64,000 nucleotides of DNA from Sphingobacterium thalpophilum. Lineage in GTDB: Bacteria > Bacteroidota > Bacteroidia > Sphingobacteriales > Sphingobacteriaceae. The DNA lies in contig CAMBMM010000003.1 in assembly GCA_945868825.1 (NCBI GenBank), positions 1 to 64,000 on the forward strand, in the 5' to 3' direction. This document shows positions 1 to 64,000 of the stretch, piece by piece. Each line of letters begins with the position of its first letter. Positions within the stretch are counted from its first letter, which is position 1. The position numbers and the translations under genes were made by a program. The notes under the pieces are model-generated. The model was given only the letters and a program-made list of their open reading frames with translations. It was not told the DNA's origin and did not search any database.

Positions 1-1
1 T

Positions 2-1120
2 TTTAAAACCAAATTTGCTTGTGAGGTTAAAAACTTCGATCCTGAACAATTTATGGATCGCAAAGATGCCCGCAAGCTAGATCCCTTTGTACATTTTGCC
101 CTAGCCTCTACCGATGAGGCTGTAAAAGATGCGGGTTTAGATTTCGAAAATCTTGATACCAACCGCATTGGTGTAATTTGGGGATCGGGTATTGGCGGTT
201 TAAAAACGTTTTCAGACGAGGTAACCAATTTTGCCGGTGGCGATGGGACCCCTCGTTTCAACCCCTTCTTTATTCCAAAAATGATTTTGGATATTGCCCC
301 GGGCCATATTTCTATTAAATATGGTTTACGTGGTCCCAACTTCTCAACCGTTTCTGCTTGTGCTTCTTCTACCAATGCTTTAATTGATGCATTTAATTAT
401 GTGCGTTTAGGCATGGCCGATATTATTATTTCGGGTGGTTCTGAAGCTATTATTTACGAAGCCGGTATTGGAGGTTTTAATGCCATGCACGCACTTTCTA
501 CCAGAAATGATGATCCTAAAACAGCATCACGCCCCTTTGATAAAGATCGTGATGGTTTTGTAGCCGGAGAAGGTTCTGGAACTCTAGTTTTAGAAGAACT
601 GGAGCATGCTTTAGCACGTGGCGCTAAAATTTATGCTGAATTGGTTGGTGGAGGCATGAGTGCCGATGCAAATCACATTACCGCCCCACATCCGGATGGT
701 TTAGGTGCCAAATTGGTAATGACTAACGCTTTGAGAGATGCAGGTATGAGCACTTCGGATATTGATTATATCAATGTACACGGAACCTCAACACCATTGG
801 GAGATATCAGCGAAACCAAAGCCATACAAAGTTTATTTGGCGAAGATGCTTATCGTTTAAATATCAGCTCTACCAAATCAATGACGGGCCATTTGTTGGG
901 TGCAGCTGGTGCGGTAGAAGCCATTGCTTCTATATTGGCTGTGCAAAACGATATTATTCCTCCCACTATCAATCATTTTACCGACGATCCGGAGATTGAT
1001 TCGAAATTGAACCTTACCTTCAATAAAGCGCAAAAACGCGAAGTTCGTGCCGCACAAAGCAATACCTTTGGCTTTGGTGGACATAATGCCTCGGTGATAT
1101 TTAAAAAATATCAAGCCTAA
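2..1120 (+). CDS. fabF: 3-oxoacyl-ACP synthase II, N-terminus cut by window edge
   Basis: Beta-ketoacyl-ACP synthase II, which condenses malonyl-ACP with the growing acyl chain in fatty-acid elongation (cytoplasm). The open frame runs from the left edge (FKTKFACEVKNFDPEQF) before the first internal Met at 53, so this Met is not the start; by comparison with the usual ~415 residues about 45 are missing. The thiolase-fold triad is visible: the nucleophilic Cys in SACASSTNA, a His in NVHGTSTPLGD and a second His in TGHLLGAAGA. The C-terminal NTFGFGGHNAS motif is also typical. rnc follows in the same direction, an order common in Bacteroidota, where acpP usually precedes fabF (it would lie outside the window). 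Identification is secure. Confidence 0.95.
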   Translation, partial: FKTKFACEVKNFDPEQFMDRKDARKLDPFVHFALASTDEAVKDAGLDFENLDTNRIGVIWGSGIGGLKTFSDEVTNFAGGDGTPRFNPFFIPKMILDIAPGHISIKYGLRGPNFSTVSACASSTNALIDAFNYVRLGMADIIISGGSEAIIYEAGIGGFNAMHALSTRNDDPKTASRPFDKDRDGFVAGEGSGTLVLEELEHALARGAKIYAELVGGGMSADANHITAPHPDGLGAKLVMTNALRDAGMSTSDIDYINVHGTSTPLGDISETKAIQSLFGEDAYRLNISSTKSMTGHLLGAAGAVEAIASILAVQNDIIPPTINHFTDDPEIDSKLNLTFNKAQKREVRAAQSNTFGFGGHNASVIFKKYQA

Positions 1121-1184
1121 TTTCCTTACTTTCTCTTACATTCGTTGTAATTAATCGTACAACTCGATTCACTAACGTTTTTAG

Positions 1185-1913
1185 ATGCGCATTTTTCAAG
1201 CATACAATCTCTATTTATCTCCGCATCGTAAGTTTGCAAAGAGCCTAAAAAATATGTTGGGCTTTGTCCCAAGCAATTTAAATTTATACCGAATGGCTTT
1301 TCGCCACCGATCGGTAGCTATTTCCTTAAAAAATGGTACCAAAAGTAGCAACGAACGTTTAGAGTTTTTGGGCGATGCCATTTTAGGTTCTGTAGTAGCC
1401 GAAATGCTTTTTAAACGTTACCCCTACAAAAACGAAGGCTTTTTAACCGAAATGCGCTCTAAAATTGTAAGTAGGGTAAACCTAAATCAACTGGCCCGTA
1501 AACTCGGCTTTAACGAGTTAATTGAATACGATGCTAAAACGATAAACTACGGCAATAAACAAAGTTCGCTCTTGGGCGATGCTTTTGAGGCCTTTATTGG
1601 TGCTGTGTATCTTGATAAAGGGTATACGTTTACCAAAGACCTTATTCTTAATCGCATTATACAAGACCACGTAGATGTACACCAATTGGAATTAACCGAA
1701 ACCAATTTTAAAAGCAAACTCATAGAATGGTGCCAACGCGAAGGGAAAGAGTTTGCTTTTGAACCGCTTGTAAATGAAGACGACGAATCTGAAAAATTAT
1801 TTTCCATACAGGCTTTTGTAGATGGCGAAGTAGTAGGATTGGGTCGTGATTTTAACAAGAAAAACGCTGAACAAATGGCGGCCGAAAAGGCCTGCGAAAC
1901 TTTAAGTATTTAA
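1185..1913 (+). CDS. rnc: Ribonuclease III
   Basis: Double-strand-specific endoribonuclease that processes rRNA precursors and structured mRNAs. At 242 residues it has the normal two-domain size. The RNase III signature NERLEFLGDAIL lies at about residues 56-67, and the second acidic patch GDAFEAFIGAVYLDKG at about 127-142 supplies the other Mg-binding Asp/Glu. The last ~75 residues form a double-stranded-RNA-binding domain ending in KKNAEQMAAEKACETL. It starts 64 bases after fabF and is followed 3 bases later by plsC, so it is probably co-transcribed. The N-terminal ~30 residues are a little longer than in enterobacterial homologues, which is normal for this phylum. Confidence 0.95.
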   Translation: MRIFQAYNLYLSPHRKFAKSLKNMLGFVPSNLNLYRMAFRHRSVAISLKNGTKSSNERLEFLGDAILGSVVAEMLFKRYPYKNEGFLTEMRSKIVSRVNLNQLARKLGFNELIEYDAKTINYGNKQSSLLGDAFEAFIGAVYLDKGYTFTKDLILNRIIQDHVDVHQLELTETNFKSKLIEWCQREGKEFAFEPLVNEDDESEKLFSIQAFVDGEVVGLGRDFNKKNAEQMAAEKACETLSI

Positions 1914-1916
1914 ACC

Positions 1917-2663
1917 ATGCACATCATCAGAAATATTTTTGCTAGTTTGTATTTGCTTTGGGGCTTAGTAGTATTCATCAGCTTTATGCTGTTGATGTTT
2001 CCGTTTATTATTCTCATTCAACTCTTATTTAAGGGCAAAAAAGCACAATCTTTATCTTTCACTTGTTTGCGTATTTGGGCTAAGGGGGTAGCCATTTTAT
2101 GCTTGTACCGCATTAAAATAAAAAATAGAGAGGCCATAGATACCACCCAATCCTACATTTATGTGTGTAACCATGGCTCCTATCTCGATGCCATTTCGGT
2201 AGTATTGGCAGCCCCCCAAGCTTTTAAGCCTTTGGGTAAGATAGAAATGGCGAAAGTGCCCATCTTTGGCCTATTGTACAAAAATGTTGTGGTTATGCTC
2301 GACCGCAAAAACCCCGAAAGTAGGGCAGCCAGTGTGCAAGCCCTAAAAGTAGAAATAGCCGCCGGACAATCTATTTTTATCTTTCCGGAGGGTACCATGA
2401 ATACCTCCGATGAGATTTTGGGTAATTTTTACGATGGTGCCTTTCGCATAGCCATTGAAACGCAAACACCTCTGGCGCCCATGGTGCTGGTTAATGCTCG
2501 AGAGCTTATGCCCCGTAAAGCCCCATTATTGGTAAAACCGGGAACTATTACCTGTATATTTCTTCCACCAATACACGTGAAAGGCTTAACGGTTTTAGAT
2601 GTAGAAACCTTAAAGGTTACCGTAAAAGAGCAAATGTCCCAAGCTATTTTGGCCATTCAGTAA
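1917..2663 (+). CDS. plsC: 1-acyl-sn-glycerol-3-phosphate acyltransferase
   Basis: Lysophosphatidate acyltransferase that makes phosphatidic acid for membrane phospholipids, at the inner membrane. A strongly hydrophobic N-terminal segment (about residues 8-38) anchors it. The acyltransferase motifs are NHGSYLD (catalytic H-X4-D, about residues 85-91) and FPEGTMNTSD (about 158-167, a variant of the usual EGTR block with Met instead of Arg). The gene begins 3 bases after rnc and looks co-transcribed with it. Its position behind fabF and rnc places it with lipid synthesis. The general family (LPLAT) is certain; the exact acyl acceptor is inferred. Confidence 0.88.
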   Translation: MHIIRNIFASLYLLWGLVVFISFMLLMFPFIILIQLLFKGKKAQSLSFTCLRIWAKGVAILCLYRIKIKNREAIDTTQSYIYVCNHGSYLDAISVVLAAPQAFKPLGKIEMAKVPIFGLLYKNVVVMLDRKNPESRAASVQALKVEIAAGQSIFIFPEGTMNTSDEILGNFYDGAFRIAIETQTPLAPMVLVNARELMPRKAPLLVKPGTITCIFLPPIHVKGLTVLDVETLKVTVKEQMSQAILAIQ

Positions 2664-2697
2664 GCATTCCTATCTTCGGCTAGAATCAAATTTATAG

Positions 2698-2705
2698 TAT
2701 CTTTG
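2698..2705 (+). promoter_or_regulatory. Candidate -7 element for yicC (TATCTTTG)
   Basis: TATCTTTG matches the Bacteroidota -7 consensus TAnnTTTG exactly. Only 4 bases separate it from the yicC ATG, so a transcript from here would be essentially leaderless. No good -33 TTTG is present at the right distance, only a weak TTCG near 2675. The same 12-base stretch TATCTTTGCTCA occurs in front of hflX. Confidence 0.4.
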
Positions 2706-2709
2706 CTCA

Positions 2710-3585
2710 ATGATTAAATCAATGACCGGTTTCGGTTTAGCTACTCTTGATGCGGAAAATAGTAAAATTACCGTAGAAATTAAATCGCTAAACAGTAAAT
2801 TTTTAGAGCTTTCTTTAAAAATGCCCAAAGCCTATTCCGATAAGGAATTGCTCTTGCGAAACGAATGCAGCAAAAGTATTGAACGAGGAAAGGCATACGT
2901 TGCACTTACTATTGAAAACAATCAGTCTGAAAGCAAAACGGCACAAATAGATCAGGCTAAATTGGCGGCGTACTATATGCAATTGCAAGCTGCAGCGGCC
3001 AATTTGGGAGATACAAGTAATAATTTATTCTCTTTGGCTTTAAACCTGCCCGAAGTAATTAGCTATACCGATGAAACGGGTAGTGATGAAGAGTGGGCAC
3101 TCATTTTAGACACCTTTCAGCAATCGTCCAAAGCCTTTCAGCAGTTTAGAGCCGATGAAGGTGCCGTGCTTAAAAAAGATTTAGAATTGCGTATTCAGCA
3201 TATTTTAACCAGCTTGGCCGAGGTAGAAATAGCTGAGAAAAAACGCATTCCGGCCATTCGCGAACGCCTATCAACTATTTTGAACGAACATCTTTTAAAA
3301 GAACACATCGATCAAAACAGGTTCGAACAGGAACTCATTTATTACATCGATAAATTAGATATTACGGAAGAAAAAATCCGCTTAAAAAGTCATGCCGATT
3401 ATTTTATAAGCACCCTCAACCATCCCGATGCGAATGGCAAAAAATTAGGATTTATTTCACAAGAAATAGGTAGAGAAATTAATACCATTGGTTCTAAAGC
3501 AAACGATGCTCATATGCAACAATTGGTGGTAAACATGAAAGAAGAATTAGAGAAAATTAAAGAACAGCTACTCAACGTACTTTAA
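2710..3585 (+). CDS. yicC: YicC/YloC family endoribonuclease
   Basis: Member of the YicC/YloC family, recently recognised as RNA endonucleases implicated in mRNA or sRNA turnover. The N-terminus MIKSMTGFG is the family hallmark, followed by the VEIKSLNSKFLELSLKMP block. The C-terminal conserved domain includes EQELIYYIDKLDITEE and ends with SKANDAHMQQLVVNMKEELEKIKEQLLNV. The length of 291 residues is typical. It sits 14 bases before gmk; the yicC-gmk pairing is widespread in bacteria and supports the call. A probable promoter directly before the ATG (2698-2705) suggests it opens a yicC-gmk-nadD-miaE unit. The precise substrate cannot be read from sequence. Confidence 0.9.
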   Translation: MIKSMTGFGLATLDAENSKITVEIKSLNSKFLELSLKMPKAYSDKELLLRNECSKSIERGKAYVALTIENNQSESKTAQIDQAKLAAYYMQLQAAAANLGDTSNNLFSLALNLPEVISYTDETGSDEEWALILDTFQQSSKAFQQFRADEGAVLKKDLELRIQHILTSLAEVEIAEKKRIPAIRERLSTILNEHLLKEHIDQNRFEQELIYYIDKLDITEEKIRLKSHADYFISTLNHPDANGKKLGFISQEIGREINTIGSKANDAHMQQLVVNMKEELEKIKEQLLNVL

Positions 3586-3599
3586 TTAAAGATAGCGGT

Positions 3600-4169
3600 A
3601 TGCAACAAGGTAAACTCATTATATTTTCAGCCCCATCGGGTGCAGGTAAAACCACTATTGTGCATCATTTATTGGGTAAAATAGCGCAATTAGCCTTCTC
3701 GGTTTCGGCTACCACTCGTGCTAAACGAGGTAACGAAGTTGATGGTAAAGACTATTATTTTATAAGTAAAGAAGAGTTTTTGCACCGCATTGCCAAAAAA
3801 GAATTCGTAGAGTTTGAGGAGGTTTATACCGATAATTTTTACGGCACCTTACGTTCAGAAATTGAACGTTTATGGAAGGAAGGCAAGCACGTTATTTTTG
3901 ATATTGATGTAGAAGGCGGACTTCACTTGAAAAAGAAATTTGAAGAACATGCGTTGGCAGTTTTTGTGCAACCACCCTCTTTAGAAGTGCTTATAGAGCG
4001 TTTAACAAGTAGAGCTACCGATAGCCCTGAAAAATTGGCCGAACGCATAGAAAAAGCAGAAAAAGAGTTAAAATATGTCGGCAAATTTGATGTGATTTTA
4101 CAGAATAACGACTTGCAAACTGCGTGTACCCAGGCCGAAACTTTGGTTCTTGATTTTTTAGCTAAATAA
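3600..4169 (+). CDS. gmk: Guanylate kinase
   Basis: Phosphorylates GMP to GDP with ATP, an essential step in guanine nucleotide supply (cytoplasm). The P-loop SAPSGAGKTT is at about residues 10-19. The GMP-binding segment follows with SATTRAKRGNEVDGKDYYF and EFVEFEEVYTDNFYGT. DIDVEGGLHLKKKF corresponds to the conserved DIDVQGA block. Length 189 residues is standard. It is packed between yicC (14-base gap) and nadD (15-base gap) on the same strand. Confidence 0.96.
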   Translation: MQQGKLIIFSAPSGAGKTTIVHHLLGKIAQLAFSVSATTRAKRGNEVDGKDYYFISKEEFLHRIAKKEFVEFEEVYTDNFYGTLRSEIERLWKEGKHVIFDIDVEGGLHLKKKFEEHALAVFVQPPSLEVLIERLTSRATDSPEKLAERIEKAEKELKYVGKFDVILQNNDLQTACTQAETLVLDFLAK

Positions 4170-4184
4170 ACCCAATACCCTGTC

Positions 4185-4757
4185 ATGAAAATTGGTTTAT
4201 TTTTTGGTTCCTTTAATCCTATACATGCTGGGCATTTAATAATAGCCAATTATATGGCTACCTATACCGGTCTCGATCAGGTTTGGTTGGTGGTATCGCC
4301 ACACAATCCCTTAAAAGAGAAAGAGACCCTAGTACATACGTATGACCGATTAGAAATGGTTCGTTTGGCAATAGATGATACCGAGAATTTACGCGTATGC
4401 GATGTAGAGTTTCAATTGCCACAGCCTTCATACACCATTGATACACTTACGCATCTTAAAGCAAAATATCCAGAACATAACTTCAACTTAATTATGGGCT
4501 CCGATAATTTAGCCTCCTTAAAAAAATGGAAAAATTATGAGATTTTGCTTCACGATTATCATATCATGGTTTATCCACGTCGGGGAACCGAACTGCCAGA
4601 ATTAGCTACCCATCCTTCGGTAATTATAACCGAAACGCCTATTATGGAATTGTCGGCTACCTTTATTCGCCAAGCCATTAAAGACAAAAAGAGCATTCGC
4701 TTTTTCGTTCCCGATTCGGTTATAGAGTTTATAGAGAGTAAAAGTTTATATAGCTAG
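4185..4757 (+). CDS. nadD: Nicotinate-nucleotide adenylyltransferase
   Basis: Transfers AMP to nicotinate mononucleotide to give deamido-NAD in NAD biosynthesis. The N-terminal nucleotidyltransferase motif GSFNPIHAGHLIIA carries the HxGH signature at about residues 8-21, and ELSATFIRQAIKDKKSIRFFVPDSV near the C-terminus is the matching ISSTxIR block (shown here as two adjoining motifs, LSATFIR and FVPDSV). PHNPLKEKETL is the substrate loop. Length 190 residues is normal. It is the third gene of the yicC-gmk-nadD run and stops 2 bases before the miaE-like gene. Confidence 0.95.
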   Translation: MKIGLFFGSFNPIHAGHLIIANYMATYTGLDQVWLVVSPHNPLKEKETLVHTYDRLEMVRLAIDDTENLRVCDVEFQLPQPSYTIDTLTHLKAKYPEHNFNLIMGSDNLASLKKWKNYEILLHDYHIMVYPRRGTELPELATHPSVIITETPIMELSATFIRQAIKDKKSIRFFVPDSVIEFIESKSLYS

Positions 4758-4759
4758 CA

Positions 4760-5362
4760 ATGGCAAAAGCAGGAACTATTCTTAAACTAAAACTACCCAC
4801 CGACCCGCTGTGGGTGAAAAATGTAGTTGAAAGTAATATCGAAGAAATATTGATTGATCATGCTTTTTGCGAACAGAAAGCTGCGACAAATGCCATCACC
4901 ATTATTGTTCAAAACCCCAATTTATCTGATTTGGTAAACGAAATGGCCATGCTAGCGCAAGAAGAAATGGAGCATTTTAAACGGGTGCATGATATCATTT
5001 TAGCTCGGGGTTTTGTATTGGGTAAAGAACGCCGAGATCATTACGTAAATGAATTGTTTCAGTTTTTAGTAAAAGGAGGCAGTCGCGAACAACAATTGGT
5101 AGATCGCTTGCTATTTTCTGCCATGATTGAAGCCCGCAGTTGCGAACGATTTAAGGTCATGTCGGAGCATATTAACGATCCGGAATTAGCAACCTTTTAC
5201 CACGAGCTAATGATTAGCGAAGCTGGACATTATACTATGTTTTTACGTATGGCTAAAAAATATGCTGGCAGTATTGATGTGGACAAACGTTGGCAAGATT
5301 TTCTACACTACGAAGCCGAGGTTATTCAACGTTACGGTAAATCAGAAACCATTCACGGCTAA
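4760..5362 (+). CDS. miaE: tRNA-(ms2io6A)-hydroxylase, MiaE-like
   Basis: Ferritin-like di-iron protein of the MiaE family, which uses O2 to hydroxylate the isopentenyl group of ms2i6A37 in tRNAs reading U-starting codons. Metal-ligand motifs of a four-helix di-iron bundle are visible: EEMEHFKRVHD (ExxH, about residues 69-79), an Arg/Glu pair in MIEARSCERF, and ISEAGHYTMFL (ExxH, about 150-160). Length 200 residues fits. It starts 2 bases after nadD. Its stop codon directly abuts the stop codon of the convergent methyltransferase gene, with no intergenic base and hence no room for a dedicated terminator. Actual tRNA substrate is inferred from family membership. Confidence 0.88.
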   Translation: MAKAGTILKLKLPTDPLWVKNVVESNIEEILIDHAFCEQKAATNAITIIVQNPNLSDLVNEMAMLAQEEMEHFKRVHDIILARGFVLGKERRDHYVNELFQFLVKGGSREQQLVDRLLFSAMIEARSCERFKVMSEHINDPELATFYHELMISEAGHYTMFLRMAKKYAGSIDVDKRWQDFLHYEAEVIQRYGKSETIHG

Positions 5363-6076
5363 TTAGCCCCGCTTGTAAAGCAGAAAAATAGTTGGTTTTT
5401 TGTGTAATTCGGGCACCTGTATTTTCCATTCGGCCACTGTTTTAGTTTTTATAAACTCTTCAGCTGAGGTAAGATTGCAGGCAATACATAGCGGGGTTTG
5501 TGGATGGCAACTTCTCAACACTTCGTCTAATACTTGATTGTTGCGAAAAGGCGTTTCAATAAACAACTGCGTTTGGTTTAAGCGTTCGGCCAAGCCCTCT
5601 AATTCTTTAATGCGTTTGGCTCTTGCTCCTCTATCAATGGGAAGATAGCCTTGAAAAGCGAAACTTTGTCCGTTAAAGCCCGAACCCATGAGGGCTAACA
5701 AAATAGAACTCGGGCCCACTAATGGCACTACTTCTATACCCAATCGGTGCGCCTCGGCAACCAATTCGGCACCCGGATCGGCTACACCGGGACAGCCTGC
5801 TTCGCTCATTAAGCCCACATCGTTTCCGGCTTTTAGTGCTTTAAAATAAGATGCCAATTGTTGCTTATTACTTCGTTTATCAAACACCAAAATATCCAAT
5901 TCACTTTGAGGTGTTTTTAAGCCCATATATTTAAGCCAACGCCGAGCTGTTTTCTCGTTCTCTACCACATAATGTTTTATCTGGTTGATCAGGATGCTTT
6001 GTTCTAAAGGAATAACAGCAGCTACCGTTTCATCGGCTAATGGAACAGGAATAAGGTACAGTTTTCCGAAAGCCAT
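5363..6076 (-). CDS. RsmI-like SAM-dependent methyltransferase
   Basis: Tetrapyrrole-methylase-fold protein related to RsmI, the 16S rRNA C1402 2'-O-methyltransferase. The key block SEAGCPGVADPG (about residues 94-105) corresponds to the RsmI SDAGTPxISDPG motif, followed by VPLVGPSSILLALMGSGF and a FxGYLP motif. At 237 residues it is shorter than classical RsmI (~285) and lacks the C-terminal extension; many Bacteroidota carry such a second, shorter RsmI-like protein. It therefore may not be the true RsmI, and no gene symbol is given. It is transcribed from the minus strand just downstream of the aminotransferase gene (3-base gap), probably in one unit. Confidence 0.8.
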   Translation of the reverse strand: MAFGKLYLIPVPLADETVAAVIPLEQSILINQIKHYVVENEKTARRWLKYMGLKTPQSELDILVFDKRSNKQQLASYFKALKAGNDVGLMSEAGCPGVADPGAELVAEAHRLGIEVVPLVGPSSILLALMGSGFNGQSFAFQGYLPIDRGARAKRIKELEGLAERLNQTQLFIETPFRNNQVLDEVLRSCHPQTPLCIACNLTSAEEFIKTKTVAEWKIQVPELHKKPTIFLLYKRG

Positions 6077-6079
6077 GGT

Positions 6080-7336
6080 TTAGCGTAATTTTTGTAAGGC
6101 CGATTTTAGCCGAGGTAGCATTTCTTCAATATCAGCTAATGAACAAGCTCCTACTGAAGCTCTAAACCAGTTTACATCGGTACCGTTACCAAAGGCGGAA
6201 AAAGGAACCAAGCCAATTTTAGCTTCTTTAATAAGGTAAAAATTAATATCGGCACTAGTTTTTAAAACGGTACCATCTGGAGTGGTTTTACCGGCGTACT
6301 CTAACTGCACAGTGAGGTATATGGCTCCCATGGGTTCAATAGCATCAACAGAAAAACCTTCCGATTTTAATTGTTTAATGCCTTGGTAAAGGGTGTCTAA
6401 ACTTTTTTGAATTTGGATTTTAAAAGCGTGTAAGTAGGTGTTTACCGCTACTGTGTCTTTTAAAAATTGAGCGGTGGCAATTTGTTCGGCTTTTGGCGAC
6501 CAAGCCCCCACGTGGCCTAAAATTGATTTCATTTTACCCATAATAGCCTCCGGACCAAATCCCCAGCCAACACGAACACCGGTAGCGGCAAAACATTTAG
6601 ATATGCCATCAATGTACACCACATACTCTTTTAACTCAGGGCGTAAGCTTACCGGGTCTACGTGTTCCGTATTGTTAAACGTAAGCATAGAATAGATCTG
6701 ATCATATAGCAGATACAAGGGCTTTTCGCCTGCTTTACGTTTTTTATTTTCTTCGAGAACCAAGTCGCAAATTTCTGCCAAGGCATGTTTACCAAACATG
6801 GTACCGGTTGGGTTTAGAGGCGAACAAAGAGCTAACATTGTGGCACCAGCTAGGTGCGGACGCAACTCATCGGCGGTTGGCATAAATAAATTTTCGGGCT
6901 TGGTGGGAACAGCTATACCTTCTGCCCCAGCAAGGTGGCAATAGTGGTTGTTGTTCCAAGATGGTGCCGGATATACTACTTTATCTCCCGGATCTACTAA
7001 GGCTAAATACGTGGCATAAATAAGCGGACGAGAGCCTCCTGCAATTAAAATTTCTTTAGGGGCGTAGTTTAAATGGTAGCGTTCTTCTAAAAACACACTG
7101 ACTTGTTCTCGTAAGCTACTCACCCCATCAGCTGGTGGGTAATTGGTATGGTTGGCATGATAGGCATCAATAATGGTATGTTTTAATCCGTTTGGTACAG
7201 GAAAAATAGCCGGATCAAAATCGCCGATAGTTAAATTGGCAATTTTTTCTCCCTGCTTTTTCAGCTCATTAATTTCCCCTCCGATTTTAATAATTTCGGA
7301 TCCTTTTAGGGTTTGGGCCAATGCCGATACGCTCAT
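6080..7336 (-). CDS. PLP-dependent class I/II aminotransferase
   Basis: Fold-type I aminotransferase resembling aspartate or aromatic aminotransferases; it would exchange an amino group between an amino acid and a 2-oxo acid in the cytoplasm. Visible signatures are SPLNPTGTM (the NPTG turn that binds the substrate carboxylate), YDQIYSML (Asp and Tyr contacting PLP), and DGISKCFAATGVRVGW, where the Lys of SK forms the Schiff base and the Arg of VRVG is typical. Near the C-terminus NWFRASVG contains the second substrate Arg. 418 residues is normal. The substrate cannot be assigned from sequence. It likely forms a two-gene minus-strand unit with the RsmI-like gene downstream. Confidence 0.85.
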   Translation of the reverse strand: MSVSALAQTLKGSEIIKIGGEINELKKQGEKIANLTIGDFDPAIFPVPNGLKHTIIDAYHANHTNYPPADGVSSLREQVSVFLEERYHLNYAPKEILIAGGSRPLIYATYLALVDPGDKVVYPAPSWNNNHYCHLAGAEGIAVPTKPENLFMPTADELRPHLAGATMLALCSPLNPTGTMFGKHALAEICDLVLEENKKRKAGEKPLYLLYDQIYSMLTFNNTEHVDPVSLRPELKEYVVYIDGISKCFAATGVRVGWGFGPEAIMGKMKSILGHVGAWSPKAEQIATAQFLKDTVAVNTYLHAFKIQIQKSLDTLYQGIKQLKSEGFSVDAIEPMGAIYLTVQLEYAGKTTPDGTVLKTSADINFYLIKEAKIGLVPFSAFGNGTDVNWFRASVGACSLADIEEMLPRLKSALQKLR

Positions 7337-7634
7337 GTGTGTTTAAATTTTGGTAAAGATAATTATTTGCCAGTCAAGTTTTCGAGTGCTTGCTTACTTT
7401 TGCAAAGCCAAATGGATTTAAATAGTTACTCAAATTTTCCGGTAATTTCGATAGTACATATATTTCCTATATGAATGATTGAAATCATTTTTTGAATTGC
7501 AAAAGAGCATATAAAAAAGATTATGCAATAAAAAATCGATTTAAAATGTATCAACAACATCGTGCTTAAAATTTAGGTGTCAATCAAGGTCGTAAATCAG
7601 CACATTTTCATCCTTTTATGTACCTTTAAACAGT
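7337..7634. other. 298-base divergent intergenic region
   Basis: Separates the minus-strand aminotransferase from the plus-strand helicase-nuclease. It contains no convincing open frame. A TACTTTTG (TAnnTTTG match) lies at 7395-7402 on the plus strand but without a well placed -33 box, and it is more than 200 bases from the helicase start. A small inverted repeat AATGATT-GA-AATCATT followed by T residues near 7473-7492 could be a weak terminator or an operator. Nothing else structured was seen. Confidence 0.4.
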
Positions 7635-10600
7635 ATGCAAATTCTCAATAAATACAACGAACAATTTAAGCAAGCCTTAGCCTCTTTAAACGAGAATCAA
7701 TTAAAGGCCGTAAACCAATTAGATGGGCCGGTATTGGTAATTGCCGGTCCCGGAACGGGCAAAACCCAAATTTTAGCTGCTCGTATTGGTAAAATTTTGC
7801 TCGATACCGATACCCAAGCCCACAATATTTTATGCCTTACCTATACTGAAGCTGGTGCGGTGGCTATGCGTAAACGCTTGTTCGACTTTATTGGTCCCGA
7901 AGCATATCGGGTAAACATTTATACCTTTCATGCTTTTTGTAACGATATTATTCAAGAAAATCTCGATTACTTTGGCAAGCTGGAGCTAGATGTGCTCTCC
8001 GATTTGGAGCGTATAGATTTGTTTCGGAAATTGGTAAATAGTTTTGATAAAGACCACCCTTTAAAGCGTTTTAGAGGCGATGTGTATTACGAAATTAAAC
8101 GCTTGCAAAATCTTTTTGCCACCATGAAACGAGAAGATTGGTCGGGCGAATTTATTAGTGATAAAATTGATGAATATATTGAGCTGGTAAAAGATTCGGA
8201 GCCAGGAAGTTCTTATTATGCCGACTATAAATACCAGAAAAAATATAAAGATAAGCAGCCGGGTGAACTAAAACCGGTATTTAATACCCTTTTAGAATCG
8301 CTCGAAAAATTACGTGCCGCTGCCAAGGAGTTTCCGGCCTACCGCAAACTGATACAGCAGATGAATCGTTACGATTACGACGATATGATTTTGTGGGTGC
8401 TCGAAGCTTTTAAAAAAGATGAGTACTTATTGCTCAATTACCAAGAGCGTTTTCAGTATGTATTGGTAGACGAATACCAAGACACCAGCGGTTCGCAAAA
8501 CGAACTTATCCAACTTTTAATTAGCTATTGGGATACCCCCAATATTTTTGTGGTGGGCGATGATGATCAATCTATTTTTAGGTTTCAGGGAGCCAACGTG
8601 CAAAATATAGAAGCTTACCACGCTACCTATGCTCATCAATTATACCAAGTGATGCTTACGGATAATTACCGTTCGTCGCAGCATATTTTAGATACCGCAC
8701 GGGTGCTCATAGAGCAAAATAAAGAGCGGGTAAAATTGCAGGGCTTAAGCAAGCATTTATTGGCTAAAAATGCAAACTATGCCCACTCCGAAGTAAAGCC
8801 AGTAATTAGAGCATATGGTAGCCAATTCCAAGAATTTGCCCATATAACCCGCCAAGTGGAAGACTTAATTTCACAAGGTGTAGCTCCGCAAGAAATAGCG
8901 ATTATTTATAAAGAACACCGTTCGGGTGAAGAGCTGGCCCGTTATTTTCAGCTTAAAGATATTGCGGTAAACACCAAAAAAAAGGTGAATATTTTAACAG
9001 AACCCTTTGGTAAAAAAATCATCAACCTATTGCGTTATGTAGCTGCCGAACAACAATTTCCGTATAGTGGCGATGGCTTGCTTTTTGAATTGATGCATTA
9101 CGATTTTTACCAAATAGACTCGATGGATATTGCCAAGTTTAGCGTAGAGGTTAGCCAGCAAAACCACGATGCCAAAGAAAGAACCTCCATCCGCAGAAAA
9201 CTGTATGAACTTGCTCGTAAGCCCGAAACAGAACTCAATACCGAGAGTTTAAAACAAATTCAGCGCTTAAGCAACGATTTAGAGTATTGGATTAAAGAAG
9301 CCGCCAACCTTACACTTCATAATTTGTTCGAAAAAATGATGGTTCGAGGTGGTTTATTGGCTTATGTATTGCAATCGGCAGATAAAACCTGGTTGATGCA
9401 AATGCTCACCTCTATTTTTAATTTCTTAAAAGATGAAAGCCGCAAAAAGCCCGATTTAAGTTTGGTAGACTTTGTAAGTCTGCTCGATTCTTTAGAAGAG
9501 CACGATTTGCCCCTATCCTTAACCCACTCTATTTTTAACGAAACTGGCGTGCATTTTTTAACCTGCCACAGCGCAAAGGGTTTGGAGTTTGATTATGTGT
9601 TTTTAGTGGGCGCCAACCGCAAAGTTTGGGAAGAGAAGCGTAAAAATACGAGTGGCGAATATAAGTTACCAGATACGGTGTTTTCATCGCTTGCCAATAC
9701 CAGCGATTTGGAAGAATTGCGTCGCTTGTTCTACGTGGCCATTACACGTGCCCGTAAAGAATTAGTCATTTCGTACGTAAACGAAGATTTGAAGGGAAAA
9801 CCACAAGAAGCTACCCTGTTTATTGGCGAAATTAAAGCCAGTACCGATTTGCAGGAAGAATTTGTAGAGGTACCTACAGCAGATTTAGAAGCCTTTTTTG
9901 TATTGCAGTTTAGTGCCGATGAACGGATTAATCCGGGCTTAATTGACGGCCCTTATATTGATCATTTACTAGAAAAATATAGCCTCAGCGTAACACATCT
10001 TAATAATTATTTAGACTGTCCGCTTAAATTCTATTTCAATAATTTAATTCGAGTGCCGAGCGGTAAAAACGATACCATGACTTTTGGTTCGGCAGTGCAT
10101 TGGGCGCTGAATAAATTGTTTAGAACCCTGCCTGATAATAACCAGGAATTTCATTCTATTGAGCGGTTTATGGACGATTTTAGGTGGTATATGAAACGCA
10201 ATCGCGAAGCTTTTACCGACGAACAATATACCCGTAGGCTAGATCATGGGGATAAAATTTTACCCGCCTATTACGAGCGCTATGTAAACGAGTGGAATAA
10301 AAATACCCTTACCGAACACAAAATAAAACAGGTAGAAATAGGCGGCATTCCGGTAAAAGGCGACTTGGATAAAATTGAATTTGATGGCAAGCAAATTACC
10401 ATTGTAGATTATAAAACGGGCAGCTATGAAAATGCCAAGGCCAAGCTAAAGCCGGCCGATGAGAAAAACATATTGGGTGGCGATTATTGGCGCCAAGCTG
10501 TGTTTTATCGCTTATTGGTTGAGAACGACCCACGCCATGACTGGGAAGTAACTGCCGTTGATTTCGATTTTATAGAACCTTATAACGATGAATATGTAAA

Positions 10601-10799
10601 AGCTAAGGTGCTTATTAAGCCCGAAGATTTAAAAATCGTACGTACCCAAATAAAGGAAACTTTTGAGAACATTAAAAACCACCGTTTTGATGGTTGTGGT
10701 AAAGAAGATTGTAACTGGTGTACTTTTGTGCGCAATAATTTTCAAGCACCCGATACCTTGCTGGAGTTGGCCGGGGCCGACGAAAATAGTACGGATTAA
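7635..10799 (+). CDS. UvrD-type DNA helicase fused to a RecB-like Fe-S nuclease
   Basis: Large ATP-dependent 3'-5' helicase of superfamily 1 with a C-terminal exonuclease, presumably in double-strand-break or recombination repair. Helicase motifs in order: AGPGTGKT (Walker A, about residues 37-44), VLVDEYQDTSGSQ (Walker B, about 276-288), GDDDQSIFRFQGA (motif III region, ~310), TCHSAKGLEFDYVFL (~643) and RRLFYVAITRARKEL (motif VI, ~697). The C-terminal third has LNNYLDCPLKFYF (~790), GDLDKIEFDG and IVDYKTG (PD-(D/E)XK catalytic D...DxK, ~912-928) and DGCGKEDCNWC (~1020-1030). One Cys before and three after the nuclease core is the AddB-type iron-sulfur arrangement. 1054 residues. No AddA/AddB partner is adjacent. 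It could be a single-chain AddAB analogue; that is inference. Confidence 0.88.
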   Translation: MQILNKYNEQFKQALASLNENQLKAVNQLDGPVLVIAGPGTGKTQILAARIGKILLDTDTQAHNILCLTYTEAGAVAMRKRLFDFIGPEAYRVNIYTFHAFCNDIIQENLDYFGKLELDVLSDLERIDLFRKLVNSFDKDHPLKRFRGDVYYEIKRLQNLFATMKREDWSGEFISDKIDEYIELVKDSEPGSSYYADYKYQKKYKDKQPGELKPVFNTLLESLEKLRAAAKEFPAYRKLIQQMNRYDYDDMILWVLEAFKKDEYLLLNYQERFQYVLVDEYQDTSGSQNELIQLLISYWDTPNIFVVGDDDQSIFRFQGANVQNIEAYHATYAHQLYQVMLTDNYRSSQHILDTARVLIEQNKERVKLQGLSKHLLAKNANYAHSEVKPVIRAYGSQFQEFAHITRQVEDLISQGVAPQEIAIIYKEHRSGEELARYFQLKDIAVNTKKKVNILTEPFGKKIINLLRYVAAEQQFPYSGDGLLFELMHYDFYQIDSMDIAKFSVEVSQQNHDAKERTSIRRKLYELARKPETELNTESLKQIQRLSNDLEYWIKEAANLTLHNLFEKMMVRGGLLAYVLQSADKTWLMQMLTSIFNFLKDESRKKPDLSLVDFVSLLDSLEEHDLPLSLTHSIFNETGVHFLTCHSAKGLEFDYVFLVGANRKVWEEKRKNTSGEYKLPDTVFSSLANTSDLEELRRLFYVAITRARKELVISYVNEDLKGKPQEATLFIGEIKASTDLQEEFVEVPTADLEAFFVLQFSADERINPGLIDGPYIDHLLEKYSLSVTHLNNYLDCPLKFYFNNLIRVPSGKNDTMTFGSAVHWALNKLFRTLPDNNQEFHSIERFMDDFRWYMKRNREAFTDEQYTRRLDHGDKILPAYYERYVNEWNKNTLTEHKIKQVEIGGIPVKGDLDKIEFDGKQITIVDYKTGSYENAKAKLKPADEKNILGGDYWRQAVFYRLLVENDPRHDWEVTAVDFDFIEPYNDEYVKAKVLIKPEDLKIVRTQIKETFENIKNHRFDGCGKEDCNWCTFVRNNFQAPDTLLELAGADENSTD

Positions 10800-10853
10800 A
10801 GGAGAAGATACTAACGTTTCACATTCTAGCCCTCAGATTTCAAAAAACTAGAT

Positions 10854-10861
10854 TATATTTG
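10854..10861 (+). promoter_or_regulatory. Candidate -7 element for pdhB (TATATTTG)
   Basis: Exact TAnnTTTG match 17 bases before the pdhB ATG. No clear -33 TTTG at 19-21 bases upstream, so confidence is limited. The gap after the helicase gene (79 bases) has no terminator hairpin. Confidence 0.35.
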
Positions 10862-10878
10862 CCTTCCGAAAAGTTGAT

Positions 10879-11874
10879 TTGAACACCATGAGAGAACTAC
10901 AATTTAGAGAAGCCCTTCGCGAAGCAATGAACGAAGAAATGAGAAAAGATGAAACCATCTTTTTAATAGGTGAAGAAGTGGCCGAGTACAATGGCGCCTA
11001 TAAAGTGAGCCAGGGGATGTTAGAAGAGTTTGGCGAAAAACGCATTATAGATACTCCCATTGCCGAATTGGGTTTTACAGGTATTGCAGTTGGTGCCGCC
11101 ATGAATGGCTTACGCCCTATTGTAGAATTCATGACCTTTAACTTCTCTTTAGTAGCTATTGACCAGGTAATTAATTCAGCTGCCAAAATGCTCTCTATGA
11201 GTGGTGGTCAATTCCCTATGCCTATGGTATTTCGCGGTCCAACCGGTAATGCCGGACAATTAGGTGCCCAACACTCTCAAAATTTCGAAAATTGGTATGC
11301 CAACTGCCCAGGTTTAAAAGTGGTAGTTCCGGCCGATCCGTACGAAGCAAAAGGCTTATTAAAATCAGCTATTATCGATCCAGATCCAGTAATTTTTATG
11401 GAATCGGAAGTGATGTATGGCGATAAGGGTTTAGTGCCCGAAGAAGAATATTATTTACCTATTGGCAAAGCCCGTGTGGTAAAAGAAGGTAGCGATGTAA
11501 CCATCGTAACCTTTGGTAAAATGTTAAGCCGTGTGGTCATGCCAGCGGTAGAAGAATTAACAAAAGAAGGAATTAATGTAGAAGTAATTGACTTGCGTAC
11601 CGTACGCCCCATTGATTATGCTACTGTGATTGCCTCTGTAAAGAAAACTAACCGTATGGTATTTGTAGAAGAAGCTTGGCCTTTAGCCTCTATTTCTACC
11701 GAAGTAAGTTTTAAAGTACAACGTGAAGCTTTCGATTATTTAGATGCGCCAATTATTCGTATTACCTCTGCCGATGTGCCTTTGCCTTACGCATCAACAC
11801 TAATTCAAGAAGCTTTGCCCAATGCAGAGCGTGTAATTAAAGCAGTTAAAGAGGTATTGTACCTTAATAAATAA
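10879..11874 (+). CDS. pdhB: Pyruvate dehydrogenase E1 component, beta subunit
   Basis: Beta chain of the thiamine-diphosphate-dependent E1 enzyme, which with E1 alpha, E2 and E3 turns pyruvate into acetyl-CoA. The transketolase-like pyrimidine-binding domain occupies the first half (FLIGEEVAEYNGAYKVSQGM, with the Glu that activates ThDP; TPIAELGFTGIAVGAAMNG; FRGPTGNAGQLGAQHSQNFE) and the transketolase C-terminal domain the second (DVTIVTFGKM, EVIDLRTVRPID, VEEAWP). 331 residues is normal. Unusually for many bacteria the alpha, E2 and E3 genes are not adjacent, though split pdh loci occur in Bacteroidota. A strong terminator follows at 11895-11928. Confidence 0.93.
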   Translation: MNTMRELQFREALREAMNEEMRKDETIFLIGEEVAEYNGAYKVSQGMLEEFGEKRIIDTPIAELGFTGIAVGAAMNGLRPIVEFMTFNFSLVAIDQVINSAAKMLSMSGGQFPMPMVFRGPTGNAGQLGAQHSQNFENWYANCPGLKVVVPADPYEAKGLLKSAIIDPDPVIFMESEVMYGDKGLVPEEEYYLPIGKARVVKEGSDVTIVTFGKMLSRVVMPAVEELTKEGINVEVIDLRTVRPIDYATVIASVKKTNRMVFVEEAWPLASISTEVSFKVQREAFDYLDAPIIRITSADVPLPYASTLIQEALPNAERVIKAVKEVLYLNK

Positions 11875-11894
11875 ACGATTTAACTAACCAATTG

Positions 11895-11933
11895 CAAGTA
11901 AGCCCCGGTAATTATCGGGGCTTACTTGTTTTT
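11895..11933 (+). terminator. Rho-independent terminator after pdhB
   Basis: A perfect 13-base-pair stem (CAAGTAAGCCCCG with CGGGGCTTACTTG) around an 8-base loop is followed by GTTTTT. The T-tract is on the plus-strand side only, so it serves pdhB rather than the convergent Lrp gene that ends at 11932. Confidence 0.85.
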
Positions 11934-12408
11934 AAGCTATTTGAATTTGCCGCTTTATGCTTTCTTCTAAAGAGATAAAAGTTTCGGTGCGTTGTATGCC
12001 GGGTGCGGCTTGTATGTCATCGTTTAGCACTCGGCGTAAGTGGTTGGTATCTTTACAAACAATTTTAGCGAACATGCTGTAAGCCCCAGTACAATAATGC
12101 AGTTCCACAATTTCTTTCACTTCCTTTAGGCGTTCTACCGCCTCGTTATACTTCGATCCCTTTTGCAGAAAAATACCCAAGAATGCACAAATATCGTAGC
12201 CAATTTTTTGGGCATTTACATTTAACTGCGAACCCTCAATAATCCCCATGTCTTGCATCTTTTTCATCCGAACGTGCACCGTTCCACCAGAAATGATTAA
12301 TCTTTTGGCAATCTCGGTGTAAGGAATGGTGGCATCGGCCATTAAAATGGATAAAATCTCCTTATCTAAATTGTCAATTTCTAAATTTTGAGGCTTTTTT
12401 TCTGTCAT
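11932..12408 (-). CDS. Lrp/AsnC family transcriptional regulator
   Basis: Amino-acid-responsive DNA-binding regulator. The N-terminal winged helix-turn-helix (about residues 10-60) includes DKEILSILMADATIPYTEIA and the recognition helix region SGGTVHVRMKKMQDMGII. The C-terminal RAM ligand-binding/oligomerisation domain (about 70-150) includes YDICAFLGIFLQKG and the glycine-containing turn HYCTGAYSMFAKIVCKD. 158 residues is the usual size. It is divergent from the putative small RNA transcribed from about 12519, so its own regulatory region overlaps that promoter; many Lrp proteins regulate the adjacent divergent gene, which makes the small RNA a candidate target (inference). Confidence 0.92.
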   Translation of the reverse strand: MTEKKPQNLEIDNLDKEILSILMADATIPYTEIAKRLIISGGTVHVRMKKMQDMGIIEGSQLNVNAQKIGYDICAFLGIFLQKGSKYNEAVERLKEVKEIVELHYCTGAYSMFAKIVCKDTNHLRRVLNDDIQAAPGIQRTETFISLEESIKRQIQIA

Positions 12409-12481
12409 TATTTGAAAAACTTGTTTCTATGTTAAGTTTATATTACAATTATATTAAAAATTGAATTAAATCATTATCATA

Positions 12482-12513
12482 TTTGCAAAAAAAATCACTT
12501 TCATTTATATTTG
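12482..12513 (+). promoter_or_regulatory. Bacteroidota-type promoter of the putative small RNA
   Basis: TTTG at 12482-12485 and TATATTTG at 12506-12513, separated by exactly 20 bases, match the phylum's -33/-7 consensus (TTTG, 19-21 bases, TAnnTTTG). It is the best promoter match in the window. It reads rightward into a region without a plus-strand gene, with a terminator about 140 bases downstream. Confidence 0.75.
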
Positions 12514-12518
12514 TATCA

Positions 12519-12678
12519 ATGATTCGAAAGTATCATTCATCCGTGGGAAGTTTTTAACAGGTGAGAAAAGTCAAAAGCTTTTCTAGAGGTTCGATTCCTT
12601 ATCCCATAGCAACCTTATTCTTTAGGTTTATAATTGGTTAGTTTAAAAAAGTCCCAGACGCCCGTCAGGGACTTTTTT
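12519..12678 (+). ncRNA. Putative stand-alone small RNA with tRNA-like fold
   Basis: The 339-base gap between the Lrp gene and the amidohydrolase gene has no open frame but holds a complete transcription unit on the plus strand: the 12482-12513 promoter, several hairpins, and a terminator at 12645-12678. Structures seen: AATGAT/ATCATT (12518-12537); a closing helix GTGGGA (12543-12548) with TCCCAT (12602-12607); inside it AGAAAAG/CTTTTCT with a 7-base loop (12564-12584); and GAGG-TTCGATT-CCTT (12586-12600), whose loop is a canonical tRNA T-loop. A further AACCT/AGGTT hairpin lies at 12612-12629. The enclosed 65-66 bases look like a tRNA without a proper D-arm. A decayed tRNA gene is the main alternative to a regulatory RNA. 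I do not recognise a known RNA family. Start and end are inferred. Confidence 0.55.
12645..12678 (+). terminator. Rho-independent terminator of the putative small RNA
   Basis: AAAAAAGTCCC pairs with GGGACTTTTTT (11 base pairs) around a 12-base loop that itself contains GAC/GTC. GTCCC is at 12651-12655, GGGAC at 12668-12672 and the T-run at 12673-12678. No plus-strand protein gene lies upstream, which supports a non-coding transcript. Confidence 0.8.
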
Positions 12679-12699
12679 ATTTTATACCCTTTTGCCCAC

Positions 12700-12728
12700 A
12701 AAAAAAGCCCCCCGAATATCGAGAGGCT
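12700..12728 (-). terminator. Rho-independent terminator after the amidohydrolase genes
   Basis: Read on the minus strand, AGCCTCTCGA pairs with the downstream TTCGGGGGGCT region (10 base pairs with two G-T wobbles, loop TAT) and is followed by a run of T. It lies 20 bases after the stop of the 12748 gene and ends the two-gene amidohydrolase unit. Confidence 0.75.
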
Positions 12729-12747
12729 TTTCTTTAGAGGAATCGAC

Positions 12748-14016
12748 TTATTTTACGCCGTATTTTTCTTGATAACGCTTATACAATTGCTTGTGCAAAT
12801 TGTCTAGGTTGATAGTTCTGCCTTGTATAAAGGCATTTTCTACTTTATTACCTAGCATATCCAAGGCATCGCCACCCGAAATAAATAGGGTTGCATCTTT
12901 ACCTACTTCTAAGCTACCGGTGCTTTTATCAATTCCTAATATCTTGGCTGTATTTAGGGTAATAAGAGCCAAGGCTTGTTCTTTGCTTAAGCCATAGGCT
13001 GCCGCAGTACCCGCCTGAAAAGGCAAGCTACGTATACGGTCGACACGATTATTTCCACCTAGTGCTACCAATACGCCTGCGTCTTGTAAAATCTTTGGCA
13101 ATTCGTAAGGTAAGTATACATCATCGTCGTTTTTATCGGGTAGTGCTTGGGTTTCGGCAATAATTACCGGAACCTGATTTTCTTTTAATATATCGGCTAT
13201 TAAATACGCTTCGCTAGCACCAACAAGTACTAGGTTTAGGCCAAATGATTTGGTAAAGTTTATAGCCTGTAACATACCTGTTGCCTGGTTTACATTTACA
13301 AACAGCTTTTTGCTACCGTCAAACAAACCCTTTAAGGCTTCGAAACGGGCGTTGGTAACTGCAGGTTTTGTTAGTTGAGCATAGGCCTTTGCTTCGGTAA
13401 AATAACTGTTTAGTTGATCTAAGGCCTTTTGTCCGGCTTCGGCAGCCGGCCCTGTACCTTGGGTGCTCGGCCAATTTACGTGTACAGCCATATCTTTTTT
13501 GTAAGCGGCATCTTCCCAATTCCAGGCATCAAGCGTAACTACCGATGATTGTCCTGGAATTAAATCTCCTAGTGGAGTAGGCTGTGCCATCAAAATTCCA
13601 TTGGAACGGGTGGTTGGAATGACTTTTGAATCGGTATTAAACGCAATAAGAGAACGAACGTGTGGATTAATTTCTCCCACTTCGGTTCCATCATCGGTAC
13701 TACGAGCACCCAATTCAATTTCTACCAAACCTAAAATGGTGTTTGGTACAATAAATCCTGGGTAAACGTGTTTTCCGCTAGCATCAATGGTATTGGCACC
13801 GGCAATGCTCGGTGCTTCCCCTTCGCCTAGTGCGGTAATTTTACCTCCTGCAAAGGCAATAAACCCATTGTTAATTACAAGCCCTGTTGCGGTGTGTATG
13901 GTGGCATGGCTAATAATTGTAGGCTTGCTTTGTGCTTTGCCTGGTAATATGTTGGCTTGTCCGAAACATAGGGTGCTTAACACCAGTGCGACAAGACTTA
14001 AACTATATCTTTTCAT
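12748..14016 (-). CDS. Secreted amidohydrolase-family protein lacking the HxH metal motif
   Basis: Amidohydrolase-superfamily protein, 422 residues. The longer frame could begin at 14079, but the Met at 14016 (MKRYSLSLVALVLSTLCFGQ) gives a clean signal peptide and begins 17 bases after the upstream gene's stop; the longer start would overlap that gene. The N-terminal beta-sandwich (TIISHATIHTATGLVINNG, ALGEGEAPSIAGANTIDASGKHV) and C-terminal block (ALITLNTAKILGIDKSTGSLEVGKDATL) are typical. At the site where active members have PGFIDxHTHLG this protein reads PGFIVPNTILG, so both metal His are gone, and no SDxP-like Asp motif is seen (VALGGNNR instead). It is probably a non-catalytic partner of the 1007-residue neighbour. 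Location is periplasmic or beyond. Confidence 0.8.
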   Translation of the reverse strand: MKRYSLSLVALVLSTLCFGQANILPGKAQSKPTIISHATIHTATGLVINNGFIAFAGGKITALGEGEAPSIAGANTIDASGKHVYPGFIVPNTILGLVEIELGARSTDDGTEVGEINPHVRSLIAFNTDSKVIPTTRSNGILMAQPTPLGDLIPGQSSVVTLDAWNWEDAAYKKDMAVHVNWPSTQGTGPAAEAGQKALDQLNSYFTEAKAYAQLTKPAVTNARFEALKGLFDGSKKLFVNVNQATGMLQAINFTKSFGLNLVLVGASEAYLIADILKENQVPVIIAETQALPDKNDDDVYLPYELPKILQDAGVLVALGGNNRVDRIRSLPFQAGTAAAYGLSKEQALALITLNTAKILGIDKSTGSLEVGKDATLFISGGDALDMLGNKVENAFIQGRTINLDNLHKQLYKRYQEKYGVK

Positions 14017-14033
14017 CTTTTTTTCTAAGTTTT

Positions 14034-17000
14034 TTATCTGTTGTTGTTTACAAATTGATCTTCTTCTAAGGTTTCGCATTCGTATAAACGCTGACGTTGC
14101 ATGCTTGGACGTTGGGTAGCACTACCCCCATTTTTGGCATCCATCATTTTTTGGATAATGCGTCCTTTCTCGGCACTCATTGTTTTTAGACTTTCGGTAT
14201 TCTTGTTCAAATCCCAATATTGTATACCATCTACAAAGGTTTTTTCTGCTAAGGCATAAACAGATAATGGGTTGGCAGACCAGAGTACCAAATCGGCGTC
14301 TTTCCCTACTTTAATACTACCCACACGATTATCAATGTGAAGCATTTTAGCTGGGTTTAAAGTAACGAGTTTAAAGGCTTCTTCTTCGCTCATACCACCG
14401 TAAGTAATGGCTTTTGCTGCTTCTTGGTTTAAACGACGGGCCATTTCGGCATCATCGGAATTAAAGCCGGTTACTACGCCCATTTGGTGCATTAAGGCTC
14501 CATTGTACGGGATGGCCTCGAGTACTTCGCTTTTGTAGCCCCACCAATCGGAGAACGTAGAAGCGGCGATACCTCTTGCAGCCATTTTATCGGCCATTTT
14601 ATAACCCTCTAAAATATGGGTAAAGGTGTTTATTTTAAAGCCCATAGAATCGGCAACGTGCATGAGCATGTTAATTTCCGATTGTACGTAAGAGTGGCAG
14701 GTGATGAATCGTTTTTGATTTAAAATTTCTACTAAGGCATCTAATTCTAAATCTCTACGAACCGTATTTCCTTTTACGGCACGTGCTGCTTCGTATTCTT
14801 TAGCACGGGTAAAGGCATCTACATATACTTGTTCTACTCCCATGCGGCTTTGTGGGAAACGACTGGCATTGGTTGGGAAATTTGATGAATTACTTTGTTT
14901 CACATTTTCACCCAAGGCAAATTTAATGTAGCCATCACTTCCTTCAAATTTTAATTCTTCGGGCGTTTTACCCCAACGTAATTTAAGTACTTGAGTTTGT
15001 CCACCAATGGCGTTGGCCGATCCGTGTAAAATATGAGAAGTAGTTACCCCACCGGCTAATTGGCGGTAAATGTTTACGTCTTCTGAATTGATGATATCGG
15101 CAATGCGTACTTCTGAAGTTACCGATTGCGCCCCTTCATTAATACCACCCGATCCGGCAATGTGAGAGTGTTCGTCAACAATACCTGGCGTTAATTGTTT
15201 GCCTGTAGCATCAATTACTTTAGCGGTACCGGCAGGCAAGTTTTTCCCAATTGCTTTTATTTTTCCATTTTCAATTAGCACGTCGGTATTGGGTAAAATA
15301 CCCTCTTTTTCATTGGTCCAAACCGTAGCATTTTTAAACAATACGGTTTCTGCTTTAGGTGCTTCGGTATAACCGAAAGCGGTAAACGGATAAATAACAC
15401 TTCCTACAACAGGCTTTTGTGTTTCTTTTTTCGCGGTTACAGCAGTGGCTTTTACCTCTTCTTGGAAGGTGGCTATCCATTTGCTACTAGTACCGTCGGT
15501 GGCAATGGCGTCTCCTTTAAATACCAATGGGTTGGTTGCAGCAATGAATCCACTTAAGCGAATGATTGCGCTTGGTTTCTTTTTAAGATCGAAGTATACG
15601 TTTACTAAATCACCGTTACGGCTAAAGGTGGCTTTTGTTTTTAAACTATCAGTTCCTTGACGCTCTACACTTACATCGTATGCATTGGCGGTGCCGGCTA
15701 CTTTTAGTTTCAACTCACCAACACCCCCTAAGCTAAGGGCATAGGTGCCACGTAAATCTTTCACATCCATTTTAGAAACCACATATTGGCTACCCTCTAC
15801 CCAGTTTTCATAAATGGCACTTTCTTTTTTAAATACCGCATCAGAAGTGATAATAAAGTTGGCCAATTTACCTGGGGCTAGGCTGCCTACCTGATCGGCT
15901 ACGCCCAATAAACTGGCAGGCACTTCAGTAAGTGATTTTAAGGCTTGCTTTTCGCTTAACCCATGATCAATGGCGGTGCGAATGTTTGCCAAGAAATCTT
16001 TGCTACTCTCTAAACCGTATGAGGTAAGGGCAAAGCGAACACCCGCTTTTTCTAAAGCTGCTGGGTTGCTTGGCGCCAATTCCCAATCTTTTAATTGACT
16101 TAAGCTGATGTTCCGAGCATCTACGGGATTTTCTACATCGTAGGGTTTCGGAAAGTTTACTGGAACGATAAAACTACCGCCGGTTGCTTTAATAGCGGCT
16201 ATCCGTTGGTATTCTTTTCCGTCGGTTTTAAAGATGAATTGTTTGCCAAATTCATCACCAATCTTGTCGGCTCTTAATACGCTTAAGGCATCGTTAACCT
16301 CAAATAGTTGAGGTAGGCTTTGTGTTTTATTAAATTCGTCTAAAGAGATATTAAACTCTTCTTTCTGATTTTTATACCATTGTGCATCGTAATAAGTTTG
16401 GCGCAATAAGGAAATAGATCCCATTAATGATGAGGGATAATTGTTGTTGGAGCTGCCTTTATTAAAGGAGTATTGCGCAGCGGCTACATCTTTAAGAAAC
16501 GCATTATTTTCTTTTTCATCATTTAAGCTAACCACGGACGAGGTGCCTCGGGCTATTCCATCGCGATGGATAGCTTGTACAGCTCCAAATCCGTTTTTCT
16601 TTAATTCCTCAGCTTTCTTCGCATCTACGGTAAACATAGATTTTACAGTTATTTCTGGTCTGATCGCTTCGTTCCAACTGTAAGCTCCAACTTTTGTGCT
16701 GGTAAATACTGCAGAACGACCTTGGCGCCCAAATCCGCCTGCTTGTGGGCGGCTAGCTTCTGAGAGGCCATAGCTACTAAAGGCATCGATAAATGAAGGG
16801 TAAATAAATTTTCCTTTCAAATCAATTACAATATAACCCTTAGGTATGGTTAGGGTTTGACCAACGGCTTCAATTTTACGATTTTTTACCAACAGCGTTC
16901 CGTTGGTAATGGTTTGATCGGCATTGAGCACAATGGTGGCATTGGTAAATGCATACAAGCCTGGGCGCTTATCCCACGACCCATTTACTGGGTAGGTTTC

Positions 17001-17057
17001 TTGCGCCGTGGCTGTAAAACCAGCTAGGAGCAAACAAAAGAGTACGAGTTTTTTCAT
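14034..17057 (-). CDS. Secreted two-module amidohydrolase
   Basis: 1007-residue protein with signal peptide MKKLVLFCLLLAGFTATAQ and two amidohydrolase modules. The first (about residues 20-430) has the beta-sandwich and the LGVADQVGSLAPGKLANFII closing motif, but where metal ligands are expected it reads YPSFIDAFSSYGL, with no HxH. A beta-rich linker (about 435-550) follows. The second module (about 560-1000) keeps metal sites: TPGIVDEHSHIAG (HxH), conserved His in FITCHSYVQSE and FTHILEGY, and Asp in GFNSDDAEMARR, ending with VGSIKVGKDADLVLW. It is probably a metal-dependent hydrolase of imide, peptide or similar bonds in the periplasm; substrate unknown. It is first in a minus-strand pair with the 422-residue paralogue, 17 bases downstream. 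Confidence 0.82.
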   Translation of the reverse strand: MKKLVLFCLLLAGFTATAQETYPVNGSWDKRPGLYAFTNATIVLNADQTITNGTLLVKNRKIEAVGQTLTIPKGYIVIDLKGKFIYPSFIDAFSSYGLSEASRPQAGGFGRQGRSAVFTSTKVGAYSWNEAIRPEITVKSMFTVDAKKAEELKKNGFGAVQAIHRDGIARGTSSVVSLNDEKENNAFLKDVAAAQYSFNKGSSNNNYPSSLMGSISLLRQTYYDAQWYKNQKEEFNISLDEFNKTQSLPQLFEVNDALSVLRADKIGDEFGKQFIFKTDGKEYQRIAAIKATGGSFIVPVNFPKPYDVENPVDARNISLSQLKDWELAPSNPAALEKAGVRFALTSYGLESSKDFLANIRTAIDHGLSEKQALKSLTEVPASLLGVADQVGSLAPGKLANFIITSDAVFKKESAIYENWVEGSQYVVSKMDVKDLRGTYALSLGGVGELKLKVAGTANAYDVSVERQGTDSLKTKATFSRNGDLVNVYFDLKKKPSAIIRLSGFIAATNPLVFKGDAIATDGTSSKWIATFQEEVKATAVTAKKETQKPVVGSVIYPFTAFGYTEAPKAETVLFKNATVWTNEKEGILPNTDVLIENGKIKAIGKNLPAGTAKVIDATGKQLTPGIVDEHSHIAGSGGINEGAQSVTSEVRIADIINSEDVNIYRQLAGGVTTSHILHGSANAIGGQTQVLKLRWGKTPEELKFEGSDGYIKFALGENVKQSNSSNFPTNASRFPQSRMGVEQVYVDAFTRAKEYEAARAVKGNTVRRDLELDALVEILNQKRFITCHSYVQSEINMLMHVADSMGFKINTFTHILEGYKMADKMAARGIAASTFSDWWGYKSEVLEAIPYNGALMHQMGVVTGFNSDDAEMARRLNQEAAKAITYGGMSEEEAFKLVTLNPAKMLHIDNRVGSIKVGKDADLVLWSANPLSVYALAEKTFVDGIQYWDLNKNTESLKTMSAEKGRIIQKMMDAKNGGSATQRPSMQRQRLYECETLEEDQFVNNNR

Positions 17058-17213
17058 GTGTTGTTTTTTAATTATTTCGAATGTTTAAATTAGTAATTCT
17101 GCAATTTTGGAGAACGTATTCGAGGTAATTTTGCTGTTACATCGAGTAAAGAAATTATCTTCCAATATTTCGCAAATAATTCACGTAATTTGAATACACA
17201 AAATAGAAAAAAT

Positions 17214-17654
17214 ATGTATTCATTTCTTTTAAAATTTCACTCGGGTTTTAGATACGTGGTATTAGCCTTGGTGCTATTGGCTATTGTTCAGGCCTTGTCT
17301 GGCTGGTTAGGTAAAAAAGAGTTTACCGAAGGCAATCGTAAAGTGGCATTATTTGCCATGATTTCTGCACATACGCAATTGTTATTGGGTTTGGCGCTGT
17401 TTTATTTCAGCCCCTTAGTGCAATTTTCTGCAGCTACTATGAAAGATCCTACCTTACGTTATTGGACTGTAGAGCATAGCGTGATGATGCTGTTTTCTTT
17501 GGTATTAATTACCATAGGCCATGGCCGTGCTAAACGTGCTGTCGAAGCTGCTAATAAACACCGTGCTATTCTACTTTTTTACGGATTAGCTTTGGTAGTT
17601 GTTATGGTTGCTATTATGCAAAGTGGTCGCCCCTTATTTGGCTCCGCTGCTTAA
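17214..17654 (+). CDS. Small four-helix membrane protein, cytochrome b-like
   Basis: 146-residue hydrophobic protein with four predicted membrane helices (about residues 10-30, 47-70, 88-108, 120-138). It begins MYSFLLKFHSGFRYVVL and contains conserved-looking His in KFHSGFRY, SAHTQLLLGL and EHSVMMLF, suggesting possible haem coordination; Bacteroidota homologues are often labelled cytochrome B. The ATG at 17214 is preferred over an upstream in-frame TTG at 17190. It lies alone between the divergent amidohydrolase gene and hflX. Real gene is likely; function and haem binding are unproven. Confidence 0.7.
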   Translation: MYSFLLKFHSGFRYVVLALVLLAIVQALSGWLGKKEFTEGNRKVALFAMISAHTQLLLGLALFYFSPLVQFSAATMKDPTLRYWTVEHSVMMLFSLVLITIGHGRAKRAVEAANKHRAILLFYGLALVVVMVAIMQSGRPLFGSAA

Positions 17655-17695
17655 CTAAATCCACCAATTCCCTCCAAAAAAGCCTCGTAAATTGG

Positions 17696-17703
17696 TATCT
17701 TTG
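17696..17703 (+). promoter_or_regulatory. Candidate -7 element for hflX (TATCTTTG)
   Basis: Exact TAnnTTTG match 9 bases before the hflX ATG, in the same 12-base context (TATCTTTGCTCA) as the yicC promoter. An inverted repeat ACCAATT (17663-17669) / AATTGGT (17690-17696) has its right arm touching this element and might be an operator or chance. No good -33 box. Confidence 0.4.
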
Positions 17704-17712
17704 CTCATCTAA

Positions 17713-18891
17713 ATGGCAAAACAAAAATTTTACGACACCGCAATTAAACCGGAACGGGCTATTTTGGTGGGAATTATTTCACCCGGCCAAAGCGATGTGC
17801 AAACTCGGGAGTACCTGGAGGAACTCGAGTTTTTGGTAGCAACGGCTGGTGGCGAAACCATACATTCCTTCACTCAACGCATGCAACGGCCCGATCGGGC
17901 AACTTTTGTGGGTACGGGCAAGCTGGAAGAAATCAAGGACTATATTAAAGCCGAAGAAATAGACATCGTGGTGTTTGACGATGAGCTTTCACCTTCTCAA
18001 TTGCGCAACATTGAAAACGAGTTGCAAATCAAAATCTTAGATCGCAGTAACCTTATCCTCGATATTTTTGCCAAAAGGGCCCAAACATCGCAAGCCAAAA
18101 CGCAGGTAGAATTGGCCCAATTACAATATATGTTACCTAGATTAACCCGACTTTGGACTCACTTAGAGCGCCAAAAAGGAGGTATTGGTATGCGTGGTCC
18201 TGGTGAAACCCAAATTGAAACCGATAGACGTATTATCCTCAATAAAATTTCTTTGCTTAAAGAGCGCTTAGAGGAAATTGATAAACAAAATGCCACGCAG
18301 CGGAAAAACCGGCATCAATTGGTTAGGGTGGCTTTGGTGGGCTATACCAACGTGGGTAAATCTACCATTATGAACATGCTCTCCAAATCGGAGGTGTTTG
18401 CCGAAAATAAATTGTTTGCTACTTTAGATACCACGGTACGCAAGGTGGTAATTGATAATTTGCCTTTTTTACTCTCCGATACGGTTGGCTTTATTCGCAA
18501 ATTGCCGCATCATTTGGTGGAGTGTTTTAAATCGACTTTAGATGAAGTACGCGAAGCTGATATTTTGATTCATGTGGTTGATATTTCTCACCCTAATTTT
18601 GAAGATCATATGAATACGGTGAACGAAACACTCAAAGAATTGGGCGCTATTGATAAAGAAATAATTACGGTGTTTAATAAAATTGATGCCTATCAAAATC
18701 TCGAAAAAGAAGATGATGAACCAATAACTTTAGCCGATTTTGAGCACAGTTGGATGGCTAAAAACAGCAGCCCGGCTTTATTTATTTCGGCCACCAAAAA
18801 AGAAAATCTAGAGCAATTTAAAACGCTTTTATACGATCGCGTAAAAACCATTCATACACAGCGCTATCCTTTTGATAAGCTGTTATATTAA
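17713..18891 (+). CDS. hflX: GTPase HflX
   Basis: Ribosome-associated GTPase that splits or rescues stalled 70S ribosomes. N-terminal HflX domain (about residues 15-195) includes VGTGKLEEIK and FDDELSPSQLRNIE, then the coiled region with the glycine-rich GIGMRGPGETQIETDRR. The G domain has G1 GYTNVGKST (about 210-218), G3 DTVGFIRKLPHHLV, and G4 NKID. 392 residues is standard. A 29-base gap leads to rbfA on the same strand, so both ribosome-linked genes are likely in one unit. Confidence 0.95.
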   Translation: MAKQKFYDTAIKPERAILVGIISPGQSDVQTREYLEELEFLVATAGGETIHSFTQRMQRPDRATFVGTGKLEEIKDYIKAEEIDIVVFDDELSPSQLRNIENELQIKILDRSNLILDIFAKRAQTSQAKTQVELAQLQYMLPRLTRLWTHLERQKGGIGMRGPGETQIETDRRIILNKISLLKERLEEIDKQNATQRKNRHQLVRVALVGYTNVGKSTIMNMLSKSEVFAENKLFATLDTTVRKVVIDNLPFLLSDTVGFIRKLPHHLVECFKSTLDEVREADILIHVVDISHPNFEDHMNTVNETLKELGAIDKEIITVFNKIDAYQNLEKEDDEPITLADFEHSWMAKNSSPALFISATKKENLEQFKTLLYDRVKTIHTQRYPFDKLLY

Positions 18892-18920
18892 TTATAAATT
18901 AGGTCTTTAATTAAGCTTAC

Positions 18921-19289
18921 ATGGAAAGTAAACGTCAACAGAAATTTGCCGGAGTTATTCAGCAAGATTTAGCCGAAATATTTCAACGGGAGGCCATGAA
19001 TTTTTTGCCCAATACCTTGGTTACCATTACCAAAGTACGTGTAACGCCCGATTTGGCTATTGCTCGGGTATTTTTGAGTTTTTTTAACAGCGTTGATGCG
19101 ACTGCTTCTTTAAGCACCGTGAAAGCACATGCCAGCGAAATTCGCTATAAATTGGGCGCCAAAATTAAAAATCAAGTGCGTGTTGTACCACAGTTAGAGT
19201 TTTTTGTAGACGATACCAACGACTATGTAGAAAAAATGGATCAGCTTTTTGATCAAATAAGCAAAGAGCCCCGACAAGATGAAGAATAG
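18921..19289 (+). CDS. rbfA: Ribosome-binding factor A
   Basis: Small KH-fold factor needed for late 30S subunit maturation, binding near helix 1 of 16S rRNA. 122 residues, beginning MESKRQQKFAGVIQQDLAEI with the conserved ITKVRVTPDLAIARVFLSFF block and VRVVPQLEFFVDDT near the end. It follows hflX by 29 bases, and its last 11 bases overlap the start of the hemolysin III gene (start ATG at 19279, rbfA stop at 19287-19289), indicating translational coupling. Confidence 0.93.
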   Translation: MESKRQQKFAGVIQQDLAEIFQREAMNFLPNTLVTITKVRVTPDLAIARVFLSFFNSVDATASLSTVKAHASEIRYKLGAKIKNQVRVVPQLEFFVDDTNDYVEKMDQLFDQISKEPRQDEE

Positions 19290-19926
19290 AAAAATACGTC
19301 AACCGGTTAATTTTTACACTCACTTTGTGCCGGCATTATTGGCCTTGCCTGGAGCCTATTTTTTATTTGCCCAATCGGTAAGCAGCATTCAGCAGTTTGC
19401 GGCTGTGGTGTACGGCCTTTGCACGGTGGTATTATTTGGCATAAGCGCCACCTACCATGGCTACCCAAGCACCGAAAAAGAGATTCGTTTTTGGCAAAAA
19501 TTCGATCATTGCTGTATTTACCTCATGATAGCCGGTTCATATACCCCAACGGTATTGTTGGTATTTGATGGTGGGCTACGTTGGACTATTTTTTCGGTGG
19601 TATGGCTCATTGCCTTGGCCGGCTGTACCATTAAAATCTTCAACCGCTTGCAACATAAAGGTTTTTCTCTTGCCATTTATATTGGTATGGGTTTATTAAT
19701 TGTGCCTTTGTTAAATCAAATGATGTTAAAAATACCTTTGGAAGCTATTTTATGGCTACTATTGGGCGGTGTATTTTACATGGTTGGAACGGTTTTTTAC
19801 TACCAAGATAAAGCCTACCATAAATGGGTACACAGCCACGAGATATGGCATCTATTTGTAATAGCTGGAGCGGCCAGCCACTATGTGTATAATTACGTGT
19901 ATTTGTTTCAGCCGGGCTTAGCTTAA
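19279..19926 (+). CDS. Hemolysin III / PAQR family membrane protein
   Basis: Seven-helix membrane protein of the hemolysin III (YqfA/PAQR) family, 215 residues. Family motifs with the putative metal ligands are visible: SATYHGYPS, FDHCCIYLMIAGSYTP, and a C-terminal HSHEIWHLFVIAGAASHY. The exact role is not established; membrane-lipid homeostasis has been proposed for relatives. Its start overlaps rbfA by 11 bases. Its last 9 bases overlap the end of the convergent SNF2 gene, so no terminator separates the two. Confidence 0.88.
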   Translation: MKNRKIRQPVNFYTHFVPALLALPGAYFLFAQSVSSIQQFAAVVYGLCTVVLFGISATYHGYPSTEKEIRFWQKFDHCCIYLMIAGSYTPTVLLVFDGGLRWTIFSVVWLIALAGCTIKIFNRLQHKGFSLAIYIGMGLLIVPLLNQMMLKIPLEAILWLLLGGVFYMVGTVFYYQDKAYHKWVHSHEIWHLFVIAGAASHYVYNYVYLFQPGLA

Positions 19927-22794
19927 CAATTCTTCAATATCAGCCGCACTAAGCGATTTTTCGAAATGATCTTCGGTGGTTATGAGCACTTGTGCCACTT
20001 TTTTCTTGCGTTCCTGTAACGCTAAAATTTTCTCTTCTACCGTGTTTTTGCTGATGAATTTATAAATAAACACATTCTTTTGCTGGCCAATGCGGTGGGT
20101 ACGGTCAATGGCTTGCTGTTCAACCGCGGGGTTCCACCAAGGGTCTAGCATAAACACATAATCGGCCTCGGTAAGGTTTAAGCCCACCCCACCGGCTTTT
20201 AAAGAAATTAAAAACAGTTGAATATTTTCATTCTGTTTAAAAGAATCTACCACTTCGCTGCGGTTTCGGGTTTGTCCATCTAAATAAGCATAGCGAATAT
20301 GCTCTTTATCAAAATGTTTGCGGTAAATATCTAGTTGACGCACAAACTGTGAAAATACCAAAACCTTATGGCCATTGGCCAAAATATGATCCAGCGTATG
20401 AATCACGTTTTCGAATTTTCCCGATTCGCCCTCAAAATCGGGCTGTATTAATTTCGGATGATTGGCAATTTGACGGAGTTTGGTTAAGCCTTGCAATACT
20501 TCCACTTGTTTTTTAGCTACTGTACCATCGGCAATGCTTTGCATCAATTCGTTCCTATAGCTCGATTTTATTTCTTCGTACACACTAGCCTGTTCGGCAC
20601 TCATTTCGCAATAAAACACATGCTCAGTTTTGGGTGGCAATTCGGTAGCCACTTGGTCTTTGGTGCGGCGCAATACAAAAGGCTTAATAAGCGCTTGTAG
20701 TTTTTGCGCTTTTTCTTCGTCTTTCTTTTTCTCAATGGGGTACACAAACTCCTCTTGGAAATAATGTTGCGAACCCAATAAGCCCGGGTTTATAAACGAC
20801 ATCTGGGTCCATAAATCGTTTACCGAATTTTCAATTGGGGTTCCACTCAAAATCAATCGGTTTTTAGATTTAAATTGACGAATAGCCTTAAATGCTTTTG
20901 AAGCCGCATTTTTAATGTTTTGGCTTTCGTCTAAAATGATGTAGTGAAAATAAAAGCTACTCAATAAGTCGGCATCTACCCGGCTAATGCCATAGGTGCT
21001 CAGCACTACATCGTAGTTGGCAAATTGGCTAATGTCCTTGTTCCGAAGCGCTCCGGTATATACCAAAATTTTAAGTTTTGGCGCAAATTTGGCGGCTTCT
21101 CGTTCCCAATTATAAATGAGGGAGGTAGGCATAATAATTAAAGAAGTAGCACCTTCTTCAGCATGCTCTTCTTTTACTTGTTGAAGCAAAGCCAAGGCCT
21201 GTACCGTTTTCCCCAAACCCATATCGTCGGCCAGGCAACCACCAAAGTGATATTTGCGTAAAAAGTTAAACCAGTGGTAACCTGCTTCTTGGTAGGGGCG
21301 CAGGGTTCCCTTAAAACCTTTTGGCATAGCTACCGACTCAATGCCTTCAAAATTCGCCAATTTTTGCAATTTACGGTCCATACTTATGGCCGCTAATTCG
21401 GAGTTGGAAATATCGTTTACCAAGCCTAAATGGTGCTTTTTGAGTTTTAATTCGTTTTTTCCTTCGCTAAAGTGGAACAGGTTGCTGTATTGACTAAACC
21501 ATTTTTCGGGAATAATGGCAATTTCGCCACCGGGCAGGGTAAATTCTTTTATTCGCTTTAAAATATGATTTTTGAGTGCCATGAAGGGAATCTCATAGGG
21601 CCCAAACCATACAGTGGCTTCAATATCAAACCAATCGTTGCTTTCTTTTACCTCTAAATTAATACGACTATTCCCTAGCACAAAGGTTTTATCGCCGCCA
21701 CTTTGCTCCAATTCAAATCCTTGAAATACAAGCCAATCGTGGTGGGTATTAATCCACTCAATAGGGCTGCCACTTTCTTCTTCTGTTTTTACTACTTCTA
21801 AATGCGCATATAAACCACCCACGGGGCGCAACCCTTGTTCTACCAATGCATCAATTTTGGTTTTTTCCCAAGTAAGCGATCGCTTTACCCGATGAAAAAT
21901 AGTTTCGTCGCCCTGTTGTTCCATCCGTACCGATACCCGTTTGCCCGTATCGGCCTGAAACACGTAGTCTCCATATTTAAAATGCAATTGCAGTTGCGTA
22001 AAATCACCCAATGCCACTACCTTAAGTACAGGTATAGCCTCGTAGCGTTCCGGAATAATGGTAAAACCCTCGGCATATACGTGGTGTTTTTCAATAAGGG
22101 GAGCTACAAATTTTTCAAAATAGGTTTTCTCCGAAGCTCTTGGAATAGCAATAAAGCGCTTGTTTAAAAAAGGCTGTAGTTTTTTTCCTTCCATATCATC
22201 TTCAAAAAAGTACAGCATCCCTTCCACCAAAAGCCAAGCCGGTTGGTTACAAATTACTTGCGCCTCTTTAAACATAAACTCAATGCGCTGTCCCTGGTAT
22301 TTAATGGTTGGAAAATAGCGGGTTTCTGTTTCGTTGCGCCTAAAATGGAACAATACGGTAGCCCCTTCGCTGGCTAGTTGTATGCGTTTTTCTACCGGCC
22401 AACCCTCTTTACCCATGAGGTATAAAGGCTTGTTCCCTAGCAGTGCCAAGGCTTCCACCAATTTTTTTTCAATTTTAGGTCGATATACGTCGAATAATTG
22501 AGGCGTAAATACTTTGGAGAAAAACTCTACGGGCCGTATACTTTTTTTATAGTATTTCTTGATGAGATAGGTTTGCTCCATCTCCTCTAGAAGTTTAATT
22601 AGCTGATAGTCGGTTTCATCTAAAATAGATGCAAATTCTTTGGCGGTATTACTAAATAAACGTTGGTAGGTAAGCGAAAAACTACCATTGGCATTTAATT
22701 GCACCACGTGGGGTTCAATTACATAGCCTAGGTATTCGTGTTTGCAGAGTGCATATACGAGTTTGCAGGGTTTATCGCTTTGTAGACGGAGCAT
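19918..22794 (-). CDS. SNF2-family DNA-dependent ATPase
   Basis: 958-residue SNF2/RapA-like superfamily 2 ATPase. The first ~480 residues are a poorly conserved bacterial SNF2-associated region. The motor follows: GCLADDMGLGKTVQALALL (Walker A, about residues 517-535), SLIIMPTSLIYNWERE (Ia), HYIILDESQNIKN (DESQ box, ~620), LSGTPIENSVNDLW (III), and the second RecA domain with VFSQFVRQLDIYR, GGVGLNLTEADYVF and EQQAIDRTHRIGQ (VI). It probably remodels protein-DNA complexes or recycles RNA polymerase; target unknown. It converges on and overlaps the hemolysin III gene by 9 bases. dapF lies upstream on the same strand with an 82-base gap. Confidence 0.9.
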   Translation of the reverse strand: MLRLQSDKPCKLVYALCKHEYLGYVIEPHVVQLNANGSFSLTYQRLFSNTAKEFASILDETDYQLIKLLEEMEQTYLIKKYYKKSIRPVEFFSKVFTPQLFDVYRPKIEKKLVEALALLGNKPLYLMGKEGWPVEKRIQLASEGATVLFHFRRNETETRYFPTIKYQGQRIEFMFKEAQVICNQPAWLLVEGMLYFFEDDMEGKKLQPFLNKRFIAIPRASEKTYFEKFVAPLIEKHHVYAEGFTIIPERYEAIPVLKVVALGDFTQLQLHFKYGDYVFQADTGKRVSVRMEQQGDETIFHRVKRSLTWEKTKIDALVEQGLRPVGGLYAHLEVVKTEEESGSPIEWINTHHDWLVFQGFELEQSGGDKTFVLGNSRINLEVKESNDWFDIEATVWFGPYEIPFMALKNHILKRIKEFTLPGGEIAIIPEKWFSQYSNLFHFSEGKNELKLKKHHLGLVNDISNSELAAISMDRKLQKLANFEGIESVAMPKGFKGTLRPYQEAGYHWFNFLRKYHFGGCLADDMGLGKTVQALALLQQVKEEHAEEGATSLIIMPTSLIYNWEREAAKFAPKLKILVYTGALRNKDISQFANYDVVLSTYGISRVDADLLSSFYFHYIILDESQNIKNAASKAFKAIRQFKSKNRLILSGTPIENSVNDLWTQMSFINPGLLGSQHYFQEEFVYPIEKKKDEEKAQKLQALIKPFVLRRTKDQVATELPPKTEHVFYCEMSAEQASVYEEIKSSYRNELMQSIADGTVAKKQVEVLQGLTKLRQIANHPKLIQPDFEGESGKFENVIHTLDHILANGHKVLVFSQFVRQLDIYRKHFDKEHIRYAYLDGQTRNRSEVVDSFKQNENIQLFLISLKAGGVGLNLTEADYVFMLDPWWNPAVEQQAIDRTHRIGQQKNVFIYKFISKNTVEEKILALQERKKKVAQVLITTEDHFEKSLSAADIEELLS

Positions 22795-22876
22795 GTAGAC
22801 ACAAAATTTTCAGAAGGTAGCACTGAAAAAAATGTTAAAACTAACTTATTTTGTCCGTAAATCAAAGTTTTTATCT

Positions 22877-23659
22877 TTAGATAGTCCCCTCAAACACCAA
22901 GGTGGCAGGGCCTTCTAAAAATACTTTGGTAAAGATGGTACCATCAAAGGTAAAGCGCACATTGAGCGCACCCCCACGAACAGAAATGGGCGTATTGTGT
23001 GTGCCTAGTAAGCCTTTTTCTTTAGCCATAGCCAACGCTACTGCGGTTACGCCGGTGCCACAAGCCAAGGTTTCATCTTCTACTCCACGCTCGTAGGTGC
23101 GCACAGCATAGCCTGTATCTTTTTCTTCAATAAAATTTACATTGATACCTTTTTTGGTATATGTATTATTGTAACGAATGGCTTTTCCACAAGTGTACAC
23201 ATCTAGCTGACTGAGGTTTTGTACCGTACTAACATAATGCGGAGAGCCAGTGTTTAATACCCAGGCTTCGCCATCTCTTTCTAGTACCGAAACATCAATC
23301 ATTTGCAAACTTACCCAGCTTCCATCGTCGCTAGTATGTGCATAATGTGGCCCATCTACGGCTAAAAAAGTAGTTTCTTTACTAATAATACCTAGCTTTT
23401 TTGCAAAAGCCACGGCACAACGTCCGCCATTGCCACACATGCTGCTTGGCTGCCCATCGGCATTGTAATACACCATTTCAAAATCAAAATCGGGGTGGCT
23501 TTGCAGTAAAATTAGGCCATCGGCACCTATACCAAAACGGCGGTTACACAGGCCCTGTACCCAGCTAGGTTCTTGGTGATTAATAGCGCCCGATCGGTTA
23601 TCGAATACGATAAAATCGTTTCCGGCACCTTGGTATTTAAAAAAATGTAGCATGGTCAT
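22877..23659 (-). CDS. dapF: Diaminopimelate epimerase
   Basis: Converts LL- to meso-diaminopimelate for lysine and peptidoglycan synthesis, without PLP, using two cysteines. The first catalytic Cys is in SSMCGNGGRCAVAFA (about residue 78) and the second in TLACGTGVTAVALA (about 200); FFKYQGAGNDFIVFDNR at the N-terminus is the other signature. About 260 residues. Two in-frame ATGs, at 23659 and 23653, are possible; the second begins MLHFFKYQG and is equally credible. An exact TAnnTTTG element lies on the minus strand at 23675-23682. Confidence 0.95.
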   Translation of the reverse strand: MTMLHFFKYQGAGNDFIVFDNRSGAINHQEPSWVQGLCNRRFGIGADGLILLQSHPDFDFEMVYYNADGQPSSMCGNGGRCAVAFAKKLGIISKETTFLAVDGPHYAHTSDDGSWVSLQMIDVSVLERDGEAWVLNTGSPHYVSTVQNLSQLDVYTCGKAIRYNNTYTKKGINVNFIEEKDTGYAVRTYERGVEDETLACGTGVTAVALAMAKEKGLLGTHNTPISVRGGALNVRFTFDGTIFTKVFLEGPATLVFEGTI

Positions 23660-23674
23660 GAGTACACAAGATTA

Positions 23675-23682
23675 CAAATTTA
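23675..23682 (-). promoter_or_regulatory. Candidate -7 element for dapF (TAAATTTG)
   Basis: Minus-strand TAAATTTG, an exact TAnnTTTG match 15 bases before the dapF ATG. No well spaced -33 TTTG was found. The divergent htrA gene has a similar plus-strand TAAATTTG at 23791-23798, so the 162-base gap holds two back-to-back promoters. Confidence 0.4.
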
Positions 23683-23790
23683 TAGCCAAAAAAGAACATT
23701 TTAGGCACTACAACTTCGCTAAAGTAACCTTTAACATAATTTAACAATTTTGTGTCAGTTTAGCTATAGGATTTAACCCCATTCTAATAG

Positions 23791-23798
23791 TAAATTTG
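23791..23798 (+). promoter_or_regulatory. Candidate -7 element for the HtrA gene (TAAATTTG)
   Basis: Exact TAnnTTTG match 23 bases before the ATG at 23822. The -33 position is not a good TTTG match. No heat-shock-type inverted repeat was recognised nearby. Confidence 0.35.
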
Positions 23799-23821
23799 AC
23801 TCAACAAAATCAAACCGAAAG

Positions 23822-25318
23822 ATGGATATGAAAAAATTTGGATTTATGTTACTTACCGCCTGTTTAGGTGGTGTAATTACCTTAGGTGCGTATAAATTGG
23901 TAGAAACAAAAATTACCGATAGTACCTCATTAAATGATAAGCAACTGACATTTTTTGCAAGCAACCCAAGCGGAGCACTTTCTTCAACAGGAAACCCAGA
24001 TTTTACACAAGCCGCTGCTTTGGTTACGCCCGCTGTCGTGCACATTAAAACTACCTACTCGTCATCGAGCAGAAGCGGTGGAACTGACCCTTTTGACGAT
24101 ATGTTTCAAGACTTTTTTGGTCGTCGTATGCCTCAACAACGTTCGCCACAAATGGCTTCTGGCTCTGGAGTTATTTTATCGGAAGATGGCTACATTGTAA
24201 CCAACAACCACGTGGTAGAAAATGCCGATAAAATTGAAGTGGTGTTAAACGATAAACGTTCTTTTTTGGCCAAAGTAATAGGCCGCGATGCGAATACCGA
24301 TTTGGCTTTATTAAAAGTATCCGCTAAAGGTTTACCTGTTGTAAAAATGGGTAATTCAGACGATGTGCGTGTAGGCGAATGGGTATTGGCCGTGGGCAAC
24401 CCTTTTAACCTAACCTCAACCGTTACAGCAGGTATTGTAAGTGCCAAAGCTCGTGCCATTGGTATTTTAGGCGATGGTCAAGATCCAGCCATTTCAAAAA
24501 GCCGTCCTATCGAATCTTTTATTCAAACCGATGCTGCCATTAACCGTGGAAACAGCGGAGGAGCACTGGTAAATACCAACGGAGAATTAATAGGTATTAA
24601 TGCGGCCATTGCTTCCCAAACCGGAAATTATGAAGGCTACGGTTTTGCCATTCCGGTAAACTTAGCCAAGAAAATTTTAGATGATTTCCAAAAATTTGGC
24701 TCGGTACAACGCGGCTTTTTAGGCATTCAAATAGGCGAAGTAGATGCCGAGTTGGCAGAGAAAAAAGGATTAAAATCTACCCAAGGCGTATATGTAGATA
24801 AAGTAGTAGCTGGCGGCGGTGCCGACGCAGCCGGCATTAAAGAAGGGGATGTTATTCTAAAAATCGAGAATGTTCCCGTAAATGCCTCTTCCGAACTGCA
24901 AGAACAAATTGGCCGCCACCGTCCGGGCGATAAAATTGCCATAACTTTGGTGCGTAATGGTGTAGAGAAAACCTTAACTGCCGTGCTAAAAGCTGATGAA
25001 GGTGCCAAGGTTGCATCTTCAAAATCAACTGAAGAAGTGTTTAATAAATTGGGTGCAAGTTTTGCACCTATTTCCGAAAGCACCAAGAAGAAATTCGGAC
25101 TTAATGCCGGTTTAATCGTTTCCGAAGTACGCAATGGCGGACTATTTGATCAGGTAGGCTTACCTAAAGGAACTATTATTACTGCGTTAAACGGAAAAAC
25201 TGTTGCCAAAGTAGATGATTTAGATGAAGCGCTTGGTAATCGCAAAAACGATATGCTCCAAATCACCGGTATTGCCCCGGATGGTGCTCGAATCAATTAT
25301 ACCTTCCAGGTACGCTAA
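23822..25318 (+). CDS. Periplasmic Do/HtrA-type serine protease
   Basis: DegP/HtrA-family protease and chaperone for misfolded envelope proteins. An N-terminal hydrophobic segment (MKKFGFMLLTACLGGVI from the second Met) exports or anchors it. The trypsin-like domain has the complete triad: His in YIVTNNHVVENA (about residue 129), Asp in DANTDLALLK (about 159) and Ser in AINRGNSGGALVNT (about 243). Two PDZ domains follow (about 300-395, GFLGIQIGEVD...; and about 410-498, FGLNAGLIVSEVRNGG). 498 residues. A Ser/Gly/Met-rich loop near residues 80-115 is the usual LA-loop region. It is monocistronic, bounded by a divergent dapF and a strong terminator at 25330. Confidence 0.93.
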   Translation: MDMKKFGFMLLTACLGGVITLGAYKLVETKITDSTSLNDKQLTFFASNPSGALSSTGNPDFTQAAALVTPAVVHIKTTYSSSSRSGGTDPFDDMFQDFFGRRMPQQRSPQMASGSGVILSEDGYIVTNNHVVENADKIEVVLNDKRSFLAKVIGRDANTDLALLKVSAKGLPVVKMGNSDDVRVGEWVLAVGNPFNLTSTVTAGIVSAKARAIGILGDGQDPAISKSRPIESFIQTDAAINRGNSGGALVNTNGELIGINAAIASQTGNYEGYGFAIPVNLAKKILDDFQKFGSVQRGFLGIQIGEVDAELAEKKGLKSTQGVYVDKVVAGGGADAAGIKEGDVILKIENVPVNASSELQEQIGRHRPGDKIAITLVRNGVEKTLTAVLKADEGAKVASSKSTEEVFNKLGASFAPISESTKKKFGLNAGLIVSEVRNGGLFDQVGLPKGTIITALNGKTVAKVDDLDEALGNRKNDMLQITGIAPDGARINYTFQVR

Positions 25319-25329
25319 GTCACCATCAT

Positions 25330-25366
25330 AAAAAAGCCCTCCCGAATTTCGGGAGGGCTTTTTTAT
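25330..25366 (+). terminator. Rho-independent terminator after the HtrA gene
   Basis: AAAAAAGCCCTCCCGAA pairs with TTCGGGAGGGCTTTTTT around a single T. This stem is nearly identical to the one after sdhB (29087-29123), differing by one base pair at the tip. Confidence 0.92.
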
Positions 25367-25442
25367 ACGCCAAATTAGTGTTTCCCAATTCAAAGTATAC
25401 CTATTCTTCAACGATATATATCACGGTACGGGTATAGTTAGA

Positions 25443-25457
25443 TTAGAATCGTTCTAA
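25443..25457. promoter_or_regulatory. Palindrome upstream of sdhC, candidate operator
   Basis: TTAGAA-TCG-TTCTAA, a perfect 6-base inverted repeat with a 3-base centre, lies 58 bases upstream of the sdhC -7 element in an otherwise empty 180-base leader. It has no T-run after it, so a protein-binding site is more likely than a terminator. No regulator is known from the sequence. Confidence 0.3.
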
Positions 25458-25490
25458 ATAAAAAAAATCTTTAAATGAGCTACTCTAATC

Positions 25491-25522
25491 TTTATTTTTT
25501 TGCTTTTTATTAGATACTTTTG
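25491..25522 (+). promoter_or_regulatory. Candidate sdhCAB promoter
   Basis: TACTTTTG at 25515-25522 matches TAnnTTTG. TTTA at about 25491-25494, 20 bases upstream, is one base away from the -33 TTTG. The sdhC ATG is 26 bases beyond. Confidence 0.45.
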
Positions 25523-25548
25523 GGCACCAAAAACTTATAAAAACGGTA

Positions 25549-26322
25549 ATGAGTACTTTCGCAAAAACATTCTCATCTTCTCTAGGAAAAAAATTGATTA
25601 TGGCCCTTACAGGCCTATTTCTTTGCACATTCTTAGTGATACACCTCATCGGAAATCTTCAACTTTTTAAAGCTGATGGTGGAAAGGCCTTTAATGAGTA
25701 CGCCTATTTTATGACGCATTTCACGCCGATTAAAATTGTGTCTTATCTTTTGTACACCTCCATTGTGGTGCATGCACTTTATGCCTTAATACTTACCATA
25801 GGCAATCGTAAAGCACGTAAGGTGTCGTATGGTGCCTATAAAGGATCGGCCAACAGCCCCTGGACTTCTCGAAATATGGGAATATTAGGCACAGTATTAC
25901 TTATTTTTATTAGTGTGCACATGTCTAATTTCTGGTATGAATATCATTGGGGTAAAGTGCCTTTTGTAGAATATCGTACCGATTTAAATACGCTACAAAC
26001 CACCCAACGTGATTTGCCCGCAGCCGAGTTTAAAGAATATGTAAAATACCAAGAACAAGGAGTAGAAATTATTAAAGCCAAAGATTTGTATGCCACTACC
26101 GCCTTTGCTTTTAAAAACTGCTGGTTGGTGGCTTTATACCTTTTAGGTATGGCCGCTCTTGCTTTCCATTTAATTCACGGATTTCAAAGTGCTTTCCAAA
26201 CCTTTGGTTTGAACCACAAAAAATATATGCCTTTAATTAAGTGCATTGGCGTTTGGGGCTTTGGTGTGTTAATTCCATTAGCCTTTGCTGCCATGCCACT
26301 TTATTTTTTCTTTTGTAAATAA
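25549..26322 (+). CDS. sdhC: Succinate dehydrogenase cytochrome b subunit
   Basis: Single-chain membrane anchor of succinate:quinone oxidoreductase, five membrane helices, of the B-type in which one polypeptide binds two haems. Candidate haem-ligand His sit in FLVIHLIGNLQLF, in SIVVHALYALI, in ISVHMSNFWYEYHWG and in ALAFHLIHGFQSAFQ. 257 residues. It begins with SSLGKKLIMALTGLFL, a typical start of this family. It is the first of sdhC-sdhA-sdhB, 41 bases before sdhA, and passes electrons from succinate oxidation to the menaquinone pool in the cytoplasmic membrane. Confidence 0.92.
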   Translation: MSTFAKTFSSSLGKKLIMALTGLFLCTFLVIHLIGNLQLFKADGGKAFNEYAYFMTHFTPIKIVSYLLYTSIVVHALYALILTIGNRKARKVSYGAYKGSANSPWTSRNMGILGTVLLIFISVHMSNFWYEYHWGKVPFVEYRTDLNTLQTTQRDLPAAEFKEYVKYQEQGVEIIKAKDLYATTAFAFKNCWLVALYLLGMAALAFHLIHGFQSAFQTFGLNHKKYMPLIKCIGVWGFGVLIPLAFAAMPLYFFFCK

Positions 26323-26363
26323 GCTATACACTACGGTTTAACCGCTAAAAAATACGTTCTGAC

Positions 26364-28298
26364 ATGAAGTTAGATGCCAAAATTCCAGAAGGACCATTAG
26401 CCGAAAAATGGTCGAAACATAAGTTTAACCTCAAATTGGTAAACCCATCCAATAAACGGAAATACACCGTTATTGTAGTGGGAACCGGTTTGGCAGGGTC
26501 TTCTGCGGCCGCTTCCTTAGCCGAATTAGGCTACAATGTAAAAGCATTCTGTTACCAAGATTCGCCACGTAGAGCACACTCTATTGCTGCTCAAGGGGGT
26601 ATTAATGCCGCAAAAAATTACCGCAACGATGGCGATAGTGTGCAACGTTTGTTTTACGATACCATTAAAGGTGGCGATTACCGTTCCCGTGAAGGAAACG
26701 TATATCGCTTAGCTGAAGTTTCTGTCAACATCATCGATCAGTGTGTGGCACAAGGCGTACCTTTTGCCCGCGAATATGGTGGCTTACTAGATAATCGTTC
26801 GTTTGGTGGCGCCCAAGTATCGCGTACGTTTTACGCCCGTGGCCAAACCGGACAACAATTATTATTAGGCGCTTACTCGGCCCTAAATCGCCAAATACAC
26901 GAAGGCAAAGTAGAGATGTTCAGTCGTCATGAAATGCTAGATGTGGTAACCGTTGATGGCAAAGCCCAAGGAATTATTGCCCGTAACTTGGTTACCGGCG
27001 AAATCGAAACTCATGCTGCCCATGCCGTATTATTGTGTACCGGTGGTTACGGAAACGTATATTACCTATCTACAAATGCTATGGGCTGTAACGTAACGGC
27101 TGCTTGGAGAGCCCACAAACGTGGTGCTTTTTTTAGTAACCCTTGCTTTACCCAAATTCACCCCACCTGTATCCCCGTATCGGGTGATCATCAATCGAAA
27201 CTGACTTTAATGTCAGAATCCTTGCGTAACGATGGCCGTGTTTGGGTGCCCAAAACCAAAGAATTAGCCGCACAACTTCGTGACGGCAAAATTAAAGCAT
27301 CTGATCTTAAAGAAGACGAACGTGATTACTTCTTAGAACGCAAATATCCATCATTTGGTAACCTGGTTCCACGTGATGTGGCTTCTCGTAATGCCAAAGA
27401 AATGGTTGATGAAGGAAAAGGTGTAGGTACTTCGGGCGTTGCCGTATACCTCGATTTTGCGGATGCCATTAGCCGTTTAGGCGAAGATGCCGTTCGTGCC
27501 AAATACGGAAACTTATTTGATATGTATTATCAAATTACTGACGAAAATCCGTACAAACAACCTATGCGTATTTACCCAGCCGTACACTATACCATGGGCG
27601 GTTTATGGGTCGATTATAATTTACAAACTACCGTACCGGGCTTGTATGCCTTGGGCGAAGCCAATTTCTCCGACCACGGTGCAAACCGTTTAGGAGCCTC
27701 TGCTTTAATGCAAGGTTTAGCCGATGGTTATTTTGTTATTCCCTATACTTTAGGCGATTATTTAGCCACTATTGGTCCAAAAGCAATAGATGTAAAACAT
27801 CCGGCTTTTGCGGAAACCAAAAAAGCGGTAGAAGAGCGTTTGCAAAAATTATTATCCCTTAAAGGAAATAAAACAGTAGACGAATACCACCGCGAATTGG
27901 GTAAAATTATGTGGGAATACTGCGGTATGTCCCGTTCTGAAGAAGGCTTGAAAAAAGCAAAAAAACTCATCCAAGATTTAAAGGCCGATTTCTGGAAAAA
28001 TGCCATCGTTTTAGGAACCAACGAAGAGTTCAACATGTCATTAGAAAAAGCTGGCCGTGTAGCCGACTTTATTGAATTGGGTGAATTGATGATTGATGAT
28101 GCCTTAGATCGCAACGAATCTTGTGGTGGTCACTTCCGTGTAGAAAGCCAAACCGAAGAGGGTGAAGCACTGCGTGACGATGAAAAATTTGCCTACGTAG
28201 CCGCTTGGCAGTATACCGGTGAGAACAAACCAGAAGCTTTACACAAGGAAGACTTAAAATTTGAAAACGTAAAACTCTCTCAGCGGAGTTATAAATAG
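26364..28298 (+). CDS. sdhA: Succinate dehydrogenase flavoprotein subunit
   Basis: Catalytic subunit that oxidises succinate to fumarate. FAD Rossmann motif [19 protein letters not shown] (about residues 35-53); [18 protein letters not shown] (about 70-87) includes the His that carries covalent FAD. Substrate-site motifs are [10 protein letters not shown] and [11 protein letters not shown]; the C-terminal [20 protein letters not shown] closes the FAD site. 644 residues, the longer form seen with B-type SdhC and FrdA-like enzymes. 41 bases after sdhC and 6 before sdhB, so one operon. Confidence 0.96.
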
Positions 28299-28304
28299 TT
28301 TATT

Positions 28305-29069
28305 ATGAGTGGAAATATGAATTTAACACTTAAAGTTTGGCGTCAGCCAAACGGAAATACCAAGGGTACTTTTGTAACCTATCCGGCACCAGGCATTTCT
28401 CCAGATATGTCGTTCTTAGAAATGTTGGATGTGGTAAACGAAGGCCTAGTGAAAAAAGGCGAAGATCCCATTCACTTCGATCACGATTGCCGTGAAGGAA
28501 TTTGTGGTATGTGCTCTTTGCACATCAATGGCCGTCCGCACGGACCGAAACAAGCCATTACCACTTGCCAATTGCACATGCGTAGTTTCCACGATGGTGA
28601 AACCATTGTGATTGAACCATGGAGAGCATCGGCATTTCCGGTGATTAAAGATTTGGCGGTAAATCGTTCAGCTTTCGATCGCATTCAACATGCAGGCGGT
28701 TTCGTATCGGTAAATACCGGTGGTGTACCCGATGCCAATGCCATTGCCATTCCGAAACCAGTGGCCGATGAGGCTTTCAATTCTGCTACTTGTATTGGTT
28801 GCGGAGCCTGTGTAGCGGCTTGTAAAAATGCGTCGGCTATGTTGTTTGTTTCGGCAAAAGTTTCACAATTGGCGCTATTGCCACAAGGTCAGCCCGAGCG
28901 TTACCAACGTGCGCAAGCCATGGTGGGGCAAATGGATGCCGAAGGTTTCGGTAGCTGTACCAATACCGGTGCTTGCGAAGCCGAGTGCCCGAAAGAAATT
29001 AAGATTACCAATATCGCCCGTATGAACCGCGATTACTTTACGGCCAATTTCTTTAAGGAAGAAGCCTAA
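28305..29069 (+). CDS. sdhB: Succinate dehydrogenase iron-sulfur subunit
   Basis: Relays electrons from SdhA to SdhC through three clusters. The N-terminal [2Fe-2S] domain has [15 protein letters not shown] and the last ligand in ITTCQLHM. The [4Fe-4S] site is [13 protein letters not shown] and the third cluster uses [15 protein letters not shown]. 254 residues. It ends the sdhCAB operon, closed by the bidirectional terminator at 29087-29123. Confidence 0.95.
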
Positions 29070-29086
29070 GCAAATTTAGGTACCAC

Positions 29087-29126
29087 AAAAAAAGCCCTCC
29101 CGAAATTTCGGGAGGGCTTTTTTATG
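29087..29126. terminator. Bidirectional terminator between sdhB and the plug-like gene
   Basis: A perfect palindrome GCCCTCCCGAAA/TTTCGGGAGGGC is flanked by A7 on the left and T6 on the right, so it can act on both strands: after sdhB (+) and after the 29137-29454 gene (-). It is almost the same sequence as the terminator at 25330. Confidence 0.92.
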
Positions 29127-29136
29127 AAAAGGATAC

Positions 29137-29454
29137 CTATTTTTTGAGGGTAATCTGAATTACCCCATTTTTTCCAGCTTTGCCATAGGCTTGTAGTGCA
29201 TCCTTGCCCTTTAGCACATTAATAGATTCAATGGCGTTTGGATTTATTTTATCTAGTTCTGATTTAGAAATCACTTTACCCTCCAAAATACATAATGGCG
29301 CATTTTTATCTGCCCTTGGAGTGCTCTTGGTACTGTCTTGCAAGGATATATCGTAATTTTGATGTTGGTGCTGCGTTACAGTAACAGGTTTCATTGCAAA
29401 ACCTAGTACAACCATTAGCCCCATTAAGAAAAAAAGTAGTCGCTTATTTGCCAT
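29137..29454 (-). CDS. Small exported protein resembling a TonB-receptor plug segment
   Basis: 105 residues with an N-terminal hydrophobic segment (RLLFFLMGLMVVLGFAM, signal peptide or anchor). After a short polar linker it reads APLCILEGKVISKSELDKI and then NPNAIESINVLKGKDA, YGKAGKNGVIQITLKK. This is the segment that in SusC-like TonB-dependent receptors is the plug core (VVDGxxxxxLxxINPNDIESIxVLKDxxAxxxYGxxGxNGVIxITTK), but there is no beta-barrel. Such isolated plug-like pieces also occur at the ends of some Bacteroidota membrane peptidases and carboxypeptidase-like proteins. Probably periplasmic; function unknown. It is monocistronic, ending at the shared terminator. Confidence 0.7.
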   Translation of the reverse strand: MANKRLLFFLMGLMVVLGFAMKPVTVTQHQHQNYDISLQDSTKSTPRADKNAPLCILEGKVISKSELDKINPNAIESINVLKGKDALQAYGKAGKNGVIQITLKK

Positions 29455-29514
29455 ATCTTTAGTTTGATTTTATAGCTAAAGATACACATTTAGTATATTC
29501 AACATCCATCCCTC

Positions 29515-30909
29515 ATGAAAATAGCCTTCCACGGAGCTGCCCGAACTGTTACCGGTAGCAAGCACCTTATTACCCTCGATAATCAAACTCAAATCTTATT
29601 AGACTGTGGCATGTTTCAGGGCCGTGGTGCAGCAACCGACGAGTGGAACAAACACTTTGGTTTTAACCCAGCCGAGGTGTCGTACGTGATACTTTCGCAT
29701 GCGCACATCGATCACTCAGGCTTATTGCCCAAATTAGTAGCTGAAGGTTTTAAAGGCCCCATTTTTTGTACCGCCGCTACGCTAGATTTGGTACGTATTT
29801 TATTATTAGACTCGGCCAAAATTCAAGAACAAGATGCCTTTTACGAAAATAAAAGGCGGGCAAAAGAGCTGATAAAGCCGCTCTATGTAGAAGAAGACGT
29901 AGAAAAAACCCTTAGTCGGTTTAAGGTGGTGCCTTACGACACCCCTACGGTTATAGATGAAAATAGCATTGTATACTTTACCGATGCAGGTCATATTTTG
30001 GGTAGTGCCGCCGTTCATTTATCCATCACCGAAAAAAATAAAACTACCCGACTTACTTTTAGTGGCGATGTAGGCCGCTACGGCGATTTGCTCTTGCGGG
30101 CTCCACAAACTTTTCCGCAGGCCGATTATATTTTAATCGAATCTACCTACGGCGATCGTTTACACCAAGAGGTAATACCCCCCGAAGAAGCTTTGCGCCA
30201 AATTATTGAGGAAACCTGTATCAAGCATGGTGGTAAAGTAGTTATACCTGCATTTAGTGTAGGTCGTACGCAAGAATTGCTGTATGCGCTCAATGCCTTA
30301 GAAGTTGACGGCAAATTGCCCAATGTGCCTTATTATGTAGACAGTCCATTATCTTCTAAAGCTACGGCGGTAATTAAAAGCCACCCCGAAGTATATAACC
30401 GTGGTGTTAAAGAGCTCATGAAAAAAGATCACGATCCTTTTGATTTTAAAGGCCTGGTATTTATTGAAGATGTAAAAGATTCCATTGCCTTAAATGACGA
30501 TAAAACCCCTTGCGTCATTATCTCTGCTTCGGGCATGGCCGATGCCGGACGGGTGAAACACCACATTCGGAATACCATTGATAATCCGAACAATACCATT
30601 TTAATGGCCGGCTATTGCGAACCACGGTCTTTGGGTGGTCGTTTGGTTTCGGGACAGCCCTTTGTGCGTATTTTTGGTGAAGAGCATGTGGTAAAAGCCC
30701 AAGTTAAAGAGATTAAATCGATGAGTGCCCATGGTGATCGTGACGATTTATTGGGCTTTTTATCGTGTCAAAATCCAGCATTGGTAAAAAAGTTATTCAT
30801 TGTCCACGGCGAATACGATTCGCAAATCAACTTTAAAGCTACGCTAGAGGCCGAAGGATTTCAGTCGGTAGACATACCCGATATGCACCAATCGATTGAG
30901 TTAGCTTAA
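29515..30909 (+). CDS. MBL-fold/beta-CASP RNA or nucleic-acid hydrolase
   Basis: Metallo-beta-lactamase-fold protein of the CPSF73-like beta-CASP group, 464 residues. Zinc motifs: ILSHAHIDHSG (HxHxDH, about residues 60-70), TDAGHILGSAAVH, and SGDVGRYGD. The beta-CASP part includes PAFSVGRTQELLYAL, ISASGMADAGRVKHH (motif B) and SAHGDRDDL (motif C His), and the end has FIVHGEYDSQINF. It is likely an RNA endo- or exonuclease in the cytoplasm; there is no signal peptide. It is followed by a bidirectional terminator. Exact substrate unknown. Confidence 0.88.
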   Translation: MKIAFHGAARTVTGSKHLITLDNQTQILLDCGMFQGRGAATDEWNKHFGFNPAEVSYVILSHAHIDHSGLLPKLVAEGFKGPIFCTAATLDLVRILLLDSAKIQEQDAFYENKRRAKELIKPLYVEEDVEKTLSRFKVVPYDTPTVIDENSIVYFTDAGHILGSAAVHLSITEKNKTTRLTFSGDVGRYGDLLLRAPQTFPQADYILIESTYGDRLHQEVIPPEEALRQIIEETCIKHGGKVVIPAFSVGRTQELLYALNALEVDGKLPNVPYYVDSPLSSKATAVIKSHPEVYNRGVKELMKKDHDPFDFKGLVFIEDVKDSIALNDDKTPCVIISASGMADAGRVKHHIRNTIDNPNNTILMAGYCEPRSLGGRLVSGQPFVRIFGEEHVVKAQVKEIKSMSAHGDRDDLLGFLSCQNPALVKKLFIVHGEYDSQINFKATLEAEGFQSVDIPDMHQSIELA

Positions 30910-30913
30910 GCAT

Positions 30914-30946
30914 AAAAAAAGAGGCCCGATTTCGGGCCTCTTTTTT
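30914..30946. terminator. Bidirectional terminator between MBL hydrolase and M28 peptidase
   Basis: GAGGCCCGA/TCGGGCCTC stem (9 base pairs) flanked by A7 and T6 lies between two convergent genes and can serve both. Confidence 0.9.
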
Positions 30947-30963
30947 GTGAACGTTTTATATTT

Positions 30964-32529
30964 TTAGTTCTGACGGGCCGGTGCTGGCGTAGGCAAAGGC
31001 TTACGAGGCAATAAATCGGCACGTTGTGCACTGTGGTAAACAAATGAAGCCACAATGGTAGCGGCTTGTTTTAAATCGTCTTCAATTAAGCGATCGTAGG
31101 TATCCATATTGGTGTGGTGGGTACGTGTATTGTATTCAATAACATCCTGAATGAATTGAAATCCCGGAATACCCACTGCATCAAAAGATAAGTGATCCGT
31201 TCCGCCAGTATTTCTTGGCGTTAAGGTTGTAGCGCCTAAATCGGCAAAAGGAGCCAACCACGATTTAAAGATAGGCGCAATGGCTTCGTTGCCTTGCAAG
31301 TATACTCCTCTAATTTTTCCGGTGCCATTATCTAAATTATAATAGGCTGAAACTTTCGCTTGCTCTGGTGTAAGTACCATGGTTTTTGGATCGCCAAAAT
31401 GTTTTAAAACATAATTCCTAGAGCCGTATAAACCTTGCTCCTCGGCACTCCAAAGCGCCATACGAATAGTGCGTTTTGGTTTAAAACCAATGGATTTAAG
31501 GATGCGCATCGCTTCCATCATTACTGCAGAACCTGCAGCATTATCGGTAGCACCAGTAGCAGCATGCCAAGAATCTAAGTGAGCACCAATCATAACGACT
31601 TGGTCTTTTAATTTTTTATCGGTGCCTGGAATTTCGGCTACCACATTATAACCAGTTAAATCAGAATCAACAAAACGGGTTTCGATATCGGCTTCAACTT
31701 CCACTTTTTGTCCGGCTTTTACCAAGCGTAACAAACGTAAATAATCTTCTTGCGACATTTCTACTTCAGGTGCAACCGCTTTTGCATCGGAAGCGTATGA
31801 AGCACCATTGCTGGTGAAGAAGGTGCCGTGGGTGCCACGTCCGTTGCTCAGTATTAAACCTACATTTTCTTGAATTAACATGTCGTTTATTTGGCTGCGT
31901 AAAGCACGTTGCTTACGCATAGCTTCCATAGCTGTAGGAGCTGGTCCGCCTGCATTTGGGCTTCTTGGAGCAGCAGGCTCTGACATTTTAGCCAACTCCT
32001 CATCGGTATGGCGGCTACCATCCGATTTAAAACTAGTTGTAATGGCATTGTTTACATCAAAAATAATAATCTTACCGGCCAAGGTGCCTTTGTATTTAGC
32101 TAAATCGGCAACTGAATCAGCTTTCACTAAAACTACCTCTGCTTTAATAGGGCCATTGGTACTTGGAGTCCACGCTTTTGGCGAAGCAATAAGTGCGTGA
32201 TAGTAGGGAGCACTCATTGCGATATAGCTTTTTTGTACTTCCCAGCCTCTACCAAAAGTGCCCCAAGGCTCTAAGGCAACATTTTGTAAGCCCCAACCTT
32301 TTAAGGTGCTGGCTGCCCAATTTTCGGCTCTTTTTAAGCCGGGGGAGTTCGCTAATCGTGGTCCAGCAACATCGGTTAGGTAAAAGGCCGTTTGCATTAC
32401 CTGCGATTTATTAAGGCCTTCATCTTTAATTCTTTGGATAGCAGTTTGGTCTACTGCTTCTTCTTGAGCTAGTGCGCTGGTGGCGAAACCTAAAGCAAGA
32501 ATAATGGAAAATATAAATGATTTTTTCAT
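30964..32529 (-). CDS. Secreted M28-family metallopeptidase
   Basis: Zinc aminopeptidase/carboxypeptidase-Q-like protein, 521 residues, with a signal peptide (MKKSFIFSIILALGFATSALAQ). A protease-associated (PA-like) insert appears to occupy about residues 140-250. The di-zinc M28 site is intact: VMIGAHLDSWHAATGATDNAAGS (His and Asp), ALWSAEEQGLYGSRNYV (catalytic and ligand Glu), and GGTDHLSFDAVGIPGF (last His), quoted here as separate motifs. It probably trims peptides in the periplasm or outside. A second M28 peptidase is encoded divergently 127 bases away. A minus-strand TAAGTTTG, shortly before the start, could be its -7 element. Confidence 0.9.
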   Translation of the reverse strand: MKKSFIFSIILALGFATSALAQEEAVDQTAIQRIKDEGLNKSQVMQTAFYLTDVAGPRLANSPGLKRAENWAASTLKGWGLQNVALEPWGTFGRGWEVQKSYIAMSAPYYHALIASPKAWTPSTNGPIKAEVVLVKADSVADLAKYKGTLAGKIIIFDVNNAITTSFKSDGSRHTDEELAKMSEPAAPRSPNAGGPAPTAMEAMRKQRALRSQINDMLIQENVGLILSNGRGTHGTFFTSNGASYASDAKAVAPEVEMSQEDYLRLLRLVKAGQKVEVEADIETRFVDSDLTGYNVVAEIPGTDKKLKDQVVMIGAHLDSWHAATGATDNAAGSAVMMEAMRILKSIGFKPKRTIRMALWSAEEQGLYGSRNYVLKHFGDPKTMVLTPEQAKVSAYYNLDNGTGKIRGVYLQGNEAIAPIFKSWLAPFADLGATTLTPRNTGGTDHLSFDAVGIPGFQFIQDVIEYNTRTHHTNMDTYDRLIEDDLKQAATIVASFVYHSAQRADLLPRKPLPTPAPARQN

Positions 32530-32656
32530 GTTGTTTTGGGTTGTTGTTAAACAAACTTATTATTAAATTCTTAATTCCTTGTATAACATTTTTAGTATAA
32601 AGCTTGATTTTAGCCGAAATAAAATTAAGTTTAAGCTTGTAATTTGATTTCCGCTT

Positions 32657-34006
32657 ATGAAAAAGACTCTATTTTGTTTATTGATGCTAGCCACTACAGT
32701 GGTAAAAGCACAACCCGCTACGATTAAAAAAGATAGCGTGGTACACGTGATGCTTGATGAAGTATCTGCCAAAAATATAGAAGCCACGGTGCGAAAACTA
32801 GTTTCTTTTCAAACACGGCATACGCTAAGCGATACCCTAAGTGCAAAAACGGGTATTGGTGCAGCTCGTAACTGGATAAAAGCTGAATTTGAAAAATATG
32901 CCAAAGAATCGGGTGGGCGCTTGCAAGTAAGCTTTGATACGTTTACCCAAGCCGCCGATGGTCGTAGAGTAACTAGTCCAACAATACTAAAAAATGTGTT
33001 GGCCATTCTGCCCGGAACAGATCCTTTAGATACCAGGGTATTTATTGTTTCGGGGCATTACGATTCTAGAGCTTCGGATGTGCTAGATGCCCAAATTGCT
33101 GCACCGGGCGCCAATGATGATGCTTCGGGCACGGCCGTGGCTATGGAACTGGCACGAGTAATGAGTAAAAAGCAGTTTAATTGCACCCTAATTTTTGTGG
33201 CCATGGTGGGCGAAGAGCAAGGTTTGTACGGTGCTACCAATTTGGCAAAACGTGCTAAAGAAGAGAAATGGAACCTAATCGGCATGATTACCAACGATAT
33301 TGTAGGCAATACCTATGGCATTGAAACCGATTTAAAAGATAACCGTAGTGTACGCATTTTTAGCGAAGGGGTTTCGCAGGCAGAAACTGCCGCTCAGGGA
33401 ACCTTACGTACCAGTATTGGTTCAGAAAACGACGGCTTTGCACGTCAATTTGCCCGTTATTGCAAAGAGATAGGGGAGCGTTATGTTGATCAATTAGATG
33501 TAAAACTTATTTTTAGAAGAGACCGCTATTTACGTGGCGGTGATCATACCCCATTTTCTCAGCAAGGTTTTGCGGCCATACGGGTAACCGAAATGAATGA
33601 GAATTTCAATCGTCAGCACCAAAATGTTCGCCTAGAGAAAGGTATAGATTATGGCGATACCCCCGATTTTGTAGATTACAACTATACGCAAAAAGTGGCA
33701 CGCATGAATTTAGCAGCTTTAGCTAATTTGGCTTTGGCACCCCAAGAGCCGCAGCAAGTTAAAATAGTAACTACCGAACTTACCAATAAAACAAGTTTGA
33801 GGTGGACTGCTCCGACCGGAGAAAAGCCGCTGGGTTATTATGTGGTAATGAGAGAAACGAGTAGCCCCATTTGGGAGCGTAAGTTTTTTGTAAGCGGTAC
33901 CCAAGCTACTTTTAACTATTCAAAAGACAACTACATTTTTGGCGTACAAGCCGTAGATGCAGAGGGACACGAAAGTTTGGTGGTTTTGCCTTTGCCAGGC
34001 AGATAG
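32657..34006 (+). CDS. Secreted M28-family metallopeptidase with C-terminal Fn3-like domain
   Basis: 449-residue zinc exopeptidase with signal peptide MKKTLFCLLMLATTVVKAQ. The M28 site is complete: IVSGHYDSRAS (His), APGANDDASGTAVAMELA (Asp), FVAMVGEEQGLYGATNLA (Glu pair), and GGDHTPFSQQGF (His). The last ~90 residues (KIVTTELTNKTSLRWTAPTG onward) look like a fibronectin type III domain without a type IX sorting signature, so periplasmic rather than T9SS-exported is my reading. It is divergent from the other M28 gene and differs clearly from it, so this is not a recent duplication. Confidence 0.88.
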   Translation: MKKTLFCLLMLATTVVKAQPATIKKDSVVHVMLDEVSAKNIEATVRKLVSFQTRHTLSDTLSAKTGIGAARNWIKAEFEKYAKESGGRLQVSFDTFTQAADGRRVTSPTILKNVLAILPGTDPLDTRVFIVSGHYDSRASDVLDAQIAAPGANDDASGTAVAMELARVMSKKQFNCTLIFVAMVGEEQGLYGATNLAKRAKEEKWNLIGMITNDIVGNTYGIETDLKDNRSVRIFSEGVSQAETAAQGTLRTSIGSENDGFARQFARYCKEIGERYVDQLDVKLIFRRDRYLRGGDHTPFSQQGFAAIRVTEMNENFNRQHQNVRLEKGIDYGDTPDFVDYNYTQKVARMNLAALANLALAPQEPQQVKIVTTELTNKTSLRWTAPTGEKPLGYYVVMRETSSPIWERKFFVSGTQATFNYSKDNYIFGVQAVDAEGHESLVVLPLPGR

Positions 34007-34007
34007 C

Positions 34008-34199
34008 TTATTTCCAGCTAAATAAAGCGTACACAGATTTAACCAATACTTCGATAGAAGGCATTTGAAAATGAATACTAGCGCTGTATTTTTCCATAGG
34101 AATTTGCATATCACTTTGTGTAGCTAAGTACACAACACCTACTAAAACAGGAATTAGTACCAGTATAAAGGGAGAAACAGCAGCTTTTTTATTTTTCAT
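34008..34199 (-). CDS. Small single-helix membrane protein of unknown function
   Basis: 63 residues: a charged start (MKNKKAAVSPF), one strongly hydrophobic helix (about residues 10-26), then a polar tail ending SVYALFSWK. Not recognised. It lies 69 bases downstream of metK on the same strand, and its stop is one base from the convergent peptidase stop. The start-charge-helix pattern suggests a real gene, but it is short and conservation could not be checked. Confidence 0.45.
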   Translation of the reverse strand: MKNKKAAVSPFILVLIPVLVGVVYLATQSDMQIPMEKYSASIHFQMPSIEVLVKSVYALFSWK

Positions 34200-34268
34200 G
34201 GCGCATTATTTTTACAAATAACGGGTAAATTACCGAATTCGTATTCTTAAAAAATGTTAAATTTTCAC

Positions 34269-35522
34269 TTATATCTTAAATGATTGTTTAATGCTTTCGA
34301 TATAGTCTAGTTTTTCCCAGGTAAATAGCTCTACTTCAATCGTTTTGCTTTCGCCGTTGGCACCAATAAAAATTTTACGCACGGTTTCATTTTTACGTCC
34401 CATATGTCCGTAGGCGGCAGTTTCTGAATACATGGGGGTGCGTAATTTTAAGCGTGTTTCAATACCGTAAGGAGTCATATCGAAAATCTCTTCAACTTTC
34501 TTTGCAATTTCACCATCGCTTAGGGCCACTTTGGCGGTACCGTTGGTATTTACATAAATGCCCATTGGGTTTTTTACACCAATGGCGTACGATACCTGAA
34601 CCAATACCTCATCGCATACGCCGGCAGCCACTAAATTTTTGGCAATATGGCGGGTGGCATAAGCGGCAGAGCGGTCTACTTTCGATGGATCTTTTCCGGA
34701 AAAGGCACCACCACCGTGTGCACCCTTACCGCCATAGGTATCTACTATAATTTTGCGTCCGGTTAAGCCGGTATCGCCGTGTGGGCCACCTATAACAAAT
34801 TTTCCGGTTGGATTGATGTGGTAGATAATTTTATCGGTAAACAAGGCTTGAAGCTCTGGTTTCAGATGCTTTTTTACTCTGGGAATTAATATATTGATGA
34901 TATCTTTTTTGATTTGCTCTTGCATGGCCTTCTCTTCCGCAAAATCATCGTGTTGGGTAGATACTACAATGGCATCAATACGAATGGGTTTGTGGTCGTC
35001 GCTATATTCAATGGTTACTTGCGATTTTGCATCGGGGCGCAAATAGCTAATTTCTTTTCCTTCTCTGCGTAGGGCAGCTAATTCAATTAATAATTTGTGC
35101 GACAAATCGAGTGCCAATGGCATGTAATTGTCGGTTTCATTAGTGGCATAGCCAAACATCATGCCCTGGTCGCCGGCACCTTGATCTAGTTTGTTTTTGC
35201 GCTCAACTCCTTGGTTTATATCGTTAGATTGCTCGTGAATAGCCGATAATATGCCGCAAGAGTTCGCTTCAAACATGTATTCCGATTTGGTATATCCGAT
35301 TTTTCGGATGACTTCTCGGGTAATTTTTTGAACATCTAAATAGGTACTCGATTTTACTTCACCAGCTAAAATTACTTGCCCGGTAGTCACTAAAGTTTCG
35401 CAGGCTACCTTAGAATCGGCATCCCAGGCTAAAAAATTATCAATTAAAGCATCCGAAATTTGATCGGCTACTTTGTCTGGGTGGCCTTCTGATACTGATT
35501 CTGAAGTAAATAAATAAGGCAT
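34269..35522 (-). CDS. metK: S-adenosylmethionine synthase
   Basis: Makes SAM from methionine and ATP (cytoplasm). Signature motifs are [16 protein letters not shown] (about residues 14-29), [16 protein letters not shown] (methionine and ATP site) and the glycine-rich [19 protein letters not shown] (the P-loop-like second signature). 417 residues is the Bacteroidota length. The 177-base gap to the divergent lipid-kinase gene holds no recognised SAM riboswitch. A small membrane-protein gene follows on the same strand. Confidence 0.97.
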
Positions 35523-35699
35523 TTTTTCTGATTTAAACGTGTTTAACTAAATAAAGCAGAAAATGGAGAGGTTAAATTGGCTGAAAAAACGTAGGGGTTT
35601 TAGCAATTTTTTTACGTGGTTGCAAGCAACTCAAATCGATCCACTTTTTGCATCACAAAAGTACAACAATTTTTAAATTCTTAAATATTTGGCCTTAAT

Positions 35700-36599
35700 T
35701 TGTCTAGAATTAACAAAACAACTCTTTTGAGCAAGCAATTACTTTTCCTCATCAATCCTATAGCTGGCGGTAAATCTAAAACCCGAATACCCGGACTGAT
35801 ACGAGAGCACTTAGATGCTAGTCAATTTGACTATCGTTATCGCTTTACCGAGTATATGGGTCATGCTCGTGAATTGGCCAAGGAAGCTATTGCGCAAGGA
35901 GTAGATATGGTAGTGGCTGTGGGTGGCGATGGTACCATTAATGAGGTAGCCTCTGCTTTGGTAGGTAGCTCGGCAAGTATGGCTATTGTACCCATGGGTT
36001 CGGGCAATGGCTTGGCAACGGCTTTAGGTATTTCGCTTCATCCGGCAAAAGCCATTCAGCAATTAAACACATCTTCGGCGCATTTGGTAGATTCGGCTAG
36101 TATTAACGGTCACCCTATTTTTAATGTAAGTGGTATGGGTTTTGATGCCGAAATAAGTGCTCTTTTTGCTAAAGAAACCGATAGGGGTTTGTGGGGTTAT
36201 ATTAAAAACACGCTTTCGGCCATTATAAAGTATCAACCGCAGGTATATACCCTAGAATTAAATGGTGTGACCTTTCGAAGGACTGCGTTTATGATTAATT
36301 TGGCTAATTCTACTCAGTTTGGAAATAACGCACACATTTCTCCGGAGGCTTCTATTACCGATGGTTTGTTGGATATTTGTGTGGTTAAACCTTTCCCCTT
36401 GTATAAATTTCCGCTATTGGCTTACAGGTTATTTAGTCGTACGGCACATAAATCTTCGTTTATAGAAATTTATAAATCAACAGAAGCCACCATTACTCGT
36501 AGCCAAGAGGGCCCGGTGCATTTAGATGGGGAGCCGATAGTTTTGGGCACTAAATTGCATATTGTATTGCATCCGGCTAGTTTATATTTAATGTATTAG
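35700..36599 (+). CDS. Diacylglycerol kinase family lipid kinase (YegS/BmrU type)
   Basis: Phosphorylates diacylglycerol or a related lipid at the membrane. Motifs: [13 protein letters not shown] (N-terminal loop), [16 protein letters not shown] (the GGDGT nucleotide motif, about residues 80-95) and [13 protein letters not shown]. The second domain has [13 protein letters not shown] and ends with DGEPIV. 299 residues. There is no in-frame ATG: a stop at 35682-35684 leaves only TTG at 35700 or TTG at 35727 ([15 protein letters not shown]). The second gives the more typical N-terminus. It ends 2 bases before the SUI1 gene, so the two are probably co-transcribed. Confidence 0.88.
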
Positions 36600-36601
36600 G
36601 C

Positions 36602-36946
36602 ATGTCAAAAAAGAACAGTTCTTGGGGTGGTATTATGTTTTCTACCGATCCAGATTTTACCTATGAACCTGAAAGAGATTCGGGAGAAGAAACCCTAGCG
36701 CCATCGCAACAAGATTTACGAGTACAGCTCGATCGTAAACAACGGGGTGGCAAATCGGTAACCTTAATTACCGGATTTGTGGGTAGTTCTACCGATTTAG
36801 AAATCCTAGGAAAAAAACTCAAACAAAAATGCGGAGTGGGTGGTAGTGCGAAAGATGGAGAGATTCTAATTCAAGGTGATTTTAGAGAAAAGGTACTGCA
36901 ATTGCTTGTTACCGATGGGTACAAAGTGAAAAAAATAGGCGGCTAG
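36602..36946 (+). CDS. SUI1/eIF1-family translation factor (YciH-like)
   Basis: 114-residue homologue of eIF1/SUI1. A polar N-terminal half ([14 protein letters not shown] and following) precedes the SUI1 domain: [19 protein letters not shown], then [20 protein letters not shown] and [13 protein letters not shown] at the C-terminus. In bacteria this family is thought to modulate initiation fidelity or translation under stress. It follows the lipid kinase gene by 2 bases. Confidence 0.9.
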
Positions 36947-37103
36947 TTAATCCACCTAAAAAAGCCTTAAAAGCTTATTTTTAGCAGTTTTTGGCTTAGT
37001 GTTTTCTGTACAATTAGCTATTTTTTTCACTAATTTTTAGCCTAAATTGTTGTAGTTCTTCTTAATTTTAAACGTTTTCTTTACTTATTTGAAAACATAA
37101 TTT

Positions 37104-38708
37104 ATGAGTTACAACGTAATTGCTACCCCCGATTTGTCCTATTTGCAAATCCAAGCTAGCCAACCAGTTTATTATCAACTATCGGCTTCCGAATTAGTGG
37201 CACATGCACTAAAAAATGGCGAAGGTACTTTGGCAGATTCAGGTGCTTTGGCGGTAGATACAGGCAAATTTACGGGTCGCTCTCCCAAAGACCGATTTAT
37301 TGTAGAAGATGAGTTAACCAAAGACGCTGTTTGGTGGGGAGATATCAATCAGAAATTTGATGCGGCCAAATTTGATGCACTCCACCTAAAAGTTGCAGAT
37401 TACCTGGCTCAGCGAACCTTGTACGTACGCGATGCCTATGCGTGTGCCGATCCGGCATATAGGCTTAGTATTCGGGTGCTTACCGAAATGGCTTACCAAA
37501 ACCTATTTGCCCACCACATGTTTCTTAGGCCTATAGCTACTGAGCTAGGTACTGTTCCTGAGTGGACTATTTTGGCAGCTCCAGGATTTATGGCTGAGCC
37601 CGAGATAGATGGCACCCGTCAGCCTAATTTTTGTATACTTAATTTTAGCAAACGCATTATTTTAATTGGCGGTACGGGCTATACCGGCGAAATAAAAAAA
37701 GGAATTTTTGCAGTCTTAAATTTCTTATTGCCACATACCCAAGATGTACTTTCTATGCATTGCTCTATTAATGAAGGTAAAGCGGGCGATACAGCAGTGT
37801 TTTTTGGCTTATCGGGTACGGGCAAAACCACACTTTCTGCCGACCCAGCTAGAGATTTAATAGGCGATGATGAACATGGTTGGAGTGAAAACGCTGTATT
37901 TAATTTTGAGGGTGGATGTTATGCAAAATGTGTAGACCTTAGCCCCGAGAAAGAACCTGAAATTTATAAAGCCATTAAATCTGGGTCTTTATTAGAAAAT
38001 ATCAATTACTTCCCTGGCACCAATACGGTTGATTTTTCGAATATTGAAAAAACAGAAAACACCCGGGTAGCCTATCCCATTGAGTATATAAGCCATGCTA
38101 AGGTGCCCTCTATTGGCCCAGCACCAAAAAATATTTTTTTCTTAACAGCAGATGCATTTGGCGTATTGCCTCCCATTGCAAAACTAACTAGTGCACAAGC
38201 CATGTACCATTTTATTTCGGGCTATACAGCTAAAGTTGCCGGCACAGAGGCCGGTATTGCTGAGCCTCAGGCTACCTTCTCCGCCTGCTTCGGCAAAGCC
38301 TTTATGCCACTTCATCCTACTGTTTATGCGCATTTATTAGGCGAAAAATTAGAAAAAGAGCAAGTAAAGGTTTGGCTAGTTAATACCGGGTGGACGGGCG
38401 GCCCCTATGGTATAGGTACCCGAATGAAACTTGCCTACACTCGAGCTATTATTACGGCGGTACTTACTGGCGAACTAGAAAAAGCTTCGTTTGAGCAAGA
38501 TACTTTATTTGGCTTTGCCATACCAACATCGTGTAGCGGTGTACCCTCAGAAGTATTAAATCCACGCAACACTTGGGCCGATAAGCAGGCCTATGATGCA
38601 AAAGCTAGTGAGTTGGCTCAGGACTTTATTGCCAACTTTACACAATTTGCCAACTTTGCCAATGCCGAAATACGATTGGTTAGCCCAAGAACATCTCTTT
38701 CTGTATAA
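37104..38708 (+). CDS. pckA: Phosphoenolpyruvate carboxykinase (ATP)
   Basis: Converts oxaloacetate and ATP to phosphoenolpyruvate and CO2, the entry to gluconeogenesis. TGRSPKDRFIV (substrate loop), FFGLSGTGKTTLSAD (kinase-1a P-loop, about residues 233-247), LIGDDEHGW (kinase-2 metal site) and NTGWTGGPYGIGTRMK (adenine region) mark the ATP-dependent class. 534 residues is standard. It stands alone between the SUI1 gene (157-base gap) and exbB (206-base gap). No strong terminator was seen after it, only a 12-base palindrome TTGCAATTGCAA followed by A residues. Confidence 0.97.
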   Translation: MSYNVIATPDLSYLQIQASQPVYYQLSASELVAHALKNGEGTLADSGALAVDTGKFTGRSPKDRFIVEDELTKDAVWWGDINQKFDAAKFDALHLKVADYLAQRTLYVRDAYACADPAYRLSIRVLTEMAYQNLFAHHMFLRPIATELGTVPEWTILAAPGFMAEPEIDGTRQPNFCILNFSKRIILIGGTGYTGEIKKGIFAVLNFLLPHTQDVLSMHCSINEGKAGDTAVFFGLSGTGKTTLSADPARDLIGDDEHGWSENAVFNFEGGCYAKCVDLSPEKEPEIYKAIKSGSLLENINYFPGTNTVDFSNIEKTENTRVAYPIEYISHAKVPSIGPAPKNIFFLTADAFGVLPPIAKLTSAQAMYHFISGYTAKVAGTEAGIAEPQATFSACFGKAFMPLHPTVYAHLLGEKLEKEQVKVWLVNTGWTGGPYGIGTRMKLAYTRAIITAVLTGELEKASFEQDTLFGFAIPTSCSGVPSEVLNPRNTWADKQAYDAKASELAQDFIANFTQFANFANAEIRLVSPRTSLSV

Positions 38709-38834
38709 ACAATAAATTAAATTTTCGTGTACACTTGCAATTGCAAAAAAAAATAGTTTTCATTGCATATTATTAGCGACGAAAAAAATTAAGTAACAAA
38801 AGCGTCACTAAGTATTTTTTTAGGTTGAAAAGCA

Positions 38835-38842
38835 TATTTTTG
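38835..38842 (+). promoter_or_regulatory. Candidate -7 element for the exbB-tonB cluster (TATTTTTG)
   Basis: TATTTTTG matches TAnnTTTG and lies 72 bases before the exbB ATG in the 206-base gap after pckA. The -33 region is AT-rich without a clear TTTG. A leader of about 65 bases would result. Confidence 0.35.
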
Positions 38843-38914
38843 TTATCCAGTAAAAAAATAAAAAACTAATTAATTTATAATTTAAACAAAACCAAAAACT
38901 AAAATTTTAAAACA

Positions 38915-39742
38915 ATGGCAAACGCAACCAAAGCAGCAACTGCTAAAAAAGAGAATTCTGGTTCAAATCTTTTTGCAAGTTTATCAATCGTAATCTGTAT
39001 CGTAATAGGTATCATTTTATGGAAATTCGTTATGGGTAATTCTTCAAACTTTGAAGGCGGAGACGCAGAGAACGGTCACCCACTACCAGGCAATTATTTT
39101 GGAATGGTATACAAAGGTGGTGCAGTAGTACCCGTATTAATGGGCTTATTCTTAATGGTAGTAGTATTCTCATTTGAACGTTTCTTTGTAATTAGCAAAG
39201 CTGCAGGTAAAGGCAACGTTGACGCTTTCGTTAAAAAAATCCAAGGCTTTTTAAGCGCTGGTAATATTGACGCTGCTTCTGCAGAGTGCGATAAACAAGA
39301 AGGATCTGTAGCAAATGTGATTAAATCAGGTTTGAAAAAATACAAAGAAGTAGAATCTGAAAAAAATATGGATACTGAGCAAAAATGCTTGGCTATTCAG
39401 AAAGATATAGAAGAAGCTACAGCCTTAGAAATGCCAATGTTAGAGCAAAACTTAACCATTATCGCCACCTTGGTATCTATTGGTACTTTGATGGGTCTAT
39501 TAGGTACTGTAACCGGTATGATTAAAGCCTTCTCGGCTTTAGCAACTGCAGGTGCACCAGATCAATCTCAATTAGCAAATGGTATTTCTGAAGCCTTAAT
39601 TAATACCGCAACTGGTATTGCTACTTCAACTGTAGCCATTGTTATGTACAATGTATTTACTTCTAAAATCGATAAATTAACCTACTCTATCGATGAGGCA
39701 GGTTTCTCTATTGTACAAACTTACGCTAGTACACATAAATAG
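38915..39742 (+). CDS. exbB: MotA/TolQ/ExbB proton-channel family protein
   Basis: Inner-membrane subunit that, with ExbD, uses the proton gradient to energise TonB. 275 residues, three membrane helices: about 22-42, about 76-92, and a C-terminal pair region around 180-240 with the conserved MLEQNLTIIATLVSIGTLMG and GLLGTVTGMIKAFSAL blocks, followed by GISEALINTATGIATSTVAI. It heads the exbB-exbD-exbD-tonB cluster. A terminator-like hairpin lies just after its stop. Confidence 0.92.
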   Translation: MANATKAATAKKENSGSNLFASLSIVICIVIGIILWKFVMGNSSNFEGGDAENGHPLPGNYFGMVYKGGAVVPVLMGLFLMVVVFSFERFFVISKAAGKGNVDAFVKKIQGFLSAGNIDAASAECDKQEGSVANVIKSGLKKYKEVESEKNMDTEQKCLAIQKDIEEATALEMPMLEQNLTIIATLVSIGTLMGLLGTVTGMIKAFSALATAGAPDQSQLANGISEALINTATGIATSTVAIVMYNVFTSKIDKLTYSIDEAGFSIVQTYASTHK

Positions 39743-39756
39743 TTTTTTGTTTATAG

Positions 39757-39788
39757 AATACCCCAAGGCATATCCTTGGGGTATTTAT
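39757..39788 (+). terminator. Hairpin after exbB, terminator or attenuator
   Basis: AATACCCCAAGG pairs with CCTTGGGGTATT (12 base pairs, loop CATAT), followed by only a weak T stretch. It sits between exbB and the first exbD in an otherwise continuous cluster, so partial termination or mRNA 3'-end protection of exbB is likely, giving more ExbB than ExbD. Confidence 0.6.
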
Positions 39789-39837
39789 ATGCATTAACTA
39801 ATCATTTTGTACATTTAATAGTAAAATCAGACATACT

Positions 39838-40452
39838 ATGCCAAGAGTAAAAATTCCAAGAAAAAGTACAGCAATTGACATGACCGCCATGTGTGATGTG
39901 GCTTTCCTATTGCTTACGTTTTTTATCTTAACAGCCACTGCACGTCAGCCTGAACCATTGCCTGTTGATACCCCGGCATCAACTGTAAAAATTAAATTAC
40001 CAGAAACCGATGTAGCCACTGTTACTATAGGTCAGGGTAAAATTTTCTTTGGTGTAAAAGGTCAGCAAATTCGTATAAACATGTTAGATCGTATTTCTAA
40101 ACGCTATAACTTGCAATTTACAGAACAAGAAAAAGTACGTTTTTCTGTAGTAGAAACCTTTGGTGTACCTGTTGCTAATTTAAAGCAGTTTATTTCGCTA
40201 AGTAACGACGAACGTAACCAAGCAGGTTTACAACCCGGTATTCCGGCAGACTCAACCGATAATCAACTGCACGAATGGATCTTGGCTGCTCGGTACGCAA
40301 CTAAAGAGTTAAACAATAAAGATCTACGTTTAAGTATTAAAGGCGATTCTAAAGAAGAATATCCTCAAATAAAAAAGGTTATTGACATTTTTCAGAAGCA
40401 AAAAATCAACAAATTCAGCTTGATTACCTCGTTGAGACAAGCAGAAAAGTAA
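39838..40452 (+). CDS. exbD: ExbD/TolR-family biopolymer transporter, first copy
   Basis: Periplasmically exposed partner of ExbB. A single N-terminal helix carries the functional Asp (STAIDMTAMCDVAFLLLTFF; the Asp of CDVAF aligns with the proton-coupling residue of ExbD). The rest is a periplasmic domain of about 170 residues. 204 residues, longer than the enterobacterial protein (~140) because of an insert in the periplasmic part. 95 bases after exbB and 26 before the second copy. Confidence 0.9.
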   Translation: MPRVKIPRKSTAIDMTAMCDVAFLLLTFFILTATARQPEPLPVDTPASTVKIKLPETDVATVTIGQGKIFFGVKGQQIRINMLDRISKRYNLQFTEQEKVRFSVVETFGVPVANLKQFISLSNDERNQAGLQPGIPADSTDNQLHEWILAARYATKELNNKDLRLSIKGDSKEEYPQIKKVIDIFQKQKINKFSLITSLRQAEK

Positions 40453-40478
40453 AATCGTAAACATCAAACTATAACACG

Positions 40479-41030
40479 ATGGCAGAATTAGATACCTCCT
40501 CCGGTGGCAGTAAAAAAGGTGGAAAAGTTAGAAGTAAGAAGCAATCTACCCGTATAGATTTAACCGCTATGGTTGATTTGGCTTTCTTGCTTATTACCTT
40601 CTTCATGCTTACCACTACCTTAGCAAAACCACAGGCCATGGATTTAGCTATGCCTGATAAAGATGAAGATAAGCCCGAATCAAAATTAGAAATTGCCGAT
40701 AACCGTACTATGACTATTTTGTTGGGTCAAAATAATAGAATAGAGTGGTATATGGGATTAGTGGATAACCCCAAAACACCTACTGTAGATAACTTTGGGC
40801 GTAATGGTATTCGCAAAGCCCTTATCGAAAAAATAAAAGAAGTAAGAGGTATTACCGGCGATCCTAAAAAAGGCTTAATCGTGTTAATTAAACCAAGCGA
40901 TAAGTCTACTTATAGAAATCTGGTAGATATTTTAGATGAAATGAAAATCTCTGATGTGCAAACATACGCCATTGTAGATATCACCAATCCAGAAATTGGA
41001 TTGATGAAACGTGATGGTATTTATAAGTAA
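40479..41030 (+). CDS. exbD: ExbD/TolR-family biopolymer transporter, second copy
   Basis: Second ExbD paralogue, 183 residues. A basic start (GGSKKGGKVRSKKQ) precedes the helix STRIDLTAMVDLAFLLITFF, with the equivalent Asp in MVDLAF. The periplasmic domain ends DISDVQTYAIVDITNPE-like, reading MKISDVQTYAIVDITNPEIG. Sequence outside the helix differs clearly from the first copy, so this is an old duplication; two ExbD genes in tandem are typical of Bacteroidota and could form heteromeric dimers in the ExbB pore. Confidence 0.9.
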   Translation: MAELDTSSGGSKKGGKVRSKKQSTRIDLTAMVDLAFLLITFFMLTTTLAKPQAMDLAMPDKDEDKPESKLEIADNRTMTILLGQNNRIEWYMGLVDNPKTPTVDNFGRNGIRKALIEKIKEVRGITGDPKKGLIVLIKPSDKSTYRNLVDILDEMKISDVQTYAIVDITNPEIGLMKRDGIYK

Positions 41031-41084
41031 AACCGGACGTTTAAATAGTTAGTTTACAGTCCTTTAATCGAAATAAAAGACAAT

Positions 41085-41888
41085 ATGTCAAAATTAGATA
41101 TTTTTAAACTAGAGTGGATTGATTTGGTATTCGCCGGGCGTAACAAAGCCTATGGCGCCTACGAACTTCGTAAGGAAAATCCAAAAACAACCAGCAGAGC
41201 ACTATTAGTAGGTAGCTTGTTGTTTATTGCAGTGGTAACTCTTCCATTAATTATTAGGTTTATTGCTGGTATCATTCCAGATAATTCCGATCAGTTTAAA
41301 CAAACTGAAGTGGTATTGGCAGCGCCACCTCCTATTGATAAAGACACCCCACCACCGCCCCCTGAACCACCCAAACCAAAGGTAGATCAGGTGCGTTTCC
41401 CGCCACCGGTTGTAGTACCTGCCGAAAAAGTGCGTGACGAAGAACCGCCAACTGTAGAGGAATTGAAAAAAGCGGATCCGGGCCAGAAAACAATTGAAGG
41501 TGATCCGAATGCCGAAATTAAAATTGAAGAGCCTGCAGGAAACGCCGAGGTTACAGAAGATAACGGTATTAGAGATTTTGCTAGTGTAGAGGTTATGCCC
41601 GAATTCCCTGGAGGTCAATCAGGTTGGGGTAAATACCTACAAAAAAATATGAAGTATCCACCTATTGCTCGTGAAAACAACATTACCGGTCGTGTAATTG
41701 TGAGTTTTGTAGTAGAGAAAAACGGTAATTTATCAGATATAAAAGTATTAAGAGGAATTGGTGGTGGTTGCGATGAAGAAGCTGTACGAGTGTTGAAAGC
41801 TGCCCCATCTTGGAAACCAGGTATACAAAATGGCCGTTCGGTACGGGTTCAGTACACTATGCCAATTTTCTTCCAATTAGCACAATAG
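41085..41888 (+). CDS. tonB: TonB family energy transducer
   Basis: Spans the periplasm and transmits energy to outer-membrane TonB-dependent receptors. 267 residues: a cytoplasmic segment (FAGRNKAYGAYELRKENP), one membrane helix (about residues 42-62), a proline-rich spacer (APPPIDKDTPPPPPEPPKPK, about 82-101) and a C-terminal TonB domain (EFPGGQSGWGKYLQKNMKYP, GRVIVSFVVEKNGNLSDIKV, SWKPGIQNGRSVRVQYTMPI). It directly follows the two exbD genes (54-base gap). A terminator hairpin lies 30 bases after its stop, inside the next gene. Confidence 0.94.
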   Translation: MSKLDIFKLEWIDLVFAGRNKAYGAYELRKENPKTTSRALLVGSLLFIAVVTLPLIIRFIAGIIPDNSDQFKQTEVVLAAPPPIDKDTPPPPPEPPKPKVDQVRFPPPVVVPAEKVRDEEPPTVEELKKADPGQKTIEGDPNAEIKIEEPAGNAEVTEDNGIRDFASVEVMPEFPGGQSGWGKYLQKNMKYPPIARENNITGRVIVSFVVEKNGNLSDIKVLRGIGGGCDEEAVRVLKAAPSWKPGIQNGRSVRVQYTMPIFFQLAQ

Positions 41889-41894
41889 TTTTTC

Positions 41895-42119
41895 ATGACT
41901 AATTACGTTGCTGATTCTAAACAGAAATCGCCTATTGGGCGATTTCTGTTTTTTTTAAAGCTCTTGATGTTTTCTTTTTATCTCATTTTGGGCTTGCTCG
42001 TAATTTTTTGGAAAGAGCTACCCATAGATATTTCGCAAAACTATCGGATACTTTTTGGCGTTGTACTCATAGTATATTCCTTTTTTAGGTTTATCCGAAT
42101 AAAACAAGAAAGCGTATAA
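41895..42119 (+). CDS. Small membrane protein of the TonB cluster
   Basis: 74 residues with a basic N-terminal patch (KQKSPIGRF) and two hydrophobic helices (about residues 22-41 and 52-66). Not assigned to a named family. It starts 6 bases after tonB and ends 2 bases before the lipoprotein gene, so the spacing alone argues that it is a true gene. Codons 9-19 form a terminator-like hairpin in the mRNA (see 41920-41954), an unusual double use of coding sequence. Confidence 0.7.
   Translation: MTNYVADSKQKSPIGRFLFFLKLLMFSFYLILGLLVIFWKELPIDISQNYRILFGVVLIVYSFFRFIRIKQESV
41920..41954 (+). terminator. Terminator-like hairpin inside a coding sequence
   Basis: CAGAAATCGCC pairs with GGCGATTTCTG (11 base pairs) around a 5-base loop and is followed by T8. 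It has all the parts of a Rho-independent terminator yet lies within codons 9-20 of the 41895 gene, encoding KSPIGRFLFF. It would end most tonB transcripts and make expression of the three genes beyond depend on readthrough or ribosome movement. Confidence 0.7.
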
Positions 42120-42121
42120 GT

Positions 42122-43024
42122 ATGAATACCAACCGTATTTTCTGGGCATTGGGCTTGTTGGTTCTATCTTTTTTTGGAGCTTGCCAAAGCAAAAGTACCG
42201 TACAAGATTATACGCATGGGCGTACAAGCTTGGTGGTAGATGAAAGTTTGGCTCCAATTATAGAAGACCAATTGCTAATTTTTCAAAGCGTTTATCCAGA
42301 GGTACAGGTAAGCACGCTTTACAAACCAGAGAACGAATTGCTTAAATTTTTGCTTACCGATAGTATTCGGGTAGCTGTAATGGCCAGAACGCTAACTCCC
42401 CAAGAAGCCAAATTTTATGAGCAAAAACAAATTAAAATAAGGGTAACACGCTTTGCAATTGATGGCATTGCTTTAATTACCAATATCAATAATACAGATA
42501 GTTTACTAAGCGAAAACGATATTATAAACCTCATGCAGGGCAAAGCAAGTGCTATTAAAAGTTTAGTTTTCGACAACCCAAATTCAAGTACCGTACGCTA
42601 TTTAAAAGAATTGGCAAAAGTGAATTCCCTGCCTAGCAAAGGAATATATGCGCTGAAAACTAATCCCGAGGTAATTACTTATGTAGCCACACATCCAGGT
42701 AGTATTGGGGTGGTGGGCGTAAACTGGTTAATGCAACCCGATGCAAGTATTAGCGATGCTGTAGAGCAATTAAAAATAATGGGGGTATGCAAGGGCAATC
42801 GTAAAAATGATGCTACAAGTTACTTTAAACCCACTCAAAGCGATTTAGCTTTGGGAAATTACCCATTAATGCGTAATTTGTACCTCATTAACTGTGAGGG
42901 AGGCCCCGGACCGGGAACAGGTTTTACAAGCTTTGTTGCCGGTGAACGTGGTCAGCGCATTGTATTAAAGTCTGGCTTGCTGCCCGATAGTATCCCGCCC
43001 AGAGAAGTGATAATTAGAAAGTAG
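42122..43024 (+). CDS. PstS-like substrate-binding lipoprotein
   Basis: 300 residues with a lipoprotein-type start (FWALGLLVLSFFGACQ, acylated Cys at about residue 21). The mature part resembles the phosphate-binding PstS/PBP type II fold: LVVDESLAPIIEDQLLIFQ, VAVMARTLTPQEAKFYEQ and a FAIDGIALITNINN block match the pattern of PstS proteins, and GPGTGFTSFVAGERGQRIVLKSGL matches their C-terminus. No PstCAB transporter genes are nearby. Its position in the TonB cluster and anchoring to a membrane suggest a role linked to outer-membrane uptake or envelope sensing. Phosphate binding is unproven. Confidence 0.75.
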   Translation: MNTNRIFWALGLLVLSFFGACQSKSTVQDYTHGRTSLVVDESLAPIIEDQLLIFQSVYPEVQVSTLYKPENELLKFLLTDSIRVAVMARTLTPQEAKFYEQKQIKIRVTRFAIDGIALITNINNTDSLLSENDIINLMQGKASAIKSLVFDNPNSSTVRYLKELAKVNSLPSKGIYALKTNPEVITYVATHPGSIGVVGVNWLMQPDASISDAVEQLKIMGVCKGNRKNDATSYFKPTQSDLALGNYPLMRNLYLINCEGGPGPGTGFTSFVAGERGQRIVLKSGLLPDSIPPREVIIRK

Positions 43025-43042
43025 AATAAAACAAAACGAACC

Positions 43043-44734
43043 ATGGAAATGATGAAAAAAGCGCTAAAATCAACCCTATTGTTGATTTTAGTAGGTTCAG
43101 CCTTGTATGCCCAAACCTTAGGTGATGCTCAAAAGGCACTAGATGCTGAGCAATACCAAAATGCGAAATCGCAATTAAAAAGTTTAATAGCCCTTCAGCC
43201 AACAGTAGCCGAAAATTTTTTCTATTTAGGCCAAGTTTATCTAAAAACAGACTATGCTGATTCGGCTAAAGTGGTGTTTAACCAAGGAATTACCGTAAAT
43301 CCGGCCTTTCCCCTAAACTACGTAGGTTTAGGTCAGGTTGATTTAGACGATAACCAAGCCTCAGCCGCCAAAGCCAATTTTGATAAAGCTATTGCTGTAT
43401 CGGATAAAAAAGATGCCCATGCCTATTTATTTATCGGCAAAGCGTACAGCCATGCCAAAAAACCAAATTACGCTGAAGCAATTAATGCACTTACTGCAGG
43501 CAAGCTCATTGTAGAAAAACAAAAAGGTGTTAATGGGTTTTTAGCCGATTTAAACCTTGCCTTTGGCGATGCCTTCCGTGGCCAACTAAAAAACTCTGAA
43601 GCCTATAGTGCCTATCGTACCGCTTTTGAATTAAATAATAGCCTTATTCGTACCAAAGTAGAATTAGGCGTAATTAATAAAATGTCAAAAGCATTTCAAG
43701 AATCAGCCGATGAATTTAATGCCGTTTTGGCCATCAATTCCAATTATGGTCCGGCTTATCGCGAATTAGCCGAAACCTATTATTTATGGGCTAAAGATCA
43801 AGCCAAAGATTACGATGCTAAAATAAAGCAAGCCCTAGAATATTATAAAAAATATTTAGAGCTAACCGATAAATCATTGGAATCACGCATGCGTTATGCC
43901 GATTTCTTGATTTTGGCAAAAGATTACAAGTCATTGCAAGCAGAAGCACAAGTAATGGCTCAAATGGATAAAGCCAATAAGCGAATTTTACGTTACTTGG
44001 CGTATGCGGCTTATGAAAATGGAGATTACCCAGCAAGTATTCAAGCCATTAAAGATTTTATGATTAAGGTAGAAGCTAAACGTATTATTGGTAGAGATTA
44101 TAGCTACTTAGGTCGTGCTTTAATTAAATCTGGACAAGAAGAAGAAGGTTTTCAAACCGTAAAGAAAGCCCTAGATATTGATTCTTCCTTAGTGAGTGGC
44201 ATGAGTGATTTAGGTAAAGAATTGTATGGTCTAAAAAAGTATAGCAAGGCAGCCGAAGCTTATGAACTTGCTGTGAAAAATCCGCAACGCAACCTTTTAG
44301 ATTATTTCTACTTGGGCTCATCGTACTACTTCGATTACGGTGCTAAAAAAACAGCCGGCTTAGAAGCCGATAAATCTTTATTGGTAAAAGCCGATTCTGC
44401 CTTTAGTTATTTAGCACAACGTTCACCAAATACTAATGCAGCATGGCAGTTCAGAGGCCGTATCAATCGTCAGTTCGATGATGCCAACGATAGCCAAGGC
44501 TTAGCTGTTCCATTCTATGAAAAATATGTAGAATTGGTAACCGTAACTAAACCGGAATTAGCCGCCAAAAATGGCACAGGACTAACAGAGGCCTATATTT
44601 ATTTAGGTTCGGTAGTTGCTCGTAAAGATAAAGACACCGAAAAAGCAAAAGAGTATTTCAACAAGGTTTTGGCTATTGACCCTGCCAATGCCACAGCTCT
44701 CGAAGTGCTCAAAGCATTGGGTACAACAAAGTAA
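43043..44734 (+). CDS. Exported tetratricopeptide-repeat protein
   Basis: 563 residues with a signal peptide (LKSTLLLILVGSALYAQ) followed almost entirely by TPR helix pairs, e.g. DAQKALDAEQYQNAKSQLKS, ENFFYLGQVYLKTDYADSAK, YSYLGRALIKSGQEEEGFQT and the final KAKEYFNKVLAIDPANATAL. Start may be the Met at 43043 or the nearby MKKALK. TPR proteins scaffold protein complexes; this one, 18 bases after the PstS-like gene, closes the TonB cluster and is a good candidate for a periplasmic adaptor. It ends at the terminator 44753-44782. Confidence 0.85.
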   Translation: MEMMKKALKSTLLLILVGSALYAQTLGDAQKALDAEQYQNAKSQLKSLIALQPTVAENFFYLGQVYLKTDYADSAKVVFNQGITVNPAFPLNYVGLGQVDLDDNQASAAKANFDKAIAVSDKKDAHAYLFIGKAYSHAKKPNYAEAINALTAGKLIVEKQKGVNGFLADLNLAFGDAFRGQLKNSEAYSAYRTAFELNNSLIRTKVELGVINKMSKAFQESADEFNAVLAINSNYGPAYRELAETYYLWAKDQAKDYDAKIKQALEYYKKYLELTDKSLESRMRYADFLILAKDYKSLQAEAQVMAQMDKANKRILRYLAYAAYENGDYPASIQAIKDFMIKVEAKRIIGRDYSYLGRALIKSGQEEEGFQTVKKALDIDSSLVSGMSDLGKELYGLKKYSKAAEAYELAVKNPQRNLLDYFYLGSSYYFDYGAKKTAGLEADKSLLVKADSAFSYLAQRSPNTNAAWQFRGRINRQFDDANDSQGLAVPFYEKYVELVTVTKPELAAKNGTGLTEAYIYLGSVVARKDKDTEKAKEYFNKVLAIDPANATALEVLKALGTTK

Positions 44735-44752
44735 AAAAATATCCCTTTTTTT

Positions 44753-44785
44753 AAGCGCCTTAATCATCAGATTAAGGCGCTTTCT
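44753..44785 (+). terminator. Terminator between the TPR gene and nuoA
   Basis: AAGCGCCTTAAT pairs with ATTAAGGCGCTT (12 base pairs, loop CATCAG), followed by TTCTT. It separates the TonB cluster from the nuo operon. Confidence 0.85.
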
Positions 44786-44788
44786 TAT

Positions 44789-44796
44789 TATATTTG
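44789..44796 (+). promoter_or_regulatory. Candidate -7 element for the nuo operon (TATATTTG)
   Basis: Exact TAnnTTTG match, 18 bases before the nuoA ATG and just beyond the preceding terminator stem. The -33 box is not recognisable, because the terminator hairpin occupies that position. Confidence 0.4.
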
Positions 44797-44814
44797 CGCC
44801 ATCAAACCCAACAC

Positions 44815-45186
44815 ATGGAAGCACAAAGTACCCCAATTAATTATTTGCCCATTTTTTTTCAAATGATTGTTGCTATGGGCTTTGTGGTACTAACCATGGT
44901 GGTTACCCACAAAATAGGCCCAAAACGTAAAACAGCCGATAAATTAACGCCATTCGAATCAGGAATTGAGTCTGTGGGCAATGCCCGTCAACCCTTTTCT
45001 ATCAAATACTTTTTGGTGGCTATTTTATTTGTCCTTTTTGACGTCGAGGTGATCTTTATGTACCCCTGGGCTGTTAATTTTAGAGAGTTGGGTTGGACAG
45101 GTTTAGTGGAGATGTTCATCTTTATGGGAACACTTTTGGCGGGATTTATTTACATCCTTAAAAAGGGTGCATTAGATTGGGAATAA
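44815..45186 (+). CDS. nuoA: NADH-quinone oxidoreductase subunit A
   Basis: Membrane subunit of complex I with three helices; 123 residues from the ATG at 44815. An upstream in-frame TTG (44794) lies in the promoter and is rejected. Conserved loop FESGIESVGNARQPFSIKYF (about residues 51-70) and FDVEVIFMYPWAV (second helix with the Asp/Glu) are family hallmarks. First of fourteen nuo genes in order A to N; 27 bases before nuoB. Confidence 0.94.
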   Translation: MEAQSTPINYLPIFFQMIVAMGFVVLTMVVTHKIGPKRKTADKLTPFESGIESVGNARQPFSIKYFLVAILFVLFDVEVIFMYPWAVNFRELGWTGLVEMFIFMGTLLAGFIYILKKGALDWE

Positions 45187-45213
45187 AGCATAACAGAATA
45201 TAATAACGGCATT

Positions 45214-45756
45214 ATGAGCGAATTAACTATTGTTGAAGCTCCTCCCGGTATAGAGGGATCTGGCTTTTTTGCAACTTCACTAGACAAGGTAGTGGGCTTA
45301 GCCCGCTCACATTCTTTGTGGCCACTGCCATTTGCCACCTCTTGTTGTGGTATAGAGTTTATGGCTACTATGGGCTCTCATTATGATTTTGCCCGTTTTG
45401 GTTCAGAACGTCCAAGTTTTTCGCCACGCCAAGCCGATTTATTAATGGTAATGGGCACTATTGCAAAAAAAATGGGCCCAGTATTGCAGCAAGTATATAC
45501 CCAAATGGCCGAACCCCGTTGGGTAATTGCCGTAGGTGCCTGTGCATCTAGTGGTGGTATTTTCGATACTTATTCGGTTTTGCAGGGCATCGATGAAATT
45601 ATTCCGGTTGATGTATACGTACCCGGTTGCCCGCCTAGGCCGGAAGCCATTATCGATGGTTTTAATAAAATACAAGAATTAGTGAAAAACGAATCTCTTC
45701 GTCGTCGCGAATCGCCAGAGTATCAAGCACTATTAGCCAAATACGGAATTCAATAA
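45214..45756 (+). CDS. nuoB: NADH-quinone oxidoreductase subunit B
   Basis: Carries the N2 [4Fe-4S] cluster that reduces quinone. Cluster ligands are visible in [13 protein letters not shown] (tandem Cys), [15 protein letters not shown] and [30 protein letters not shown] precedes them. 180 residues. Its stop overlaps the nuoC start by one base. Confidence 0.96.
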
Positions 45757-46259
45757 TGGGCACACTAAGCAACCAAGTAGTAGTTCAAAAACTAACGGCA
45801 CGTTTTGCCGATAAGATATCGGTACCCAACGAGCCATTTGGTCTGTTAACTTTTGAAACGAATACAGAAACCATTGCCGAAGTTCTACGCTTTTTAAAAG
45901 AAGATAAAGAACTTCAGTTTAATTATCTCACAGATATTACAGGCATACACTACCCCGAGCAAGAATTAGCTATTGGGGTAATATACCATTTGCACAGCTT
46001 AAGCACAAATGTGCGTATACGCATTAAAGTATTTCTTTCAGTTGCTAATCCAAGCATTCCTACTGCCACTACCCTATGGGAAGGAGCCAATTGGATGGAA
46101 CGTGAAACCTATGATTTTTTTGGAGTGCAGTTTGAAGGACACCCAAATTTATGCCGCATTTTAAATGTGGATGACATGACGGTTTTCCCGATGCGTAAAG
46201 AATACCCATTAGAAGACCCTAACAGAGTAGATAAAAAAGACCTTTTCTTTGGAAGATAA
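45756..46259 (+). CDS. nuoC: NADH-quinone oxidoreductase subunit C
   Basis: Peripheral-arm subunit, 167 residues, with the 30-kDa subunit signature WMERETYDFFGVQFEGHPNL and RILNVDDM. It is a separate gene here, unlike the fused nuoCD of E. coli. One base overlap with nuoB; nuoD starts one base after its stop. Confidence 0.95.
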   Translation: MGTLSNQVVVQKLTARFADKISVPNEPFGLLTFETNTETIAEVLRFLKEDKELQFNYLTDITGIHYPEQELAIGVIYHLHSLSTNVRIRIKVFLSVANPSIPTATTLWEGANWMERETYDFFGVQFEGHPNLCRILNVDDMTVFPMRKEYPLEDPNRVDKKDLFFGR

Positions 46260-46260
46260 G

Positions 46261-47472
46261 ATGAACAACCATCCGGTATATACAGATAACGATCCGCAAA
46301 AAGAGACCATTACCCTAAATCTTGGTCCTACCCACCCGGCTACGCATGGTGTTTTCCAAAACGTACTCGAGTTAGATGGCGAACGTATTGTAAGTGGCGT
46401 ATCCACCATTGGCTACATTCACCGTGCATTCGAAAAAATTGCCGAGCATCGTCCATTTTATCAAATAACCCCACTAACCGATCGCTTAAACTATTGCTCA
46501 TCTCCTATAAATAATATGGGTTGGCACATGACGGTAGAAAAGTTGCTCAATATACAAACACCTAAACGGGTAGATTACCTCCGTGTAATCATCATGGAGC
46601 TTTCTCGTATATCCGATCACTTAATTTGTAACGGAATTTTAGGAGTAGATACCGGTGCCTTTACTGGTTTCTTGTATTTAATGGAAGAGCGTGAGCACAT
46701 TTACGAAATTTTTGAAGAAGTGTGCGGCGCCCGTTTAACCACCAACATTGGTCGCATAGGTGGCTTTGAACGTGATTTCAACGACATCGCATTTGCTAAA
46801 ATTCGTCAGTTTTTGGTGAAATTTCCACCTATATTAAAAGAGTTCGAAACCCTCTTTAACCGCAACCGTATTTTCATTGAACGTACCAGCGGCGTAGGAG
46901 CAGTAACTGCCGAAACAGCCTTGAATTACAGTTGGAGCGGCCCCATTTTACGGGCTACCGGTGTAGATTACGATGTACGAGCCAATGAACCTTACGCTTC
47001 TTATCAAGATTTTGATTTCGATATTCCGGTAGGAACCACCGGCGATGTATACGACCGTTATATAGTCCGCAACGAAGAAATGTGGCAGAGCTTACGCATT
47101 ATTGAGCAGGCCATGCAAAAGCTAGAAAAAGAGCCAAAAGGCGTTTTTCATGCCGATGTTCCAGAATTTTATCTGCCGGCAAAAGAAAGTGTGTACAACA
47201 ATATGGAAGCATTAATTTATCATTTCAAAATTGTAATGGGCGAAATTGATACCCCAAAAACAGAAGTTTACCACGCCGTTGAAGGCGGTAATGGAGAACT
47301 TGGTTTCTATTTAGTAAACGATGGTGGTCGTTCACCATATCGTTTGCACTTCCGCAGACCAAGCTTTATCAATTACCAAATGTATGCCCCAATGAGCAGC
47401 GGTATGTTACTATCTGATGCCATTATTAACATGAGTAGTTTAAACGTTATTGCCGGAGAATTAGATGCTTAA
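46261..47472 (+). CDS. nuoD: NADH-quinone oxidoreductase subunit D
   Basis: 49-kDa quinone-site subunit, 403 residues from the ATG at 46261; an in-frame TTG at 46249 within nuoC is a weaker start. Motifs LNLGPTHPATHGVFQNVLEL, GYIHRAFEKIAEHRPF and GGFERDF are conserved, and GKHGEL-like EGGNGELGFYLVNDG plus the C-terminal DPVFGEVDR position (here NVIAGELDA) are present. Its last 8 bases overlap nuoE. Confidence 0.96.
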   Translation: MNNHPVYTDNDPQKETITLNLGPTHPATHGVFQNVLELDGERIVSGVSTIGYIHRAFEKIAEHRPFYQITPLTDRLNYCSSPINNMGWHMTVEKLLNIQTPKRVDYLRVIIMELSRISDHLICNGILGVDTGAFTGFLYLMEEREHIYEIFEEVCGARLTTNIGRIGGFERDFNDIAFAKIRQFLVKFPPILKEFETLFNRNRIFIERTSGVGAVTAETALNYSWSGPILRATGVDYDVRANEPYASYQDFDFDIPVGTTGDVYDRYIVRNEEMWQSLRIIEQAMQKLEKEPKGVFHADVPEFYLPAKESVYNNMEALIYHFKIVMGEIDTPKTEVYHAVEGGNGELGFYLVNDGGRSPYRLHFRRPSFINYQMYAPMSSGMLLSDAIINMSSLNVIAGELDA

Positions 47473-47983
47473 AGTAACCGAAACTCAAGAAATCACCTTC
47501 TCTAAAGAATTGCTTAAGCAGTTCGATGAGATCGTTACCCGCTATCCGGAAGGCAAGCACAAATCGGCCTTATTGCCTATTTTACACTTGGTACAAGCCG
47601 AATTCGGTTGGGTGAGTACAGCCTCTATGGATAAAGTAGCGGCCTATTTACATATTTTACCCATAGAGGTATATGAAGTAACTACTTTTTACACCATGTT
47701 TTTCTTGCAGCCGCAAGGCAAATATGTATTAGAAGTGTGCCGTACCGGTCCATGCAACTTAGTAGGAGCCGAAAAAATGATGCAACACATTGAGAAAAAA
47801 TTAGGAGTAAAAGAAGGCGAAGTAACCAAAGATGGCTTGTTTAGCTGGAGAGGCGTAGAATGTTTAGCAGCATGCGGTATGGCCCCGGTGTTACAAATTG
47901 GCCCAGATTATACCTACTATGAACATCTAACCACAGAAAAATTAGATGCATTGGTAGACGAATTAAAAAGCAAAAAGGCATAA
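47465..47983 (+). CDS. nuoE: NADH-quinone oxidoreductase subunit E
   Basis: Thioredoxin-like [2Fe-2S] subunit (N1a), 172 residues. Cluster ligands in VCRTGPCNLVG and VECLAACGMAPV (four Cys). It partners NuoF in the NADH-oxidising module. Overlaps nuoD by 8 bases and ends 4 bases before nuoF. Confidence 0.95.
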   Translation: MLKVTETQEITFSKELLKQFDEIVTRYPEGKHKSALLPILHLVQAEFGWVSTASMDKVAAYLHILPIEVYEVTTFYTMFFLQPQGKYVLEVCRTGPCNLVGAEKMMQHIEKKLGVKEGEVTKDGLFSWRGVECLAACGMAPVLQIGPDYTYYEHLTTEKLDALVDELKSKKA

Positions 47984-47987
47984 TAAG

Positions 47988-49352
47988 ATGGCTCGTAAAC
48001 TATTATTAGAACATATTCATGTACCCGGAATCAATACTTTCGATGTTTATCGGAAGCAGGGAGGATACCGTGCCGTGGAAAAAGCCTTGAAAAAACTTTC
48101 GCCAGACGATGTGGTGGAGGAAGTAAAAAAATCAGGACTTCGTGGCCGTGGTGGAGCAGGTTTCCCAACCGGTATGAAATGGAGTTTTTTGGCTAAACCC
48201 GAAGGTAAAGCACGCTATTTAGTATGCAACGCCGACGAATCCGAGCCAGGTACTTTTAAAGACCGTTATTTAATGACCAATATTCCACACTTATTAATCG
48301 AAGGAATGATTGTGTCGAGTTATGCCTTGGGCGCCAATACCTCGTACATTTATGTGCGTGGCGAAATGATGCCCCAAATTCGCATCTTGGAAAAAGCTAT
48401 TGCCGAAGCTAAAGCAGCCGGATTTTTAGGAAAAAATATTTTAGGTTCTGGCTACGATTTAGAATTGTATCTGCAACCAGGTGGTGGTGCCTACATTTGT
48501 GGCGAAGAAACTGCTTTAATTGAATCATTGGAAGGGAAACGTGGAAATCCACGTATTAAACCACCATTCCCGGCTATTTCGGGGGTTTGGGGTTGCCCAA
48601 CGGTGGTAAACAACGTAGAATCTATAGCAGCGGTTGTGTCTATTATAAATGAGGGTGGCGATGAATATGCTAAAGTAGGTATTGGTCGCAGTACTGGAAC
48701 CAAACTCATTTCGGCATCGGGTAATTTAGCAAAGCCGGGCGTATACGAAATAGAATTAGGCCTTTCTGTTGAAGAATTTATCTACTCAGAAAAGTATTGT
48801 GGCGGTATGGCCAATGGCAAACGCTTAAAAGCGGTGGTTGCTGGTGGTTCCTCAGTACCTATTTTACCAGCCAACTTAATTTTAAAAACCACTAACGGCG
48901 AAAACCGCTTAATGAGTTACGAATCTTTAGCAGATGGCGGTTTTGCTACCGGCACCATGTTGGGTTCGGGCGGATTTATTGCATTTGATGAAGACGCTTG
49001 TATTGTGCGTAATACGTGGAATTATAGTCGTTTTTATCACCACGAAAGCTGTGGCCAATGTTCGCCTTGCCGCGAAGGTACCGGCTGGATGGAGAAGGTA
49101 TTGCACCGTTTAGAATACGGTCATGGTGCCATGAGTGATATTGATTTATTGGTAGATGTAGCTAAAAATATTGAAGGAAATACCATTTGCCCATTGGGAG
49201 ATGCTGCCGCTTGGCCAGTTGCTTCAGCCATTCGCCATTTCCGCGATGAGTTTGAGTGGCATGTAAAACATCCCGAAAAAGCATTAAAAGGAAATTATGG
49301 TTTGGCGCAATATGCCAATCCATTGCCACCAGTAGTAGTTGAAACTGTTTAG
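47988..49352 (+). CDS. nuoF: NADH-quinone oxidoreductase subunit F
   Basis: FMN- and NADH-binding subunit, 454 residues. GLRGRGGAGFPTGMKW (NADH/FMN glycine loop, about residues 47-62), CNADESEPGTFKDR and YICGEETALIESLEG are conserved; HHESCGQCSPCREGTGWMEK gives three ligands of the N3 [4Fe-4S] cluster, with the fourth in GNTICPLGDAAA. Confidence 0.97.
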   Translation: MARKLLLEHIHVPGINTFDVYRKQGGYRAVEKALKKLSPDDVVEEVKKSGLRGRGGAGFPTGMKWSFLAKPEGKARYLVCNADESEPGTFKDRYLMTNIPHLLIEGMIVSSYALGANTSYIYVRGEMMPQIRILEKAIAEAKAAGFLGKNILGSGYDLELYLQPGGGAYICGEETALIESLEGKRGNPRIKPPFPAISGVWGCPTVVNNVESIAAVVSIINEGGDEYAKVGIGRSTGTKLISASGNLAKPGVYEIELGLSVEEFIYSEKYCGGMANGKRLKAVVAGGSSVPILPANLILKTTNGENRLMSYESLADGGFATGTMLGSGGFIAFDEDACIVRNTWNYSRFYHHESCGQCSPCREGTGWMEKVLHRLEYGHGAMSDIDLLVDVAKNIEGNTICPLGDAAAWPVASAIRHFRDEFEWHVKHPEKALKGNYGLAQYANPLPPVVVETV

Positions 49353-49378
49353 AATTTAAAGAGAAAGATCTTTTAACC

Positions 49379-50383
49379 ATGTCAGATAAAGTGAAGGTTA
49401 TTATAGACGGAATTTCCGTAGAAGTAGCGCCCGGTACCAGCATCTTAAATGCTGCAAGGCAAATTGGTGGCGACATTGTTCCGCCGGCCATGTGTTACTA
49501 TTCTAAGCTAGAAGGTAGTGGTGGTAAATGCCGTACTTGTTTAGTAAAAGTGAGCAAAGGCTCTGAGGCCGATCCTCGTCCGATGCCTAAACTGGTAGCC
49601 AGTTGCCGCACCACCGTAATGGAGGGTATGGAAGTGCAAAACATTACATCACCCGAAGTAGTAGATGCTCGTAAGGGCGTAGTAGAAATGCTACTCATCA
49701 ATCACCCATTAGATTGCCCGGTATGCGACCAAGCTGGTGAGTGTGATTTGCAAGATTTAGCTTTTAATCATGGAGCTGCCGATACTAGATACGAATTTGA
49801 GCGCAGAACTTTTGAGCGTATAGATATTGGCGATAAAATTCAGTTGCACATGAACCGCTGTATTTTATGTTACCGTTGTACCTATGTAGCCGATCAATTA
49901 ACCGATTGTCGCCAACAAGGTATAGTGGGCCGTGGCGATTATGCAGAAATTTCAACCTACATAGAAAAAGCCATTGATAACGATTTTTCTGGTAATATGA
50001 TTGATGTGTGCCCGGTGGGTGCACTAACCGATAAAACGTTCCGCTTTAAAAGTAGAGTGTGGTTTACCAAGCCGGTAGATGCACACCGCGATTGCCCAAC
50101 CTGTAGCGGAAAAGTAATGCTGTGGTATAAAGGCGATGATGTGATTCGGGTAACGGCTCGTAAAGATGAAAACCACGAGGTAGTAGAATTCATTTGCAAT
50201 ACCTGTCGTTTTGATAAAAAAGCGACGAAAGACTGGGTTATAGAAGGTCCAAGTCAAATAGATCATACTTCGGTGATTTCATCTAACCACTACGATACTT
50301 TAAAACCCTTGCCGGTGATAAAAGAAAATAAGGCCCTCATGGCAGCCAATAAAGTAGAATTAGAACGTACTAAAAAAGACTAA
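49379..50383 (+). CDS. nuoG: NADH-quinone oxidoreductase subunit G, iron-sulfur part only
   Basis: Cluster-rich subunit, only 334 residues versus ~900 in E. coli. Present are the N-terminal [2Fe-2S] region (CYYSKLEGSGGKCRTC, ASCRTT), the His/Cys-ligated cluster (HPLDCPVCDQAGECDLQDLA with an upstream His), the two [4Fe-4S] motifs (CILCYRCTYVADQLTDC, DVCPVGALTDKTFRFKSR) and the short 4Fe4S segment of the molybdopterin-family domain (DCPTCSGKVML, FICNTCRFD). The large molybdopterin-like domain is absent; the gene ends cleanly and directly overlaps nuoH, so it is a short form and not a broken gene. Confidence 0.9.
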   Translation: MSDKVKVIIDGISVEVAPGTSILNAARQIGGDIVPPAMCYYSKLEGSGGKCRTCLVKVSKGSEADPRPMPKLVASCRTTVMEGMEVQNITSPEVVDARKGVVEMLLINHPLDCPVCDQAGECDLQDLAFNHGAADTRYEFERRTFERIDIGDKIQLHMNRCILCYRCTYVADQLTDCRQQGIVGRGDYAEISTYIEKAIDNDFSGNMIDVCPVGALTDKTFRFKSRVWFTKPVDAHRDCPTCSGKVMLWYKGDDVIRVTARKDENHEVVEFICNTCRFDKKATKDWVIEGPSQIDHTSVISSNHYDTLKPLPVIKENKALMAANKVELERTKKD

Positions 50384-51420
50384 TGGATATTGCATTTGTA
50401 CTTGAGAAATTTGTTTTTATCACAGTAATTTTTACTTTGAGTTTGGTGGTAGCTATGTATTCTACCCTAGCCGAGCGTAAAATTGCAGCCTTCCTACAAG
50501 ATCGGGTGGGTCCAAACCGTGCCGGACCCGGTGGTATGTTTCAGCCTTTGGCCGATGGGGTAAAAATGTTTTTGAAAGAAGAAATTATTCCTACACAGTC
50601 GAATAAATTCTTATTTATTGCCGGCCCTTCTTTGGCTATTTTAACGGCCTGTATTGGTTCTGCGGTAATTCCTTGGGGACAAGATATTGTGCTTTTTGGC
50701 CGAACTATTGCCCTTCAAGCTGCCGATATTAATGTGGGCATTCTTTATATTTTTGGAGTAGTATCTTTAGGTGTTTATGGCGTAATGATTGGGGGCTGGG
50801 CTTCTAACAATAAGTTCTCTTTAATGGGGGCCATTCGTGCAGCTTCACAAAACATCAGCTACGAAATCCCGATGGGTTTATCCATCATCGCTTTATTATT
50901 GCTTACCAATTCTTTGAGTTTAAAAAATATTGCCGAGCAGCAACACGGCTTCAATTGGAACGTATTTTATCAGCCTGTAGGCTTTTTAATCTTTTTGATA
51001 TGTTCTTTTGCCGAAACTAATCGTACGCCTTTCGATTTACCGGAATGTGAAACCGAGTTAGTAGGTGGCTACCATACCGAATATTCATCTATGAAATTGG
51101 GCTTTTACTTATTTGCCGAATACATTAACATGTTTGTGTCTTCGGCGGTAATGGCTACCCTCTATTTCGGTGGTTATAACTACCCCGGTATGGATTTTGT
51201 AAACAGCCTTTTAGGGCCAACTTGGGGTCCTTTAATGGGTATGGGCGTACTATTCTTAAAAATATTTGCCTTTATCTTCCTGTTTATGTGGGTACGTTGG
51301 ACTATTCCACGTTTCCGTTATGACCAGTTGATGAACCTAGGCTGGAAAATATTAATTCCTTTAGCTATTGCCAATATTGTACTTACCGGCGTGGTAATTG
51401 CATTAGTGAACAAATTTTAA
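50383..51420 (+). CDS. nuoH: NADH-quinone oxidoreductase subunit H
   Basis: Membrane subunit forming part of the quinone chamber, about eight helices, 345 residues. AERKIAAFLQDRVGPNRAGP (first loop) and CSFAETNRTPFDLPECETEL (the conserved acidic quinone-site loop) are diagnostic. Start overlaps the nuoG stop by one base. Confidence 0.96.
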   Translation: MDIAFVLEKFVFITVIFTLSLVVAMYSTLAERKIAAFLQDRVGPNRAGPGGMFQPLADGVKMFLKEEIIPTQSNKFLFIAGPSLAILTACIGSAVIPWGQDIVLFGRTIALQAADINVGILYIFGVVSLGVYGVMIGGWASNNKFSLMGAIRAASQNISYEIPMGLSIIALLLLTNSLSLKNIAEQQHGFNWNVFYQPVGFLIFLICSFAETNRTPFDLPECETELVGGYHTEYSSMKLGFYLFAEYINMFVSSAVMATLYFGGYNYPGMDFVNSLLGPTWGPLMGMGVLFLKIFAFIFLFMWVRWTIPRFRYDQLMNLGWKILIPLAIANIVLTGVVIALVNKF

Positions 51421-51422
51421 TC

Positions 51423-51926
51423 ATGGAAGCATTAAGTAATAGAAAGAAAGTATTAGAACAGAAACCGATGAATTTCTGGGAACGCATGTATCTCCCGGCA
51501 ATTTTTCAGGGTATGGCCATTACTTTCCGTCATATGTTCAAGAAAAAAGAAACTATCTATTATCCAGAAGTTCAGCGTGAATTTTCGGAAAATTGGCGTG
51601 GTATGCATTCGTTAAAAAGAGATGAAGATGGTCGGGAACGTTGCACAGCTTGCGGTTTGTGTGCTCTATCGTGCCCAGCCGAAGCGATTACCATGGTAGC
51701 TGCCGAGCGTAAAAAAAGCGAAGAAGCTTTATATCGGGAAGAAAAATACGCCGCCGTTTATGAAATTAACATGTTACGGTGCATTTTTTGTGGTTTGTGC
51801 GAAGAAGCTTGCCCCAAAGAAGCCATTTATTTAGATGGCCCCATTGTACCCTCTGATTATTTACGTAAAGATTTTATTTACGGGAAAGACAAATTGGTAG
51901 AACAACCTTTTAATTCAAAAGCCTGA
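51423..51926 (+). CDS. nuoI: NADH-quinone oxidoreductase subunit I
   Basis: Ferredoxin-like subunit with two [4Fe-4S] clusters (N6a and N6b), 167 residues: RCTACGLCALSCPAEAI and RCIFCGLCEEACPKEAI. It connects the peripheral arm to NuoB. Two bases after nuoH, and its stop overlaps the nuoJ ATG (TGATG). Confidence 0.96.
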   Translation: MEALSNRKKVLEQKPMNFWERMYLPAIFQGMAITFRHMFKKKETIYYPEVQREFSENWRGMHSLKRDEDGRERCTACGLCALSCPAEAITMVAAERKKSEEALYREEKYAAVYEINMLRCIFCGLCEEACPKEAIYLDGPIVPSDYLRKDFIYGKDKLVEQPFNSKA

Positions 51927-52414
51927 TGAATTTATTTTATGTAGTCGCCTTTTTATCTATTTTTTTCTCCCTAATGGTAATTTTTGCAAAAAATCCGGTA
52001 CATAGCGTATTGTACCTTATTATTACCTTTTTCACCTTCACCATTCACTACATTTTACTCAATGCCCAGTTTTTGGCCATGGTAAACTTTATTGTGTACA
52101 TGGGAGCCATTATGGTATTATTCTTATTTGTGCTCATGTTGCTCAATTTAAATAAAGAGACCGAATCGCTCAAACCCAATCTATTAAAGGTGGCAGGCGT
52201 GGTAGCCGGTATGTGTTTATTGGTTACCCTGGCGGGTTCGCTAAAAGCTTTAGCTGTTTCAGAGCCGGTGGTGCTACAAAACGCCAATTTAGGTTTGGTA
52301 AAAAATCTAGGTAAAGTATTATTCAACGAATTTTTATTGCCGTTCGAACTTTCATCCTTGCTGTTATTATCAGCCATGGTAGGAGCGGTTTTACTAGCTA
52401 AAAAAGAAGCCTAA
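51926..52414 (+). CDS. nuoJ: NADH-quinone oxidoreductase subunit J
   Basis: Five-helix membrane subunit, 162 residues, with NPVHSVLYLI and the conserved helix 3 segment FIVYMGAIMVLFLFVLMLLNL, which contains the pi-bulge region. Coupled to nuoI by an overlapping stop/start; nuoK follows after 5 bases. Confidence 0.95.
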   Translation: MNLFYVVAFLSIFFSLMVIFAKNPVHSVLYLIITFFTFTIHYILLNAQFLAMVNFIVYMGAIMVLFLFVLMLLNLNKETESLKPNLLKVAGVVAGMCLLVTLAGSLKALAVSEPVVLQNANLGLVKNLGKVLFNEFLLPFELSSLLLLSAMVGAVLLAKKEA

Positions 52415-52419
52415 GTTCT

Positions 52420-52749
52420 ATGGAAAATATCACACAAGCCATACAAGGCATTCCCCTAAACCATTACATCTTATTAAGCAGCATTATTTTTTCTATTGGG
52501 GTAATGGGCGTACTAATTCGCCGCAATGCTATAGTCATTTTTATGTCGGTAGAATTGATGTTGAATGCGGTTAACCTATTACTTACTGCTTTTTCGGCTT
52601 ACCGTGGCGATGCTGCCGGACAGGTATTTGTATTTTTTATTATGGCTCTGGCTGCGGCCGAAGTGGCCGTTGGCTTGGCTATTATTGTGATGGTTTATCG
52701 CAATACCAATTCTGCAGATATTAATGTATTGAATAAATTAAAGTGGTAA
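52420..52749 (+). CDS. nuoK: NADH-quinone oxidoreductase subunit K
   Basis: Three-helix membrane subunit, 109 residues, related to MrpC. The conserved Glu residues lie in MSVELMLNAVNLL and AAAEVAVGLAIIV. The family hallmark GVLIRRNAIVIFMSVELMLN is present. Confidence 0.95.
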   Translation: MENITQAIQGIPLNHYILLSSIIFSIGVMGVLIRRNAIVIFMSVELMLNAVNLLLTAFSAYRGDAAGQVFVFFIMALAAAEVAVGLAIIVMVYRNTNSADINVLNKLKW

Positions 52750-52760
52750 ACCTAGCATAC

Positions 52761-54674
52761 ATGATAAATTTAGTTTGGTTAGTTCCTGTTTTCCCCTTTA
52801 TAGGTTTTCTTATTAATGGCTTGGGCCGAAATTTTTGGTCGAAAACACTCGTATCTTGGATAGGTAGTGTAGCCATATTAGCCTCTTTTGCGCTAAGCCT
52901 AGGCATCTTTTTAGAACTGAATGCATCGGATGTAAAATCGTTCACGGTTCCATTATTCGATTGGATTCAAGTAGGCGCTTTGCGTATTCCATTCTCCTTT
53001 TTGGTAGATCCCTTGAGTAGCATCATGTTGCTTATTGTCACCGGAATTGGTTTTTTAATCCATTTGTATTCTGCTGGCTACATGCACAACGATGGTGGTT
53101 TTGCTAAATTCTTTGCCTATCTAAACCTCTTCATCTTTTTCATGTTGTTGCTGGTGTTAGGTAGCAATTATGTGGTATTATTTATTGGTTGGGAAGGCGT
53201 AGGCTTGTGCTCATACTTATTAATTGGTTTTTGGTTTACCAATGTAAACTATGCCAGTGCCGCTAAAAAAGCATTCATCATGAACCGTATTGGCGATTTA
53301 GGCTTTTTACTAGCCATTTTCTTCATCTACAGTACGTTTGGCAGCGTAGAATTTGCAAGCATTTTCCCACAAGCCGCTTTATTGCCTTCAGGAAGCGGCA
53401 TTTTAGTAGTAATTACGCTCTTGTTATTTGTGGGAGCCACCGGTAAATCGGCACAATTGCCTTTGTTTACCTGGTTACCAGATGCCATGGCTGGTCCAAC
53501 ACCCGTTTCTGCTTTAATTCACGCTGCTACCATGGTTACGGCTGGTATCTACATGATAGCTCGTTCTAATATCTTATTCACCTTTGCGCCACTCACTATG
53601 GATATTGTAGCCATTGTGGGTTTAATTACAGCCATTGTAGCTGCTTTAATTGCCATCACTCAAAACGACATTAAAAAGGTATTGGCTTATTCTACCGTAT
53701 CGCAGTTGGGCTATATGTTTTTAGGTTTAGGCGTAGGTGCCTATACCGGAGCCTTTTTCCATGTAATTACCCACGCCTTTTTTAAAGCCTTGTTATTTTT
53801 GGGAGCAGGTTCGGTAATTCATGCCATGCACCACGAGCAAGATATGCGCAATATGGGCGGGCTAAAAGCGAAATTACCTATTACCTTTTTCACCATGTTG
53901 ATGGGAACCATTGCCATTTCGGGCTTGCCACCATTCTCGGGTTTCTTTTCAAAAGATGAAATTTTAGCACATGTGTACGAGCACAATCCAACCCTTTGGG
54001 TAATTGGAGTGATTGGAGCTATGCTAACTGCTTTTTACATGTTCCGTATGCTGTTCTTAACCTTTTGGGGTTCGTTCCGTGGTACTAAAGAACAAGAAAA
54101 ACACCTACACGAATCACCAAAATCAATGACCATCCCTTTGGTGGTATTGGCTATACTTTCAATGTTTGGCGGCTTAATTGGCGTACCCGAAGTATTGGGT
54201 GGTCACCACTGGTTAGCTCAATTTTTAAGTCCGGTGTTTGTGTATACTAAAGCCGTATCTGGAGAAGCAGTACCTTTAGACCATGCTACCGAATACCTAT
54301 TAATGGGTATTTCTGTGGGTGCAGCATTATTGTCTATTGTTATTGCCTACGTAACCTATGTAAGCCGAAAAGCATTACCTATCAGCGATGCAGAAAATCG
54401 TTCCTTCTTATCCAAACTTTCGTATCATAAATTTTATATCGATGAAGTGTACGAAGCGCTTATTACCCGTCCACTAGATGCTATTTCTACCTTCTTTTAT
54501 AGGTTGGTAGATAAGTTGGGTATTGATGGCTTGGTAAATGGAGCCGGCACTACCACTAAGGAGGCCAGCAAAACCTTACGCCTTATCCAAAGCGGAAACG
54601 TAGGCTTTTATATTTTTATGATGGTGGCTGGCATTGTGGCCCTATTGATTTACGGATTTTACTATTTAGCATAA
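52761..54674 (+). CDS. nuoL: NADH-quinone oxidoreductase subunit L
   Basis: Largest antiporter-like proton-pumping subunit, about 637 residues and 15-16 helices with the long lateral helix at the C-terminus. WEGVGLCSYLLIGFWF (Glu of helix 5), LPLFTWLPDAMAGPTPVSAL (helix 7 Lys/discontinuous region) and HAFFKALLFLGAGSVIHAMH are diagnostic. The ATG at 52761 is preferred to an in-frame GTG at 52743 that overlaps nuoK. Confidence 0.96.
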   Translation: MINLVWLVPVFPFIGFLINGLGRNFWSKTLVSWIGSVAILASFALSLGIFLELNASDVKSFTVPLFDWIQVGALRIPFSFLVDPLSSIMLLIVTGIGFLIHLYSAGYMHNDGGFAKFFAYLNLFIFFMLLLVLGSNYVVLFIGWEGVGLCSYLLIGFWFTNVNYASAAKKAFIMNRIGDLGFLLAIFFIYSTFGSVEFASIFPQAALLPSGSGILVVITLLLFVGATGKSAQLPLFTWLPDAMAGPTPVSALIHAATMVTAGIYMIARSNILFTFAPLTMDIVAIVGLITAIVAALIAITQNDIKKVLAYSTVSQLGYMFLGLGVGAYTGAFFHVITHAFFKALLFLGAGSVIHAMHHEQDMRNMGGLKAKLPITFFTMLMGTIAISGLPPFSGFFSKDEILAHVYEHNPTLWVIGVIGAMLTAFYMFRMLFLTFWGSFRGTKEQEKHLHESPKSMTIPLVVLAILSMFGGLIGVPEVLGGHHWLAQFLSPVFVYTKAVSGEAVPLDHATEYLLMGISVGAALLSIVIAYVTYVSRKALPISDAENRSFLSKLSYHKFYIDEVYEALITRPLDAISTFFYRLVDKLGIDGLVNGAGTTTKEASKTLRLIQSGNVGFYIFMMVAGIVALLIYGFYYLA

Positions 54675-54677
54675 GCG

Positions 54678-56141
54678 ATGAACCACTTATTACTTATTTT
54701 ACTTTTTCCGGTAGCACTTAGTCTAGTCGCTTTAATAAAAGGCAATGCTGTAAAAAAATGGGCATTTGGCGCATCTTTATTGCCATTGTTTTTCACTACG
54801 CTTGCATTAAGTGTATTTAACCCAAATGGGGGTACCCAATTCTTAGTAGATTTTCCTTGGATAGCCTCTCAAGGCATACGTTTTACGCTAGGTCTCGATG
54901 GTATAAGTATGTTATTGGTTTTATTAACCAATATTTTAATTCCGCTTATTGTATTAGCCAGTACCAAACACGACTACGATAATCCCAATGCCTTTTATGC
55001 CTTGCTATTTTTTATGCAAGCGGGTTTATTGGTGGTTTTTACTGCTTTAGATGCTTTTTTATTTTATGTAGGTTGGGAAGCAGCCCTTATTCCTATTTAT
55101 TTTATTTGTGCGCTTTGGGGTGGCGAAAATCGTATACAAGTAAACCTGAAATTTTTCGTGTACACTATTTTTGGTAGTTTATTGATGCTTATAGCCATCA
55201 TCTTTTTACATATTCAAACCCCAGGAAAAACCTTTGCTATTCAAGATTTTTATGCCCTAAACCTCGATGTACAAACTCAAGGTTGGGTATTTTTAGCCTT
55301 CTTTTTAGCCTTTGCCATTAAGATGCCTATTTTCCCCTTCCATACCTGGCAACCCGATACCTATACGGAGGCGCCTACCGCCGGAACCATGTTGCTTTCG
55401 GGCATTATGTTAAAAATGGGTATTTACGGGGTTATTCGTTGGTTAATTCCTATCGCTCCGCTTGGCTTTAATCAGTGGGGGCATATTGCTTTAGCCTTAT
55501 CTATTATTGGTGTGGTGTACGCGGCTATTATTGCCTTTACACAAACAGATGTAAAACGCCTAGTTGCCTACTCGTCTATTAGCCACGTGGGCTTAATTGC
55601 CGCTGGTATTTTTGTGTGGAACGTACAAGGCCTGCAAGGTGCGATGATTCAAATGTTGAGCCACGGTATTAATGTGGTGGGTATGTTCTTTGTGTTAGAC
55701 ATTATTATTCGCCGCTTGGGCACCCGTGAAATGTACGCTATGGGTGGCATTGCAAAATCGGCACCACAATTAGCAATTACTTTTTTAATTGTGTTATTGG
55801 GTTCGGTGGCTTTGCCATTAACCAATGGCTTTATTGGTGAATTTTTATTGTTGATGGGCTTATATCAATACAACCTTTGGGCGGCGGTTATTGCTGGCTT
55901 AACTATTATTTTTGGTGCAGTATATATGCTAAGAGCTTACCAAAACATCATGTTGGGAGAAAGCAATAAAGCTACCGCTGCTTTTGCTGATTTAGATTTT
56001 ACCGAAAAAATGGTACTCTATACCATTTGCGGCTTAATTATTTTAACGGGTGTGTTTCCGCAACCTATTTTAAACCTTACCGAACCGGCCGTTAACTCTT
56101 TATTGCAGGTAGTTAACGCAAAAATTTTAGCCATACACTAA
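54678..56141 (+). CDS. nuoM: NADH-quinone oxidoreductase subunit M
   Basis: Antiporter-like pump subunit, 487 residues, about 14 helices. FYVGWEAALIPIYFICALWG (conserved Glu), FPFHTWQPDTYTEAPTAGTM and KRLVAYSSISHVGLIAAGI are characteristic. 3 bases after nuoL and 1 base before nuoN. Confidence 0.96.
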   Translation: MNHLLLILLFPVALSLVALIKGNAVKKWAFGASLLPLFFTTLALSVFNPNGGTQFLVDFPWIASQGIRFTLGLDGISMLLVLLTNILIPLIVLASTKHDYDNPNAFYALLFFMQAGLLVVFTALDAFLFYVGWEAALIPIYFICALWGGENRIQVNLKFFVYTIFGSLLMLIAIIFLHIQTPGKTFAIQDFYALNLDVQTQGWVFLAFFLAFAIKMPIFPFHTWQPDTYTEAPTAGTMLLSGIMLKMGIYGVIRWLIPIAPLGFNQWGHIALALSIIGVVYAAIIAFTQTDVKRLVAYSSISHVGLIAAGIFVWNVQGLQGAMIQMLSHGINVVGMFFVLDIIIRRLGTREMYAMGGIAKSAPQLAITFLIVLLGSVALPLTNGFIGEFLLLMGLYQYNLWAAVIAGLTIIFGAVYMLRAYQNIMLGESNKATAAFADLDFTEKMVLYTICGLIILTGVFPQPILNLTEPAVNSLLQVVNAKILAIH

Positions 56142-56142
56142 T

Positions 56143-57525
56143 ATGAACGCTATTATCACCCTATCCATTTTAGCTCTTTTGGTATTATACCTTGGGGTAT
56201 TTAACGCCAAAAAAGCGGTACTGCCGGTTACACTTTTAGGGCTAGTCGCCGCTTTGGGTCTTACCTTGGCCGAATGGAATACAAACGCACAGCCAATTTT
56301 TAGCGGTATGATGTTGTTTGATAATTTTGCGGTGGCTTTTTCGGCCATTTGTATTGCGGCTACGGGTTTAATCTTATTAATTTCTAAAGCCTATTTCGAA
56401 CGCATTAGCGAACATTTATCTGAATATTATGCCATTATATTATTTGCTTTAGCGGGCATGCTGGTTATGCTTTCTTACCACAATTTATCGATGTTGTTTA
56501 TTGGCATAGAAATCATGTCGGTGAGTTTATACATTTTAGCAGGTATTAAAAAGAAAAGCGCAGCATCAAACGAAGCCTCCTTAAAATACTTTTTAATGGG
56601 TGCCTTTTCTACTGGTTTTTTACTTTTTGGCATTACTTTATTGTATGGTGCTACGGGTTCTTTCGATTTAGAGAATATTAAAAACTACGTTTTAGCCGGA
56701 GCCACGGCTGGCTTATCGCCGATGTTTTATATTGGCCTATTATTGCTTTTAGTAGGCTTAAGTTTCAAAATTGGGGCAGCACCTTTTCATTTTTGGGCCC
56801 CAGATGTGTACGAAGGATCGCCAAGTTTGATTACCGCCTTTATGAGCACGGTGGTAAAAACTGCGGGTTTTGCGGCATTTCTGCGCATTTTTCAAATTTG
56901 TTTTGCCCCACTTCACGATTTTTGGCTGCCGGTTATTCTGGTAATTACCATAGCTACCCTAGCTGTAGGAAATATTACCGCCATCTATCAGCATAGTTTT
57001 AAGCGCATGTTGGCATACTCGGGTATTTCGCATGTTGGCTACTTATTATTTGCCGTGGTGGCTCTTGGCGCAAGTTCATCCAATACTGTTTTTGTGTATG
57101 CTACCGCTTATATGGTTTCTACCATTGCTGCCTTTGCGGTGTTTATTTTAGTGAAAGAACAAAGTGGTTCCGACCAGTTTGACGCCTTTCAAGGTTTGGG
57201 GAAAAGCAATCCATTTTTAGCTTTTTGTTTAACCATTTCTATGTTATCATTGGCAGGTATTCCGCTTACAGCCGGCTTTATTGGTAAGTTTATGGCTTTT
57301 TCTCAAGTACTATCCGAGTACCATTTTTTCTTGACTATAGCTGCTGCAGTATTGGCTGTAATGGGTGTTTTCTATTATTTAAAGGTGGTAGTAGCCATGT
57401 ATTTTCAACCTGCCGAGCGTAAAACCATTGCGGTACCTAGCGTTTTCAAATGGGTATTGGCTTGTACCACAATCATTAGTGTTTTGATTGGAATTTATCC
57501 TAATTTTATTTCTAATCTGTTTTAG
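56143..57525 (+). CDS. nuoN: NADH-quinone oxidoreductase subunit N
   Basis: Third antiporter-like pump subunit, 460 residues, about 14 helices. IGIEIMSVSLYILAGIKKKS (conserved Glu), APFHFWAPDVYEGSPSLITA and KRMLAYSGISHVGYLLFA match NuoN. It is the last gene of the complete nuoA-N operon; a 37-base gap without a clear terminator leads to the DedA gene. Confidence 0.96.
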   Translation: MNAIITLSILALLVLYLGVFNAKKAVLPVTLLGLVAALGLTLAEWNTNAQPIFSGMMLFDNFAVAFSAICIAATGLILLISKAYFERISEHLSEYYAIILFALAGMLVMLSYHNLSMLFIGIEIMSVSLYILAGIKKKSAASNEASLKYFLMGAFSTGFLLFGITLLYGATGSFDLENIKNYVLAGATAGLSPMFYIGLLLLLVGLSFKIGAAPFHFWAPDVYEGSPSLITAFMSTVVKTAGFAAFLRIFQICFAPLHDFWLPVILVITIATLAVGNITAIYQHSFKRMLAYSGISHVGYLLFAVVALGASSSNTVFVYATAYMVSTIAAFAVFILVKEQSGSDQFDAFQGLGKSNPFLAFCLTISMLSLAGIPLTAGFIGKFMAFSQVLSEYHFFLTIAAAVLAVMGVFYYLKVVVAMYFQPAERKTIAVPSVFKWVLACTTIISVLIGIYPNFISNLF

Positions 57526-57562
57526 TCTACAATTTTAATGTAGATTTACAGATAGAGAAGCT

Positions 57563-58225
57563 ATGCACCAATTTTGGGAGTTTATTCAGCAACTAATTAA
57601 TCCCGTAGAATTACTCCGAGAAGGAGGATTTTATGTACTTCTTTTTGTGATTTTTGCAGAAACTGGTCTATTTTTTGGTTTTTTCTTACCCGGTGATTAT
57701 TTATTGTTTTTAGCCGGCATGTTTGTAGCCACCGATCGCTTAGATGTAAGTATTATAGTTCTTATTTTGGGTTTAATTGCTGCTGCCATTTTAGGAAATT
57801 TTGTAGGTTATTGGTTTGGTCGAAAAACTGGCCCTCTACTTTATCAACGAAAAGATACTTTTTTCTTTAAACAACGTTATTTAAGAGCGGCCGAAGCTTA
57901 TTATCAAAAACAAGGCGCATTTGCGCTAATTATGGGAAGATTTATTCCTATTGTACGCACTTTTGCTCCCATTTTTGCTGGCGTGGTAGGCCTAGATTCT
58001 AAGAAATTTGCATTTTATAATGTTTCGGGAGCAGTTCTATGGATTTCATCCTTAACTTTGTTAGGTTATTTCTTGGGTCGTAAATTTCAGCAGCAAATTA
58101 ATGACTATTTATTTTACATCATTGTAGGATTTATAGTGATTACAGCTCTTCCGCTAGTGTGGACCTATTTAAAAAATACCTTTTCCGGTGATGCGGCCGG
58201 AAGCGATACCGAGGAAACAAAATAA
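57563..58225 (+). CDS. DedA/SNARE-associated family membrane protein
   Basis: 220-residue polytopic inner-membrane protein of the DedA family. [20 protein letters not shown] (re-entrant loop with Glu) and [17 protein letters not shown] (second re-entrant motif with Arg) are signatures. Family members flip phosphatidylethanolamine or undecaprenyl phosphate. Only 37 bases after nuoN and 2 before ppa, so probably transcribed with ppa. Confidence 0.9.
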
Positions 58226-58227
58226 TT

Positions 58228-58773
58228 ATGAGTACAGACGACCATCCCTGGCACCAAGTATCTCCCGGCGACAATATCCCCGATTTGGTAAACGCCATTA
58301 TTGAAATTCCTAAAGGGTCTAAAGCTAAATATGAAATTGATAAGGCTTCGGGTTTAATTAAATTAGATCGTGTTTTGTTTTCATCGGTTATGTATCCGGC
58401 AAATTACGGCTTCATTCCACAAACCTATTGCGACGATAAAGACCCACTAGATATTTTAGTACTCTGTTCGGTAGATGTGTATCCTTTAACAATTATCGAA
58501 GCCAAGGTAATTGGTGTAATGCACATGGTTGATCAGGGTGAACAAGACGATAAAATTATTGCCGTAGCCAACCACGATATGTCTGTAAATTACATTGATG
58601 ATTTAAGCGAATTGCCACCCCATGCCATGACAGAAATTGTCCGTTTTTTTAAAGATTATAAGGCCCTAGAAGATAAAAAAGTGAGTATTGAGCATTTATT
58701 AGGCAAACGCTACGCACATAAAGTAATTGAAGAGAGTCTAGCTTTGTATCAAAAAACCTTTCTAACTAAGTAA
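58228..58773 (+). CDS. ppa: Inorganic pyrophosphatase (family I)
   Basis: Soluble Mg-dependent pyrophosphatase that drives biosynthetic reactions. [40 protein letters not shown] (containing the acidic signature DxDPxD) and a C-terminal [13 protein letters not shown] match the family; 181 residues is standard. 2 bases after the DedA gene and 4 before the CorC-type gene. Confidence 0.95.
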
Positions 58774-58777
58774 TTAT

Positions 58778-60103
58778 ATGGGATTCCAGATTTTTTTAAC
58801 TTTTTTCTTAGTCTTTTTAAATGGTTTTTTTGTGGCAGCAGAATTCGCCATTGTAAAAGTGCGGGCCTCTCAAATAGAAATTAAAGTAAAAACAGGCAAC
58901 CGCATTGCCCGAATAGCAAAACACATTACCCAGCATTTAGATGGCTACTTAGCCGCTACACAATTGGGAATTACTCTAGCCTCTTTGGGTTTAGGTTGGG
59001 TTGGAGAACGGGTAATGGAAGAAGTACTTCATAACCTGTTGCTAACTTTTGGCGCTAGCCCCGAAACCATACTTTCATTTTCGGGAACCGCTGCCCCAAT
59101 TATTGCCTTTACGTTAATTACCATTATGCACATTGTATTTGGTGAGTTGGCTCCAAAATCTTTTGCCATACAACGCCCAGTGAATACCACACTCGGTATA
59201 GCCTTGCCTTTGCATGCATTTTATTTAGTTTTCAGACCATTTATTTGGTTGTTAAACGGCTTTGCTAACCTCATTCTAAAAATGTTTGGCATTCACACTA
59301 GCGCAGGTCACGAGGCGCACCACAGTTCCGAAGAGTTGCAATATCTTCTCGATCAGGGTAAGGAAAGTGGAGCCTTAGACACCAATGAGCACGAACTGAT
59401 TAAAAATGTATTCGATTTTAATGAACGTGTGGTTAAAAATATCATGGTACCTCGAACTAAAATCTCAGCCATTGAATTAGATACACCCACTGCCGAAGTT
59501 TTAGACTATATCATAAAGGAGGGCTATTCCCGTATTCCGGTATTTGAAGATACGATAGATAAAGTTGTTGGTATTATTCATGCAAAAGATGTGTTACCCA
59601 TTTTAGTGGAGCAAAAGGAAGTGCTTATTGCCGATATTATTCGTAAACCTTACTTTATACCAGAGACCAAAAAAATTAACGATTTAATGAGTGAGTTTCA
59701 GCAAAAACGCATTCAAATTGCCATTGTATTGGACGAATTTGGCGGCACCGCTGGTATGGTTACGCTAGAAGATATTGTAGAAGAATTGGTGGGTGAAATT
59801 CAAGATGAGTACGATGAAGAAAAACCAATCGTAGAAAAAGTATCCGACAGTGAATTTATTGTGAATGCAGCTGCCAGTGTGTACGATGTAAACGAATACT
59901 TGCCTCACGATTTGCCGGAAGATGGCGATTACGATACCATGGCAGGTTTAGTGGGCGATGTGTTTGGTAAACTACCGGAAGTGGGAGAACAAATGGAATT
60001 TAATGGCTATACGCTTACCGTATTAAAAAAGACGGAGCAAAACATCGAATCTATTCGTTTGCAATTGGTTATTAACCCCGATGATGTAGTGGATTTGCAT
60101 TAA
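58778..60103 (+). CDS. CNNM/CorC-HlyC family transporter
   Basis: 441-residue protein: an N-terminal DUF21/CNNM membrane domain (about residues 1-170; FLNGFFVAAEFAIVKVRASQ, TQLGITLASLGLGWVGE), a cytoplasmic CBS pair (about 210-330; IMVPRTKISAIELDTP, GYSRIPVFEDTIDKVVGIIH, IQIAIVLDEFGGTAGMVTLE) and a C-terminal CorC/HlyC domain. Family members take part in Mg2+/Co2+ efflux or tolerance. 4 bases after ppa and 5 before rsmE. Confidence 0.9.
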   Translation: MGFQIFLTFFLVFLNGFFVAAEFAIVKVRASQIEIKVKTGNRIARIAKHITQHLDGYLAATQLGITLASLGLGWVGERVMEEVLHNLLLTFGASPETILSFSGTAAPIIAFTLITIMHIVFGELAPKSFAIQRPVNTTLGIALPLHAFYLVFRPFIWLLNGFANLILKMFGIHTSAGHEAHHSSEELQYLLDQGKESGALDTNEHELIKNVFDFNERVVKNIMVPRTKISAIELDTPTAEVLDYIIKEGYSRIPVFEDTIDKVVGIIHAKDVLPILVEQKEVLIADIIRKPYFIPETKKINDLMSEFQQKRIQIAIVLDEFGGTAGMVTLEDIVEELVGEIQDEYDEEKPIVEKVSDSEFIVNAAASVYDVNEYLPHDLPEDGDYDTMAGLVGDVFGKLPEVGEQMEFNGYTLTVLKKTEQNIESIRLQLVINPDDVVDLH

Positions 60104-60108
60104 ACCCT

Positions 60109-60810
60109 ATGCATTTATTTTACACACCCGATATTACGCTACCCGATTATACACTTTCTGAAGAAGAAAGTAAACACGCCATTCGGGTTTTGCGCTTGCA
60201 GCTAAACGATGAAGTGATTTTGGTAGATGGCAAGGGCGGAAAATATACCGCCCAAATTACTGATGTCAATCCGAAGAAAACCATTCTTAAAATTACCCAT
60301 AGCCAGCAAGAATTTGGCAAACGCAACCATTATTTGCATATAGCCGTAGCGCCTACCAAAAACATAGAACGCCTAGAATGGTTTTTAGAAAAAGCTACCG
60401 AACTAGGCATTGATACTATTACGCCAATTATTTGCGATCGTTCTGAGCGTAAGGAGGTAAAAACAGATCGTTTAAACAAAATTATCATCTCTGCTGTGAA
60501 ACAATCGATAAAGGCTTACCATCCACTATTAAATGAGGCGATCTCTTTTAAACAATTCATTGAACCAGGATTTGAGGGTGCTGGTTTTATTGCCCATTGT
60601 ATGGAAGGCGAAAAGCCGCTTTTAGCACAGCTTATTAAACCACGGGGCCATTACACCATACTTATTGGTCCCGAAGGCGATTTTACACCCCAAGAACTAA
60701 CCTTAGCCCAAGCAGCCGGCTATAACGGCATTAGCTTAGGCGAAGCCCGCTTGCGTACAGAGACAGCTGCATTGGCTGCTTGTTTTGAGATTAATATGCT
60801 GAATCGTTAA
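60109..60810 (+). CDS. rsmE: 16S rRNA (uracil-1498-N3)-methyltransferase
   Basis: SPOUT-family RNA methyltransferase that modifies U1498 in the decoding centre. The N-terminal PUA-like part has SKHAIRVLRLQLNDEVILVD; the knot region is LIGPEGDFTPQE and SLGEARLRTETAALAA, both diagnostic. 233 residues is standard. It lies 5 bases after the CorC-type gene and 21 before the biotinyl protein gene. Confidence 0.95.
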   Translation: MHLFYTPDITLPDYTLSEEESKHAIRVLRLQLNDEVILVDGKGGKYTAQITDVNPKKTILKITHSQQEFGKRNHYLHIAVAPTKNIERLEWFLEKATELGIDTITPIICDRSERKEVKTDRLNKIIISAVKQSIKAYHPLLNEAISFKQFIEPGFEGAGFIAHCMEGEKPLLAQLIKPRGHYTILIGPEGDFTPQELTLAQAAGYNGISLGEARLRTETAALAACFEINMLNR

Positions 60811-60831
60811 CTTCGTATAAACCCCTAAGCC

Positions 60832-61332
60832 ATGTACCAAATAAAAGTAAACGAAAAATTTAATTTTGAAGTAAACGAAACGCAAGGTGCATGGAGTGTG
60901 AATGGAAACCAAATTGAGCTAGATACTTTGGTAATTAAAGACAATCTGTTGCATGTGTTGCATCAACATACTTCTTACCGGATAGAAATTGTTTCGTTCT
61001 CCAAAGAAGAAAAGTCGGCTAGTATTAAAGTAAATGGCCATACCTATAGCATTGCCATTAAAGATCGTTTCGATGACTTGCTACATCAATTGGGTTTAGA
61101 TAATATTCAATCTGCTAAAGTAGCCGAATTAAAAGCCCCCATGCCAGGTTTGGTGCTTTCGGTTTTGGTAAAAGAAGGTGATGAGGTTAAAAAAGGCGAC
61201 AACTTATTTGTTTTAGAAGCCATGAAGATGGAGAACATCATTAAATCTCCGGCCGATGTAACCATTAAATCAATTAAAATTAAGCCTAGCGATAAGGTAG
61301 AAAAAAACCAGGTGCTTATTCAATTCTCCTAA
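60832..61332 (+). CDS. Biotin/lipoyl-attachment carrier protein
   Basis: 166 residues. The C-terminal ~75 residues form a biotinyl domain: MPGLVLSVLVKEGDEVKKGD and FVLEAMKMENIIKSP, with biotin predicted on the Lys of AMKM (about residue 132). The N-terminal ~85 residues resemble the small beta-domain of acyl-CoA carboxylase carrier subunits (ITSVNGHTYSI-like, here IKVNGHTYSIAIKD). Carboxylase subunits that usually neighbour it are absent, so its partner must be encoded elsewhere. Acetyl-, propionyl- or methylcrotonyl-CoA carboxylase cannot be distinguished. Confidence 0.85.
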   Translation: MYQIKVNEKFNFEVNETQGAWSVNGNQIELDTLVIKDNLLHVLHQHTSYRIEIVSFSKEEKSASIKVNGHTYSIAIKDRFDDLLHQLGLDNIQSAKVAELKAPMPGLVLSVLVKEGDEVKKGDNLFVLEAMKMENIIKSPADVTIKSIKIKPSDKVEKNQVLIQFS

Positions 61333-61334
61333 AT

Positions 61335-61369
61335 AAAAAAGGACCTCCATTGCTGGAGATTCTTTTTAA
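61335..61369. terminator. Terminator between the carrier gene and gldJ
   Basis: AAAAAGGA-C-CTCCA pairs with TGGAG-A-TTCTTTTT (13 pairs, one mismatch, loop TTGC), flanked by A and T runs; it lies between convergent genes and can serve both. Confidence 0.65.
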
Positions 61370-61386
61370 AAAATAAATATTCGTCT

Positions 61387-63036
61387 TTATTTTTTGCTTG
61401 TTTTAAATTGAGGCTTGCCACTCTTGCTGCTTACTTCGGGTGAACCCACTAAAGTCATGGCGCAACGGAAACCAATTTCGGCACTAGCCTCGTCTTCTTG
61501 CATAAATCTCCGAGTAGCTGGGTTTAACCAGTAGGCTCTATCGTTCCAAGAACCCCCTTTGTATACTCTTGATTTTTCGTTTACTAAGCTACTTACGCCA
61601 TACAATTCTTCGGCATTATCGTCTACGCCCATTTGGTCTACTGAGCGTTTGTCTGATGTGAATTTATTAAATCCTGTATCAGATTTAAATGTAATTAAAC
61701 CCTTTTTGACCGAGTCTACTTGTGACCACTTCAGTTTTTTATCCGATTTAGCATTTGTATAAACAGCTCTCCCATAGGAATCTTTTTTATACACAGAAGC
61801 AGATCCATTTCTTAACTCTTTATCTACATATACGTTCCCACGATAAGGGTTAAATTCTTCAAATTCTTCAAAAGAAAGTTTACGGTACACATCGGCAGTC
61901 CACTCGTTTACATTTCCGGCCATATTATATAAGCCAAAATCGTTTGCTTGAAAAGAGCGTACTGGAGCAGTAATGTCTGCTTTATCATTTAACCAACCAC
62001 CAGTACCCATATTATCACCAGCACCACGTTTAAAGTTGGCCATAATTAGGCCTTGGGTTTTCTTTTTGGCAGAACGTACGCCCATGCCATTCCAAGGATA
62101 AATCTTTCCATCCTCAATATTTTCGTAGGAAGTGTTACCTGCTAAGGCCAAAGCAGCATATTCCCACTCTGCCTCTGTAGGTAAACGGTAAGGCTCTTTT
62201 AAAATACCATCCTCTAAACGTACCGGCCGGGTAACGCCACCCTTAGCAGGGACAGTACCGGTTGTTGGAGCAGCAGCGGTAGCATTCGGGTTTAAATCTT
62301 TTTTCATTTTCTTACCATCAATACCTTGACCGCGGTATTGGCCATTGAGGTAGATATCGGTATTAAATGGTTTTGTGGTATCGGGCACGCTAGTGGTAAC
62401 GACGCCGGCAGCTCCTTTGCTTGGAGCTCCTTTGTACGCAGCTAAGTAGCCGCCCTTACGTAAAAGGTCTTCATTTACTCTATCGGAACGCCAGATGCAA
62501 TAATCGCGTGCTTGTTCCCAGGTAACCCCAACTACAGGATAATCTTGGTAAGCCGGGTGGCGTAAGTAATTGTTTACCCATGGTTCATTGTATGATAAAG
62601 GTCTTCTCCAAACCAAAGTGTCGGGAAGTGAATTGTAATAGTATTCAGAATCGTCTTTAAAATTGCGTTTGATCCAGTATAGGTATTCTAACCAATCTAC
62701 ATTAGAAACTTCGGTTTCATCCATATAAAAAGAAGCTACCGTTACGCGACGCTTGGTATTATCGTTTTCGTAAACTAAATCTTGATTTGAGCTGCCTCCC
62801 ATCACAAAAGTCCCACCTTCAACAGCAATTAAACCGGGGCCGGGGCCTCTTTTTACCTTGCCGGTAACTTGAAAACCGCCATTGTATTTATTGTTGTAGG
62901 CCATTCCTGTTTTAGAAGATACCCCACTTTTTGTGCTTTTGTTACACGATACAAGCGTAATACTTAATAGTAATACGCCTAAAATAGAACCGAGTTTTAG
63001 TGCTTTTCTTTTCATTTTTGGTGGCTTGCTAAGCAT
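61387..63036 (-). CDS. gldJ: Gliding-motility / type IX secretion lipoprotein GldJ
   Basis: SUMF1/FGE-sulfatase-fold lipoprotein of the GldJ type, needed for gliding and stability of type IX secretion components. The lipobox SITLVSC follows a hydrophobic signal. The Met at 63015 (MKRKALKLGSILGVLLLS) gives a cleaner signal peptide than the Met at 63036. After the Cys comes TGMAYNNKYNGGFQVTGKVK, typical of GldJ, then FGE blocks EGGTFVMGG, ASFYMDETEVSNVDWLEYLY, YRLPTEAEWEYAALA, NVNEWTADVYRKL and VYKGGSWNDRAYWLNPATRR. FGE-fold catalytic Cys pairs are not apparent, so structural. An Ala/Thr/Pro-rich loop (about residues 250-268) is an insert. It is divergent from porV. GldK is the main alternative; the N-terminal motif favours GldJ. 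Confidence 0.85.
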   Translation of the reverse strand: MLSKPPKMKRKALKLGSILGVLLLSITLVSCNKSTKSGVSSKTGMAYNNKYNGGFQVTGKVKRGPGPGLIAVEGGTFVMGGSSNQDLVYENDNTKRRVTVASFYMDETEVSNVDWLEYLYWIKRNFKDDSEYYYNSLPDTLVWRRPLSYNEPWVNNYLRHPAYQDYPVVGVTWEQARDYCIWRSDRVNEDLLRKGGYLAAYKGAPSKGAAGVVTTSVPDTTKPFNTDIYLNGQYRGQGIDGKKMKKDLNPNATAAAPTTGTVPAKGGVTRPVRLEDGILKEPYRLPTEAEWEYAALALAGNTSYENIEDGKIYPWNGMGVRSAKKKTQGLIMANFKRGAGDNMGTGGWLNDKADITAPVRSFQANDFGLYNMAGNVNEWTADVYRKLSFEEFEEFNPYRGNVYVDKELRNGSASVYKKDSYGRAVYTNAKSDKKLKWSQVDSVKKGLITFKSDTGFNKFTSDKRSVDQMGVDDNAEELYGVSSLVNEKSRVYKGGSWNDRAYWLNPATRRFMQEDEASAEIGFRCAMTLVGSPEVSSKSGKPQFKTSKK

Positions 63037-63198
63037 TGATAGTGCTAAAATAGGTTATTTACGCTAAAACACCAAAACGGCTCGATGTTTATTAAGTCCC
63101 ATTTTGTCAAGTATTTTTTTTCCGCAATCAAAACTCAATTGTTTCTATATTCGTATATTGTATACATTAGAAACAAATTGAAACTAATTCTTCACACG

Positions 63199-64000
63199 AT
63201 GCGTTGCTCTTTATACTTCTTTTTAGGTATGGGTTTAAGTTTACATGTAAGTGCCCAAGGCATTGGACCCGGTACCTTAGCCGATGGGAAAAAGCCTAAT
63301 AGCATACAAACAGCCATGTCTTTTTTACTGATTACACCCGATGCGAAAGCAGGAGCAATGGGCGATGCTGGCGTAGCTACTGCTCCCGACTTGTATTCCA
63401 TGCATTGGAATCCGGCTAAATTGTCTTTTTTAGAAGGCGCTTCCGGCGGTTCACTTTCTTATTCTCCATGGCTAAAAAATCTGGTTCCCGATATAAATTT
63501 TGCTTATTTAACTTATTATAAAAAATTAGCCGATCAAGGAGTGTTAGCGGGCTCCATCCGCTATTTTTCTTTGGGCGATATTCAACTTACTGATATTAAT
63601 CAGATTGACTTGGGTACGTATAGTCCCAACGAATTCGCTATTGATGCTGCATATTCCAGAAAATTTGGTGAAACCTTTTCACTTGGTACGGCTATCAGAT
63701 ATGCTCGATCAAGCTTAAGTAATGGCCAGTTTTCTGCTAGCGATGTGTTACGTCCAGCTTCAGCCTTTGCTGCAGATATTTCTGCATATGGCACCAATCC
63801 TACTACCATGTTTGGTAAAGAAGCACAACTAAGCTGGGGCATTAATATTTCTAACATTGGCACTAAAGTAAGTTATGCAGAAGGCGGCTCAAAGTATTTT
63901 TTACCTACCAATTTGCGTTTAGGCGTTGCAACCAGTTTGGCAATGAATGATTTTGATAAACTAACTTTTACGCTAGATTTAAATAAATTATTGGTACCTA
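63199..64000 (+). CDS. porV: Type IX secretion outer-membrane protein PorV, C-terminus cut by window edge
   Basis: Outer-membrane beta-barrel of the FadL fold that shuttles type IX cargo from the translocon to the sortase PorU. The frame opens at ATG 63199 and runs off the window after 267 codons (the full family is ~380-400). A signal peptide (RCSLYFFLGMGLSLHVSAQG) is followed by SFLLITPDAKAGAMGDAGVA and DLYSMHWNPAKLSFLEG, the PorV hallmark, then amphipathic beta strands. No porU gene is visible on its upstream side. Together with gldJ it indicates a working type IX system in this organism. Confidence 0.92.
   Translation, partial: MRCSLYFFLGMGLSLHVSAQGIGPGTLADGKKPNSIQTAMSFLLITPDAKAGAMGDAGVATAPDLYSMHWNPAKLSFLEGASGGSLSYSPWLKNLVPDINFAYLTYYKKLADQGVLAGSIRYFSLGDIQLTDINQIDLGTYSPNEFAIDAAYSRKFGETFSLGTAIRYARSSLSNGQFSASDVLRPASAFAADISAYGTNPTTMFGKEAQLSWGINISNIGTKVSYAEGGSKYFLPTNLRLGVATSLAMNDFDKLTFTLDLNKLLVP

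Follow-up and report, generated by a model that had tools for sequence, protein, structure and literature searches.

A Bacteroidota tRNA-like RNA family with marks of aspartate loading and asparagine conversion, and its degenerate member beside an AsnC-like gene in Sphingobacterium thalpophilum

Introduction

In E. coli, the gene for AsnC lies divergent from the asparagine synthetase gene asnA. The tRNA fold is used outside normal decoding by tmRNA and other non-decoding tRNA-like RNAs. In tRNA-dependent asparagine synthesis, AspRS and GatCAB act on tRNA-Asn, as in Deinococcus, Thermus, and Bdellovibrio, and a survey left open why GatCAB persists where AsnRS and GlnRS suffice (PMC4206432). The main Asp determinants are G73, G34, U35, C36, and C38, with G2-C71 as a minor one; the U1-A72 pair steers GatCAB amidation of Asp-tRNA, and G1-C72 and U20a block amidation (PMC9976931).

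Here we describe an RNA predicted in a 64,000-nucleotide stretch of Sphingobacterium thalpophilum DNA (the window) and a family of intact relatives. The intact RNA would share aspartate loading and the U1-A72 amidation mark with tRNA-dependent asparagine synthesis, and retention of GatCAB despite AsnRS and GlnRS is common to both. The known pathway uses a decoding tRNA-Asn and a non-discriminating AspRS, whereas the RNA described here is distinct from tRNA-Asn: it bears the Asp triplet GUC, never has A at position 37, and has an AsnC-like gene at its side, and its variable arm is very long. With tRNA-Leu(GAG), its nearest relative in sequence, the intact RNA shares the D-arm sequence GGUGAAACUGGYAGACAC and some of the anticodon arm; it differs by G73 in place of A73, a U1-A72 first pair, the loop UUGUCUC in place of UUGAGGG, and a greatly enlarged variable arm. 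In both this arrangement and that of E. coli asnC-asnA, the regulator gene would diverge from whatever provides asparagine synthesis, with an RNA replacing the enzyme gene here. Like tmRNA, the window copy lacks a D stem; in contrast to tmRNA, the RNA has no tag-encoding part, and at the gathering score it matches neither tmRNA nor any other Rfam family.

Results

A candidate RNA gene between promoter and terminator signals

The features assigned at the locus are listed below by window position, with the basis of assignment in parentheses.

11932-12408, minus strand: gene for the AsnC-like regulator, oriented divergently from the RNA (Pfam, NCBIfam, and closest solved chain)
12482-12485, plus strand: promoter -33 element TTTG (sequence; layout common to most relatives)
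12506-12513, plus strand: promoter -7 box TATATTTG, 20 bases 3' of TTTG (sequence)
12519-12536, plus strand: 5' leader hairpin (fold)
12542-12609, plus strand: degenerate tRNA-like domain (fold, family model, and paired changes in congeners)
12560-12561, plus strand: D-loop remnant GG (AACAGGUGAG; family D loop AAACAGGCAGA for comparison) (congener alignment)
12564-12584, plus strand: hairpin AGAAAAG-UCAAAAG-CUUUUCU, replacing the anticodon and variable arms
12585-12601, plus strand: T arm AGAGG-UUCGAUU-CCUUA (fold, congener alignment)
12610-12644, plus strand: 3' module CAACCUUAUUCUUUAGGUUUAUAAUUGGUUAGUUU, near-invariant among congeners
12624-12642, plus strand: core of the 3' module, AGGUUUAUAAUUGGUUAGU
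12645-12678, plus strand: intrinsic terminator with loop GCCC and T6 (fold, congener alignment)
12748-14079, minus strand: amidohydrolase-like gene, the other neighbor of the RNA

The original prediction placed a promoter, a region free of protein genes, and a Rho-independent terminator between two genes of the opposite strand, and each of these elements was recovered. The promoter motif taken alone is insufficient, being at chance level in the window (2 matches versus 2.8 expected from shuffles), but it becomes convincing because relatives carry the same promoter upstream and congeners keep the -7 box. By pattern match, a Bacteroidota-type promoter precedes 64 of 88 distinct family copies, and the copies lacking the pattern are mostly downstream members of tandem pairs. 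Spacing to the -7 box would put the transcript start at ∼12519. The terminator stem comprises 11 base pairs (AAAAAAGTCCC at 12645-12655 with GGGACTTTTTT at 12668-12678), with inner GAC/GTC pairing and the C-rich loop GCCC, and the open reading frames of at least 20 amino acids that overlap the RNA span only 24 to 57 codons with TTG or GTG starts. Folding of the predicted 160-nt transcript gave a z score of -2.8 relative to shuffles, 2 of 200 of which folded equally well. The RNA matched no family of Rfam 15 at the gathering score, and ARAGORN reported no tRNA in it. Whole-genome searches located the unit beside the same regulator in five congeners, where the -7 box, the stems, the 3' module, and the terminator recur; the candidate RNA gene is thus supported by conservation.

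Two further elements were noted in the window. A terminator-like stem on the minus strand (12709-12726), of a type repeated elsewhere in the genome, occupies the gap that separates the RNA from the amidohydrolase-like gene, and a SAM-II riboswitch (35590-35650, minus strand) is the window's sole Rfam match at the gathering score.

The window RNA is a degenerate tRNA-like RNA

The acceptor strands of the window RNA (CGUGGGA at 12542-12548 and UCCCAUA at 12602-12608) begin with a broken C-A pair, and G73 is kept at 12609. The D stem is gone, and the hairpin at 12564-12584 has a 7-bp stem and a 7-nt loop without the GUC triplet; its equivalents at loci L004 to L006 differ in sequence and retain the hairpin. 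Paired changes were seen among congeners in the acceptor, hairpin, and terminator stems. The matching RNA in other genera of the window's family is a full cloverleaf. The family covariance model (described below) matched the window at 12541-12610 with 17.7 bits (E of 9e-5 in 1.3 kb), the best match of the region, and it scored the two closest congeners at 22.6 and 25.1 bits and the others at 9 to 12. The window copy has the promoter type and the divergence from an AsnC-like gene and lacks the intact cloverleaf with D stem, the GUC triplet, and U1-A72. At the level of sequence, these comparisons establish it as a degenerate member of a Bacteroidota tRNA-like RNA family. The earlier reading of the locus as a small RNA is supported for the window copy, and it had missed the tRNA origin, the ancient regulator pairing, and the degenerate end state.

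Intact members form a family nearest to tRNA-Leu

Alignment of 23 sequences (A1) supported a cloverleaf, 97.3% of its cells being paired and 21 cells being changed on both sides in comparison to 4.7 in shuffles. A covariance model built from these sequences turned up additional copies in several more families of the class, and f68 is the single family outside the class in which it did so; the sampling of loci was driven in part by the RNA itself. Among 53 distinct cores, the D stems read GUG/CAC, AUG/CAU, ACG/CGU, or UUG/CAA, and the anticodon stems covary. Model matches that score ∼55-61 bits and measure 83-89 nt come from ordinary tRNAs, and all five such regions examined contain tRNA-Leu(GAG); sequence comparison places the family nearest to tRNA-Leu. 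Neither ARAGORN nor Rfam 15 (gathering score) detected any of the family loci tried, and searches of the literature turned up no report of an RNA of this kind.

Intact members have a variable region of 37 to 121 nt, a variable base 33, and U, C, or G at position 37; they do not keep to the U33, purine 37, and normal variable arm of a decoding tRNA, and ARAGORN calls none of those tried. The variable base 33, the absence of A at base 37, and the long variable region argue against decoding, which by this RNA would place Asn at Asp codons.

Five tRNA-like copies stand in tandem ∼150 bp apart on contig 33 of genome G009 (104503-105219), and five others, each with a module and terminator, are spaced 370 to 400 bp apart at locus L114 (3977-5560). 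On contig 10 of genome G016, which has GatB, one copy is apparently split as if after a rearrangement, with its 5' half (326869-326920) and 3' half (356038-356097) ∼29 kb apart. Two candidate signals were discarded: a MicC match in a permissive Rfam scan of the window locus was weak (23.7 bits against a cut-off of 90), and reading CACCUCCUU, which lies in the anticodon arm in the window's family, as an anti-Shine-Dalgarno-like sequence was dropped because other families substitute compensatory changes there.

Invariant positions combine aspartate and amidation marks

All 53 cores have U1-A72, G2-C71, U3-A70, G73, U35, C36, and C38, and 50 of them have G34. C74 is also invariant, acceptor pairs 4 to 7 vary, and G10 occurs in only 30 of the 53. 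Judged as AspRS substrates, the intact members carry G73, G34, U35, C36, and C38 and do not conform at G10 and G1-C72. For GatCAB, they present U1-A72 (53/53) and a D loop GGCA, with C and then A after G18 G19 and no U20a. The SerRS pattern is absent, since A72 in all members and U-A at 11-24 in most exclude C72 and C11-G24. Host tRNA-Asp starts with G1, and host tRNA-Asn and tRNA-Gln start with U1; host tRNAs therefore never combine the Asp triplet with the first pair favorable to GatCAB, as this RNA does. Intact members bearing marks for both Asp loading and conversion to Asn may thus be dedicated asparagine-making or asparagine-sensing RNAs.

The partner gene is AsnC-like

The original prediction had the RNA divergent from a regulator of the Lrp/AsnC family, which was borne out and can be narrowed. 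The protein has Pfam AsnC_trans_reg and HTH domains, scores 178 bits with the NCBIfam AsnC model (cut-off 227) in comparison to 59.5 for Lrp, and has E. coli AsnC (2cg4) as its closest solved chain; by these scores and the closest structure, it is AsnC-like rather than Lrp-like. Every intact copy counted beside a homologue of this regulator (158/158) is divergent from it, with up to three copies in tandem, and the layout spans several families plus one outside the class. The pairing of RNA and regulator is ancient. Of the 133 fetched loci that hold an intact copy, 105 include an AsnC-like gene in the stretch retrieved; at many of the others just 1.5 kb on either side was read, and some intact copies are clearly at loci without AsnC. 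In copy-free genomes of the class or phylum, a close homologue of the regulator was absent, or more distant homologues, in those read, had no such RNA upstream.

The 3' module is a later addition

In the fetched loci we counted 163 distinct copies of the 3' module with at most 2 mismatches, 62 of which follow a tRNA-like domain. Among named Sphingobacteriaceae records, many more copies, several of them preceded by a separate promoter, occur in Sphingobacterium, Parapedobacter, Olivibacter, and Mucilaginibacter. In genus g16 and genome G025 the AsnC locus has the module but no tRNA-like domain. The module is absent behind the tRNA-like domains of other families; the module and terminator were added within the window's own family. 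The likely history runs from the tRNA-like RNA only, through tRNA-like RNA with module and the degenerate form with module found in the window, to the module only. The C-rich terminator loop and the conserved core, which is predicted to be single-stranded, suggest that the module may act as the base-pairing part of a small RNA.

The stand-alone modules (L013, L027, L033, L045, L059, L074, and others) begin ∼22 bases behind a -7 box, and their promoters often contain a dyad such as GTGTA-N6-TACAC, as if sharing another regulator. Pairing of UGGUUAG in the module with CUAACCA in the variable arm, although possible in many copies, was set aside as inconsistently kept and absent from predicted folds.

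Intact copies co-occur with GatB

GatB was found in 55 of the 56 genomes that carry an intact copy and in 12 of the 46 that do not, as raw counts that ignore kinship. In the first set these numbers were 14/14 versus 0/9 (class genomes) and in the second 41/42 versus 12/37; G016, with its split copy, was excluded, and absence of a copy was judged by BLAST or by an initial scan in which few candidates were scored in each genome. Every class genome tested has AsnRS, and nearly all have GlnRS (not G242 or the incomplete G001), so GatCAB is dispensable for decoding there. Among genomes with both enzymes, GatB occurs in 11 of 11 with a copy and 0 of 8 without. Intact copy and GatB were lost together in genera g1, g4, and g16 and within g21, where G068 and G081 have both and G025 has neither. 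GatB was absent from the five genomes of the window's genus that were tested (G000, G001, G003, G004, and G005).

Exceptions exist in both directions. G031 (L165), a draft rated complete, has an intact copy and undetected GatB, and two congeners have both. In 12 genomes with GatB, no copy was detected. One of them, G074, failed a prediction taken literally: GatB is present and no copy was found in the 1.68 Mb read (93% of the genome). AsnRS and GlnRS gave no match in that 93% with approximate E. coli sequences as queries.

Among copy-free genomes, genus g16 and G305 encode AsnA, and an AsnB of ∼560-580 amino acids with one common match pattern occurs in G020, G008, G103, G196, and G057. Of genomes with a copy, G009, G395, G344, and G266 had no AsnB above the cut-off and no AsnA, G242 has AsnA as well, and several encode AsnB-like proteins. 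The complementarity between the RNA and asparagine synthetases is suggestive and not strict.

Discussion

We think it rather probable, from sequence comparison, that the intact RNA provides non-decoding support for conversion of Asp to Asn and that the window copy is a degenerate small RNA acting through its 3' module. AspRS would load the intact RNA with aspartate, GatCAB would convert the bound Asp into Asn by amidation, and AsnC, as a sensor of asparagine, would control transcription of the RNA. The RNA would then be a dedicated support on which asparagine is made, or its level sensed, in a tRNA-dependent way. Given its position divergent from AsnC and its putative role, the intact RNA would occupy the genomic place of E. 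coli asnA. After GatCAB loss, the anticodon-like and D arms of the window copy would have decayed, and the copy would persist beside AsnC as a small RNA whose 3' module does the work, with base pairing as the likeliest mode of action. Against this explanation, bacterial tRNA-Asp has G1-C72 and G10, whereas the RNA has U1-A72 throughout and G10 in 30 of 53 cores, as read from the alignments. Also against it are the 3 of 53 cores lacking G34, the G031 copy without GatB, the 12 genomes with GatB and no detected copy, the AsnB-like proteins that several copy-bearing genomes also encode, and the loci without AsnC.

The same identity set and AsnC partner would suit an Asp-accepting sensor or decoy that, bound or charged by AspRS, reports Asp/Asn status with no net synthesis, its Asn state perhaps serving regulation or non-ribosomal transfer. 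The AsnB-like proteins of several copy-bearing genomes fit this role, which we regard as unlikely yet worth keeping in view; the U1-A72 amidation mark and the tie to GatB suggest conversion to Asn, though they are compatible with a sensor too. That all members are base-pairing small RNAs, with the tRNA fold as a stabilizer or a processing site for RNase P/RNase Z, draws on the conservation of the 3' module, its ability to stand alone, and the loss of identity marks in the window copy, for which it coincides with the explanation we favor. As an account of the whole family it is improbable: in other families no module follows the tRNA-like domain, and a stabilizer needs no invariant acceptor and anticodon bases.

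The large variable arm, the tRNA-Leu-like body, and G73, which host tRNA-Ser also has, bring to mind a SerRS substrate or a Ser/Leu tRNA mimic, but C72 and mostly C11-G24 are missing for Ser and A73 for Leu, and the invariant U35, C36, and C38 and the GatB link would be left unexplained, so that this seems very doubtful. Hardly any weight attaches to the window element being a dead tRNA fragment or a chance pairing of promoter and terminator. Its fold is degenerate, ARAGORN calls no tRNA, and the promoter motif is at chance level, but five congeners have it at the same locus with paired changes and a near-invariant 3' module.

Extended to the whole family, the favored explanation is of a Bacteroidota RNA with a tRNA-Leu-like body that supports asparagine formation by AspRS and GatCAB under AsnC feedback and was recycled through its module after GatCAB loss, the window copy being an intermediate; we put the chances of this broader account at about even. 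If true, it would give a reason for GatCAB in many Bacteroidota, where the enzyme is superfluous for translation given AsnRS and GlnRS. It would also provide an amino-acid-making RNA other than a decoding tRNA, standing at the genomic place of an asparagine synthetase, and a route from such an RNA to a regulatory small RNA after enzyme loss.
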